Shown here piece after piece: positions 1-39,011 of a stretch of 39,011 nucleotides of DNA (position 1 is the first letter of the stretch; the number at the start of each line of letters is the position of its first letter). Source of the stretch: Fidelibacterota bacterium (GTDB lineage Bacteria > Fidelibacterota > Marinisomatia > Marinisomatales > TCS55); the NCBI GenBank assembly GCA_014381755.1, contig JACNLB010000133.1, positions 1 through 39,011 on the forward strand, read 5' to 3'. The notes beneath the pieces were generated by a model. It was not told where the DNA came from. It did not search any database and saw only the letters and a list, made by a program, of their open reading frames with translations. The translations under genes and the position numbers were made by a program.

Positions 1-2810
1 ACAGGATTTCCTTCAGCATCGAGTAAGATCGGATCACCGAAACCCAATGATTTTAATCCATCAAGCTGTGTAGCTGCATCTCCCACAATCAAATAAATCA
101 TTTCGTCGGGGCGAATCAGTTTTTTCGCCAATGCATTATGGCTTTCCACTGTCATATCTCGAACGATTTCTTCTTGATCTTTGATATAATCATAGGGTAA
201 ATCGTATGTGGCAATTTTATCAATCATGCCTCGCAATGCGCCCAATGTTTCAAATTTCCGTGCGTTGGATTTCAATAAAACATTTTTGGTAAAACCCAAA
301 TCTTCTTCAGCAATGGGTTCAAGATATGCTGTCATGAGTTCTTTAAAAATAGTGACGGATTCTTCGGTTGTATTGGAACGTACTCCAGATGAAGCTGTGA
401 ATTTCCCCGGAAATTTTGAACCACTGAATCCGGTTCGTGCTCCATACGTAAAGCCCTTTTCCTCACGTAGAACCAAATTCACATTACCGCTGAAATTACC
501 GCCGAGTTTCATATTCATTACCGTGGCTGGGAAGTAATCTGGATCTGTTCGGGCTAATCCTAAATATCCAATACGTATTTCAGATTGTTTTGCATCGGGA
601 ACATCAACGAAATATACTTTTGCTGTTTTATCTGGGGAAGGCATTTCGTATTCGATGAAATTCACGTCTTTTATTTTCCATCTGTCTACCAAATCTTCAA
701 ATGCTCTTACAGCTACATTGCGATTTAAATCTCCCACAATACTCATGGAAACTAAATGAGCTGAAAAGTTGGTTGTATAATAATTTTTCAAATCATCCAG
801 TTCTATAGATTCCACTGATTCAACTGATCCGGATGTTGAATTTGCAAGAATATGATTGCCATAAATCAATTTATTATACACATTTGATGCGATGGACGAA
901 GGTACAGCAGAGCGGCGTTTTATTGATTCAGCCGTTTCTCTCTTGATACGATCAAATTCTGTTTCATCCCAGCGCGGTTCAAACAGGATTTCTTCAACCA
1001 AAGCAAGAGTCGCAAGAAAATTCCGTTTTAATGTTGTGACTTCAACTCCAATCGATTGTTTTCCGGTATACATATAAATGGATGAACCCAGAGCGTCTAT
1101 TGCTTCTTCAAGCTCAACGGGAGTTTTATTGGCTGTTCCTTCCATCATCATGTCAGTAATGAGGTTTGCAACACCAATTTTGTTCGGATTGTCCAATAAC
1201 ATTCCGCCATCAATTTGAATACCGAAATTGATTAAAGGCAGTTCACTGTGTTTTGAGCCATAAAGTGAAATTCCATTTTTATAATTATGTCTCCAGATTG
1301 TGGGCAAGTTCAAGCGAGGTTGGGGTCCCGTAGCCGGTTCAATTGATCTGTCGAATGTGGATGGAATTTTTGTGACTTCCATATCTCCGGTTCCCGCTTC
1401 TTTTGCTACATTTTTAACGATTACTTCTTCTTTAATGGGAAAGAGGTTTGATCCATCGGCAACTAATTCAACACTTCCTTTGGGTACAAAACTAGTCATC
1501 ACATAATGTTGACCTTTGATATATGTTTCATACACCCGGTTTATATCGTCCATATTTACATCCAGAACTTTTTGGAGTTCACTGGACATTGCATCAGGGG
1601 AGCCGAAGTATTCGTTATAATATGCCAGTTGAAATCCTTTACCCAATACTGAAGAAATTCCCCTGTAAAACCCGGTTTCATATTTTGCTTTAAGTCGAGC
1701 TAAATCTTCATCAGTAAAGCCATCACTTTCAAAACGGGCAAATGCTTCATGCACTGTTGCTTCAACATCCGTGAGATTAGTTGTAGGGAATCCATTAACA
1801 ACTATATAAAATATTCCTGCAATTTCCTGTGTGTAGCTGTAGGAATATAAATTCGGAGCCAGTTTTTTCTCTTCCACGATGACTTTATATAGCGGTGCTT
1901 TTTTCCCATCTCCCAAAAGTTGGCTCAATAATTCAAGTGCAGCCGAATCATCATGTTTGTTATCAACAGTGGGTAGCGCAATAGTTAGTCGAGGAGATTT
2001 TGCAAAATTGTCTTCGTGATATACTTTTTTTGTTTCGGTGAGCTTAATATGCATAGGCTTGGGATTTCCATTGTCAGGACCCGCTTTAATTTCACCGAAA
2101 TATTTTTCCACCAGTTTTTTCACATCTCGTTTATTTATATCACCTGCAATAACCATTGTTGCATTATTAGGTCCATACCATTTTTCGTAGAATTCCCGGA
2201 CGTCGTGCAATGTAGCATTTTGTAAATCTTCTAATTCACCGATCGTGGTCCAATTATATGGGTGACTCTCGGGATACATGTTTTTAATGATTACATAATC
2301 ATTATGTCCATATGGACGATTATCCACTCGTTGGCGTTTTTCATTTTGAACAACTTCCTGTTGGTTCTCAAAGGCAGGTTGAGTTACGGTTGAAAGCAGC
2401 CAACCCATTCGATCCGATTCCATCCATAAAACTGTTTCTAATGCATTTTTGGGTACAATTTCATAATATACAGTACCATCCTTATTGGTGCCGCCATTGA
2501 GCGTACCGCCCACATTTTGTATTTTTTTAAAAAATTGGTCCTGACCAATATGTTGTGATTCTTGAAACAGCATATGCTCAAACAAGTGGGCAAAGCCGGT
2601 CCGCCCCGGCGTTTCGCGATTTGATCCAACGTGATATTGAATTGCTACTCCTACAATAGGATCAGATTTATCCACGTGGAGGATGACCGTTAGTCCATTA
2701 TCGAGAGTATATTTATCATAATCGATAGTGAAGGGTGTTGCAGCATTTAAAACACAACCAAAAACAAAAATGGTTGATAAAATTCTGTTGAATATTGGTT
2801 TAGTATACAT
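1..2810 (-). CDS. Tandem M16 (pitrilysin/insulinase-type) zinc metallopeptidase, C-terminal end cut by window edge
   Basis: Translating the minus strand from the ATG at 2810 gives about 936 uninterrupted codons to the window edge. The inverted zinc motif HLFEH is at residues 75-79, and a downstream Glu near residue 157 (in EVVQNE) is the likely third zinc ligand. Two M16 modules in one chain make about 930-950 residues the normal family length, so only a few C-terminal residues should be missing. The second half has no HxxEH motif, as is usual for the inactive module. The N-terminus is a hydrophobic export signal (IFVFGCVLNA). The Cys could make it a lipoprotein, but Phe at -2 is atypical, so ordinary signal-peptide cleavage is equally likely. 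The start is supported by an AGGAG ribosome site 6 nt upstream. Family members degrade peptides in the periplasm or at the cell surface; the substrate cannot be told. The gene is divergent from lysS. Confidence 0.93.
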   Translation of the reverse strand, partial: MYTKPIFNRILSTIFVFGCVLNAATPFTIDYDKYTLDNGLTVILHVDKSDPIVGVAIQYHVGSNRETPGRTGFAHLFEHMLFQESQHIGQDQFFKKIQNVGGTLNGGTNKDGTVYYEIVPKNALETVLWMESDRMGWLLSTVTQPAFENQQEVVQNEKRQRVDNRPYGHNDYVIIKNMYPESHPYNWTTIGELEDLQNATLHDVREFYEKWYGPNNATMVIAGDINKRDVKKLVEKYFGEIKAGPDNGNPKPMHIKLTETKKVYHEDNFAKSPRLTIALPTVDNKHDDSAALELLSQLLGDGKKAPLYKVIVEEKKLAPNLYSYSYTQEIAGIFYIVVNGFPTTNLTDVEATVHEAFARFESDGFTDEDLARLKAKYETGFYRGISSVLGKGFQLAYYNEYFGSPDAMSSELQKVLDVNMDDINRVYETYIKGQHYVMTSFVPKGSVELVADGSNLFPIKEEVIVKNVAKEAGTGDMEVTKIPSTFDRSIEPATGPQPRLNLPTIWRHNYKNGISLYGSKHSELPLINFGIQIDGGMLLDNPNKIGVANLITDMMMEGTANKTPVELEEAIDALGSSIYMYTGKQSIGVEVTTLKRNFLATLALVEEILFEPRWDETEFDRIKRETAESIKRRSAVPSSIASNVYNKLIYGNHILANSTSGSVESVESIELDDLKNYYTTNFSAHLVSMSIVGDLNRNVAVRAFEDLVDRWKIKDVNFIEYEMPSPDKTAKVYFVDVPDAKQSEIRIGYLGLARTDPDYFPATVMNMKLGGNFSGNVNLVLREEKGFTYGARTGFSGSKFPGKFTASSGVRSNTTEESVTIFKELMTAYLEPIAEEDLGFTKNVLLKSNARKFETLGALRGMIDKIATYDLPYDYIKDQEEIVRDMTVESHNALAKKLIRPDEMIYLIVGDAATQLDGLKSLGFGDPILLDAEGNP

Positions 2811-3138
2811 TGAATTCTCCTGTTACCAAATTGATTTATTTTAATACAACAAACAGAAAATCTTGTTGTTCTTACTATGGACAAAAATTACGCTAAAAGG
2901 TTGTCCTAACATATGAATTTTAAAACACGCTCCGCTAAGTATAGAAGAAAATTCACCTTTACAAGGTGGGGAATGACAATCATGAATATACCAAATAACT
3001 TTTATCCCACCTTGTAAAGGTAATTACAGACAAAGTCAGAACTTCAAAATTTAATATTTACAATAGAATAAAAAAGAATCATTTAGGCTCTGCTGTCTAT
3101 CTAATTAAATTTAATACTTTAAAATAATAAGAAAATTC
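2811..3138. other. Divergent intergenic region between the M16 peptidase and lysS
   Basis: This 328-base gap must carry the start signals of both flanking genes. I see no credible ORF in it. It contains the inverted repeat listed separately (2955-3021) and AT-rich flanks. No convincing -35/-10 pair stands out for lysS, and the sequence before the lysS ATG has only a weak purine-rich ribosome site (AATAAGAAAA). Confidence 0.6.
2955..3021. repeat. Perfect 16-bp inverted repeat, REP/hairpin-like element
   Basis: ACCTTTACAAGGTGGG at 2955-2970 is repeated exactly in reverse complement at 3006-3021, separated by 35 bases. Each arm is itself nearly palindromic (ACCTT..AAGGT), so each can fold locally or pair with the other. 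No T-run follows, and the genes on both sides diverge from it, so a terminator role is unlikely. The design resembles dispersed REP-type palindromes in which two short hairpins face each other. Whether copies occur elsewhere in the genome cannot be seen here. Confidence 0.75.
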
Positions 3139-4632
3139 ATGTCTGACGATCAAAAAAGCCTAAATGAAATAATACGATTCCGTAAAGAAAAGCTGGATAC
3201 GCTCCGGGAGCGAGGTATAAATCCATATCCTCACAAATATAGCCCAACTCATACAAGTGAAAACATTCTTGAAAATTACGATGCGTTAGAGGAAAAAGAT
3301 GTTACTGTAGCCGGTCGAATAATGGCCTTACGCAAGATGGGTAAAGCATCCTTTTTTCATATTCAGGATATGGGCGGACGCATCCAAGTTTATATTAAAA
3401 GAGATGAAGTGGGTGAGGATGCTTACGCCAACTTTAAGAAAATGGATATGGGTGATATCGTTGGAGTCATGGGATTTCCGTTTACAACTAAAATGGGTGA
3501 AAAATCTATTCACGCAAAGGAATTCACCGTTTTAGCAAAAAGCATTCGCCCTTTACCGGTTGTAAAGGAAAAGGACGGTGAAACATTTGATGCCTTCGAA
3601 GATAAGGAATTACGCTATCGCAACCGCCATTTGGATCTCATCGTTAATCCCGAAGTAAAAAATGTATTTGTTAAACGAGCAAAAATTATTTCTACCATAC
3701 GTCAATATTTAGATAATCTTGAATTTTTGGAAGTGGAAACACCTGTTCTCCAGCCCTTGTACGGCGGCGCGAATGCCCGTCCGTTTACGACACATCATAA
3801 TGCGTTGGATCAGAAGCTATACTTGCGTATTGCCGATGAATTATATTTAAAGCGATTGATTGTGGGCGGTATTGACCGAGTGTATGAATTATCAAAGGAT
3901 TTCCGTAATGAAGGGATGGACAAGAATCATAATCCTGAATTTACTATGCTGGAATTTTATTGGGTCTATGCAGATAATGAAGATAATATGGAATTGGTGG
4001 AAGATATGATTCGAAAAACGGCCGAAGCTGTGGATACCACAAACGTTACTTGGCATGGAAATGAAATTGATCTGTCCAAACCATTTGCTCGTAAACCGTT
4101 ATTGGATTTATTAAAAGATGCGACAGGTCAGGATTTGGGTTCTGCATCGGAAGAAGAAATGAAAAAGATTTGCAAAGTTCATAATATCGATGTGGAAGAC
4201 ATTGCCAACTATGGACAAATGTTAGATGAACTTATGTGTGAATTGGTAGAGCCAAAATTGATTCAACCCACATTCGTTACCGATTATCCTAAAGCAATTT
4301 CGCCATTAGCTAAAGCACATCGCAATGGTGATCCCAATTTGGTTGAGCGCTATGAATTGTTTATTGGCGGTGCAGAATTTGCTAATTCATTTACAGAACT
4401 GAATGACCCAATTGATCAGCGAGAACGCCTGGAATCACAAGCCAAATTGCGTGAGCAAGGTGATGAAGAAGCACAGCCGGTGGATGAGAATTTCATTCAG
4501 GCAATGGAATGTGGAATGCCGCCAACAGGCGGAGTCGGTTTGGGGATCGATCGCCTCACCATGCTTCTTACCGAGCAGAATACCATCAAAGATGTAATTC
4601 TGTTCCCCGCCATGCGGACTGTCGATGAATGA
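3139..4632 (+). CDS. lysS: Lysyl-tRNA synthetase, class II
   Basis: This enzyme attaches lysine to tRNA-Lys in the cytoplasm. The 497-residue length is normal for LysS. An OB-fold anticodon-binding domain occupies roughly residues 55-150. The class II catalytic core follows, with motif 2 around residue 255 (FRNEGMDKNHNPEFTMLE) and motif 3 near 465-477 (GVGLGIDRLTMLL). The intact N-terminal OB domain separates it from the shorter paralogue EpmA, which modifies EF-P. The stop overlaps the start of the lolC-like gene by 4 nt (ATGA), making it the first gene of an apparent lysS-lolC-lolE-lolD operon. No partner gene suggests a special role. Confidence 0.98.
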   Translation: MSDDQKSLNEIIRFRKEKLDTLRERGINPYPHKYSPTHTSENILENYDALEEKDVTVAGRIMALRKMGKASFFHIQDMGGRIQVYIKRDEVGEDAYANFKKMDMGDIVGVMGFPFTTKMGEKSIHAKEFTVLAKSIRPLPVVKEKDGETFDAFEDKELRYRNRHLDLIVNPEVKNVFVKRAKIISTIRQYLDNLEFLEVETPVLQPLYGGANARPFTTHHNALDQKLYLRIADELYLKRLIVGGIDRVYELSKDFRNEGMDKNHNPEFTMLEFYWVYADNEDNMELVEDMIRKTAEAVDTTNVTWHGNEIDLSKPFARKPLLDLLKDATGQDLGSASEEEMKKICKVHNIDVEDIANYGQMLDELMCELVEPKLIQPTFVTDYPKAISPLAKAHRNGDPNLVERYELFIGGAEFANSFTELNDPIDQRERLESQAKLREQGDEEAQPVDENFIQAMECGMPPTGGVGLGIDRLTMLLTEQNTIKDVILFPAMRTVDE

Positions 4633-5834
4633 AGACAGCTTTTCGCATTGCTTCTCGTCATTTAGGATTTAAACACCAGGGTAGTTTTACGTCGTTTGCC
4701 AGCATTGCAGCCATGGTTGGGTTGGGGTTAGGTGTATGCGCTTTAGTTTTAACCTCATCTGTTCTGAATGGATTTGAAGAAACCATTTCCAGTAAAATCG
4801 CCGGTTTTGATGGTCATATTCGTGTTCAGCATTTCTTATTTAAACCGGTCACTTCCTATAAAACCAAATTAGACAGTATTCTGACTGCAAGCGATGCTTC
4901 CTTTTCGACTGTAGCCTATATTCAGGAAGCAGCCATGGTTCGCAAAGGTCGCAATGCAGAAGGGATATTGATTATAGGTCATGATGATGACGCATTACCG
5001 AAAAGTATCAATCAAATGATGCGTAAAGGATCTGCCACCTTGCAGAAAGGCAATATAATAATTGGTAACGATCTTGCCGCAGCTCTTAAGGTTAACGTCG
5101 GAGATAAACTCGTTTTAGTCGATATGAAATCCATGGTATCAATTTCTTCCGGCCAACGAATGAAACAGGCAACGGTGAGTGGAATTTATAAATCCGGATT
5201 ACAGGAATACGACAAATCAGTCGTCTATATGCCAATTGCTGATGCTCAAACTTTATTTCAATACGGCGAAAAAGTATCGGGATATACCATCAATCTAAAA
5301 GATGGAAAACGAGCGGGAGTTTTAGCAGCGACCATAGAGGAATCGCTGGGATATCCAAATTATGCTATAACGTGGAAAGAAAAACACCGTACGCTGTTTA
5401 ACTGGTTAAATCTACAGAAATGGCCCATTCTAATCATATTCGGAATGATTGCATTGGTGGGTGTGGTCAATATTATTTCCGCTCTGACCATGATTGTATT
5501 GGAAAAAATACGATCCATCGGAACACTCATATCCATGGGAATGAACAAAAAAACAATTCGAAGAATATTTCTGATTAAAGGAATTTATATTGGTGTAATG
5601 GGCTCATTGGGTGGTTTAGGTTTAGCTTTAATTTTGGCCGGAATACAGATTTGGTTCAAACCGCTTTCCATCGCAGAAGATATTTATTTTATGAGTCACG
5701 TTCCAATCTTATTTGACTGGACTATCATAGGGCTCATAATTCTGTGCAGTTTCCTTAGCTCTCTTTTAGCGGCGCTGTGGCCAACTCATCGAGCATCATC
5801 CGTTGAACCTGCTGTTGCATTGAGGTACGAATGA
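4629..5834 (+). CDS. lolC: LolC/LolE-family lipoprotein-release permease, first copy
   Basis: This is an inner-membrane permease subunit of the LolCDE ABC transporter, which extracts mature lipoproteins from the inner membrane and hands them to LolA. The 401 residues show the family layout: one N-terminal membrane segment (about 22-47), a large periplasmic MacB-PCD-like domain, then three C-terminal segments (about 264-291, 318-343, 366-386) forming an FtsX domain. The conserved cytoplasmic stretch EKIRSIGTLISMGM follows the second segment. It overlaps lysS and the second permease by 4 nt on either side. LolC and LolE are homologues that I cannot tell apart from sequence alone, so the symbol is assigned by gene order. 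The ATPase is two genes downstream. Confidence 0.9.
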   Translation: MKTAFRIASRHLGFKHQGSFTSFASIAAMVGLGLGVCALVLTSSVLNGFEETISSKIAGFDGHIRVQHFLFKPVTSYKTKLDSILTASDASFSTVAYIQEAAMVRKGRNAEGILIIGHDDDALPKSINQMMRKGSATLQKGNIIIGNDLAAALKVNVGDKLVLVDMKSMVSISSGQRMKQATVSGIYKSGLQEYDKSVVYMPIADAQTLFQYGEKVSGYTINLKDGKRAGVLAATIEESLGYPNYAITWKEKHRTLFNWLNLQKWPILIIFGMIALVGVVNIISALTMIVLEKIRSIGTLISMGMNKKTIRRIFLIKGIYIGVMGSLGGLGLALILAGIQIWFKPLSIAEDIYFMSHVPILFDWTIIGLIILCSFLSSLLAALWPTHRASSVEPAVALRYE

Positions 5835-7033
5835 AATTTGCTTTTACCATAGCGCGCCGATTTATGCTGGGCGGGAAAGGTGCAGGGCCTAGTCAATTAA
5901 CGGGCTGGATTTCCATCATTGGTTTAGCCACAGGTACATTCGCTCTCATTATTATACTCGCCATTTTGAATGGATTTGAAGAACGGGTCACAGGCAGAGT
6001 GGTCGGATTCGAAGGAGATTTGCGAATCACATCCATGGACGATGATGTAAATTTAACAAACATTTTGGATGCAGTTATCAGGGATCAGCATGTGGTTGAT
6101 GCGCTACAATACCAAGAACGCAAAGGACTAATTTCATCATCCAGCCAGGATCAGCGATTGGTCACTTTTAAGGCAATTCCTATTGACCGATTTAAGGAAT
6201 TTTACGATATTAGAATTGATGAATCTAAAGAAAAACCGGATGATCGATCTGTCTTTGTGGGACAAGTATTAGCCCGAAGGCTGAATGTTGGTGTGGGTGA
6301 TGAAATCAATCTCATGAGCCCTATTGATCATAGCGGCAATGTAGGTTTGCCAAGAAGATTTTCCGGTACAATTGCCGGAATTTTTCACGCTGAAGTTTTG
6401 GATGTGGATGACAGGGTTCTTTTTCTTCCATTACAATTAGGTGAAAAATTATTTACACGAAAAAAAGGGGTAGATGGTATCGATGTTCGACTACAGGATT
6501 CAGAAAAAGCGGACGAATTGAAACGGTACTTTCGACGCATATTACCGGGAGGAATTTCCATTAAAAGCTGGGCGGATCTGAATGCAAGTCTATTCAATGC
6601 CATGCGCATGGAGCGGATAGGAACCATGGCTGTATTGAGTCTGATTGTACTGGTAGCGTGCTTTAACCTAATGTCAACTCTTGTATTGGTCACCTATCAA
6701 AAGATCAGGGAAATTGGCATTTTAAGAACACTTGGAACAACAGCTCGCAGAATTCAAAGCATCATTTTAATTCAAGGCATCATGATCGGCGGCATTGGCG
6801 CCGTAGTGGGTATTATTGCCAGTTTATTATTAGTCGCTGCCCAAAATCAATTTGGTTTATTTCCATTGCCGGAAGAAATCTATTTTATTGATAAATTGCC
6901 CATGGTTTTCAAGACAGTTGATTTAATGGTAGTGGTATGTATTTCATTTGTGTTTATTATTATTTCGTCTGCAGTGGCGTCAGGTCGCACACTTAAAATC
7001 AACCCAAAAGAAGCAGTCTATTTAGAAAAATGA
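5831..7033 (+). CDS. lolE: LolC/LolE-family lipoprotein-release permease, second copy
   Basis: This is the second permease subunit (400 residues), with the same topology as its upstream neighbour: membrane segment at about 25-46, periplasmic domain, and three segments from about 265, 315 and 365. The shared N-terminal LNGFEE motif and the YQKIREIGILRTLG coupling stretch mark it as a paralogue of the upstream gene. Having two different permeases plus LolD is the classical heteromeric LolCDE arrangement. Species with a single permease (LolF type) would show only one gene. It overlaps both neighbours by 4 nt, implying translational coupling. The C/E assignment is by order only. Confidence 0.9.
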   Translation: MKFAFTIARRFMLGGKGAGPSQLTGWISIIGLATGTFALIIILAILNGFEERVTGRVVGFEGDLRITSMDDDVNLTNILDAVIRDQHVVDALQYQERKGLISSSSQDQRLVTFKAIPIDRFKEFYDIRIDESKEKPDDRSVFVGQVLARRLNVGVGDEINLMSPIDHSGNVGLPRRFSGTIAGIFHAEVLDVDDRVLFLPLQLGEKLFTRKKGVDGIDVRLQDSEKADELKRYFRRILPGGISIKSWADLNASLFNAMRMERIGTMAVLSLIVLVACFNLMSTLVLVTYQKIREIGILRTLGTTARRIQSIILIQGIMIGGIGAVVGIIASLLLVAAQNQFGLFPLPEEIYFIDKLPMVFKTVDLMVVVCISFVFIIISSAVASGRTLKINPKEAVYLEK

Positions 7034-7707
7034 TCTTAATCGCACATAACATAAGCAAATCCTACTATAATGGTGAAAAGGAATTACGTGTTCTAAAAAA
7101 TATTAATTTAGAACTGCAGAAAGGTGAGATTATCACCATCATGGGACAATCGGGCGCAGGTAAAACCACATTATTGAATATTTTGGGAACGCTTGATCAG
7201 CCCGATAATGGCTCCATATCCATTTGTGGACAGGATATCAGTGGGCAGACAGAAGATGATCTTTCGGAATTACGTAATAAGCATCTTGGGTTTGTATTTC
7301 AATTCCATCATTTACTTCCTGAATTCACCGCCATGGAAAATGTGTTAATGCCTGCATTGATTTCCGGGAATGAAAGTGAAGTCAAAGAGCGAGCGAATGA
7401 ATTATTTGACTATGTGGGTATGAATGAGCGTAAAACCCATTATCCAGCTCAACTATCCGGCGGTGAGCGTTTAAGAGTGGCTGTATTGCGGGCGTTGATT
7501 TTAAATCCGGATGTTGTATTAGCCGATGAACCTACCGGGAATTTAGATGTTGATAACGCTGATCGCTTATTAACCCTGTTCCGGAAAATCAATAATGATT
7601 ATAATCAGGCGTTTGTTATTACGACACATAATCCCAGTGTTGCTGAAATAGGTAAACGACGATTTATTTTAGAAAATGAAACATTAAATCCTATAGATAG
7701 TATTTGA
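7030..7707 (+). CDS. lolD: LolD-type ABC ATPase of the lipoprotein-release system
   Basis: This cytoplasmic ATPase powers lipoprotein extraction by the two adjacent permeases. The 225 residues carry Walker A (GQSGAGKTT, about residue 39), a Q-loop (FVFQFHHLLPEFTAMENVLMP), the ABC signature LSGGE near 143, and Walker B with the catalytic Glu (VVLADEPTGNLD, about 162-173). The His switch is ITTHN. The FQFHHLLPEFTAMENV stretch is characteristic of the LolD/MacB subfamily. The signature continues with RLRVA instead of the common QQRVA, a mild variation. It overlaps the second permease by 4 nt and ends 33 nt before clpC. Confidence 0.95.
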   Translation: MILIAHNISKSYYNGEKELRVLKNINLELQKGEIITIMGQSGAGKTTLLNILGTLDQPDNGSISICGQDISGQTEDDLSELRNKHLGFVFQFHHLLPEFTAMENVLMPALISGNESEVKERANELFDYVGMNERKTHYPAQLSGGERLRVAVLRALILNPDVVLADEPTGNLDVDNADRLLTLFRKINNDYNQAFVITTHNPSVAEIGKRRFILENETLNPIDSI

Positions 7708-7740
7708 ATGTGAAACAGTACTGCTTAATTTAAGATACCC

Positions 7741-10245
7741 ATGAAAGAGAATTTTTCAAAGAGAGTCCAATTGATTATGAAGCATGCCAAGGAGGAAGCC
7801 GTACGCCTTGGGCATAGTTATGTGGGCTCAGAACATTTATTGCTGGGTTTAATTCGCCTCGAAGCTGGGCTGGGAGTGAAGATACTGGATATTTATGATA
7901 TTGATTTTGCTGATATGCGAGCCATGATTGAGGATATGATTAAATCATCCGGCGGAACCATGACACTTGGACATCTGCCGCTCACTCGCAGGGCCGAACG
8001 CATTTTACGAAATGCCTACAATGAAGCTGCTGCACTGGGTGCATCCGTTGCTGATGACGAGCATTTATTATTGGCTATGCTAAAAGAAACCGAAGGCATC
8101 GCTTATGAAGTCTTGAATTCCTATAACCTCGATTATGACGGCGTTTTAGAATTGCTGCATGATGATGCTACGGATGAAAAAGAAGAAGATGATGAATCAT
8201 TGCCTATAATTAAAAAAGAGAAAAGCAGTAAAAAGTCTAAAACACCTGCTTTAGATCATTTTTCACGTGACATTACTGTATTAGCAAGAAAAGGGAAATT
8301 AGATCCAGTCATTGGCCGTAAGGGTGAAATCGAACGTGTTGCTCAAATTTTAACACGGCGTAAAAAGAATAATCCAGTTTTAATTGGTGAACCGGGAGTC
8401 GGTAAAACAGCTATCATCGAAGGATTGGCAATTCGTATCAATGAGAAATCCGTTCCCAGGTTATTACACAATAAACGCATTTTATCTCTGGACCTTGCAT
8501 CCATTGTGGCCGGGACCAAATATCGTGGTCAATTTGAAGAACGAATGAAGACCATTATGGTCGAATTGGAAAATACGGATAACCTGATTTTATTTATTGA
8601 TGAGTTACATACATTGGTGGGAGCCGGTGGTGCTTCGGGTTCGCTGGATGCATCTAATATGTTTAAACCTGCTCTAGCTCGTGGAGATATTCATTGTATC
8701 GGCGCTACAACCTTGGATGAGTTTCGGAAGCATATAGAAAAAGATGGTGCATTGGAACGCCGCTTCCAGAAAATAATGGTAAATCCCCCAAGTCAGGATG
8801 AAACGATTGAAATTTTAAATGGGCTTAAAGAAGCATACGAAGGCCATCATAATGTTCGATACGATGAAAGTGCAATAGATGCCTGTGTATATTTGTCAGA
8901 CCGATACATAACAGATAAATATTTGCCGGATAAGGCAATTGATATTATGGATGAAGCCGGTTCCAGAGCTCATCTGCATAATGTTAGCGTTCCTCAGGAA
9001 ATTTTAGATATGGAAAAAGAAATTGATGAAATCAGAACGAGAAAAGAAGACGTTGTTGCAGCCCAAAAATTTGAGAAAGCAGCCAAATATCGCGACACAG
9101 AACAGAAACTGATAGTAAAATTATCGAAAGCTCAAAAGGAATGGCAAGAACAAGAACATTCCAAACCTGAATTAATTTCCGAAGATACCATTGCGGATGT
9201 AGTTGCACTAGTTTCAGGAATCCCGGTGAACAAAGTTGCAGAGTCTGAAACGAATAAACTTCTCAAAATGGAAGATACACTGAAAAAGAATATTATTGGT
9301 CAGGAACAAGCCATTAATAGTATTGCCAAGTCTATTCAACGTGCCCGAGCGGGATTAAAAAATCCAAATCGCCCCATAGGTGTCTTTCTGTTTTTAGGAC
9401 CAACGGGCGTTGGTAAAACAGAGTTAGCAAAAGTTTTGGCGAATTATTTATTTAGCAATACCGGATCCCTTATAAAAATTGATATGTCCGAATTTGGGGA
9501 ACGATTTTCTGTCTCCCGCCTGATTGGAGCACCTCCGGGATATGTGGGATATGAAGAAGGGGGCGAATTGACAGAAAAAGTAAGACGCAATCCTTACTCA
9601 GTTATACTTTTTGACGAGATGGAAAAAGCCCATCCCGATGTATTTAACCTATTATTGCAACTCTATGATGAAGGTGTATTGACAGATGGTTTGAGCCGTA
9701 AAGTTGATTTCAAAAATACGATTATTATAATGACATCCAATGTAGGAACAAAAGAAATTTTAAAAGGGAGTTCACTGGGCTTTGTTAAACAGTCTACTGA
9801 AAAATCTTATGAAGCAATGAGGGATAAACTTTTAGAAAAAGTTAAAACAACTTTCAGTCCTGAATTTTTAAACAGGCTGGATGAAACGATAGTATTTCAT
9901 TCATTGGCTGAAGAACATGTTTTAAATATTATCGATCTACAATTAGAAGATCTTCATAACAATCTGAAGCGTAAAGGGATGAAAGTTAAATTAACGAAAT
10001 CAGCTGTAAAATTACTTCTTAAAAAAGGATATAACCCTGAATACGGTGCCCGCCATTTACGCAGGCAAATTCAGAATAGCCTGGAAGATCCCATCGCTGA
10101 AATGCTCTTGGAAGAAAAATTTGTTACAGGTGACACTATAAAAGTGAATGCAAAAAAAGGTGAATTTTTTTATATAAAAGCACCTGTTAAAAAAACGAAA
10201 TCTAAAAAATCGACACCCTCCGTCGATTCGACCGAAGAAGTTTAA
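7741..10245 (+). CDS. clpC: ClpC-type AAA+ unfoldase, ATPase subunit of Clp protease
   Basis: This is a hexameric unfoldase that feeds damaged or tagged proteins to ClpP. The 834 residues show all ClpC parts in order. A double Clp-N repeat covers about 1-150. The first AAA+ domain has Walker A GEPGVGKT near 216 and Walker B LILFIDE near 282. A UVR-type coiled-coil middle segment lies near 440 ([11 protein letters not shown]), and the second AAA+ domain has Walker A GPTGVGKT near 553 and [11 protein letters not shown] near 622. The UVR segment separates ClpC from ClpA and ClpB. LGF near 679 fits the ClpP-docking tripeptide. There is no clpP, mcsA or ctsR in the window. No strong ribosome site precedes the ATG, so it may be read from the lolD transcript. 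The C-terminus is Lys/Ser/Thr-rich. Confidence 0.97.
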
Positions 10246-10259
10246 TTTACCCAAATATC

Positions 10260-10301
10260 TGCCATATAGGGCGATAATAAGCAGTATTATTGCCATATAG
10301 G
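10260..10301. promoter_or_regulatory. Direct repeats flanking a dyad between clpC and dnaK (putative operator)
   Basis: TGCCATATAGG occurs at 10260-10270 and again at 10291-10301, 31 bp apart, which is close to three helical turns. Between them lies a perfect dyad, ATAATA-agcag-TATTAT (10274-10290). A TATAAT hexamer follows at 10319-10324. The same 10-mer TGCCATATAG recurs once more in the window, upstream of miaA. There is no CIRCE element (TTAGCACTC-N9-GAGTGCTAA), so HrcA control of dnaK is not indicated. The regulator is unknown; a regulatory role is inferred from spacing and placement. Confidence 0.5.
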
Positions 10302-10388
10302 TAAATAAACTATATTGGTATAATAATTGTTATTTAACTAGTTGAATTCATATTTTTTTGAAAAACTCATAAAAAAAGGAAATTAAAC

Positions 10389-12287
10389 ATGGGTAAAATT
10401 ATCGGAATTGACTTAGGAACAACAAATTCATGTGTTGCCGTTCTTGAAGGTGGTGAACCATCAGTTATTAATAATCCGGAAGGCGGAAGAACAACACCTT
10501 CTGTGGTTGCGTTTACAAAAAATGACGAACGATTAGTTGGCCAACCGGCAAAACGGCAGGCTGTAACAAATCCTCAAAAAACAATCTTTTCAATCAAGCG
10601 ATTCATGGGAAGAAAGTATGATGAAGTAGGTACGGAGCTAGAAGAAGTTCCTTATCAGGTCGAAAAGAAAAAAGGGGGAAATCTGGCTGTAAAGGTAGAT
10701 GATAAAGAATACACTCCACCGGAAATCAGCGCTATGATTTTACAAAAACTCAAACAAATGGCTGAAGAACATTTGGGAACGACTGTTACGGACGCTGTGA
10801 TTACGGTACCTGCTTATTTTAATGACTCCCAGCGACAAGCTACCAAAGATGCAGGAAAGATTGCTGGATTAAATGTTCGTCGTATAATCAACGAACCTAC
10901 AGCTGCTTCACTTGCTTATGGAATGGATAAAAAGAAAGATGAAAAAATTGCTGTCTTTGATTTAGGCGGTGGAACATTTGATATCTCAATCCTTGAACTG
11001 GGTGATGGCGTTTTTGAAGTAAAATCAACCAACGGTGATACACATTTGGGTGGTGATGATTTTGATCAAAAAGTCATTAATTGGATTGCGGATGAATTCA
11101 ATAAAAGTGATGGAATTGACTTGCGTAAAGATCCCATGGCCTTACAACGCTTGAGAGAAGCAGCCGAAAATGCAAAAAAGGAATTATCCAGTTCAAAGCA
11201 AACTGAAATCAACCTGCCATTTGTAACTGCTGATGCCTCCGGTCCGAAACATTTGAACCTGACATTAACGCGTGCAAAGTTTGAAGAATTGGTTTCAGAT
11301 TTGGTTGAAAGAATAATTCAACCTTGCAAAAAAGCGATTAAGGATGCAGGATTATCCGCATCAGAAATCGATGAAGTCATCCTTGTTGGTGGATCAACGC
11401 GTATGCCGAAAATCCAGGAAAAGGTGAAAAAAATATTTGGTAAGGAACCCAATAAAAGTGTAAATCCTGATGAAGTGGTTGCTCTTGGAGCAGCTATTCA
11501 GGGTGGTGTTTTGGCTGGTGATGTAGATGATATTCTGTTACTCGATGTTACTCCACTTTCCTTGGGTATCGAAACATTGGGTAGTGTATCCACGAAACTC
11601 ATTGAAAGGAACACGACTATTCCCACTCGAAAATCCCAAGTCTTCAGCACCGCTGCTGATAATCAAACTACTGTTGAAATTCACGTTTTACAAGGTGAAC
11701 GTGAAATGGCGATTGATAACAAAACCATTGGCCGCTTTCATTTAGATGGGATCCCACCTGCACCCAGAGGAGTACCACAAATTGAAGTTACGTTTGACAT
11801 TGATGCAAATGGAATTTTGAATGTAAGTGCAAAAGATAAGGCTTCGGGCAAAGAACAGAGTATTCGCATTGAAGCAACAAGCGGTTTGAGTGAAGCTGAA
11901 ATTGATAAGATGGTCAATGATGCCAAGAAGCATGAATCAGAAGATAAAGATAAACGAGAAATGGTAGACTTAAATAATCAAGCTGAACAACTTGTTTATC
12001 AGACCGAGAAAAATATTGAAGAGTTTGATGAAAAGTTATCGGAAGATGAGAAAAAGTCTCTTTCCGATGCAGTTGAAAAACTGAAAACCGCAAATTCAGG
12101 ATCAATTAAGGATGATGTACAATCGGCTATGGATTCATTAAATGCTGAATGGAATAAATTAGCTTCTAAAATGTATGATGATAGTAAAGAGGCTGATAAA
12201 GGTGAAGCACCTCCTCCAAAAGAAGATGAAAAAAAGAAAGAAGATGCAGACGAAATTGAAGATGCAGACTTTGAAGTTGTAGATTAA
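10389..12287 (+). CDS. dnaK: Chaperone DnaK (Hsp70)
   Basis: This is an ATP-dependent chaperone that binds unfolded polypeptides with DnaJ and GrpE. The 632 residues begin with the Hsp70 phosphate loop [14 protein letters not shown]. They carry [13 protein letters not shown] and the [12 protein letters not shown] loop in the nucleotide-binding domain (1 to about 385). The linker [11 protein letters not shown] leads into the substrate-binding domain and helical lid, and the protein ends in an acidic tail ([12 protein letters not shown]). A clear AAAGGA ribosome site precedes the ATG. It stands alone: grpE and dnaJ are not adjacent. A strong intrinsic terminator follows, so it appears to be the end of a transcript. 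It lies next to clpC, the other protein-quality gene. Confidence 0.99.
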
Positions 12288-12308
12288 TAGTTATCTAAAA
12301 ATAGAATG

Positions 12309-12340
12309 AAAAAAAGCGTTCCTTAGTGAACGCTTTTTTT
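12309..12340 (+). terminator. Intrinsic terminator of dnaK
   Basis: A perfect 13-bp stem pairs AAAAAAAGCGTTC (12309-12321) with GAACGCTTTTTTT (12328-12340) around a 6-base loop, and the 3' arm ends in seven T. It begins 21 bases after the dnaK stop. The first in-frame ATG of the following ORF (12326) falls inside this hairpin, which argues against that start. Confidence 0.95.
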
Positions 12341-12397
12341 GTAATTGGAACCCTGTACACGTATATTCGTAATGATGAGTATCCAATTCAAGCGGAA

Positions 12398-15300
12398 ATG
12401 ACACGTATACAAACCACACTTATAGGAATATTTATCCTCTTGGTTGTTGCTGTAAATATCTTTTTACAGTCATCCTCATGGCGATTACCAATCGAGAATT
12501 ACATCAACTCTAAAATAGACGAAAATTCTAATTGGCAAATAAGTATCCCGAACCTTGAAGGAAATTTGCTTGGCATTGTCCAGGGAAATGGGATGAATTT
12601 CCATCATAAAAATGGTTCTCAAATCATTTTTGGTGACTTCTCAATCAAAGTCAATTATTTAAAAAGTATTTTTTCTGCACCAACATTATCATTGTTACGT
12701 GTCGAGAATATTTTAGTATCTCCTATAATTAATACTGATTCAATCTCAACAAATACTCCTGATAGTTTAGATGTAGATTTTCCCTCTAAAATAAACTTTA
12801 TTATTGAAAATCTACACTTGAGTGGTGTAGTGGAAATTCCAATCAATAATGTATCTAAAACATTACAATTGCAATTGGATAGTCGGCTTAATGTTACACC
12901 TGAAATGAAAGAATTTTATATTGAAGAATTTTCTGCAGCTTTCAATGATACATCAGGGTATTTTTTATTAAAAAACACGCCTTTGATTATAAATGAATCA
13001 AGCGCTCATTTTTCTCCTGCAAGTGGCGTGGTGAATGGTGTGCCATTTGATGGTGAAATCCATTATGATTGGACATTGTTACCGGATCTTACCGGAGATA
13101 TCCATATTGAGCGATATGAATTTCCTGAACACATTTTTGAAAATTTACCGTTAAAACCAAAATTTTCTTCATTGGAGACATTCATCCATTTTGAATCTGA
13201 TTTGGATCGTTATTCCGGCGATGTAACTGTTAAAAATCCCCTGGGATTATTTATGAAAGGTGAACTTTCAATGACACGACATGAAAATCATATTTCACTA
13301 AATCGCTTAAGTTTGGATAGTGAAAATACAAATCTATCACTTTCGGGAATTTATGAAAATAATGGACGGATTAGCGGTAACGTTCTTCTAACACATTTTG
13401 ACTTGAGTAAATGGATTACCAATCAAGAGCAAACGAATGTTAATGGAACTATAATGCTGGAAGGGACCATTCAAAAAAATAATATCAATGATATTTCGGT
13501 AACAATGGAAGTGAATGAATCTGAATTATATGGAGACCGTGAAATATCCATTTCAGGTACTTTTTCATACAATGATCAAATTTTCTCGATTAATTCGCCA
13601 TTATCAATTGCAGTCGGACCCAGTTCTATTACCCTTAAAGGATTTACAAATATTATGGATAAATCACTGGACATGGATATGAAACTCAATGATGCCAGTA
13701 TTTTCCTGATAAATAATTTTTGGAGTGATTCATTAAATAGCGGTTCTGCTACAGGTGATTTACGCGTATCAGGCACCATAAACAATCCATCGATTCGAGC
13801 TGAATTGGAGTGCAAAAATTTGGGATATCATGAAACATTTTTGGATCAAATAACAATGAATGCCCATTGGATTCCTCACGAGAACGGTGGCGATGGATTT
13901 TTTCGAGGGAAAATTGGTCGGGGTTCCTGGAGGAAATACGCCTTTGATAACGGTTTAGTTGATATTGCATTTTCAAAGGAAGGTATTGATATTCAGAGTG
14001 CAGAATTTAAACAAGCTGATAATTTTATTCAAATATCAGGATTTATGTCGACAGATAGTATTTTAACATTAGATCACATCCAACTGGCGTATGATACCCA
14101 TTATTGTATTAATACCAAACCATTCTCCATGAAATTTGAACCAGATAAAATTGCGATACACCCTTTTGAAATTCATATTGATGATGGTATCCTATCGGGT
14201 CAAATGGTTATTAAAGATGAAATAAGAGGCAATTTTCATTTATCAAATATTGATGCAGATATTATGAAATTGTTTACAGATGATGTCCGATATCATGTGT
14301 CTGGGACAAGTTTTGGAGATTTATCCATTTCTGATCGAGATAATTATCCCGAGATTAAAATGAATTTAACATTGAAAAATGGTATTGCTGCCAGACAGAC
14401 GTTTTCAGAAATGAAATTAAATGGTTCATTATATAGATCTCTTCTAAATGTGGAAGAAGTTTCTTTGGTGGCAGAAGATCGTAAACGAATTTCTGTTTCA
14501 GGATTTGTTCCCCTTGGTAAAATAGAAGGAGGCGATCGTGAATTTGATTTTTATATCATTTTCGATGAATTAGATGTATCACTTTTAACTCAATTCAGTC
14601 AATCTTCAACGTTTATGGATGGTAAAATAACAGGCAGTTATCATTTAGGCGGGAGTACAAAAAAAACACTTTACAATTTTGACCTTGAAATTAATGATGC
14701 TGTTTGGGACAGGCTGGCAATGGGTACAGTCAGAACAGAAGGATTGTTTGACGGAAGTCGATTATATTTTAATAAATATTCTTCCAATTATAATGGTTCG
14801 GATCTTTCCGGCGCGGCATTTTTACCTATTGATTATAATATAGGTTCTGACAATTATGGAGAATATTCCAAGGATGATTCCATATGGGTTTTTGTAACAG
14901 GTCATACAAAAAACCTAGAATTTTTAACAGCTTACATTTCAAATATAGATTCCATCAATGGCAATTTTGATATTGAATTAGAAGTCAATGGTCCTCGTGA
15001 AAACTTAATTCGGAATGGTTTCTTAACCAGCCAAGATGCCACGATATATTCCTTACAACTTGATGACCCAATTTATAATGTAGATGGTCATGCAGATTTA
15101 AGTAAAAACATATTTAGGTGGAAATCATTAAAGGGTAGTATGGTCAAAAATCCTAATGATCCAAAAGTACACAATATGTCTATTTCCGGATCAATGGACA
15201 TGACTCATTTTTTCAATCCAATTTATAACATGAACATCTCTGGAGAAGAAATTTACTTTAAAACCTTATTGGGTGATATTGAGGGAATTGTCAATGTAGA

Positions 15301-16186
15301 CCTCGAATTAACCGGTCAGGACACGATTGAAATTTCAGGTGTAATTGAACCGGTTGATGCAGTCATGTATCAGGAGTTTGTTTCAGATTCAGATGTGGAA
15401 TCTGAAAGTGAAGAAGGGAGTACAATCGTTAATTATAAACTGAATTTTCCTATCACGGGAGATTTTGCTCTGCGTAATTCACAAATTGATGCTCATTTGT
15501 CCGGTGAATTGAGTATGACTAAATTTGGAAACAAACCTTCTGATTTTGGTGGTGAATTATATATTAGAAATGGAAAGTTCTATTTTTATGGTGATGTTTT
15601 CAATATTACCGAAGGATATATGGTGCTTGATAAAAAAGGATTCAATCCTTATTTGGATATTTCAGCTCAAACAAAAATAAACCAGGAGCAAATTTATATC
15701 CAATTAGTTGGAAGGTTAGATAATCCCCAGTTAGCTCTTGAATCATCAAGCGGTTTTTCTGAGAGTGATATTATTGAACTTCTTACTATGGGAAATCGAT
15801 TTCTCAAAGACCAGGAAATTTCTGCAAGGGGATTTGGAAACCGTGCTCAAAATATTCTTGGTACAATTCTTGAACGAGAGTTGGAAAAAAACATTTTACA
15901 AGTAACTGGACTCGATCAGGTTGGGCTGATTGATAATGTAAACATTTCAGGAACAGCCGGTTTCATAGGTTCAGACACTGATCAGGATTTTACTATAAGC
16001 GCTGAACGACAAATTTCAGATAACCTTTTGTTGAATTATTCCTATCATCGTTCTTTCTCATTCTCAAATCCAACAATGAAAAAAGTCGGTGTAGAAATCC
16101 GATTAAATCGTTATGTTTCTCTAGTAGGAAATGTTGATGAGACAGGTAATATGCACGTAAAATACCGCCTGCGTTATTCATACTAA
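12398..16186 (+). CDS. tamB: TamB-like (DUF490) envelope protein
   Basis: This is a very long periplasm-spanning protein of the TamB/AsmA-like group, thought to help outer-membrane protein insertion or carry lipid between membranes. I place the start at the ATG at 12398, giving 1262 residues. The in-frame ATG at 12326 lies inside the dnaK terminator and adds 24 residues that would spoil the N-terminal anchor. From 12398 the protein begins MTRIQTTLIGIFILLVVAVN, a typical single anchor. The body is a monotonous series of short beta-strand-like segments with many D/N-x-S-G turns, as expected for a beta-taco groove. The last 350 or so residues fit the DUF490 domain (GELYIRNGKFYFYGDVFNI, then a C-terminal strand-rich end). 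The next gene is an Omp85 protein 14 nt downstream, the expected partner. Confidence 0.85.
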   Translation: MTRIQTTLIGIFILLVVAVNIFLQSSSWRLPIENYINSKIDENSNWQISIPNLEGNLLGIVQGNGMNFHHKNGSQIIFGDFSIKVNYLKSIFSAPTLSLLRVENILVSPIINTDSISTNTPDSLDVDFPSKINFIIENLHLSGVVEIPINNVSKTLQLQLDSRLNVTPEMKEFYIEEFSAAFNDTSGYFLLKNTPLIINESSAHFSPASGVVNGVPFDGEIHYDWTLLPDLTGDIHIERYEFPEHIFENLPLKPKFSSLETFIHFESDLDRYSGDVTVKNPLGLFMKGELSMTRHENHISLNRLSLDSENTNLSLSGIYENNGRISGNVLLTHFDLSKWITNQEQTNVNGTIMLEGTIQKNNINDISVTMEVNESELYGDREISISGTFSYNDQIFSINSPLSIAVGPSSITLKGFTNIMDKSLDMDMKLNDASIFLINNFWSDSLNSGSATGDLRVSGTINNPSIRAELECKNLGYHETFLDQITMNAHWIPHENGGDGFFRGKIGRGSWRKYAFDNGLVDIAFSKEGIDIQSAEFKQADNFIQISGFMSTDSILTLDHIQLAYDTHYCINTKPFSMKFEPDKIAIHPFEIHIDDGILSGQMVIKDEIRGNFHLSNIDADIMKLFTDDVRYHVSGTSFGDLSISDRDNYPEIKMNLTLKNGIAARQTFSEMKLNGSLYRSLLNVEEVSLVAEDRKRISVSGFVPLGKIEGGDREFDFYIIFDELDVSLLTQFSQSSTFMDGKITGSYHLGGSTKKTLYNFDLEINDAVWDRLAMGTVRTEGLFDGSRLYFNKYSSNYNGSDLSGAAFLPIDYNIGSDNYGEYSKDDSIWVFVTGHTKNLEFLTAYISNIDSINGNFDIELEVNGPRENLIRNGFLTSQDATIYSLQLDDPIYNVDGHADLSKNIFRWKSLKGSMVKNPNDPKVHNMSISGSMDMTHFFNPIYNMNISGEEIYFKTLLGDIEGIVNVDLELTGQDTIEISGVIEPVDAVMYQEFVSDSDVESESEEGSTIVNYKLNFPITGDFALRNSQIDAHLSGELSMTKFGNKPSDFGGELYIRNGKFYFYGDVFNITEGYMVLDKKGFNPYLDISAQTKINQEQIYIQLVGRLDNPQLALESSSGFSESDIIELLTMGNRFLKDQEISARGFGNRAQNILGTILERELEKNILQVTGLDQVGLIDNVNISGTAGFIGSDTDQDFTISAERQISDNLLLNYSYHRSFSFSNPTMKKVGVEIRLNRYVSLVGNVDETGNMHVKYRLRYSY

Positions 16187-16200
16187 ACACGTTCAAACAT

Positions 16201-17997
16201 ATGCAAACATTCAAATACTGGGGTATAAGTGTCTTCTTTTTGGGGATAGTCTATTCACAAAACGATGAATCACTTTTTGTGAATGAAGTATATTTTTTGG
16301 GAAATGAAGCCATATCAGAATGGCAACTAAAGAAAAATGTAAATCTGAAAAGTGCATTCTTTTTTTCAAAAACAGAATTCGATCGGCGGATTTTGAAACT
16401 AGATGCTATCACAATAAAGAATCGTTATAAAACGGAAGGATTTTTGAATACAACAGTCCGTGATTCTTTTTTGACCCAAAATAATTCGGTGGATATTTAC
16501 TTTATTATAAATGAGGGTAAAAGGTTTTATATAAATAATATTGATATCAAGGGCAATAATCAACTCTCCAGTCGAAGGATTCAAAAAACGTTAGACCTCA
16601 AAAAAAATATACCCTTTAATCCTGTTGCTTTAAATACAAATGTGGCTGCTGTTGAGGAGAAGTATCACCATATAGGAAAATTATTTTCCAAGATTGATAT
16701 TGAAACAGATATTAACGATTCAGTAGATATTAAAATTGTGATTACTGAAGGTCCCGATATATTTATAAATAAAACGTATATTGAAGGATTGGATCCGTCT
16801 AAACACTACATTATAAATAGAGAATTACATTTTGACAAAGGGGATAAGTATGACATTGAAGATGTGTTATTATCTCAACGGAGATTATTGGAAACGAGTC
16901 AATTTTCAAGTGCTAATATTTATCCGGTTAAGTTTATGCATAGTGATACGCTGGTGAATATGGTAGTGGAATTACGCAGTTTTCCCAAGCGCGAGATTAG
17001 TTCTGAAGGTGGGTTTGTACCCATTGAGTTTGGTGGATTAAACTTATCCGGACCGGGTGCATTTTTACAATGGAAAAACAGGAGCCTCTTTGGTTCAACG
17101 ACTCGTTTATCTGCAAAGACATCATTGGAGATCCCCACAGAAGAAGGGCTGCGTTATCCTCGATTAAAAGTCAATTCTAACTTGGAAAATCAATGGCTGA
17201 TGAATTTGCGTTTTCCAACGAAAGTGCAATCATTGTATGAATTGTATAAAAAATATGGCTCTTACGATAATCCGTTTATTCAACGTTATGGATTTAATTG
17301 GTCTTCTATTAATCAATTTACAGAAACATCTTTTATCGAGTTTGGTATGCATTGGGAAAAATTCAGCCAACAGGAGGGTAGCGTGTCGGATGTGGAACAG
17401 CGCATGATTTCCCTCAAAACGAAATTGGATTTTTCAAATCATCCCTTAACTCCAACAAATGGTGTCGTTATAACGGGGGATATTTACAGTGTAGGTGGTT
17501 TATTGGGCGGTACGCGCGAATATCAAAAAATAGATACTGGCATAATAACCTACATCCCTTTACCACGTAAAATTGTTTTTGCAGCAAGAGTACAATATGG
17601 AGTCATCTTCAATTGGAAAGAGGAATATGATATTTATGAAGAAGTCCTTTTTGAAAAATTCTATTTGGGTGGCGCAAAATCATTGCGGGGATGGAATGCA
17701 TTGCAATTTCCGGAAGAAAGAAAAAAAGATATTCATTTAAATGGTGATGAAATTCGCTTTTTAACGAGTTATGAATTACGTTTCCCAATTTTGGGCCCTT
17801 TGGGAGCAGAAATTTTTATAGATGGTGGACAATTATGGGATAGTAATTCAACTATTAGTTTAAGTGAATTAAGTTGGGATGCAGGTGTAGGAATAACGTA
17901 TTTGTCTCCACTAGGGCCTATAAGGTTTGATTATGCCTTTCAAATGGATAATCCAAAAATTGGGGTGAAACAATGGGGAGTCCTGTACGCATTTTAA
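16201..17997 (+). CDS. tamA: Omp85-family outer-membrane protein (TamA/BamA-like)
   Basis: This is an outer-membrane barrel with periplasmic POTRA domains. A cleavable signal (about residues 1-20, ending VYSQ) is followed by about 250 residues with POTRA-like repeats (VNEVYFLGNEAIS, YINNIDIKGNNQLS, FINKTYIEGLDPSK). The C-terminal half is barrel-like, with the conserved Omp85 loop motif as LRGW in GGAKSLRGW and a terminal aromatic strand ending GVLYAF. At 598 residues it is shorter than most BamA proteins and closer to TamA. Direct pairing with the TamB-like gene supports a TamA role, but a second BamA-like function cannot be excluded. No ribosome site is obvious before the ATG at 16201, suggesting coupling to tamB. 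Confidence 0.87.
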   Translation: MQTFKYWGISVFFLGIVYSQNDESLFVNEVYFLGNEAISEWQLKKNVNLKSAFFFSKTEFDRRILKLDAITIKNRYKTEGFLNTTVRDSFLTQNNSVDIYFIINEGKRFYINNIDIKGNNQLSSRRIQKTLDLKKNIPFNPVALNTNVAAVEEKYHHIGKLFSKIDIETDINDSVDIKIVITEGPDIFINKTYIEGLDPSKHYIINRELHFDKGDKYDIEDVLLSQRRLLETSQFSSANIYPVKFMHSDTLVNMVVELRSFPKREISSEGGFVPIEFGGLNLSGPGAFLQWKNRSLFGSTTRLSAKTSLEIPTEEGLRYPRLKVNSNLENQWLMNLRFPTKVQSLYELYKKYGSYDNPFIQRYGFNWSSINQFTETSFIEFGMHWEKFSQQEGSVSDVEQRMISLKTKLDFSNHPLTPTNGVVITGDIYSVGGLLGGTREYQKIDTGIITYIPLPRKIVFAARVQYGVIFNWKEEYDIYEEVLFEKFYLGGAKSLRGWNALQFPEERKKDIHLNGDEIRFLTSYELRFPILGPLGAEIFIDGGQLWDSNSTISLSELSWDAGVGITYLSPLGPIRFDYAFQMDNPKIGVKQWGVLYAF

Positions 17998-18036
17998 GGA
18001 ACTTGAAATAAATTGAGATGTATAACGAGTTTAATA

Positions 18037-18071
18037 TGGAATCAATAACTTACATTGATGTATTAATTCCA
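18037..18071. repeat. Imperfect 11-bp inverted repeat downstream of the Omp85 gene
   Basis: TGGAATCAATA (18037-18047) faces TATTAATTCCA (18061-18071) with one mismatch and a 13-base gap. It lies in the 116-base spacer between the Omp85 gene and the lipoprotein gene. There is no T-run, so it is at best a weak transcript-end or processing hairpin. Nothing else is recognisable in that spacer. Confidence 0.45.
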
Positions 18072-18113
18072 TTGTGTAAATTCGGCGTCCAAAAATTGAG
18101 GTAAACAAGAAAA

Positions 18114-18599
18114 ATGAAACACATTATCATATGGTTTTCTATAATCAGTTTAATAATAGTCGGTTGTGAAGGAACAAAGACAGCCGAGGAATATTTTAAT
18201 GCAGCTGAAGTAGAAAGAAATGCAAAGAATATAAAGGTCTCCCTTGAGAACCTTGAAAAATTGATTGAACATTATCCGGAAAATGCATTAGCAGCCCAGG
18301 CACAATATCTCATGGGGGATATTTATATGAATGATCTTCGTGATTTTGATAATGCCATTTCTTCCTATACAAATGTAGTGGAAAACTTTTCCGGTTCCTC
18401 ACATGAAGCCCAAGCTCAATTTATGGTTGGATATGTGCAGGCAAATATTTTAAGTGATTATGAAACTGCCAAAGCAACGTATAAGTTATTTCTCGAGAAA
18501 TTTCCCGATCATGAATTAGCTCCTTCTGTGCAATTTGAAATAAGCAACTTGGGAAAGAATATCAATGATATTCCCGTTTTAAAACATATTGCATCCTAG
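18114..18599 (+). CDS. TPR-containing lipoprotein, BamD/YbgF-like
   Basis: The N-terminus is a lipoprotein signal with lipobox IVGC (Cys18), so the mature protein should be lipid-anchored. It contains about four helical TPR-like hairpins with the AxYxxGDIYxxxLxDxxxAIxxYxxVxxxFP pattern, for example AQAQYLMGDIYM and AQAQFMVGYVQA. Such repeats are found in BamD and the Tol-associated CpoB/YbgF. At 161 residues it is shorter than BamD (about 240) and lacks the YbgF N-terminal coiled coil, so neither symbol is safe. Its place just after the TamB/Omp85 pair suggests a role in outer-membrane assembly, which is inference. The MoxR gene starts 15 nt after it. Confidence 0.8.
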   Translation: MKHIIIWFSIISLIIVGCEGTKTAEEYFNAAEVERNAKNIKVSLENLEKLIEHYPENALAAQAQYLMGDIYMNDLRDFDNAISSYTNVVENFSGSSHEAQAQFMVGYVQANILSDYETAKATYKLFLEKFPDHELAPSVQFEISNLGKNINDIPVLKHIAS

Positions 18600-18614
18600 A
18601 TATCCACAACCCAA

Positions 18615-19610
18615 ATGAGTGAATTCAGTCTTACCGAAATCAACGAGCGTATTGCTCGAGAATCCACGTTTGTTGATGATTTAAAAAAAGCTCTCGGGCA
18701 GGTCATTGTCGGTCAGGATGATTTAATCAATCGCATCTTAATCGGCCTTCTGGCAAATGGTCATATTTTATTAGAAGGTGTTCCCGGTCTTGCTAAAACG
18801 TTAATTGTAAAAACACTGGCACAATTGATCAATACACAGTTTCAGCGCATCCAATTTACTCCGGACATGCTTCCAGCAGATTTAATAGGAACACTAATTT
18901 ATAACCAAAAAAACGGCTCTTTTGAAACGAGAAAAGGCCCTATTTTTGCAAATGTAATTCTTGCAGATGAAATCAACCGTTCACCGGCAAAAGTTCAAAG
19001 CGCCTTGCTGGAAGCGATGCAGGAAAGACAGGTTACAATAGGAGATGAAACGTTTAAGCTTGATGCTCCATTTCTCGTCATGGCCACACAAAATCCCATT
19101 GAACAGGAAGGAACATATCCGCTGCCGGAAGCACAAGTAGATAGGTTCATGCTGAAATTGCGTGTGGATTATCCTAATAAAGATGAAGAGCGTGCTATAC
19201 TGAAGCGAATGGCTACGACGCAAATCTCTGATAGTGTAACAGCTGTTGTTGATGCTGAACAGATTTTAAATTCGCAAAATGTGATTAATGATATTTATGT
19301 AGATGAAAAAGTTGAAGATTATGTTCTCGACCTTGTTTTTGCCACACGTGATCCTAGCAAATATAACTTGGGTGACATGGAAAATTTGATTGAATACGGC
19401 GCGTCACCACGGGCGACAATTAACTTGATTTTGGCTGCGAAAGCTAGGGCTTTTCTGCAACATCGAGGATATGTTACACCTGAAGATGTTCGTTATGTCG
19501 GCAGAGATGTATTACGCCATCGAGTTATTTTGACGTATGAAGCTGAAGCGGAAGAACTATCTTCAGAAGACGTTTTACAGCGCTTGTTCGACAGCATCGA
19601 AATTCCGTAG
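18615..19610 (+). CDS. MoxR-family AAA+ ATPase
   Basis: This 331-residue cytoplasmic AAA+ protein has Walker A GVPGLAKT near residue 55, Walker B VILADEINRSP near 114, sensor-1 MATQNP and an arginine-finger stretch EAQVDRF. MoxR ATPases act as chaperones that mature or regulate protein complexes, usually with DUF58 and VWA-domain proteins encoded alongside. That context is present here: a DUF58 gene and a DUF4381-like gene follow. The expected VWA (BatA/BatB-like) genes are missing. Confidence 0.95.
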   Translation: MSEFSLTEINERIARESTFVDDLKKALGQVIVGQDDLINRILIGLLANGHILLEGVPGLAKTLIVKTLAQLINTQFQRIQFTPDMLPADLIGTLIYNQKNGSFETRKGPIFANVILADEINRSPAKVQSALLEAMQERQVTIGDETFKLDAPFLVMATQNPIEQEGTYPLPEAQVDRFMLKLRVDYPNKDEERAILKRMATTQISDSVTAVVDAEQILNSQNVINDIYVDEKVEDYVLDLVFATRDPSKYNLGDMENLIEYGASPRATINLILAAKARAFLQHRGYVTPEDVRYVGRDVLRHRVILTYEAEAEELSSEDVLQRLFDSIEIP

Positions 19611-19693
19611 AACATGGGAAATGTGAGATGGATGATGGTAGATGTAAACCGTCAACCATTTTCCATATTCTATGAAACATATTCCATTATAAC
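19611..19693. other. Spacer with ATG-rich low-complexity stretch and hairpin, MoxR to DUF58
   Basis: This 83-base spacer interrupts an otherwise tight cluster. ATGGGAAATG (19614-19623) can pair with CATTTTCCAT (19657-19666) with one G-T wobble. The sequence between is a string of GATG/ATGG units. Its composition differs from the flanking genes and resembles degenerate minisatellite spacers. No T-run follows and no ORF is present. Confidence 0.4.
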
Positions 19694-20569
19694 GTGATTC
19701 CAAAAGAAATACTCAAAAAAGTTCGCCAAATTGAGATTAGAACTAAAGGATTAGTTAACGATCTATTTGGCGGTGAATATCATTCAGTATTCAAAGGCCG
19801 GGGTATGACTTTTTCGGAAGTACGTGAATACCAGCCCGGAGATGACATACGATTGATAGACTGGAATGTGACAGCTCGCTCCGGTTCACCTTTTGTTAAG
19901 ATATTTGAAGAAGAACGTGAATTAACCGTTTACCTTTTAGTGGACGTGAGCCGTTCCGGACATTTTGGTTCCATCTCCCAATTCAAGAGTGAAATGGCTG
20001 CTGAAATTGCAGCAGTGCTCGGTTTTTCTGCTATTAAGAATAATGATAAAGTCGGACTGATTTTATTCAGCGATGAGGTAGAGCAGTACATTGCACCAAA
20101 GAAAGGCCGCTCCCATGTACTTCGGGTTGTGCGGGAATTATTATACCACAAGCCCCATGGGAAAGGTACATCCATTAAAACAGCATTAGAATTTCTTTTA
20201 AACGTAGCCAAACGGAGGAGTGTTGTTTTCTTGCTTTCAGATTTTCTGGATGAGAATTATTGGTCCAGTTTAAAAATGGCCAATCGAAAACATGATTTAA
20301 TTGGTTTAAAAATGAGCGATCCTTTTGAATATTCCATCCCTGATATTGGATTGGTTAAAGTCCACGACCCGGAGTCGGATGAGACCAGTTGGATTGATAC
20401 AGGTTCGAGTGTTGATCGCACGCAATATGAAGCAGCTATAATAGATCAAAATGAAAAATTTTCCAAAGAATGTGATCGCATTGGATTCGATTTGATTCCC
20501 ATTTCAACGGATAAGGACTTCGTGGAACCGTTGATGAATTATTTTAAAAAGCGTGAAAAGCGCATTTAA
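19694..20569 (+). CDS. DUF58 protein with a VWA-like fold
   Basis: The 291-residue protein carries the DUF58 core GRGMTFSEVREYQPGDDIR followed by LIDWNVTARSG and VKIFEEERE. A von Willebrand A-like region opens with LLVDVSRSG, a slightly degraded metal-site motif (DxSxS is usual). The start is GTG at 19694, with IPKEILKKVRQIEIRTKGLV as the typical family N-terminus. DUF58 proteins are encoded with MoxR ATPases in clusters linked to stress tolerance; their molecular role is not settled. It overlaps the next gene by 17 nt if that gene starts at GTG 20553. Confidence 0.9.
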   Translation: MIPKEILKKVRQIEIRTKGLVNDLFGGEYHSVFKGRGMTFSEVREYQPGDDIRLIDWNVTARSGSPFVKIFEEERELTVYLLVDVSRSGHFGSISQFKSEMAAEIAAVLGFSAIKNNDKVGLILFSDEVEQYIAPKKGRSHVLRVVRELLYHKPHGKGTSIKTALEFLLNVAKRRSVVFLLSDFLDENYWSSLKMANRKHDLIGLKMSDPFEYSIPDIGLVKVHDPESDETSWIDTGSSVDRTQYEAAIIDQNEKFSKECDRIGFDLIPISTDKDFVEPLMNYFKKREKRI

Positions 20570-21482
20570 TTTGAAGCGTTTTCTCCCAATTACAATTATA
20601 TTCATTTTTAGTTGTTCAACAAAAGAAATTCAGCAAAACATTTCCATAAGTACAGAAATGGATACAACAATGGCAACTATCGGCGATATTATCCATTATT
20701 CTATTTATACGAGTGTCGCTGGAGATATTCATGTGATAATTCAAGATTTTGAAAAACCAGAAGCCATGGAAGTTCGAGATCAAACTCTTGACGAAAATAA
20801 TACCTTTAAGATGCAAATCGTTTTTTGGGATACGGGTCATTTTTCGATTCCGTCAATAGACGTTGTTTTTCTCAATGCTGATTCAACAGAAAAATTGAGA
20901 ATGAAAACAGACGCGCAGGAAATAATTATTGTTTCTTCCACAGATCCTTCCATGGTCGGAGTTATGAAATCGGTTAAAGATCCATTGCCTGTTTCACGTC
21001 CGTTGGAATGGAAAATAATTTTACTTATTTCCACTCTGTTTTTGACATTGGCAATCATGATTTGGTTAAGTTTAAAGTACAGAAGAGAAAAATTAATTGG
21101 ACCGCCAATAAATATCCAGCCCCAGCCCGATGAAATTGCTATAGAAAAACTGAAGACTTTACGAGATAAAGCACAAAATAACCTCGATCTAAAGGAATTT
21201 TATGTGCAGATATCCTATATTTTGAGAGAATACGTTGAACATAGTTTTTATTTAAAAACATTGGAAATGACCACAGAGGATATAAAATCATTGGAGAATA
21301 TGCTGCCATTTTCTGACGAAGAAATGAAAGCATGGCTTGCATTGCTGGAAAGATCGGATTTGATCAAATACGCAAAAATGATGCCGGAAAACAATATTTA
21401 TACCCAAGATTTAACCACTGCTGAAGACTTCATACAATCAACTATTTCCTATTGGAAACGGCTTGAAGCCCCAAGTGCATAA
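20553..21482 (+). CDS. Membrane-anchored DUF4381/BatD-like protein with lipoprotein-type signal
   Basis: This is the third member of the MoxR-DUF58 cluster. The N-terminal signal ends IFIFSCSTKE, a possible lipobox. A periplasmic beta-rich domain of about 120 residues follows, then one membrane helix (about 152-173, ILLISTLFLTLAIMIW). A cytoplasmic helical domain then shows DLKEFYVQISYILREYVEHS and MTTEDI, the pattern of DUF4381 and BatD C-termini. Having both a lipid anchor and a transmembrane helix would be odd, so the Cys may be incidental. The start could be GTG at 20553 (overlapping DUF58) or TTG at 20571, directly after the DUF58 stop, which gives a cleaner signal. The overall layout looks like a shortened BatD. 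No VWA gene follows. Confidence 0.72.
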   Translation: MKSAFNLKRFLPITIIFIFSCSTKEIQQNISISTEMDTTMATIGDIIHYSIYTSVAGDIHVIIQDFEKPEAMEVRDQTLDENNTFKMQIVFWDTGHFSIPSIDVVFLNADSTEKLRMKTDAQEIIIVSSTDPSMVGVMKSVKDPLPVSRPLEWKIILLISTLFLTLAIMIWLSLKYRREKLIGPPINIQPQPDEIAIEKLKTLRDKAQNNLDLKEFYVQISYILREYVEHSFYLKTLEMTTEDIKSLENMLPFSDEEMKAWLALLERSDLIKYAKMMPENNIYTQDLTTAEDFIQSTISYWKRLEAPSA

Positions 21483-21497
21483 TATCTTTATGCTCGT

Positions 21498-21526
21498 TTG
21501 AGAATACTTCTACTCATCTGTAAATT
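21498..21526 (+). promoter_or_regulatory. Candidate sigma-70-type promoter for efp
   Basis: TTGAGA at 21498-21503 is followed after 17 bases by TAAATT at 21521-21526, 24 bases before the efp ATG. An AAGGA ribosome site sits 5 bases before that ATG. The pair is a moderate consensus match and comes after the end of the MoxR cluster, where a new transcript is expected. Confidence 0.4.
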
Positions 21527-21549
21527 ATAAGCTCTAATTAAGGAATCGA

Positions 21550-22113
21550 ATGGCTACAACTTCAAATATTAAAAATGGTGCGGTCATCCTGCACAAGAAT
21601 AAACGGATGAAGGTTATAGAGTTTTTGCATGTAAAACCGGGAAAAGGTCCAGCATTTGTACGGACAAAATTGAAAGATATTAAAACCGGTAAAATAATTG
21701 ATGAAACATTCAATTCCGGGGCGAAATTGCAATTTATCAAGGTTGAAGCAAAAAAAATGCAATACTTGTATGAAGATGGTGAACAGTCTATTTTTATGGA
21801 TAATCAAACATACGAACAAATTAATGTTGACGATGAAATTGTCGGTTCGCAAAAAGGATTTCTTAAACCGGGTTTAAATGTTGATTTATTGTTTGATGGG
21901 CAAGAAGCCCTCGATGTGCGTTTACCAGCACATGTTAATTTGGAAGTTACCCATACTGAACCTGGTATGAGAGGTAATACAGCTACCGGCGCGACAAAAC
22001 CCGCTACGCTGGAAACGGGCATTGACGTTCAAGTACCCTTATTCATAGATGTGGGCGACGTTTTACGCTTGGATACACGAACCGGTGTATATATTGAAAG
22101 AGCAAAGAAATAA
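21550..22113 (+). CDS. efp: Translation elongation factor P
   Basis: EF-P binds ribosomes stalled on polyproline stretches and promotes peptide-bond formation. The 187-residue length and three-domain layout are standard. The modification loop reads KPGKGPA, with Lys32 at the tip, so the residue normally beta-lysylated (EpmA route) is retained. An Arg, as in the rhamnosylated EarP type, is not present. No epmA or epmB is nearby, so the modification state is open. The C-terminal domain has VPLFIDVGDVLRLDTRTGVYIERA, typical of the family. It is followed 18 nt later by accB, a common neighbour order. Confidence 0.98.
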   Translation: MATTSNIKNGAVILHKNKRMKVIEFLHVKPGKGPAFVRTKLKDIKTGKIIDETFNSGAKLQFIKVEAKKMQYLYEDGEQSIFMDNQTYEQINVDDEIVGSQKGFLKPGLNVDLLFDGQEALDVRLPAHVNLEVTHTEPGMRGNTATGATKPATLETGIDVQVPLFIDVGDVLRLDTRTGVYIERAKK

Positions 22114-22131
22114 TAACCATTAGGGGAAACT

Positions 22132-22596
22132 ATGTGGCAGGATAAACTGAAGGAAATTATTTACATATTGGAACACAGCGACGTGAATGAAATTGACGTT
22201 ACATTTCTAGGGAAACGATACCGTGTTGTGAAATCTGCTCCTGTATCTACAGATTCACCTGATCAAAAAACTCACAGTGCTCCAGCGACTGTTTCTACAA
22301 CTGAATCATCTCCGATTGAAACAGAAACACCCGTTGCGGATGAAACAGTTGCAGGGAATGAAGTTCTTTCGCCCATGCCCGGTACATTCTATAGTTCACC
22401 CAGCCCAGAAGAAGACACATTTGTAAACGAAGGCGATAAGGTGAATAAAGGCGACACTTTGTGTATTATTGAAGCCATGAAAATCATGAATGAAATTGAG
22501 GCAGAAGAGGGCGGGGTCGTACGAAAAATTCTTGTGGAAAATGCTGATCCTGTGGAATATAACCAGCCTTTATTTATTATTGATCCCAGCGGATAA
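22132..22596 (+). CDS. accB: Biotin carboxyl carrier protein of acetyl-CoA carboxylase
   Basis: This protein carries the biotin that is carboxylated by AccC and then used to make malonyl-CoA for fatty-acid synthesis. The 154 residues have a short helical N-terminus, a Pro/Ser/Thr/Glu-rich linker (about 43-80) and a biotinyl domain with the EAMKIMNE motif, biotin acceptor Lys117. An AGGGGA ribosome site precedes the ATG. accC starts 3 nt after its stop, so the two subunits are co-expressed. The single-domain length argues against a decarboxylase gamma/alpha chain. Confidence 0.97.
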
Positions 22597-22599
22597 ACC

Positions 22600-23958
22600 A
22601 TGTTTAAAAAAATCCTAATTGCCAATCGCGGTGAGATTGCTCTGCGCATCATCCGAGCTTGCCATGAATTGGGTATTAAGACAGTGGCTGTTTATTCCAC
22701 GGTAGATGAATTTTCTCTCCATGTAAAATTTGCAGATGAAGCTGTGTGTATCGGCCCGCCTGCAAGTACTGAAAGCTATTTGAATATTCCACGCATTCTT
22801 GCGGCAGCCGAAATTACGAATGCGGATGCAATCCATCCCGGGTATGGATTTTTAGCCGAAAATGCTGATTTCTCCAGAATCTGCGCAGAAAATGAATTCA
22901 CGTTTATAGGACCATCGAGGGAAATTATTGATGCCATGGGTGATAAAGCCAATGCTAAAGCAACAATGAAAGCTGCCGGCGTTCCGGTCATTCCCGGGAG
23001 TGACGGCATCATGAACGGTGTGGATGAGGCAAAAAAATTAGCGACAGTTATGGGCTATCCGGTCATGCTGAAAGCGTCTGCAGGCGGGGGAGGAAAAGGA
23101 ATGCGGTTGGCTCGGGAAGAATCAGAGCTGGAAAAAATGTATACAACTGCCAGTAACGAAGCAAAAAAAGCCTTCAATAATGGCGATATGTATTTGGAAA
23201 AATTTGTAGAAAATCCTCGCCATATTGAAGTGCAGATCCTTGCGGATGAACATGGAAATTGTATCCATCTCGGTGAACGGGAATGTTCCATCCAGCGCCG
23301 CCATCAAAAACTCGTTGAAGAATCGCCCTCACCGGTCGTGACGGATGAGCTTCGCCAAAAAATGGGTGAATTGGCCGTCCGGGGAGCGAAAGCTGTAGAT
23401 TATGTGGGTGTGGGTACCATCGAATTCTTATTGGATAAAAATAACGATTTTTACTTTATGGAAATGAATACACGAATCCAGGTTGAACATACCATCACGG
23501 AAATGGTGACCGGAGTTGATTTAATAAAGCAACAGATTCGAATGCATGGCGGAAAAGAATATCCAAAAAATTATCAAAATTTTAAAATGCGGGGACATTC
23601 TATTGAGTGCCGGATTAATGCAGAAGACCCGTCTAATAATTTCATGCCTTTTCCCGGGAAAATTACCAGTTTACATTTTCCGGGAGGAAAAGGTGTCCGT
23701 GTCGATTCCCATGCCTATGCCGGATATGAAATTCCCTCACATTATGATTCAATGATTGGTAAATTAATTGTGTTCGCCAGCACACGAGAACGAGCAATCA
23801 TTCGAATGCAAAATGCCTTGGAAGAAACCATCATCGAAGGACCGAAAACAACGATTCCGTTTCATCAAGCTATCATGAAAGATGAATCATTCCGTAAAGG
23901 CGAATTTGATACAAGCTTTTTAGAAACATTTGAGTATAATCCAGAACAGTTAGATTAA
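22600..23958 (+). CDS. accC: Biotin carboxylase subunit of acetyl-CoA carboxylase
   Basis: This enzyme carboxylates AccB-biotin with ATP and bicarbonate. The 452 residues match the stand-alone biotin carboxylase length. They begin with the signature [20 protein letters not shown], have the ATP-grasp glycine loop GGGGKGMRL near 161, the [13 protein letters not shown] stretch, and the catalytic [18 protein letters not shown] segment. There is no fused biotinyl or carboxyltransferase domain, so it works with the adjacent AccB. The carboxyltransferase genes (accA, accD) are not in the window. Confidence 0.98.
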
Positions 23959-23969
23959 TAGGAAAGTAA

Positions 23970-24347
23970 ATGAATATTCCATCAAATTTAAAATACACAT
24001 CTGATCATGAATGGGTTAACATTGAAGATGGTGTAGCTACCATAGGAATTACTGATTTTGCCCAAGGAGAATTGGGTGATATTGTTTTTGTAGAATTTCC
24101 GGAAGTGGGAGATAGTTTTGATATTGCTGATACTTTTGGTACAATTGAAGCAGTAAAAACAGTCGCTGATTTATTTATGCCATTAAGTGGTGAGATTGTA
24201 GAAATCAATGAAGAATTAGATGCCGATCCGTCGACAGTGAATTCTGATCCTTACGGCGATGGCTGGCTGGTGAAAATAAAATTATCCAACCCGGATGAAG
24301 TAGATGATCTTATGTCGTACACGTCTTATGAGGAAATTATAGGCTAA
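23970..24347 (+). CDS. gcvH: Glycine cleavage system H protein
   Basis: This lipoyl carrier shuttles the aminomethyl group between the P, T and L proteins of the glycine cleavage system. The 125 residues have the family start (YTSDHEWVNIEDGVATIGIT) and the lipoylation motif IEAVKTVADL with acceptor Lys63. It follows accC by 11 nt and precedes the GGGP synthase by 2 nt. No gcvP, gcvT or lipoyl ligase gene is nearby, so it may also act as a lipoate relay, which is inference. Confidence 0.97.
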   Translation: MNIPSNLKYTSDHEWVNIEDGVATIGITDFAQGELGDIVFVEFPEVGDSFDIADTFGTIEAVKTVADLFMPLSGEIVEINEELDADPSTVNSDPYGDGWLVKIKLSNPDEVDDLMSYTSYEEIIG

Positions 24348-24349
24348 TT

Positions 24350-25096
24350 ATGGATTCTGTATTCCAACACCTACTCGTTGTAAAAGCGGAAAAAGGCGCA
24401 GGGTATATTGTTCTCATCGATCCCGATAAAAAAAATGATGAGTCCCTGATTAATCAGGTTGAAACAGCGAATAAATCAGGCGTCGATGCTTTGTTTGTGG
24501 GCGGTAGTCTTATGATGGATAGTCATCACCACGAACGTGTTGCCCAGATCAAAAAGCACTCAGATATTCCGGTCATCTTTTTTCCCGGGGGAGTGAATCA
24601 AATTAATAACAACTATGATGCTATGCTGTTTATGTCCCTTCTTTCCGGACGCAATCCTCAATATCTTATCGGCGAACAGGTTGTGGCTGCACCGGTTGTG
24701 AAAGATATGGGCATGGAAGTGATTCCGACTGCTTATTTGCTGTTTGACGGAGGTGCCCATTCCACAGTAGAGGTGATTAGCGGAACAAGGCCGTTGCCTA
24801 TGAATCGTCCTGATATTGCAGTTGCTCATGCATTGGCTGCTGAATTCATGGGAAATAAATTAATTTATTTGGAAGCAGGAAGCGGAGCGACGAAAGCAAT
24901 ATCCACAGACGTTATACGAAGTATTTCTTCTGAAACAAATGTGCCATTAATTGTCGGTGGCGGAATTAAAACTCCCGAAGCCGCTCACGAACGTGTGGAA
25001 GCAGGTGCCTCTTTTATTGTTACGGGAACCGTTTTGGAAGAAAATGGTGATAGTGGTTTGATGAAAGCATTTGCAGAGGCAGTTCATGGAGAATAA
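24350..25096 (+). CDS. Geranylgeranylglyceryl phosphate synthase family (PcrB/GGGPS), bacterial group II
   Basis: The family joins a polyprenyl diphosphate to sn-glycerol-1-phosphate, the first ether bond of archaeal-type lipids. The 248 residues form a TIM barrel with the family motifs: VLIDPDK near the N-terminus, VDALFVGGS, PVIFFPGGVNQI, IPTAYLLFDGG, IYLEAGSGA and the phosphate-binding end PLIVGGGIKTPEAA with SFIVTGTVLEE. The length and motifs suit the group II (hexameric, Bacteroidota and archaeal) branch more than Bacillus PcrB. Chain length and true product cannot be read from sequence. It lies between gcvH and gmhA with 2-nt gaps, so it is part of a housekeeping transcript and not a recent insertion. 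Confidence 0.92.
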   Translation: MDSVFQHLLVVKAEKGAGYIVLIDPDKKNDESLINQVETANKSGVDALFVGGSLMMDSHHHERVAQIKKHSDIPVIFFPGGVNQINNNYDAMLFMSLLSGRNPQYLIGEQVVAAPVVKDMGMEVIPTAYLLFDGGAHSTVEVISGTRPLPMNRPDIAVAHALAAEFMGNKLIYLEAGSGATKAISTDVIRSISSETNVPLIVGGGIKTPEAAHERVEAGASFIVTGTVLEENGDSGLMKAFAEAVHGE

Positions 25097-25098
25097 TC

Positions 25099-25677
25099 AT
25101 GATTGATCGTCAAGAAATTATTAATCAACTCCGAGAAAGTTCGGATGTGAAAAACACCATGATTATTGCCTGCGCGGAAAATATCGAAAAAGCAGCAGTC
25201 ATGATGGTCGCTGCAGCGCAAAATGGGAAAATGATCTTATGGTGCGGAAATGGCGGCAGCGCTGCAGATGCACAACACATGGCGGCAGAACTCATGGGCG
25301 GATTGCGCAGTCATGACCGTCCCGCGGTTAAATCTATGGCACTTACAACGGACACGTCTTTTATTACAGCTTGGGCAAATGATACGGATTATGAATCCAT
25401 TTTTTCACGGCAGATTGAAGGACTGGGCAATGAAGGCGATGTGTTGGTTGCCATATCCACCAGCGGTAATTCAAAGAATGTGGTTAAAGCGGTGGAAGCA
25501 TGTAGAGAAAGAGGGATTTCTGTCATCGTGTTGACGGGAAAAACAGGAGGTGTTTTGAAAGAGTTGGGTGATGTAACCATTGCTATTCCCAGTGACGATA
25601 CCCAACGTATCCAAGAAGGGCATTTACTGGCGGAACACATTCTGTGTGAAATGGTCGAAAAATCGGTCACAGGTTAA
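25099..25677 (+). CDS. gmhA: Phosphoheptose isomerase (SIS domain)
   Basis: GmhA converts sedoheptulose 7-phosphate to D-glycero-D-manno-heptose 7-phosphate, the first step to ADP-heptose for LPS core. The 192 residues have the SIS fold with WCGNGGSAADAQHMAAELMG (about 50-68), DTSFITAWANDTDYESIF, and AISTSGNSKNV. The C-terminal RIQEGHLLAEHILCEMVE supplies the His/Glu active-site region. The length and these motifs fit GmhA and not DiaA, although the two are close. Other heptose genes are not in the window. Confidence 0.92.
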   Translation: MIDRQEIINQLRESSDVKNTMIIACAENIEKAAVMMVAAAQNGKMILWCGNGGSAADAQHMAAELMGGLRSHDRPAVKSMALTTDTSFITAWANDTDYESIFSRQIEGLGNEGDVLVAISTSGNSKNVVKAVEACRERGISVIVLTGKTGGVLKELGDVTIAIPSDDTQRIQEGHLLAEHILCEMVEKSVTG

Positions 25678-25769
25678 AGAATGTTTTCTTATACTAATAA
25701 TTTATTACTCGATTTAAATATAGTTAATTTTCATGATTGCCTGTTAAATTCACAGATAGGAATTATTTT

Positions 25770-25790
25770 CTGCCGTAGAAATATTGGCAG
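25770..25790. repeat. Short inverted repeat upstream of the xerC/D gene
   Basis: CTGCC (25770-25774) and GGCAG (25786-25790) bracket 11 bases just before the recombinase gene, within the 122-base spacer after gmhA. The spacer is otherwise AT-rich with no clear promoter. The repeat is too short to assign a role; it could be a leader hairpin or chance. Confidence 0.25.
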
Positions 25791-25799
25791 AGATGTGAG

Positions 25800-26699
25800 G
25801 TGCTAAATTTGGAAGCTCACCTCCACGATTATATTACCATGCTCCGGGTAGAACGCAATCTCGCGCTGAATACGATTGAAGCCTACAGACGTGATTTAAA
25901 ACATTACGTTTCATATTTAGAAGCAAAAGGGTTGGATAGCGTAAAGAGCATTAAACAAAAACATATTCGCGGATTTATACGTGAGTTGGCCGATATTCAT
26001 TTGTCAGCTTCCAGTATTTCCCGTGTTCTTTCATCCATCCGTTCTTATCATGCATTTTTGAATGATGAACATTGGATGGAAAATAATCCATCGCAGCTTA
26101 TGGAAGCGCCTAAATTGCCTCGCAAATTACCGGACGTGTTAACCGTGCAGGAAGTGGATGATATTTTGGATGCTGTTGATGAATCCGCTGCGTTATCATT
26201 GCGTGATTTGGCATTACTTGAAATATTGTATTCCGCCGGTTTACGAGTTTCAGAAGCATGTAATCTCAATTTAACGGGTATGCTGCTGGATAATGAAATG
26301 ATTCGCGTGTCCGGTAAAGGAAATAAGGAACGACTTGTACCCATGGGTCCGCGAGCGTTGGAAAGATTAAACGATTATATAAAATTTGAGCGACCTGCAC
26401 TTTCACGCAAACGTAAAACAGACGGTGTTGTTTTCTTAAGCCGCAATGGCAGACCACTAACACGTATGTCCGTTTACAATATTTTGAAGAAATGGAGCCA
26501 GGCAGCAGGAATAACTAAAAAAGTCAGCCCCCACACAATGCGCCATTCGTTTGCTACACATTTGCTTGAAGGGGGAGCAGATCTCCGGGCGGTGCAGGAA
26601 ATGCTGGGCCACGCCGATATTTCCTCTACACAGATTTATACCCATTTAGACAAAGAACATTTAAAGGAGGTTCATCGAACCTTTCATCCGAGGTGGTAG
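25800..26699 (+). CDS. xerD: Tyrosine recombinase XerC/XerD family
   Basis: This enzyme resolves chromosome dimers at dif sites at the division septum. The 299 residues contain the SAM-like core-binding N-domain (LNTIEAYRRDLKHYVSYL) and the full catalytic set: Arg149 (AGLRVSE), Lys173 (GKGNKER), His245 and Arg248 (HTMRHSFATH), His271 (LGHADI) and Tyr280 (IYTH). The length without extra domains and the household neighbours mark it as a Xer housekeeping enzyme and not a phage or transposon integrase. XerD is the closer fit by motif, but XerC cannot be excluded. The start may be GTG at 25800 or TTG at 25809; the latter has GAGGTG about 6 bases upstream and gives the more usual N-terminus. Confidence 0.93.
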   Translation: MLNLEAHLHDYITMLRVERNLALNTIEAYRRDLKHYVSYLEAKGLDSVKSIKQKHIRGFIRELADIHLSASSISRVLSSIRSYHAFLNDEHWMENNPSQLMEAPKLPRKLPDVLTVQEVDDILDAVDESAALSLRDLALLEILYSAGLRVSEACNLNLTGMLLDNEMIRVSGKGNKERLVPMGPRALERLNDYIKFERPALSRKRKTDGVVFLSRNGRPLTRMSVYNILKKWSQAAGITKKVSPHTMRHSFATHLLEGGADLRAVQEMLGHADISSTQIYTHLDKEHLKEVHRTFHPRW

Positions 26700-26702
26700 A
26701 TT

Positions 26703-27323
26703 ATGCTATTCCGAGTCCCGATTGAAGTTTTAATTCTTTTATTACCGGTGTTGCTGTTTGCATTGGTTTTTCATGAATTTTCCCACGCATGGGTAGCGAA
26801 TAAGCTTGGTGATCCCACAGCACGATATTCTGGACGGTTAACGTTAAATCCTATAGCTCACTTGGATCCATTTGGTTCGTTGATGATTTTATTTGTGGGC
26901 TTTGGCTGGGCAAAACCGGTGCCGGTGGATACACGCTATCTTTCCAATCCGCGAGTGGATATGATGAAGATCGCATTCGCAGGACCGGCGGCTAATTTAC
27001 TTTTGGCGTTTGTCGGCGGTACAATCATCAGAACCGGAATATTTGGCGGTTCTTCCATTACCATGATGCTTATTTTATTTACGCAAATTAATATTATGCT
27101 GGCTGTGTTCAATATGATTCCCATCCCACCGTTAGACGGTTCACAAATTTTCTCCGGACTCATGATGCGGAAAAATCCTGAATTGGTGCACAAACTACAA
27201 ATGTATGGACCACAAATATTATTGGGACTCATTATGATCGGATATTTTACCAACTTATCACCTATTTGGATGGTCATGAGCCCCTTTGTAAACTTCTTTT
27301 TATTTCTTTTCGCAGGGTTATGA
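26703..27323 (+). CDS. M50-family (site-2-type) membrane metalloprotease
   Basis: This multi-pass membrane protein of 206 residues has the zinc motif HEFSH (His24, Glu25, His28) in the first hydrophobic segment. A second ligand motif PPLDG (Asp145) lies in a later segment. The short form without PDZ domains belongs to the YwhC/Rv-type M50B group, distinct from RseP. Residues SGRLTLNPIAHLDPFGS and GWAKPVPVD are typical of this group. Substrates are unknown; homologues cut membrane-embedded regulators. It follows xerD by 3 nt and its stop overlaps the start of a small membrane-protein gene (ATGA). Confidence 0.93.
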   Translation: MLFRVPIEVLILLLPVLLFALVFHEFSHAWVANKLGDPTARYSGRLTLNPIAHLDPFGSLMILFVGFGWAKPVPVDTRYLSNPRVDMMKIAFAGPAANLLLAFVGGTIIRTGIFGGSSITMMLILFTQINIMLAVFNMIPIPPLDGSQIFSGLMMRKNPELVHKLQMYGPQILLGLIMIGYFTNLSPIWMVMSPFVNFFLFLFAGL

Positions 27324-27463
27324 TTACAGACGATGACACCCATTATTTTAGAAAAATTATTGACCGAAAACGACCGGCTCGTTCTCTTTTCAGGACGATT
27401 ATTTTATTAGGTGTCATATTATGGTTGATGTATTATTTAATGAAAATCGCAAACGTAGGGTGA
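27320..27463 (+). CDS. Small single-pass membrane protein (47 residues)
   Basis: I place the start at the ATG at 27320, which overlaps the protease stop as ATGA, as is frequent elsewhere in this window. An in-frame ATG at 27266 lies inside the protease gene and is less likely. The protein has a charged N-terminal half (DDDTHYFRKIIDRKRPARS) and one hydrophobic helix (IILLGVILWLMYYLMKIA) with a positive-inside pattern. I do not recognise a family. Tight coupling to the M50 gene and a 4-nt gap to ftcD suggest it is truly translated; a link to the protease is inference. Confidence 0.6.
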   Translation: MITDDDTHYFRKIIDRKRPARSLFRTIILLGVILWLMYYLMKIANVG

Positions 27464-27467
27464 TCTG

Positions 27468-29168
27468 ATGAAGCAGCTTGTTGAGTGCGTCCCCAATTTT
27501 TCTGAAGGCCGTGATTTGGCCAAGATCAAACAGATTACAGATGCCATTGAAGCGGTGGATGGTATTACACTTTTGGATGTTGATCCTGGTAAAGATACCA
27601 ATCGAACGGTTGTTACATTCGTCGGATCTATTGCCAGTGTAGAAGAAGCGGCCTTTCAAGCTATTGCTAAAGCGGCTGAGGTGATTGACATGGCCAGTCA
27701 TTCCGGAGCTCACGCCCGTATGGGTGCAACGGATGTGTGTCCGTTTATTCCCGTCAGCGGTGCAACAGCTAAAGACTGTGTTGACTTATCTCATCGTGTA
27801 GCTAAACGAGTTGGAGACGAACTGAAAATTCCGGTTTATCTCTATGAAGATTCAGCACAAAAAGACGATCGCAGAAGTTTGCCTGTTGTCCGCACCGGTG
27901 AATATGAAGGATTAGCTAAAAAGCTGAAAGATTCCCATTGGAAACCGGATTACGGTCCGGCAAAATTCAATGCCAAAAGCGGCGCAACAGTTATGGGATC
28001 CAGAGAGTTTTTAATTGCGTATAATATAAATTTAAATACGAAAGATCAGCGGTTAGCCACGGATATTGCGTTTGAACTTCGTGAAAAGGGCAGAAGCAAA
28101 CGTATTCCTAATCCCGAGTCTCCCAATTTATTGGATGGAGAAATTGTACGGGATGAAAAAGGCAAAGCTGTTAAAATACCCGGATTGTTCAAAGATGTAA
28201 AAGGCGTTGGCTGGTATATCGATGAATTTAAGCGGGCGCAGATTTCCATCAATTTCAATAATTATAAAACAACCACAATTCATGATGTGTTTGATAAAGC
28301 ATGTGAGTTGGCTGTGGAGCGTGGAATTCGCGTCACCGGAAGTGAATTGGTGGGGCTTATTCCCAAGGAAGCATTATTGATGGCTGGGCGTCATTATCTC
28401 AAGAAGCAGCGCCGCACTACCGCCGTGCCGGAAGCGGATATTATTGAATGTGCCGTGCAATCTTTAGGGCTAAATGACCTTTATTCTTTCAAGCCGGAAG
28501 AAAAAATTGTTGAATTCGCTGTAGGGCAAACCAGCGGTCAGTTAATGGGCTTGACATCTGAAGGATTTGTAGATGAACTTTCATCCAATTCCCCGGCACC
28601 CGGCGGAGGCAGTGTAGCAGCCTTGGCTGGAAGCCTCGGTGCGGCACTGGTGTCCATGGTGGCAGCGTTGACTCATGAAAAGAAGGGCTTTGAAGTATTG
28701 AAAAATGATATGGGCGATATTGGTAATAAAGCCCAAAAAATAAAAGATCGATTGTCATTTTTGGTAGATGAAGATACAAATGCATTTAATGCAGTTATGG
28801 ATGCTAATCGCCTTCCTGCAAATTCGGATGAAGAAAAAAGTATTAAACAAAAAGCCGTCCTAGCCGCAAATAAATATGCCATTGAAATTCCATTGGAAGC
28901 TGCAGAACTATCATTGTCGGTTTTAGATATCGCCAATGAATTAGTGAAAAAAGGTAATCCGAATTCTGTTAGTGATGTGGGCGTAGCAGGAGAAGTCGCT
29001 TTAGCCGGAGTTCGTGGTGCATGCATGAATGTATTGATCAACTTGCCCGGAGTTAAAGATAAACGCTATACAAACAGAAAGAAAAAAGAGGTGGATGAAT
29101 TAATAGCTAAAGCACAGAAACTTGAGCGGAGTGTTTATCGTCAAACTATAAAGATAATAGAAAGATAA
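27468..29168 (+). CDS. ftcD: Bifunctional glutamate formiminotransferase / formiminotetrahydrofolate cyclodeaminase
   Basis: The enzyme moves the formimino group from formiminoglutamate (histidine breakdown) to tetrahydrofolate and then releases ammonia to give methenyl-THF. The 566 residues combine an N-terminal transferase domain (about 1-330, CVPNFSEGRD, SHSGAHARMGATDVCPFIPV) with a C-terminal cyclodeaminase domain (about 355-566, NSPAPGGGSVAALAGSLGAAL). Many bacteria have only one of these; the fusion resembles the animal enzyme and several FCB bacteria. No hut genes are nearby. The stop and the mutL start share one base (TAATG). Confidence 0.96.
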   Translation: MKQLVECVPNFSEGRDLAKIKQITDAIEAVDGITLLDVDPGKDTNRTVVTFVGSIASVEEAAFQAIAKAAEVIDMASHSGAHARMGATDVCPFIPVSGATAKDCVDLSHRVAKRVGDELKIPVYLYEDSAQKDDRRSLPVVRTGEYEGLAKKLKDSHWKPDYGPAKFNAKSGATVMGSREFLIAYNINLNTKDQRLATDIAFELREKGRSKRIPNPESPNLLDGEIVRDEKGKAVKIPGLFKDVKGVGWYIDEFKRAQISINFNNYKTTTIHDVFDKACELAVERGIRVTGSELVGLIPKEALLMAGRHYLKKQRRTTAVPEADIIECAVQSLGLNDLYSFKPEEKIVEFAVGQTSGQLMGLTSEGFVDELSSNSPAPGGGSVAALAGSLGAALVSMVAALTHEKKGFEVLKNDMGDIGNKAQKIKDRLSFLVDEDTNAFNAVMDANRLPANSDEEKSIKQKAVLAANKYAIEIPLEAAELSLSVLDIANELVKKGNPNSVSDVGVAGEVALAGVRGACMNVLINLPGVKDKRYTNRKKKEVDELIAKAQKLERSVYRQTIKIIER

Positions 29169-30892
29169 TGTCCAAAATTCACATTCTATCTGAAGATCTT
29201 CGTAACAAAATCGCTGCCGGTGAAGTGGTGGAAAGACCCGCATCTGTAGTTAAAGAACTTGTGGAAAATAGTTTGGATGCCACTGGTACGGAAATCACGA
29301 TCGTTATTGAAAAAGGCGGTCATCAGCTGATTCAGGTTTCGGATAATGGAAGCGGCATTTCTCCGGATGACATGAATGTGGCAGCTCAGCGTTATACAAC
29401 CAGCAAAATTGAAACTGTGGATGATTTGTTCAATATCAATTCCTTGGGTTTTCGTGGAGAAGCTCTTGCCAGTATTGCCTCTGTTTCTGATATGGAAATG
29501 GCTTCGTGCGCTAACGGTGATGGCGGTTTTGCTGTTTCAATCCTCGATGGTGAAGTTGGGGAACTAAAACCAGCTGAACCTGTCCAGGGAACGAGTATTA
29601 ATGTTCGCAATCTTTTTTATAATACGCCAGCCAGAAAAAAATTCTTAAAATCTTTTCGTGTTGAATTTCGTCAGATAGTTTCCATGGTTCGCCGATATGG
29701 ATTGGCGTATCCGGAGGTGGCTTTTAAGCTAGTTCATGATGATAAGGAAATTATAAATATCCAAAGTGAGAGTTTAAAAGAACGCATCGATAATTTATTG
29801 GACCCCACATATAGCGCTCATTTATTGGAAGTAAACATTGTTAAAGGTGATTTTGCAATCAGTGGTTATGTGGGAAGTTTAAACCTTCTACGATCACGCC
29901 CGGGGGAACAATATATTTACCTGAACCGTCGATTTATTAAACATCGGCTGCTGAATAACGCTGTGTATGGCGCGTATCAATCATTGCTCAAAAGAGGTGA
30001 ATATCCTTTCTATGTGCTCAACCTTGTGCAGCCGGCAGACCAGGTGGATGTGAATGTCCATCCCATGAAAATCGAAGTGCGCTTCAAGGATGAATGGCGA
30101 TTATACCACGTGTTGAAATCCTCTGTAGCAGATGCCTTGGGCAACATTTTGGACACCATCCCGGATTTTTCTAAAATGGCATCCCAATTCCCGGAGTTTG
30201 GAAATGGACCCCAGCAGGGAAGTCTTTCCATGCCGGCAGTGGAGACGCCAATCCAGCAAGGGTTGGAGCGTGCAAAAACGTATATGAACACATTTTCAGA
30301 AAAGAAAGAATCAGGAGAAGATGTGAGCGCCGGGAATATCTGGCAGATTCATGATAAATATATTGTTTCACAAATCAACAGCGGATTAGTGATTATCGAT
30401 CAACATGTAGCTCACGAACGTGTATTGTTTGAAGACGCTTTGACTGCATTTGAAAAAGCTCCCTTGGGAGCGCAAACGCTTTTATTTCCGGAAACACTTG
30501 AATTTTCCGCCGATGAGTTTTCTGTCCTTTTGGATATTCTTCCCAATCTGAACAAGCTTGGATTTCGCATGCAGGAATTCGGTAAAAATACGGTTATGGT
30601 GGAAGCCATTCCTTCTGAAATGGTCTGGGGGAATGAAAAAACGATTATACGTGAAATTATGGATTCCTTTCTGGAGAATAAGAAAAAATACAGTTCATGG
30701 CAGGAAGGACTTGCCGCATCCTATTCGTGTCACGCTGCAGTAAAAGCGGGTGATCCGTTAACCATCCAGGAAATGCAGGCGTTGGTGAATCGCTTATTTG
30801 CTACAAATCATCCTTATTATTGTCCTCACGGGCGACCGATTATTGTTCAGCTTTCCATAGAAGAATTGGATAAGCGCTTCGAGCGACTCTAG
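29168..30892 (+). CDS. mutL: DNA mismatch repair protein MutL, endonuclease-type
   Basis: MutL couples mismatch recognition by MutS to strand incision. The 574 residues have the GHKL ATPase motifs (KIAAGEVVERPASVVKELVE, DNGSGI, GFRGEALASI) and a C-terminal dimerisation domain. The nuclease metal motif appears as DQHVAHERVLFE from Asp411, where the usual Ala after DQH is Val. The companion motifs SCHAAVKAG and CPHGRP (Cys552) are present. This is the nicking type found in organisms lacking MutH. A variable linker (about 335-395) separates the halves. Its stop overlaps the stop of the converging minus-strand gene through a shared CTAG. Confidence 0.96.
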   Translation: MSKIHILSEDLRNKIAAGEVVERPASVVKELVENSLDATGTEITIVIEKGGHQLIQVSDNGSGISPDDMNVAAQRYTTSKIETVDDLFNINSLGFRGEALASIASVSDMEMASCANGDGGFAVSILDGEVGELKPAEPVQGTSINVRNLFYNTPARKKFLKSFRVEFRQIVSMVRRYGLAYPEVAFKLVHDDKEIINIQSESLKERIDNLLDPTYSAHLLEVNIVKGDFAISGYVGSLNLLRSRPGEQYIYLNRRFIKHRLLNNAVYGAYQSLLKRGEYPFYVLNLVQPADQVDVNVHPMKIEVRFKDEWRLYHVLKSSVADALGNILDTIPDFSKMASQFPEFGNGPQQGSLSMPAVETPIQQGLERAKTYMNTFSEKKESGEDVSAGNIWQIHDKYIVSQINSGLVIIDQHVAHERVLFEDALTAFEKAPLGAQTLLFPETLEFSADEFSVLLDILPNLNKLGFRMQEFGKNTVMVEAIPSEMVWGNEKTIIREIMDSFLENKKKYSSWQEGLAASYSCHAAVKAGDPLTIQEMQALVNRLFATNHPYYCPHGRPIIVQLSIEELDKRFERL

Positions 30893-31401
30893 AGTTCAGC
30901 CAATAAAACGGTTACTTGTTTTCCATAAATTTCTTTTGCGCATTTGGGACATATTGGATAGTAAAACAAAAGACCTTTGTTTTCTCTTCCCTGACTTTCC
31001 AACCAAGCATTCATATCCTTGACCCATTTCCCAGCATCTTTAAATGGACCTTCATATACACGACTGAAGTAAGTTCCGTCGAATGTAGCCATTTCTTCTC
31101 CTGGAACGGCTTTTGATGCTTCCACATATACAGTTGTGGACCAGAATGATTCACTATCGGAAAGATTTATGGTAGATGTTTCCGGTTTTGCATCAGCAGC
31201 AGTGATCATTTTGTCAATTCGAGTCATCACTTTTCCGAATCCAAAAGGAATATGAGCAATGCTGAAAACGTTATCTTTTACGAATACTTTTCCTTCAAAA
31301 GAAATTTCAACATTGTTCCATGGAGTTGGGTCAAACACAGGACAGCATACATCTTGAGCGTAGATGAAGGAACTTATAGCTGCAATGATTAAGATTTTCA
31401 T
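30889..31401 (-). CDS. Secreted conserved protein of unknown function with CC and CPKC motifs
   Basis: The 170 residues begin with a short signal peptide (MKILIIAAISSFIYA, cut before QD). The predicted mature protein starts QDVCCPVFDPTPWNN and near its C-terminus has CPKCAKEIYGK. Between them is a compact alpha/beta domain (KVFVKDNVFSIAHIPFGFGK; YFSRVYEGPFKDAGKWVKDM). I recall similar small proteins labelled 'hydrolase' in environmental genomes, with no firm function; a GyrI-like fold is possible but unproven. The paired cysteines could bind a metal or form disulfides in the periplasm. It is the last gene of a minus-strand operon and overlaps the DUF1801 gene by 4 nt. Confidence 0.7.
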   Translation of the reverse strand: MKILIIAAISSFIYAQDVCCPVFDPTPWNNVEISFEGKVFVKDNVFSIAHIPFGFGKVMTRIDKMITAADAKPETSTINLSDSESFWSTTVYVEASKAVPGEEMATFDGTYFSRVYEGPFKDAGKWVKDMNAWLESQGRENKGLLFYYPICPKCAKEIYGKQVTVLLAEL

Positions 31402-31844
31402 GATGATTCCTTTATGTTTTTATAGTGTTTAATATACTCTTTGACAGGGAAATCCCGTATTAATTCAACAATCGTATCTAATGGAATTTTTTCTAATTTT
31501 GTGAATCGAATACACGATTTTCCCATATTGGGTTTCACTCCCATATCTTTATAGGCTTTCATTAGTTTTTCCGTTTGTTCCGGTACCATGTAACATCCCA
31601 TCATATATATAGATATATGATTCTTTTGAGATGCGAGGGAAGCGATTCCCAGCGGTTGTCCGTTATATGTGTCCGGATATCGTTTTAGGGGAATTTCATA
31701 GCTAATCATTCCCCAATTCATGGATTCTTCATATCCATTAGGCAGAATCTCTAGTATTCTGTTTCTGATAGTAGAAATAATTTTACGCCGATCGTCGGTT
31801 AGTTCGTCTAAATAGTCTTCTACGCTTGTTGCTTTACTTTGCAT
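31398..31844 (-). CDS. DUF1801-family protein (YdhG-like)
   Basis: The 148 residues match the DUF1801/YdhG fold: an N-terminal helix (TSVEDYLDELTDDRRKIIST), an EESMNWGMISYEIP strand segment, and a C-terminal IRFTKLEKIPLDTIVELIRD. No enzymatic residues are known for this family. It has no signal peptide, so it is likely cytoplasmic, unlike its exported operon neighbours. It starts 12 nt after the SUMF1-like gene and overlaps the next gene by 4 nt. Its function is unknown. Confidence 0.88.
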   Translation of the reverse strand: MQSKATSVEDYLDELTDDRRKIISTIRNRILEILPNGYEESMNWGMISYEIPLKRYPDTYNGQPLGIASLASQKNHISIYMMGCYMVPEQTEKLMKAYKDMGVKPNMGKSCIRFTKLEKIPLDTIVELIRDFPVKEYIKHYKNIKESS

Positions 31845-31856
31845 ATTTAAAGAATC

Positions 31857-32708
31857 CTAATTCGAGTCTGAGACTGAAGCACACCGAAATCCCTGGACAT
31901 CCTGCCACCATTTTACATCTGGAGGATTACTCCCGCGATTGTACACGCGGAGGCCTTTATGCCAACTATACCAATGCCCGCCTCGCGTTACGCGTGTTTC
32001 ACCCGTTTCTGGTCCTTTGGGATTCTCCAACGGTGAGATTGCGTAATAATCTTCATGATACCAATCACTGCACCATTCAGCTGCATTCCCTGCCATATCA
32101 TACAGTCCAAATCCATTGGGATCAAAGCTGCCAACAGGCGATGTGCTATATTTCCATATATCTTTTCCAGCCATGGTGCTATTTTCATATTCATCATCAT
32201 CTTTCCAATATTTATGGAAATTTGCATCATTCTTTGTAATAAAATTTCCCCAGGGATACCGCTGGCCGTCTAAACCGCCCCGGGCTGCATATTCCCACTC
32301 TGCTTCCGTGGGTAAACGCTTTCCGACCCATTGAGCATATTTTTCAGCTTCGTACCAATTTACACCAACCATGGGATGATTGTCTCTAGGCGAAACATGA
32401 TATTTTTCCCATAAGCTCCAGTTAAAGTCAAAACCGGTTTCATTTAAAAATTGTTTAAACTGTCCTACAGTAACTTCATACTTGTCCATATAAAAACTGT
32501 CAATGTTTACTGTATGGAGCGGTACATTATCATAATGGGGCTTTCCATCAGCGCGACCCATTTCAAATGTTCCGCCGGGGATGAGAACCATTTCGCCCCC
32601 TTTTCGCATATTGGATCCCGATTCAGGAAAAATAAAGGATACAATGAAAATGATACAAAACATGAATTGAAGAACACATTTTTTATTCACTATACCTATT
32701 TCATTCAT
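31857..32708 (-). CDS. SUMF1/FGE-fold exported protein without the catalytic cysteine pair
   Basis: After a hydrophobic N-terminus (about residues 13-28) the protein has the formylglycine-generating-enzyme fold: MVLIPGGTFEMG, DKYEVTVGQFKQFL, HPMVGVNWYEAEKYAQW, GKRLPTEAEWEYAARGG, GLYDMAGNAAEWCSDWY and a C-terminal GFRCAS. True FGE has two active-site cysteines in the segment after RVxxGGS. Here that segment reads RVTRGGHWYSWHKGLRVYNR and has none. It is therefore unlikely to oxidise sulfatase cysteines, and no sulfatase gene is present. Such proteins include substrate-binding or structural relatives (GldK/GldJ and EgtB/PvdO-like). The ATGA overlap with the FG-GAP gene suggests paired synthesis. 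At 283 residues it is a normal size. Confidence 0.88.
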   Translation of the reverse strand: MNEIGIVNKKCVLQFMFCIIFIVSFIFPESGSNMRKGGEMVLIPGGTFEMGRADGKPHYDNVPLHTVNIDSFYMDKYEVTVGQFKQFLNETGFDFNWSLWEKYHVSPRDNHPMVGVNWYEAEKYAQWVGKRLPTEAEWEYAARGGLDGQRYPWGNFITKNDANFHKYWKDDDEYENSTMAGKDIWKYSTSPVGSFDPNGFGLYDMAGNAAEWCSDWYHEDYYAISPLENPKGPETGETRVTRGGHWYSWHKGLRVYNRGSNPPDVKWWQDVQGFRCASVSDSN

Positions 32709-34285
32709 TTGGCGATTAAAACAATTAAACGATTATTTCCTAGTTCCGACGGATGATACATAAAAATATCCTTTTTTTGGTCATTATTTATATCAAACAA
32801 CCACGTGTGCATTTCACTACCTGGAACCATGGATGAAATGATGTGTGGCTCTTGAGATAACATATTCAGTTTAGGACTCCATGCATAAATGTGCAATTCA
32901 ATAGGATTCATAGTCATAACAACTTCTTTTCTTCCATCACCATTCACATCTCCAATTTTTACTGCAGGATAGAACCCTTCTTCCCAGTCGAATTTAATAC
33001 TCCATTTCCCCTTAACACTTGAATGGATTGAATATGCATTATTTTCCATTTGATGATATTCATAATTCATAGAAATCGTTTTCATTACAAATACACGAAA
33101 CATGGCACCCAAATTCATTTTTACATCATATCGAAAAATGTCTTTTTGATTATCTCCATTGAAATCCTTAAAGAAATGTGACGAATAACCGCCGCTGGCT
33201 GCTCCACCGCCTTTTCCCGATGGGAAAATAGATGTTCCTTCATCTTTCGAAAATTGAATTCCATCATCTGTGGATTGCCCAAAATAGATTCTATACTGAC
33301 TTTTCATTTTTAAAAAGCTGCGGCCGCTTAATGTATGTGTAACCAAATCTGCTATGCGATCTCCATTCATATCTTTTATATCTTCTAAAATTGTATGGCT
33401 TGATTTTTTTCTCAAACCGGTCAAAAGTGAAAATGTGCTATAATCACTGAATTGAAATATGAATGAATACATACCATCCAAATCAAAAGGAATATCCGTT
33501 GAAAAAGAATGTGCTGTTGGATCAAACAGTCCCGATTCAGACTGAAAATACACATCAAAATGATCTTCATTCCAAAAGACGAGATCTTTTTGTCCATCCA
33601 GATTATGATCATAAAAATGGACACGTCTTAAATACCAGGGAATAGTCATGGGGTTTAACCCCACTTCCCTATACGTACGAGTATCATCCAAGGCACTGGC
33701 ATCCAGATGTGGTTCGGGCGGTCCCATCTTTACAGGATCAGCAAATGTGCCGTCACTTTTTTGAATAAAAACTGAAAAACCGTCTAAAGCAGGAATAATA
33801 AAATCGTCAAAAGTATCGTTATTTAAATCAAATGTCATATTCACCCAGGGAATTCGCCCTTGTGATGATCCTTTATAATCAAAAAATATTGATAATAAAT
33901 TAACACTTATCATCTTTTCAGGATCGAAATATGAGAAACGTCCATTTTCATAAATAATTAACCTGTCTCGACCTGCAATGGTTGCAATATCAACAAACAA
34001 AACGTCATTTGAAAGTTCAGATTCCACTGAATTTTTCCACGAGTCATTTTCAAACGAATAAATGGACAAAGAAATATGTCCGGATGAATCTTTTGTTGTT
34101 ACTGAAATATCCAAATGTGAATCACCTATGAGATTTCCGGATAAAACAGTTTGGAATATTTCATTGCCTAAATCTATTTCATATTGATCAAAGGTAAAGG
34201 GCGGAATTGTTTCAACGCTTGACTCTGCGAATATGAAAGAAGTGAAAAATAAAAGAATTTTGAAATTTAGTTTTGAGTTTTTCAT
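32705..34285 (-). CDS. Secreted FG-GAP/VCBS repeat protein
   Basis: The 526 residues start with a signal peptide (KILLFFTSFIFAES). They carry at least six calcium-loop repeats of the FG-GAP type: DLNNDTFDDF, DHNLDGQKDL, DMNGDRIADL, DFNGDNQKDI, DVNGDGRKEV and DINNDQKKDI. These build a beta-propeller that usually sits on the cell surface or is secreted, binding sugars or proteins. No sorting domain or membrane helix is seen at the C-terminus. An AAGGA site precedes the ATG. It is the first gene of the four-gene minus-strand operon. Confidence 0.88.
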   Translation of the reverse strand: MKNSKLNFKILLFFTSFIFAESSVETIPPFTFDQYEIDLGNEIFQTVLSGNLIGDSHLDISVTTKDSSGHISLSIYSFENDSWKNSVESELSNDVLFVDIATIAGRDRLIIYENGRFSYFDPEKMISVNLLSIFFDYKGSSQGRIPWVNMTFDLNNDTFDDFIIPALDGFSVFIQKSDGTFADPVKMGPPEPHLDASALDDTRTYREVGLNPMTIPWYLRRVHFYDHNLDGQKDLVFWNEDHFDVYFQSESGLFDPTAHSFSTDIPFDLDGMYSFIFQFSDYSTFSLLTGLRKKSSHTILEDIKDMNGDRIADLVTHTLSGRSFLKMKSQYRIYFGQSTDDGIQFSKDEGTSIFPSGKGGGAASGGYSSHFFKDFNGDNQKDIFRYDVKMNLGAMFRVFVMKTISMNYEYHQMENNAYSIHSSVKGKWSIKFDWEEGFYPAVKIGDVNGDGRKEVVMTMNPIELHIYAWSPKLNMLSQEPHIISSMVPGSEMHTWLFDINNDQKKDIFMYHPSELGNNRLIVLIAK

Positions 34286-34435
34286 TGATCTATTCCTTAA
34301 TCACTTCTACTGCCAGCCAGCCTTTTCTACAAAATAAAATATCAATTTCGTGGGTACGTATCTGTCTTTAAATCAAGGTCAAGGGGCTATTTCACTAATT
34401 TTTTCATTCCTTCATCAAAGAACACTATGACGGTG
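34286..34435. other. Spacer upstream of the FG-GAP operon
   Basis: 150 bases between the zinc-ribbon gene and the FG-GAP gene, both on the minus strand. It should hold the operon's promoter, but I cannot point to a convincing -35/-10 pair. Only very short ORFs are present, and none is supportable. Confidence 0.4.
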
Positions 34436-34591
34436 CTATAAGTTGAAGTTTACGCCAACAATTTTTTCACATTTCGGGCAACAATAGACTCGGTAATCGG
34501 CAAACCATCCGCCCTTAATAATGATCAAGTGATCCACTCGAACTTCACAGTGTGGGCATTTTGGCTTGATGTCCTTCTTTTCTGTCTTCAT
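34436..34591 (-). CDS. Small zinc-ribbon protein (51 residues)
   Basis: The minus strand from the ATG at 34591 encodes 51 residues with two CxxC knuckles, CPHC (residues 12-15) and CPKC (38-41, preceded by another Cys). Between them is a short beta-hairpin (VRVDHLIIIKGGWFADYRVY). This is a classical zinc-ribbon layout. A GGAG ribosome site lies 5 bases before the start, and the start Met is followed by Lys residues. I cannot name the family. A role in binding nucleic acid or protein would be typical, but no partner is visible. It is the third of three very small minus-strand genes. Confidence 0.72.
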   Translation of the reverse strand: MKTEKKDIKPKCPHCEVRVDHLIIIKGGWFADYRVYCCPKCEKIVGVNFNL

Positions 34592-34640
34592 CTTTACTCC
34601 AAATTCTTGATGGTTGAATGCTTAACTCACCGGCATTTTC

Positions 34641-34673
34641 AATTATCAATTTAAAATTGTCAATTGTCAATTT
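34641..34673. repeat. AT-rich short tandem/inverted repeat with TTGTCAA units
   Basis: The stretch between the 38-residue gene and the zinc-ribbon gene contains TTGTCAA-TTGTCAA in tandem (34657-34670). Just before it is a near-palindrome, CAATTTAAAATTG (34648-34660). Heptamer strings of this TCAATTG type are common in intergenic DNA of several bacterial groups. It could also fold as a weak hairpin. No function is assigned. Confidence 0.4.
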
Positions 34674-34678
34674 CATCG

Positions 34679-34795
34679 TCAGGTTGACTGGGGGTTATGT
34701 GGTTTTGATTTGTGGTTACGGTCATAGATTAATATCGCAATAAGTGCAATTATTCCGACAACTGTTATTCCTGTGAATAAAATAAATGCTTCCAT
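34679..34795 (-). CDS. Very small single-pass membrane protein (38 residues)
   Basis: From the ATG at 34795 the minus strand reads a 38-residue peptide: one long hydrophobic helix (FILFTGITVVGIIALIAILI) and a basic tail (YDRNHKSKPHN). Its ATG overlaps the stop of the upstream 60-residue gene by one base (TAATG). A GGAG site 6 bases before the ATG lies within the end of that gene, which points to coupled translation. I recognise no family, and the predicted orientation is tail-in. Function unknown. Confidence 0.55.
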   Translation of the reverse strand: MEAFILFTGITVVGIIALIAILIYDRNHKSKPHNPQST

Positions 34796-34977
34796 TATTT
34801 ACTCCTTATTAATGTGAAACCAATGATTGCTAATATCAACGTTGCAGAAACACCCATTCCTAATACTGCAAGTTTTGAAATACCATCTACCTTCAATATT
34901 GTGCTTAATACAACGCCGGCAAATACCAACTTGGAAATGTCTAACAAATAATCTGCAATCTTTTCTCTCATAACCAT
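34795..34977 (-). CDS. Small two-helix membrane protein (60 residues)
   Basis: The 60 residues have an amphipathic start (MREKIADYLLDISKLVFAG) and two hydrophobic segments (about 16-28 and 37-56). An AGGTG ribosome site lies 7 bases before the ATG. I recall similar small proteins with a 'YLLDISKLVFAGVVL'-type start in Bacteroidota; the family match is from memory and tentative. It forms a coupled pair with the 38-residue membrane peptide and shares a divergent promoter region with miaA. Confidence 0.6.
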   Translation of the reverse strand: MVMREKIADYLLDISKLVFAGVVLSTILKVDGISKLAVLGMGVSATLILAIIGFTLIRSK

Positions 34978-35162
34978 AATTTAACACCTTTTTACGAACT
35001 TTTCAAAAACACATAACTACTTACTATACTGCAAAAATGCCATATAGCACGCTTATTTTGTGCATTATACTGTATTTGTAATCTCTGGTTCATAGGCTAA
35101 TTTCTTCAGTAAAATTTATACCAAAATACTGTGACAACCAATTTCCATGCTTTTAAGAATAA
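34978..35162. other. Divergent intergenic region between the small membrane-protein genes and miaA
   Basis: 185 bases containing the regulatory block described separately (35023-35074), with the remainder AT-rich and without ORFs. The miaA ATG at 35163 has no strong ribosome site (TTTTAAGAATAA upstream). Confidence 0.5.
35023..35074. promoter_or_regulatory. Divergent promoter-like block with TGCCATATAG motif
   Basis: On the minus strand a perfect TATAAT lies at 35069-35064, and a related TATAGT at 35028-35023. Both sit in the repeated context TxCAGTATA(A/G)T, spaced 41 bp. Between them is one copy of TGCCATATAG (35039-35048), and a short GCAC/GTGC dyad lies at 35047-35063. The -35 regions are poor. 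The third motif copy links this site to the clpC-dnaK intergenic region. Promoter activity is inferred. Confidence 0.4.
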
Positions 35163-36116
35163 ATGACTGAAAAATCCACCCTCGCCATTGTCGGTCCCAC
35201 AGCTGTTGGGAAAACATCTGTTGCCATTGCCGTCGCCCAAAAGATCAATGGTGAAATTATTGGCCTGGATTCTCGGCAGATTTATAAAGGCATGCCCATT
35301 GGAACTGCACAGCCTTCAGCAGAAGAGTTGGATGCAATTCCACATCATTTGATTGCCGTTCGCGAACCAAATGAAATGATATCCGCCGGGGATTATGCTG
35401 ACTTGGTGAATGACGCAATGGAAGATATCAGAAATCGTGGCAAAGAACCCATTCTTTGCGGTGGAGCCGGTTTATATCTGGATGCATTAACAAACGGGAT
35501 TTTTGAAGAGAGTGTCACAGATTATGAAATTCGGGAGAGATTGAGTAAGGAGTATGATAAAAATCCAAATCCATTACTGAAAAAATTAAAACACATTGAT
35601 CCTGAATATGCAGAAATAGTTCACATCAATAATAAAAAACGTCTCGTCCGCGCTCTGGAAATTTTTGAAATTACGGGAAAACCTCCGACTGCACATTTTA
35701 GCAATCAATCTCGCTACAACCAACAGGAAATCAATCCTTCTTTCTGCACCATATTATTATCAATGGATAGAAAGTTGTTGGAAGATAGAATCAGGGAGCG
35801 GACAAAAATGATGTTAGACAATGGCTGGATTGTAGAAACGAAAGTATTACATGAAAAATTTTCTGTGAAAAAAGCCCACGCATTGGATTCCATCGGGTAT
35901 CGCCAGATCTGTCAGTATTTAGATGGAGAATTCACATTAGAAGAATTGGAAGAGGAAATAGTCATTCGCACACGGCAATATGCCAAACGACAACTCACGT
36001 GGTTTAGGAATCGTGAAAATCCGGTTGAGATTGATATAGAAAAATTTGAACGTGTTGATATGATTGCTGATGAAATTATTTCAGTGTGGAAAAAGTTGAG
36101 GGATAAACGGAAGTGA
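35163..36116 (+). CDS. miaA: tRNA dimethylallyltransferase
   Basis: MiaA adds a dimethylallyl group to A37 of tRNAs reading UNN codons, using dimethylallyl diphosphate. The 317 residues have the P-loop GPTAVGKT (11-18), DSRQIYKGMPIGTAQP, the catalytic GGAGLYLDAL stretch, KKRLVRALEIFEITGKPP and the C-terminal RTRQYAKRQLTWFRN segment. The length is normal. It is divergent from the small membrane-protein genes and 285 bases upstream of pyrR. No hfq or other usual miaA neighbour lies beside it. Confidence 0.98.
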   Translation: MTEKSTLAIVGPTAVGKTSVAIAVAQKINGEIIGLDSRQIYKGMPIGTAQPSAEELDAIPHHLIAVREPNEMISAGDYADLVNDAMEDIRNRGKEPILCGGAGLYLDALTNGIFEESVTDYEIRERLSKEYDKNPNPLLKKLKHIDPEYAEIVHINNKKRLVRALEIFEITGKPPTAHFSNQSRYNQQEINPSFCTILLSMDRKLLEDRIRERTKMMLDNGWIVETKVLHEKFSVKKAHALDSIGYRQICQYLDGEFTLEELEEEIVIRTRQYAKRQLTWFRNRENPVEIDIEKFERVDMIADEIISVWKKLRDKRK

Positions 36117-36128
36117 GTTGGTGAGTGG

Positions 36129-36171
36129 TCCCGACACTCTGTGTACGGGATCTACGCTCAGCTTCGATGAG
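36129..36171. repeat. Two adjacent hairpins after miaA (REP-like or transcript end)
   Basis: TCCCG-ACAC (36129-36137) pairs with GTGT-a-CGGGA (36141-36150) around a 3-base loop. A weaker CTCA/TGAG dyad (36157-36160 with 36168-36171) follows at once. The first is GC-rich and stable, but no T-run follows. It may end or protect the miaA transcript, or be a copy of a dispersed palindromic repeat. Confidence 0.5.
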
Positions 36172-36196
36172 TTGTAACTGGTAGATTGGTAGAGTT

Positions 36197-36225
36197 TTGA
36201 AATACTCTCTAAAAACGGTTAAAAT
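36197..36225 (+). promoter_or_regulatory. Candidate promoter of the pyr operon
   Basis: TTGAAA (36197-36202), a 17-base spacer, and TAAAAT (36220-36225) give a good sigma-70-type match. A transcript from about 36232 would carry a leader of roughly 170 bases before pyrR, containing the PyrR-binding hairpin and terminator. An AGAGT/ACTCT dyad (36191-36208) overlaps the -35 element. Confidence 0.55.
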
Positions 36226-36287
36226 TTATCGTAAAAAATATCTTTTATTTATATTGAGTTTATGCTCTAACTTTGCTTTCGAATTGA

Positions 36288-36320
36288 CCCTTTAAAACGC
36301 TCCGGTGAGGGCGAGAAGGG
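36288..36320 (+). promoter_or_regulatory. PyrR-binding RNA hairpin in the pyr leader
   Basis: The sequence TCCGGTGAGG at 36301-36310 matches the PyrR-binding loop consensus UCCNGNGAGG. It folds as expected: lower stem CCCTT (36288-36292) with AAGGG (36316-36320), a purine-rich internal bulge (TAAAA and AG), upper stem CGCTC (36298-36302) with GGGCG (36309-36313, one U-G pair), and hexaloop CGGTGA (CNGNGA). In Bacillus, PyrR bound to UMP stabilises this hairpin and lets the downstream terminator form. pyrR itself is the first gene after it. Confidence 0.85.
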
Positions 36321-36385
36321 CAGCGAATGGACCTCCGTTCAGTGATTCCGCAAGCGCGGGATATGAAGCTGCCCGGGGGTTTTTT
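36318..36385 (+). terminator. Attenuator terminator before pyrR
   Basis: GGGCAGC (36318-36324) pairs with GCTGCCC (36368-36374), followed by GGGGG and six T (36380-36385). The 43-base loop contains its own small hairpin, CCGC-AAGC-GCGG (36348-36359). The terminator sits directly after the PyrR-binding hairpin and ends 16 bases before the pyrR ATG, so read-through must be regulated. I could not trace the competing antiterminator with confidence. Confidence 0.75.
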
Positions 36386-36401
36386 GTAACATGGAGATTT
36401 T

Positions 36402-36953
36402 ATGACAGCAAAACAGACAGTAATCGAAGATGCGGCGTCCATCGGGCGGCAGGTCACCCGTATGTCACATGAAATTGTGGAGAAGAACGGTGGCGCAGAA
36501 GACGTGGTTCTTATCGGAATTCGGACTCGTGGTGAGCCGCTAGCGGAAAGAGTCCAGTCGCTGATCGCTGCAGATACGGGTCACGAAATTCAGCTTGGAG
36601 CGCTGGACATCACCTTCCACAGGGATGATTTTCGCGAGCGCCTCGTTGTGCCCCAAGTAGAGGGAACACATATCGATTTTTCTTTGGATGATAAAACTGT
36701 GGTACTGGTGGATGATGTTCTTTATACCGGCCGCACAATACGTTCGGCGATGGAAGCGCTTATGGCTTTTGGGCGGCCGAAAAAAATTCAATTATGTGTT
36801 TTGGTGGATCGCGGTCATCGAGAAATGCCCATCAAAGCCGATTATGTTGGGAAAAATATCCCCACCAACGACGGTGAACATGTGAATGTCCTCTTGAAAG
36901 AAATTGACGGAAAAGACGCCATTGTACTTATGGCTTACGGAGAGGACTCATGA
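36402..36953 (+). CDS. pyrR: Bifunctional pyr operon regulator / uracil phosphoribosyltransferase PyrR
   Basis: PyrR binds the pyr mRNA leader when UMP is abundant and often also converts uracil and PRPP to UMP. The 183 residues have the PRPP-binding loop VVLVDDVLYTGRTIRSAM near residue 100, the flexible-loop region LDITFHRDDFRER, and GIRTRGEPLAERV near the N-terminus. The RNA hairpin it would recognise lies just upstream, which strongly supports the regulatory role. A GGAG ribosome site precedes the ATG. It overlaps pyrB by 4 nt. Confidence 0.97.
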   Translation: MTAKQTVIEDAASIGRQVTRMSHEIVEKNGGAEDVVLIGIRTRGEPLAERVQSLIAADTGHEIQLGALDITFHRDDFRERLVVPQVEGTHIDFSLDDKTVVLVDDVLYTGRTIRSAMEALMAFGRPKKIQLCVLVDRGHREMPIKADYVGKNIPTNDGEHVNVLLKEIDGKDAIVLMAYGEDS

Positions 36954-37879
36954 GTTTACAGCAACGCCATTTACTGGGTTTGGAAGGATATCCGGCTGAA
37001 GACATTCAAACAATCATTGATACGGCATTCACTTTTCGGGAAGTGCTGGATCGCCCCATTAAAAAAGTGCCTTCTTTACAAGGACAAACAATTGTCAACC
37101 TCTTTTTCGAAAATTCCACACGGACTCGTATTAGTTTTGAATTAGCTCAAAAACGATTGAGTGCAGATACGGTCAATTTCTCCGCATCCACATCCAGTTT
37201 GAAAAAAGGAGAGAGTTTTAAGGATACGGTTCAGAATATTGAAGCAATGAAAATTGATGCCTGTGTCATGCGACATCCTACTCCCGGTGCTCCACTTCGG
37301 TTAACGGAATATGTGGATGCTGTGGTGATTAATGCAGGCGATGGTACTCATGAGCATCCAACGCAAGCTATCTTGGATATGACCAGTTTGCATGAAAAAT
37401 TCGGATACTTGAAAGGACTGAAGGTGGGTATCATTGGAGATATTTCCCACAGTCGTGTCGCTTTGAGCAATATTCATGGTTTAATCACCATGGGTGCAGA
37501 CGTAACGTTATGCGGTCCGGCCACATTAATACCTCCTCATATAGAAGAACTTGGAGTGAAAATAAATTACAATTTAGATGAAGTTATGGAGTGGGCAGAT
37601 GCATTAAATGTGCTGCGAATTCAAATGGAACGAATGGGTGTCAGTTTGTTTCCATCCGTTCGGGAATATCGCTCTCTTTTTGGCATTACGACAGAACGAC
37701 TGGCGAAGCATAAAAAGGAAATTGTCATTATGCATCCCGGTCCCATGAATCGGGGTGTGGAAATTGAAAGCGCTGTTGCGGATGGGGATCAGGCGATTAT
37801 TCTTGATCAGGTTCTCAATGGCGTTGCGTCTCGAATGGCTATACTTTATTTACTTCTTGGCGGAAAGGCTGAATCATGA
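36950..37879 (+). CDS. pyrB: Aspartate carbamoyltransferase catalytic subunit
   Basis: This enzyme joins carbamoyl phosphate and aspartate, the first committed step of pyrimidine synthesis. The 309 residues carry the carbamoyl-phosphate loop FFENSTRTRISFE near 51, the SSLKKGESFKDT lid, HPTQAILDM near 136 and HPGPMNRGVEI near the C-terminus. There is no pyrI regulatory gene. The next gene is pyrC, so it belongs to the class lacking PyrI or to the class that associates with a dihydroorotase. Its start overlaps the pyrR stop and its stop overlaps the pyrC start, both as ATGA. Confidence 0.98.
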   Translation: MSLQQRHLLGLEGYPAEDIQTIIDTAFTFREVLDRPIKKVPSLQGQTIVNLFFENSTRTRISFELAQKRLSADTVNFSASTSSLKKGESFKDTVQNIEAMKIDACVMRHPTPGAPLRLTEYVDAVVINAGDGTHEHPTQAILDMTSLHEKFGYLKGLKVGIIGDISHSRVALSNIHGLITMGADVTLCGPATLIPPHIEELGVKINYNLDEVMEWADALNVLRIQMERMGVSLFPSVREYRSLFGITTERLAKHKKEIVIMHPGPMNRGVEIESAVADGDQAIILDQVLNGVASRMAILYLLLGGKAES

Positions 37880-39011
37880 AAATTAAAAAATGTGCAAAGA
37901 AATTATTGTTAAAAAATGGAACGATTTTGGATCCTCTCGCAGGAAAAAAATATAAAGGCGATGTATTAGTGGAAAATGGAAAAATCGCAGCTCTTGGAAA
38001 AATCAATCCAAAAGATGCAGACGTCATCGATTGCAGCGGATTGATTGTTACCCATGGTTTCTGTGACCTTCATGTTCATTTTCGTGAGCCGGGAAGGGAA
38101 GACAAGGAAACGCTGGAAACGGGCTCTCGAGCTGCATTAGCCGGTGGATTCACCCGAGTCTGCGCCATGCCCAATACAGATCCGCCCATTGATTCTCCCG
38201 AGTCTGTCCGTTTTATTGTTGAAAAGGCGGATGCATGTCCGATTCACATTCATCCAATCGGAGCCGCCACCAAAGGTCAATTGGGAAAAGAATTAACTGA
38301 AATGTCCGGTATGGCAGCGGAAGGCTCCGTCGCATTCAGCGATGATGGTTTACCTGTAATGGATGGCGGTGTTATGCGCAGAGTGCTGGAATATGGCGGA
38401 ATGCTGGATTTACCGATTATTAATCATGCCGAGGATGTTTGTATTCGAAATGACGGTGTCATGAATGAAGGACGCATGTCGACCCGTTTGGGTCTGCCAG
38501 GTAATCCTGTTGAAGCTGAAGGAGTTATGGTCCATCGAGACCTTGAATTAGCAAAACTTACGGGAGCAAAACTTCACGTTCCTCACATTAGCACGGCTGC
38601 CGCTGTAAAAAATGTATCTCAAATGAAAAAGCAGTATAAAAACATTAGCGCAGAAGTAACACCGCACCATTTGTTTTTTACAGATGATGATTTGAAAGAG
38701 TTTGATACAAATTTGAAAGTAGCTCCACCCATACGCTCACAATCAGATCGTAAGGAATTGATCGAAAGCTTCAAAAATGGAACGATAGATTGTATTGCCA
38801 CAGATCATGCTCCACATACCATTGAAGATAAAGAAGCCACATTTGATATGGCTGCATTTGGCATGATTGGTCTGGAAAGCTGTCTGGGAGCCACGCTAAA
38901 CGTTCTTGTTGAGGAGGCGGGTCTAGATATGATGACAGTTATTAAAGCCCTGACAGTGAATCCCCGGAAAATTATGGGGTTTGAGTCTGATATATTTTCA
39001 GAAAAAACACC
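37876..39011 (+). CDS. pyrC: Dihydroorotase, class I, 3' end cut by window edge
   Basis: PyrC cyclises carbamoyl-aspartate to dihydroorotate. The reading frame from the ATG at 37876 (overlapping the pyrB stop) stays open for 378 codons to the window edge; family members have about 430. Zinc ligand motifs are present: DLHVHFREPG, the FSDDG segment, NHAED, PHISTAAAV and the catalytic ATDHAPH. APPIRSQSDR is also typical. These mark the longer class I type often active with PyrB. The ribosome site GGAAAGG lies inside the end of pyrB. Confidence 0.97.
   Translation, partial: MKIKKCAKKLLLKNGTILDPLAGKKYKGDVLVENGKIAALGKINPKDADVIDCSGLIVTHGFCDLHVHFREPGREDKETLETGSRAALAGGFTRVCAMPNTDPPIDSPESVRFIVEKADACPIHIHPIGAATKGQLGKELTEMSGMAAEGSVAFSDDGLPVMDGGVMRRVLEYGGMLDLPIINHAEDVCIRNDGVMNEGRMSTRLGLPGNPVEAEGVMVHRDLELAKLTGAKLHVPHISTAAAVKNVSQMKKQYKNISAEVTPHHLFFTDDDLKEFDTNLKVAPPIRSQSDRKELIESFKNGTIDCIATDHAPHTIEDKEATFDMAAFGMIGLESCLGATLNVLVEEAGLDMMTVIKALTVNPRKIMGFESDIFSEKT

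What the first reader, a model, noticed from the sequence alone, without database searches (positions are those of the whole stretch)
34436..34977. Cluster of three tiny minus-strand genes: two coupled membrane peptides and a zinc ribbon
60- and 38-residue membrane peptides overlap as TAATG, and a 51-residue CPHC/CPKC zinc ribbon follows. Each has a good ribosome site. Genes of this size are commonly missed by annotation. The set could be a small envelope-stress or regulatory unit, but function is unknown.
Basis: partly seen in the sequence, partly recalled or inferred. Interest (0 to 1): 0.6.

Follow-up and report, generated by a model that had tools for sequence, protein, structure and literature searches.

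The report
Horizontally acquired two-peptide membrane gene pair
Two tiny overlapping membrane-peptide genes arrived as a roughly 390-base insertion in front of an older, unrelated zinc-ribbon gene; they belong to a mobile two-gene pair found in phages, plasmids and several bacterial phyla, whose second gene matches no family model and whose function is unknown.

Summary
The three ORFs exist as described, but they are not one unit. ORF A (60 aa) is a member of Pfam DUF6722 (41.5 bits, cut-off 27). ORF B (38 aa) matches no family model, yet it is A's constant companion: in all loci collected, 86 of 87 full-length A genes (83 of 84 clusters below 80% identity) are followed by a B-like single-helix peptide. 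The one exception has a truncated B plus an intact B 127 nt further on.

The A+B pair is patchy: 1 of 245 genomes of the window's phylum, 20 of 60 genomes of the Parabacteroides family (up to 14 copies each), sporadic in Pseudomonadota and Nitrospirota, and present in temperate Bacteroides phages and a cryptic plasmid. In the window it is a ~391-bp insertion; a congener has the empty site.

ORF C (zinc ribbon) predates the insertion. It is under strong purifying selection (21 synonymous versus 4 non-synonymous changes) but carries a stop codon in the congener. No A+B relative examined has a C.

Broken A genes with an intact B recur, whereas an intact A without any intact B was never seen. I therefore favour a toxin/antidote-like or phage-conflict membrane pair. 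That function is inferred, not shown.

The parts
34795..34977 (-). Gene A: 60-aa two-helix membrane peptide, DUF6722 (PF20482), conserved YLLDISKLVFAG motif
   Evidence: Pfam 1.6e-10, 41.5 bits against cut-off 27; two-helix model pLDDT 87.7; alignments A1/A4
34679..34795 (-). Gene B: 38-aa single-helix peptide with basic C-terminal tail, overlapping A's stop (TAATG), probably translationally coupled
   Evidence: sequence; B-like ORF follows 86 of 87 full-length A genes; 10 synonymous to 2 non-synonymous changes in a related pair
34623..35013 (.). Inserted segment carrying A+B (net about 391 bp; alignment ends at 35022 and 34624)
   Evidence: blastn against G003 locus L014: homology 36097-35022 and 34624-33201, with 6 bp between in the empty site
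35014..35018 (.). AGTTA, possible left copy of a 5-bp target duplication
   Evidence: direct repeat with 34623-34627 at the two insertion ends; the empty site in G003 has diverged, so not proven
34623..34627 (.). AGTTA, possible right copy of a 5-bp target duplication
34635..34672 (-). Heptad repeat (TTGACAA/TTGATAA) inside the insert, containing a near-consensus sigma-70-like site (TTGACA, 17 nt, GATAAT at 34670-34642) about 50 nt before C; may now supply C's promoter
   Evidence: promoter scan 11 of 12; the repeat pattern has only 9 exact matches in the genome, on 4 contigs
34436..34591 (-). Gene C: 51-aa zinc-ribbon protein, older resident gene, not part of the A+B module
   Evidence: ortholog in G003, 90% identical, with in-frame TGA; dN 0.034, dS 2.5

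Best explanation
A+B is a horizontally acquired two-peptide membrane module inserted between miaA and the older zinc-ribbon gene C. A (DUF6722) is a two-helix hairpin with conserved Asp and Lys at the start of helix 1; B is a single helix with a basic tail. Their genes overlap and, I infer, the products are made together and pack together in the inner membrane. Most likely it works as a conflict module: A perturbs the membrane or blocks something there (a competing phage, or the cell that loses the module), and B holds it in check. This would explain carriage by temperate phages and plasmids, patchiness and divergent copies. Shown: the A-B linkage, coding constraint, acquisition and insertion, and phage and plasmid carriage. 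Inferred: topology, physical contact, A harmful, B antidote.
For: B follows 86 of 87 full-length A genes (83 of 84 clusters below 80% identity), 9 with a second B. Both genes are under purifying selection. Empty site in G003. A absent from the other 244 genomes of the phylum; 20 of 60 genomes of the Parabacteroides family carry 1-14 divergent copies. Carried near the integrase in Bacteroides phages Versailles and BS-TP3, in IMG/VR viral contigs and on plasmid pRGF00007. About seven broken A genes lie beside an intact B (frameshifts L076, L010, L099; stops L038, L067, L095; a 5'-truncated A before a second intact B in L095), while no intact A lacks an intact B.
Against: The broken-A excess is only marginal given that A is longer (P about 0.04 for 7:0), and some frameshifts may be assembly errors. 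Flanking genes of the 60 chromosomal loci are mostly housekeeping; only 2 of 98 match PADLOC models. No match of A or B to a known toxin or defence family. No experiment.
Confidence: 0.45

Rival explanations
1. A+B is an obligate small-protein complex that serves as a superinfection-exclusion or lysogenic-conversion factor of temperate phages; chromosomal copies are prophage leftovers. Neither peptide is a toxin or an antidote.
For: Located between integrase and repressor, or next to the integrase, in Versailles, BS-TP3 and several IMG/VR contigs. Small two-helix phage membrane proteins that block superinfection are established (T4 Imm; own knowledge).
Against: Most copies lie alone between housekeeping genes without phage genes nearby. 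No match in the phage collection for the window-type protein.
Confidence: 0.25
2. A+B is a housekeeping-type accessory pair that modulates a resident membrane complex such as a transporter or oxidase, as AcrZ or CydX do.
For: Size and topology fit; weak, non-significant resemblance of single B members to CcmD and FixQ; in L006 the module lies inside an ABC-2 transporter operon.
Against: Neighbours are different at almost every locus; patchy presence, multi-copy divergence and phage or plasmid carriage do not fit a fixed partner.
Confidence: 0.15
3. A, B and C form one small envelope-stress or regulatory operon.
For: Same strand, within 542 bp, good ribosome sites.
Against: C without A+B in G003; A+B without a C-like zinc ribbon in the other loci read; 87-nt gap with its own promoter-like site before C.
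Confidence: 0.04
4. A+B is an integron gene cassette inserted at a secondary site.
For: GTTRRRY-like sites at both ends and an integron-integrase remnant elsewhere in the genome (C114).
Against: The supposed attC folds only slightly better than shuffles (z about -1.75) and its core is a heptad repeat found elsewhere in the genome; no shared ends in L004-L009.
Confidence: 0.05

Closest known systems
DUF6722 (Pfam PF20482) / phrog_23063
   Same: Gene A is a member of DUF6722 above the curated cut-off; 18 of 26 collected A proteins match phrog_23063
   Different: The family is described as a single protein of unknown function; here it is half of a two-gene module whose partner B has no family
GhoT/OrtT two-helix membrane toxins (type V toxin-antitoxin)
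   Same: Similar size (about 57-60 aa) and two-helix topology (own knowledge for GhoT)
   Different: No Pfam match of A to any family but DUF6722; the partner is a 35-aa membrane peptide, not the RNase antitoxin GhoS
Type I toxin-like small hydrophobic peptides (Fst, BsrG/TxpA, TisB)
   Same: B has their size and layout: short N-terminus, one helix, basic tail (own knowledge of those peptides)
   Different: No family match; B is encoded directly after A, and no antisense RNA was sought
Phage superinfection-exclusion membrane proteins (T4 Imm and similar)
   Same: Small membrane proteins carried in the lysogeny or accessory region of phages
   Different: No sequence match; obligate two-gene organisation; many chromosomal copies outside prophages

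Membership tests
DUF6722 (PF20482) | Score above the curated gathering cut-off | tested here: met
   41.5 bits against 27
DUF6722 (PF20482) | Conserved YxxDxxK motif at the start of helix 1 | tested here: met
   alignments A1, A4, A6
Toxin-antitoxin module | Two adjacent small genes kept together across lineages | tested here: met
   86 of 87 loci; overlap or short spacing; co-transcription itself not measured
Toxin-antitoxin module | Patchy, mobile, on phages and plasmids | tested here: met
Toxin-antitoxin module | Toxin never found without intact antitoxin, the reverse allowed | tested here: inconclusive
   about seven broken A with intact B, no intact A without intact B; P about 0.04 under a length-only null
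Toxin-antitoxin module | One product is toxic and the other neutralises it | not testable with these tools
   needs expression experiments
GhoT/GhoS type V system | Match to the GhoT family and presence of a GhoS RNase partner | tested here: not met
   only DUF6722 reported at E up to 1; partner is a membrane peptide
Known anti-phage defence family (PADLOC) | Match to a PADLOC model | tested here: not met
   no match for A, B or C at E up to 1
Integron cassette | attC hairpin at the 3' end | tested here: inconclusive
   weak fold, repeat-derived core, no shared ends

The most novel reading that the evidence does not exclude
DUF6722 plus B is an unrecognised, widespread class of conflict module in which both the membrane-active component and its antidote are tiny transmembrane peptides that act by helix-helix packing, moved by temperate phages and plasmids across phyla.
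Probability: 0.3. Interest if true: 0.75.

Novelty: new variant of a known kind. Interest (0 to 1): 0.5.

Why it matters
It turns a Pfam domain of unknown function into half of a defined two-gene module and names the missing half, a 35-residue peptide with no family model. That makes the function directly testable: the natural unit to express, delete or pull down is A+B, not A alone. If the conflict reading holds, it adds a protein-protein membrane toxin/antidote or exclusion system common in gut Bacteroidales and their phages.

Tried and rejected
Integron cassette: suggested by GTTRRRY-like ends and an intI remnant on C114; the fold is weak, the core is a genomic heptad repeat, and relatives share no ends. 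Defence-island association: suggested by type I restriction and MazF-like neighbours (own reading of the ORFs) of one Thiomicrospira copy; not upheld in 98 flanking genes of the Parabacteroides family. Short tandem repeats as a constant companion of the module: 1 of 84 loci has a clear one downstream. Rfam match: none. Homologs of C in plasmids, viral contigs and PDB: only a transposase-like zinc ribbon and chance matches. Papers naming DUF6722: none in the library; other literature searches empty or off-topic.

Full report
WHAT IS THERE. The window is contig C130 of a draft genome of 2.19 Mb in 160 contigs. The three ORFs are present as described on the minus strand: A 34977-34795 (60 aa), B 34795-34679 (38 aa), C 34591-34436 (51 aa). 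A and B overlap as TAATG; B and C are 87 nt apart. B and C have a GGAG 7-8 nt before the start; A's site is weaker.

A IS DUF6722. A scores 41.5 bits against PF20482 (cut-off 27) and matches phrog_23063. B matches nothing beyond chance in Pfam, NCBIfam, PHROGs or PADLOC, nor do B relatives. C has only sub-threshold zinc-ribbon matches. AlphaFold2 on 20 aligned A proteins gives two helices, 2-27 and 35-58, mean pLDDT 87.7, pTM 0.64.

A AND B ARE A PAIR. Relatives of A turned up in Pseudomonadales, Thiomicrospira, Nitrospirales and Bacteroidales genomes, and each is followed by a short hydrophobic ORF like B. Collecting loci from whole genomes, phages, plasmids and viral contigs gave 87 distinct full-length A genes; 86 have a B-like ORF, most starting between 4 nt before and 10 nt after the A stop codon, and the same number is found with a B profile. 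At 80% identity these are 84 clusters, 83 with an adjacent B. The exception (L007) has a truncated B and an intact one 127 nt on. In 13 test loci a B-like ORF was seen 13 times against 1.27 expected from resampled sequence. Nine loci have a second B. Between a phage copy and a Parabacteroides copy, B shows 10 synonymous and 2 non-synonymous differences, A 14.2 and 7.8. Caveats: the profile that collected the loci reaches beyond Pfam's own cut-off, though 18 of 26 collected A proteins match phrog_23063 independently; and the B profile was built from the same loci.

A+B WAS ACQUIRED. Of 245 genomes of the phylum only the window's genome has DUF6722. In congener G003 the same miaA-C-FG-GAP locus lacks A+B: alignment runs from miaA to 35022 and resumes at 34624, with 6 bp between in G003. 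A direct repeat AGTTA sits at both ends, 35018-35014 and 34627-34623; the diverged empty site leaves open whether it is a true target duplication. The miaA-mutL gap is variable in the genus: nothing in G005, other content in G001 and G002.

WHERE ELSE. 20 of 60 genomes of the Parabacteroides family carry 1 to 14 divergent copies. In wider samples at a stricter threshold there are 2 further carriers besides G249 among 395 genomes of its phylum, and none besides G245 among 398 of its phylum. Bacteroides phages Versailles and BS-TP3 carry it near the integrase, IMG/VR contigs carry it, several beside a repressor or integrase-like ORF, and the 5.5-kb plasmid pRGF00007 carries both genes. Flanking genes of chromosomal copies are mixed, mostly housekeeping genes, and 2 of 98 match PADLOC models.

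C IS SEPARATE. C is 90% identical in G003 and otherwise absent or only weakly matched in the phylum. Differences are 21 synonymous to 4 non-synonymous (dN 0.034, dS 2.5), far tighter than the neighbouring FG-GAP gene (dN 0.108, dS 0.466). So C is a real, constrained gene, although G003's copy has TGA in place of the Trp codon, which is a recent loss or a sequence error. The insertion ended about 32 nt before C's start. A near-consensus promoter-like site in the insert's heptad repeat (34670-34642) could now serve C; this is inference.

HOW IT PROBABLY WORKS. About seven modules have A broken by a stop, frameshift or truncation with B intact (L076, L010, L099, L038, L067, and two in L095), while no intact A lacks an intact B. 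Because loci were found through A, the sampling bias runs against seeing broken A genes. With A 60 and B 35 codons long, 7:0 has P about 0.04 under a length-only null, so it is suggestive, not proof. Together with mobility, patchiness and phage carriage, the best reading is a conflict module in which A acts on the membrane and B restrains it. A phage-exclusion complex without toxicity is the main rival. Neither topology nor contact was tested.

NOVELTY. A belongs to a known domain family of unknown function; no held paper names it. What appears new is the obligate partner and hence the two-gene unit, its phage and plasmid carriage, and its sporadic spread to other phyla.

Noticed in passing
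G000:C114:14307-14822 (locus L021): Integron-integrase remnant: 181-aa ORF matching TIGR02249 positions 1-68 and 208-313, with the middle missing, near a contig end.
   Followed up: partly
L014 (G003:C34:46000-60000), about 9022-9140: In the congener a deletion joins the FG-GAP gene to the tail of the FGE-sulfatase-like gene; the miaA-mutL gap differs among the members of the genus examined.
   Followed up: partly
G000:C56 (locus L022), C51, C108: TTGATAA/TTGACAA heptad repeats occur at few places in the genome; on C56 they lie between accessory-looking genes (an ATPase, a Schlafen/AlbA-like gene, a nucleotidyltransferase-HEPN-like pair; own reading of the ORFs).
   Followed up: partly
L055 (G248:C42:1-6883): Four A genes, most with B, within about 3 kb, interleaved with other small ORFs and Uma2-like genes.
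   Followed up: partly
L006 (4789-5320): An extra B and a duplicated start of an ABC-2 permease gene beside the A+B module, a footprint of tandem duplication.
   Followed up: no
L062 (Bacteroides phage Versailles, record 3238-3417): A lies on the plus strand but the deposited annotation calls minus-strand ORFs there, so the gene is missed.
   Followed up: no
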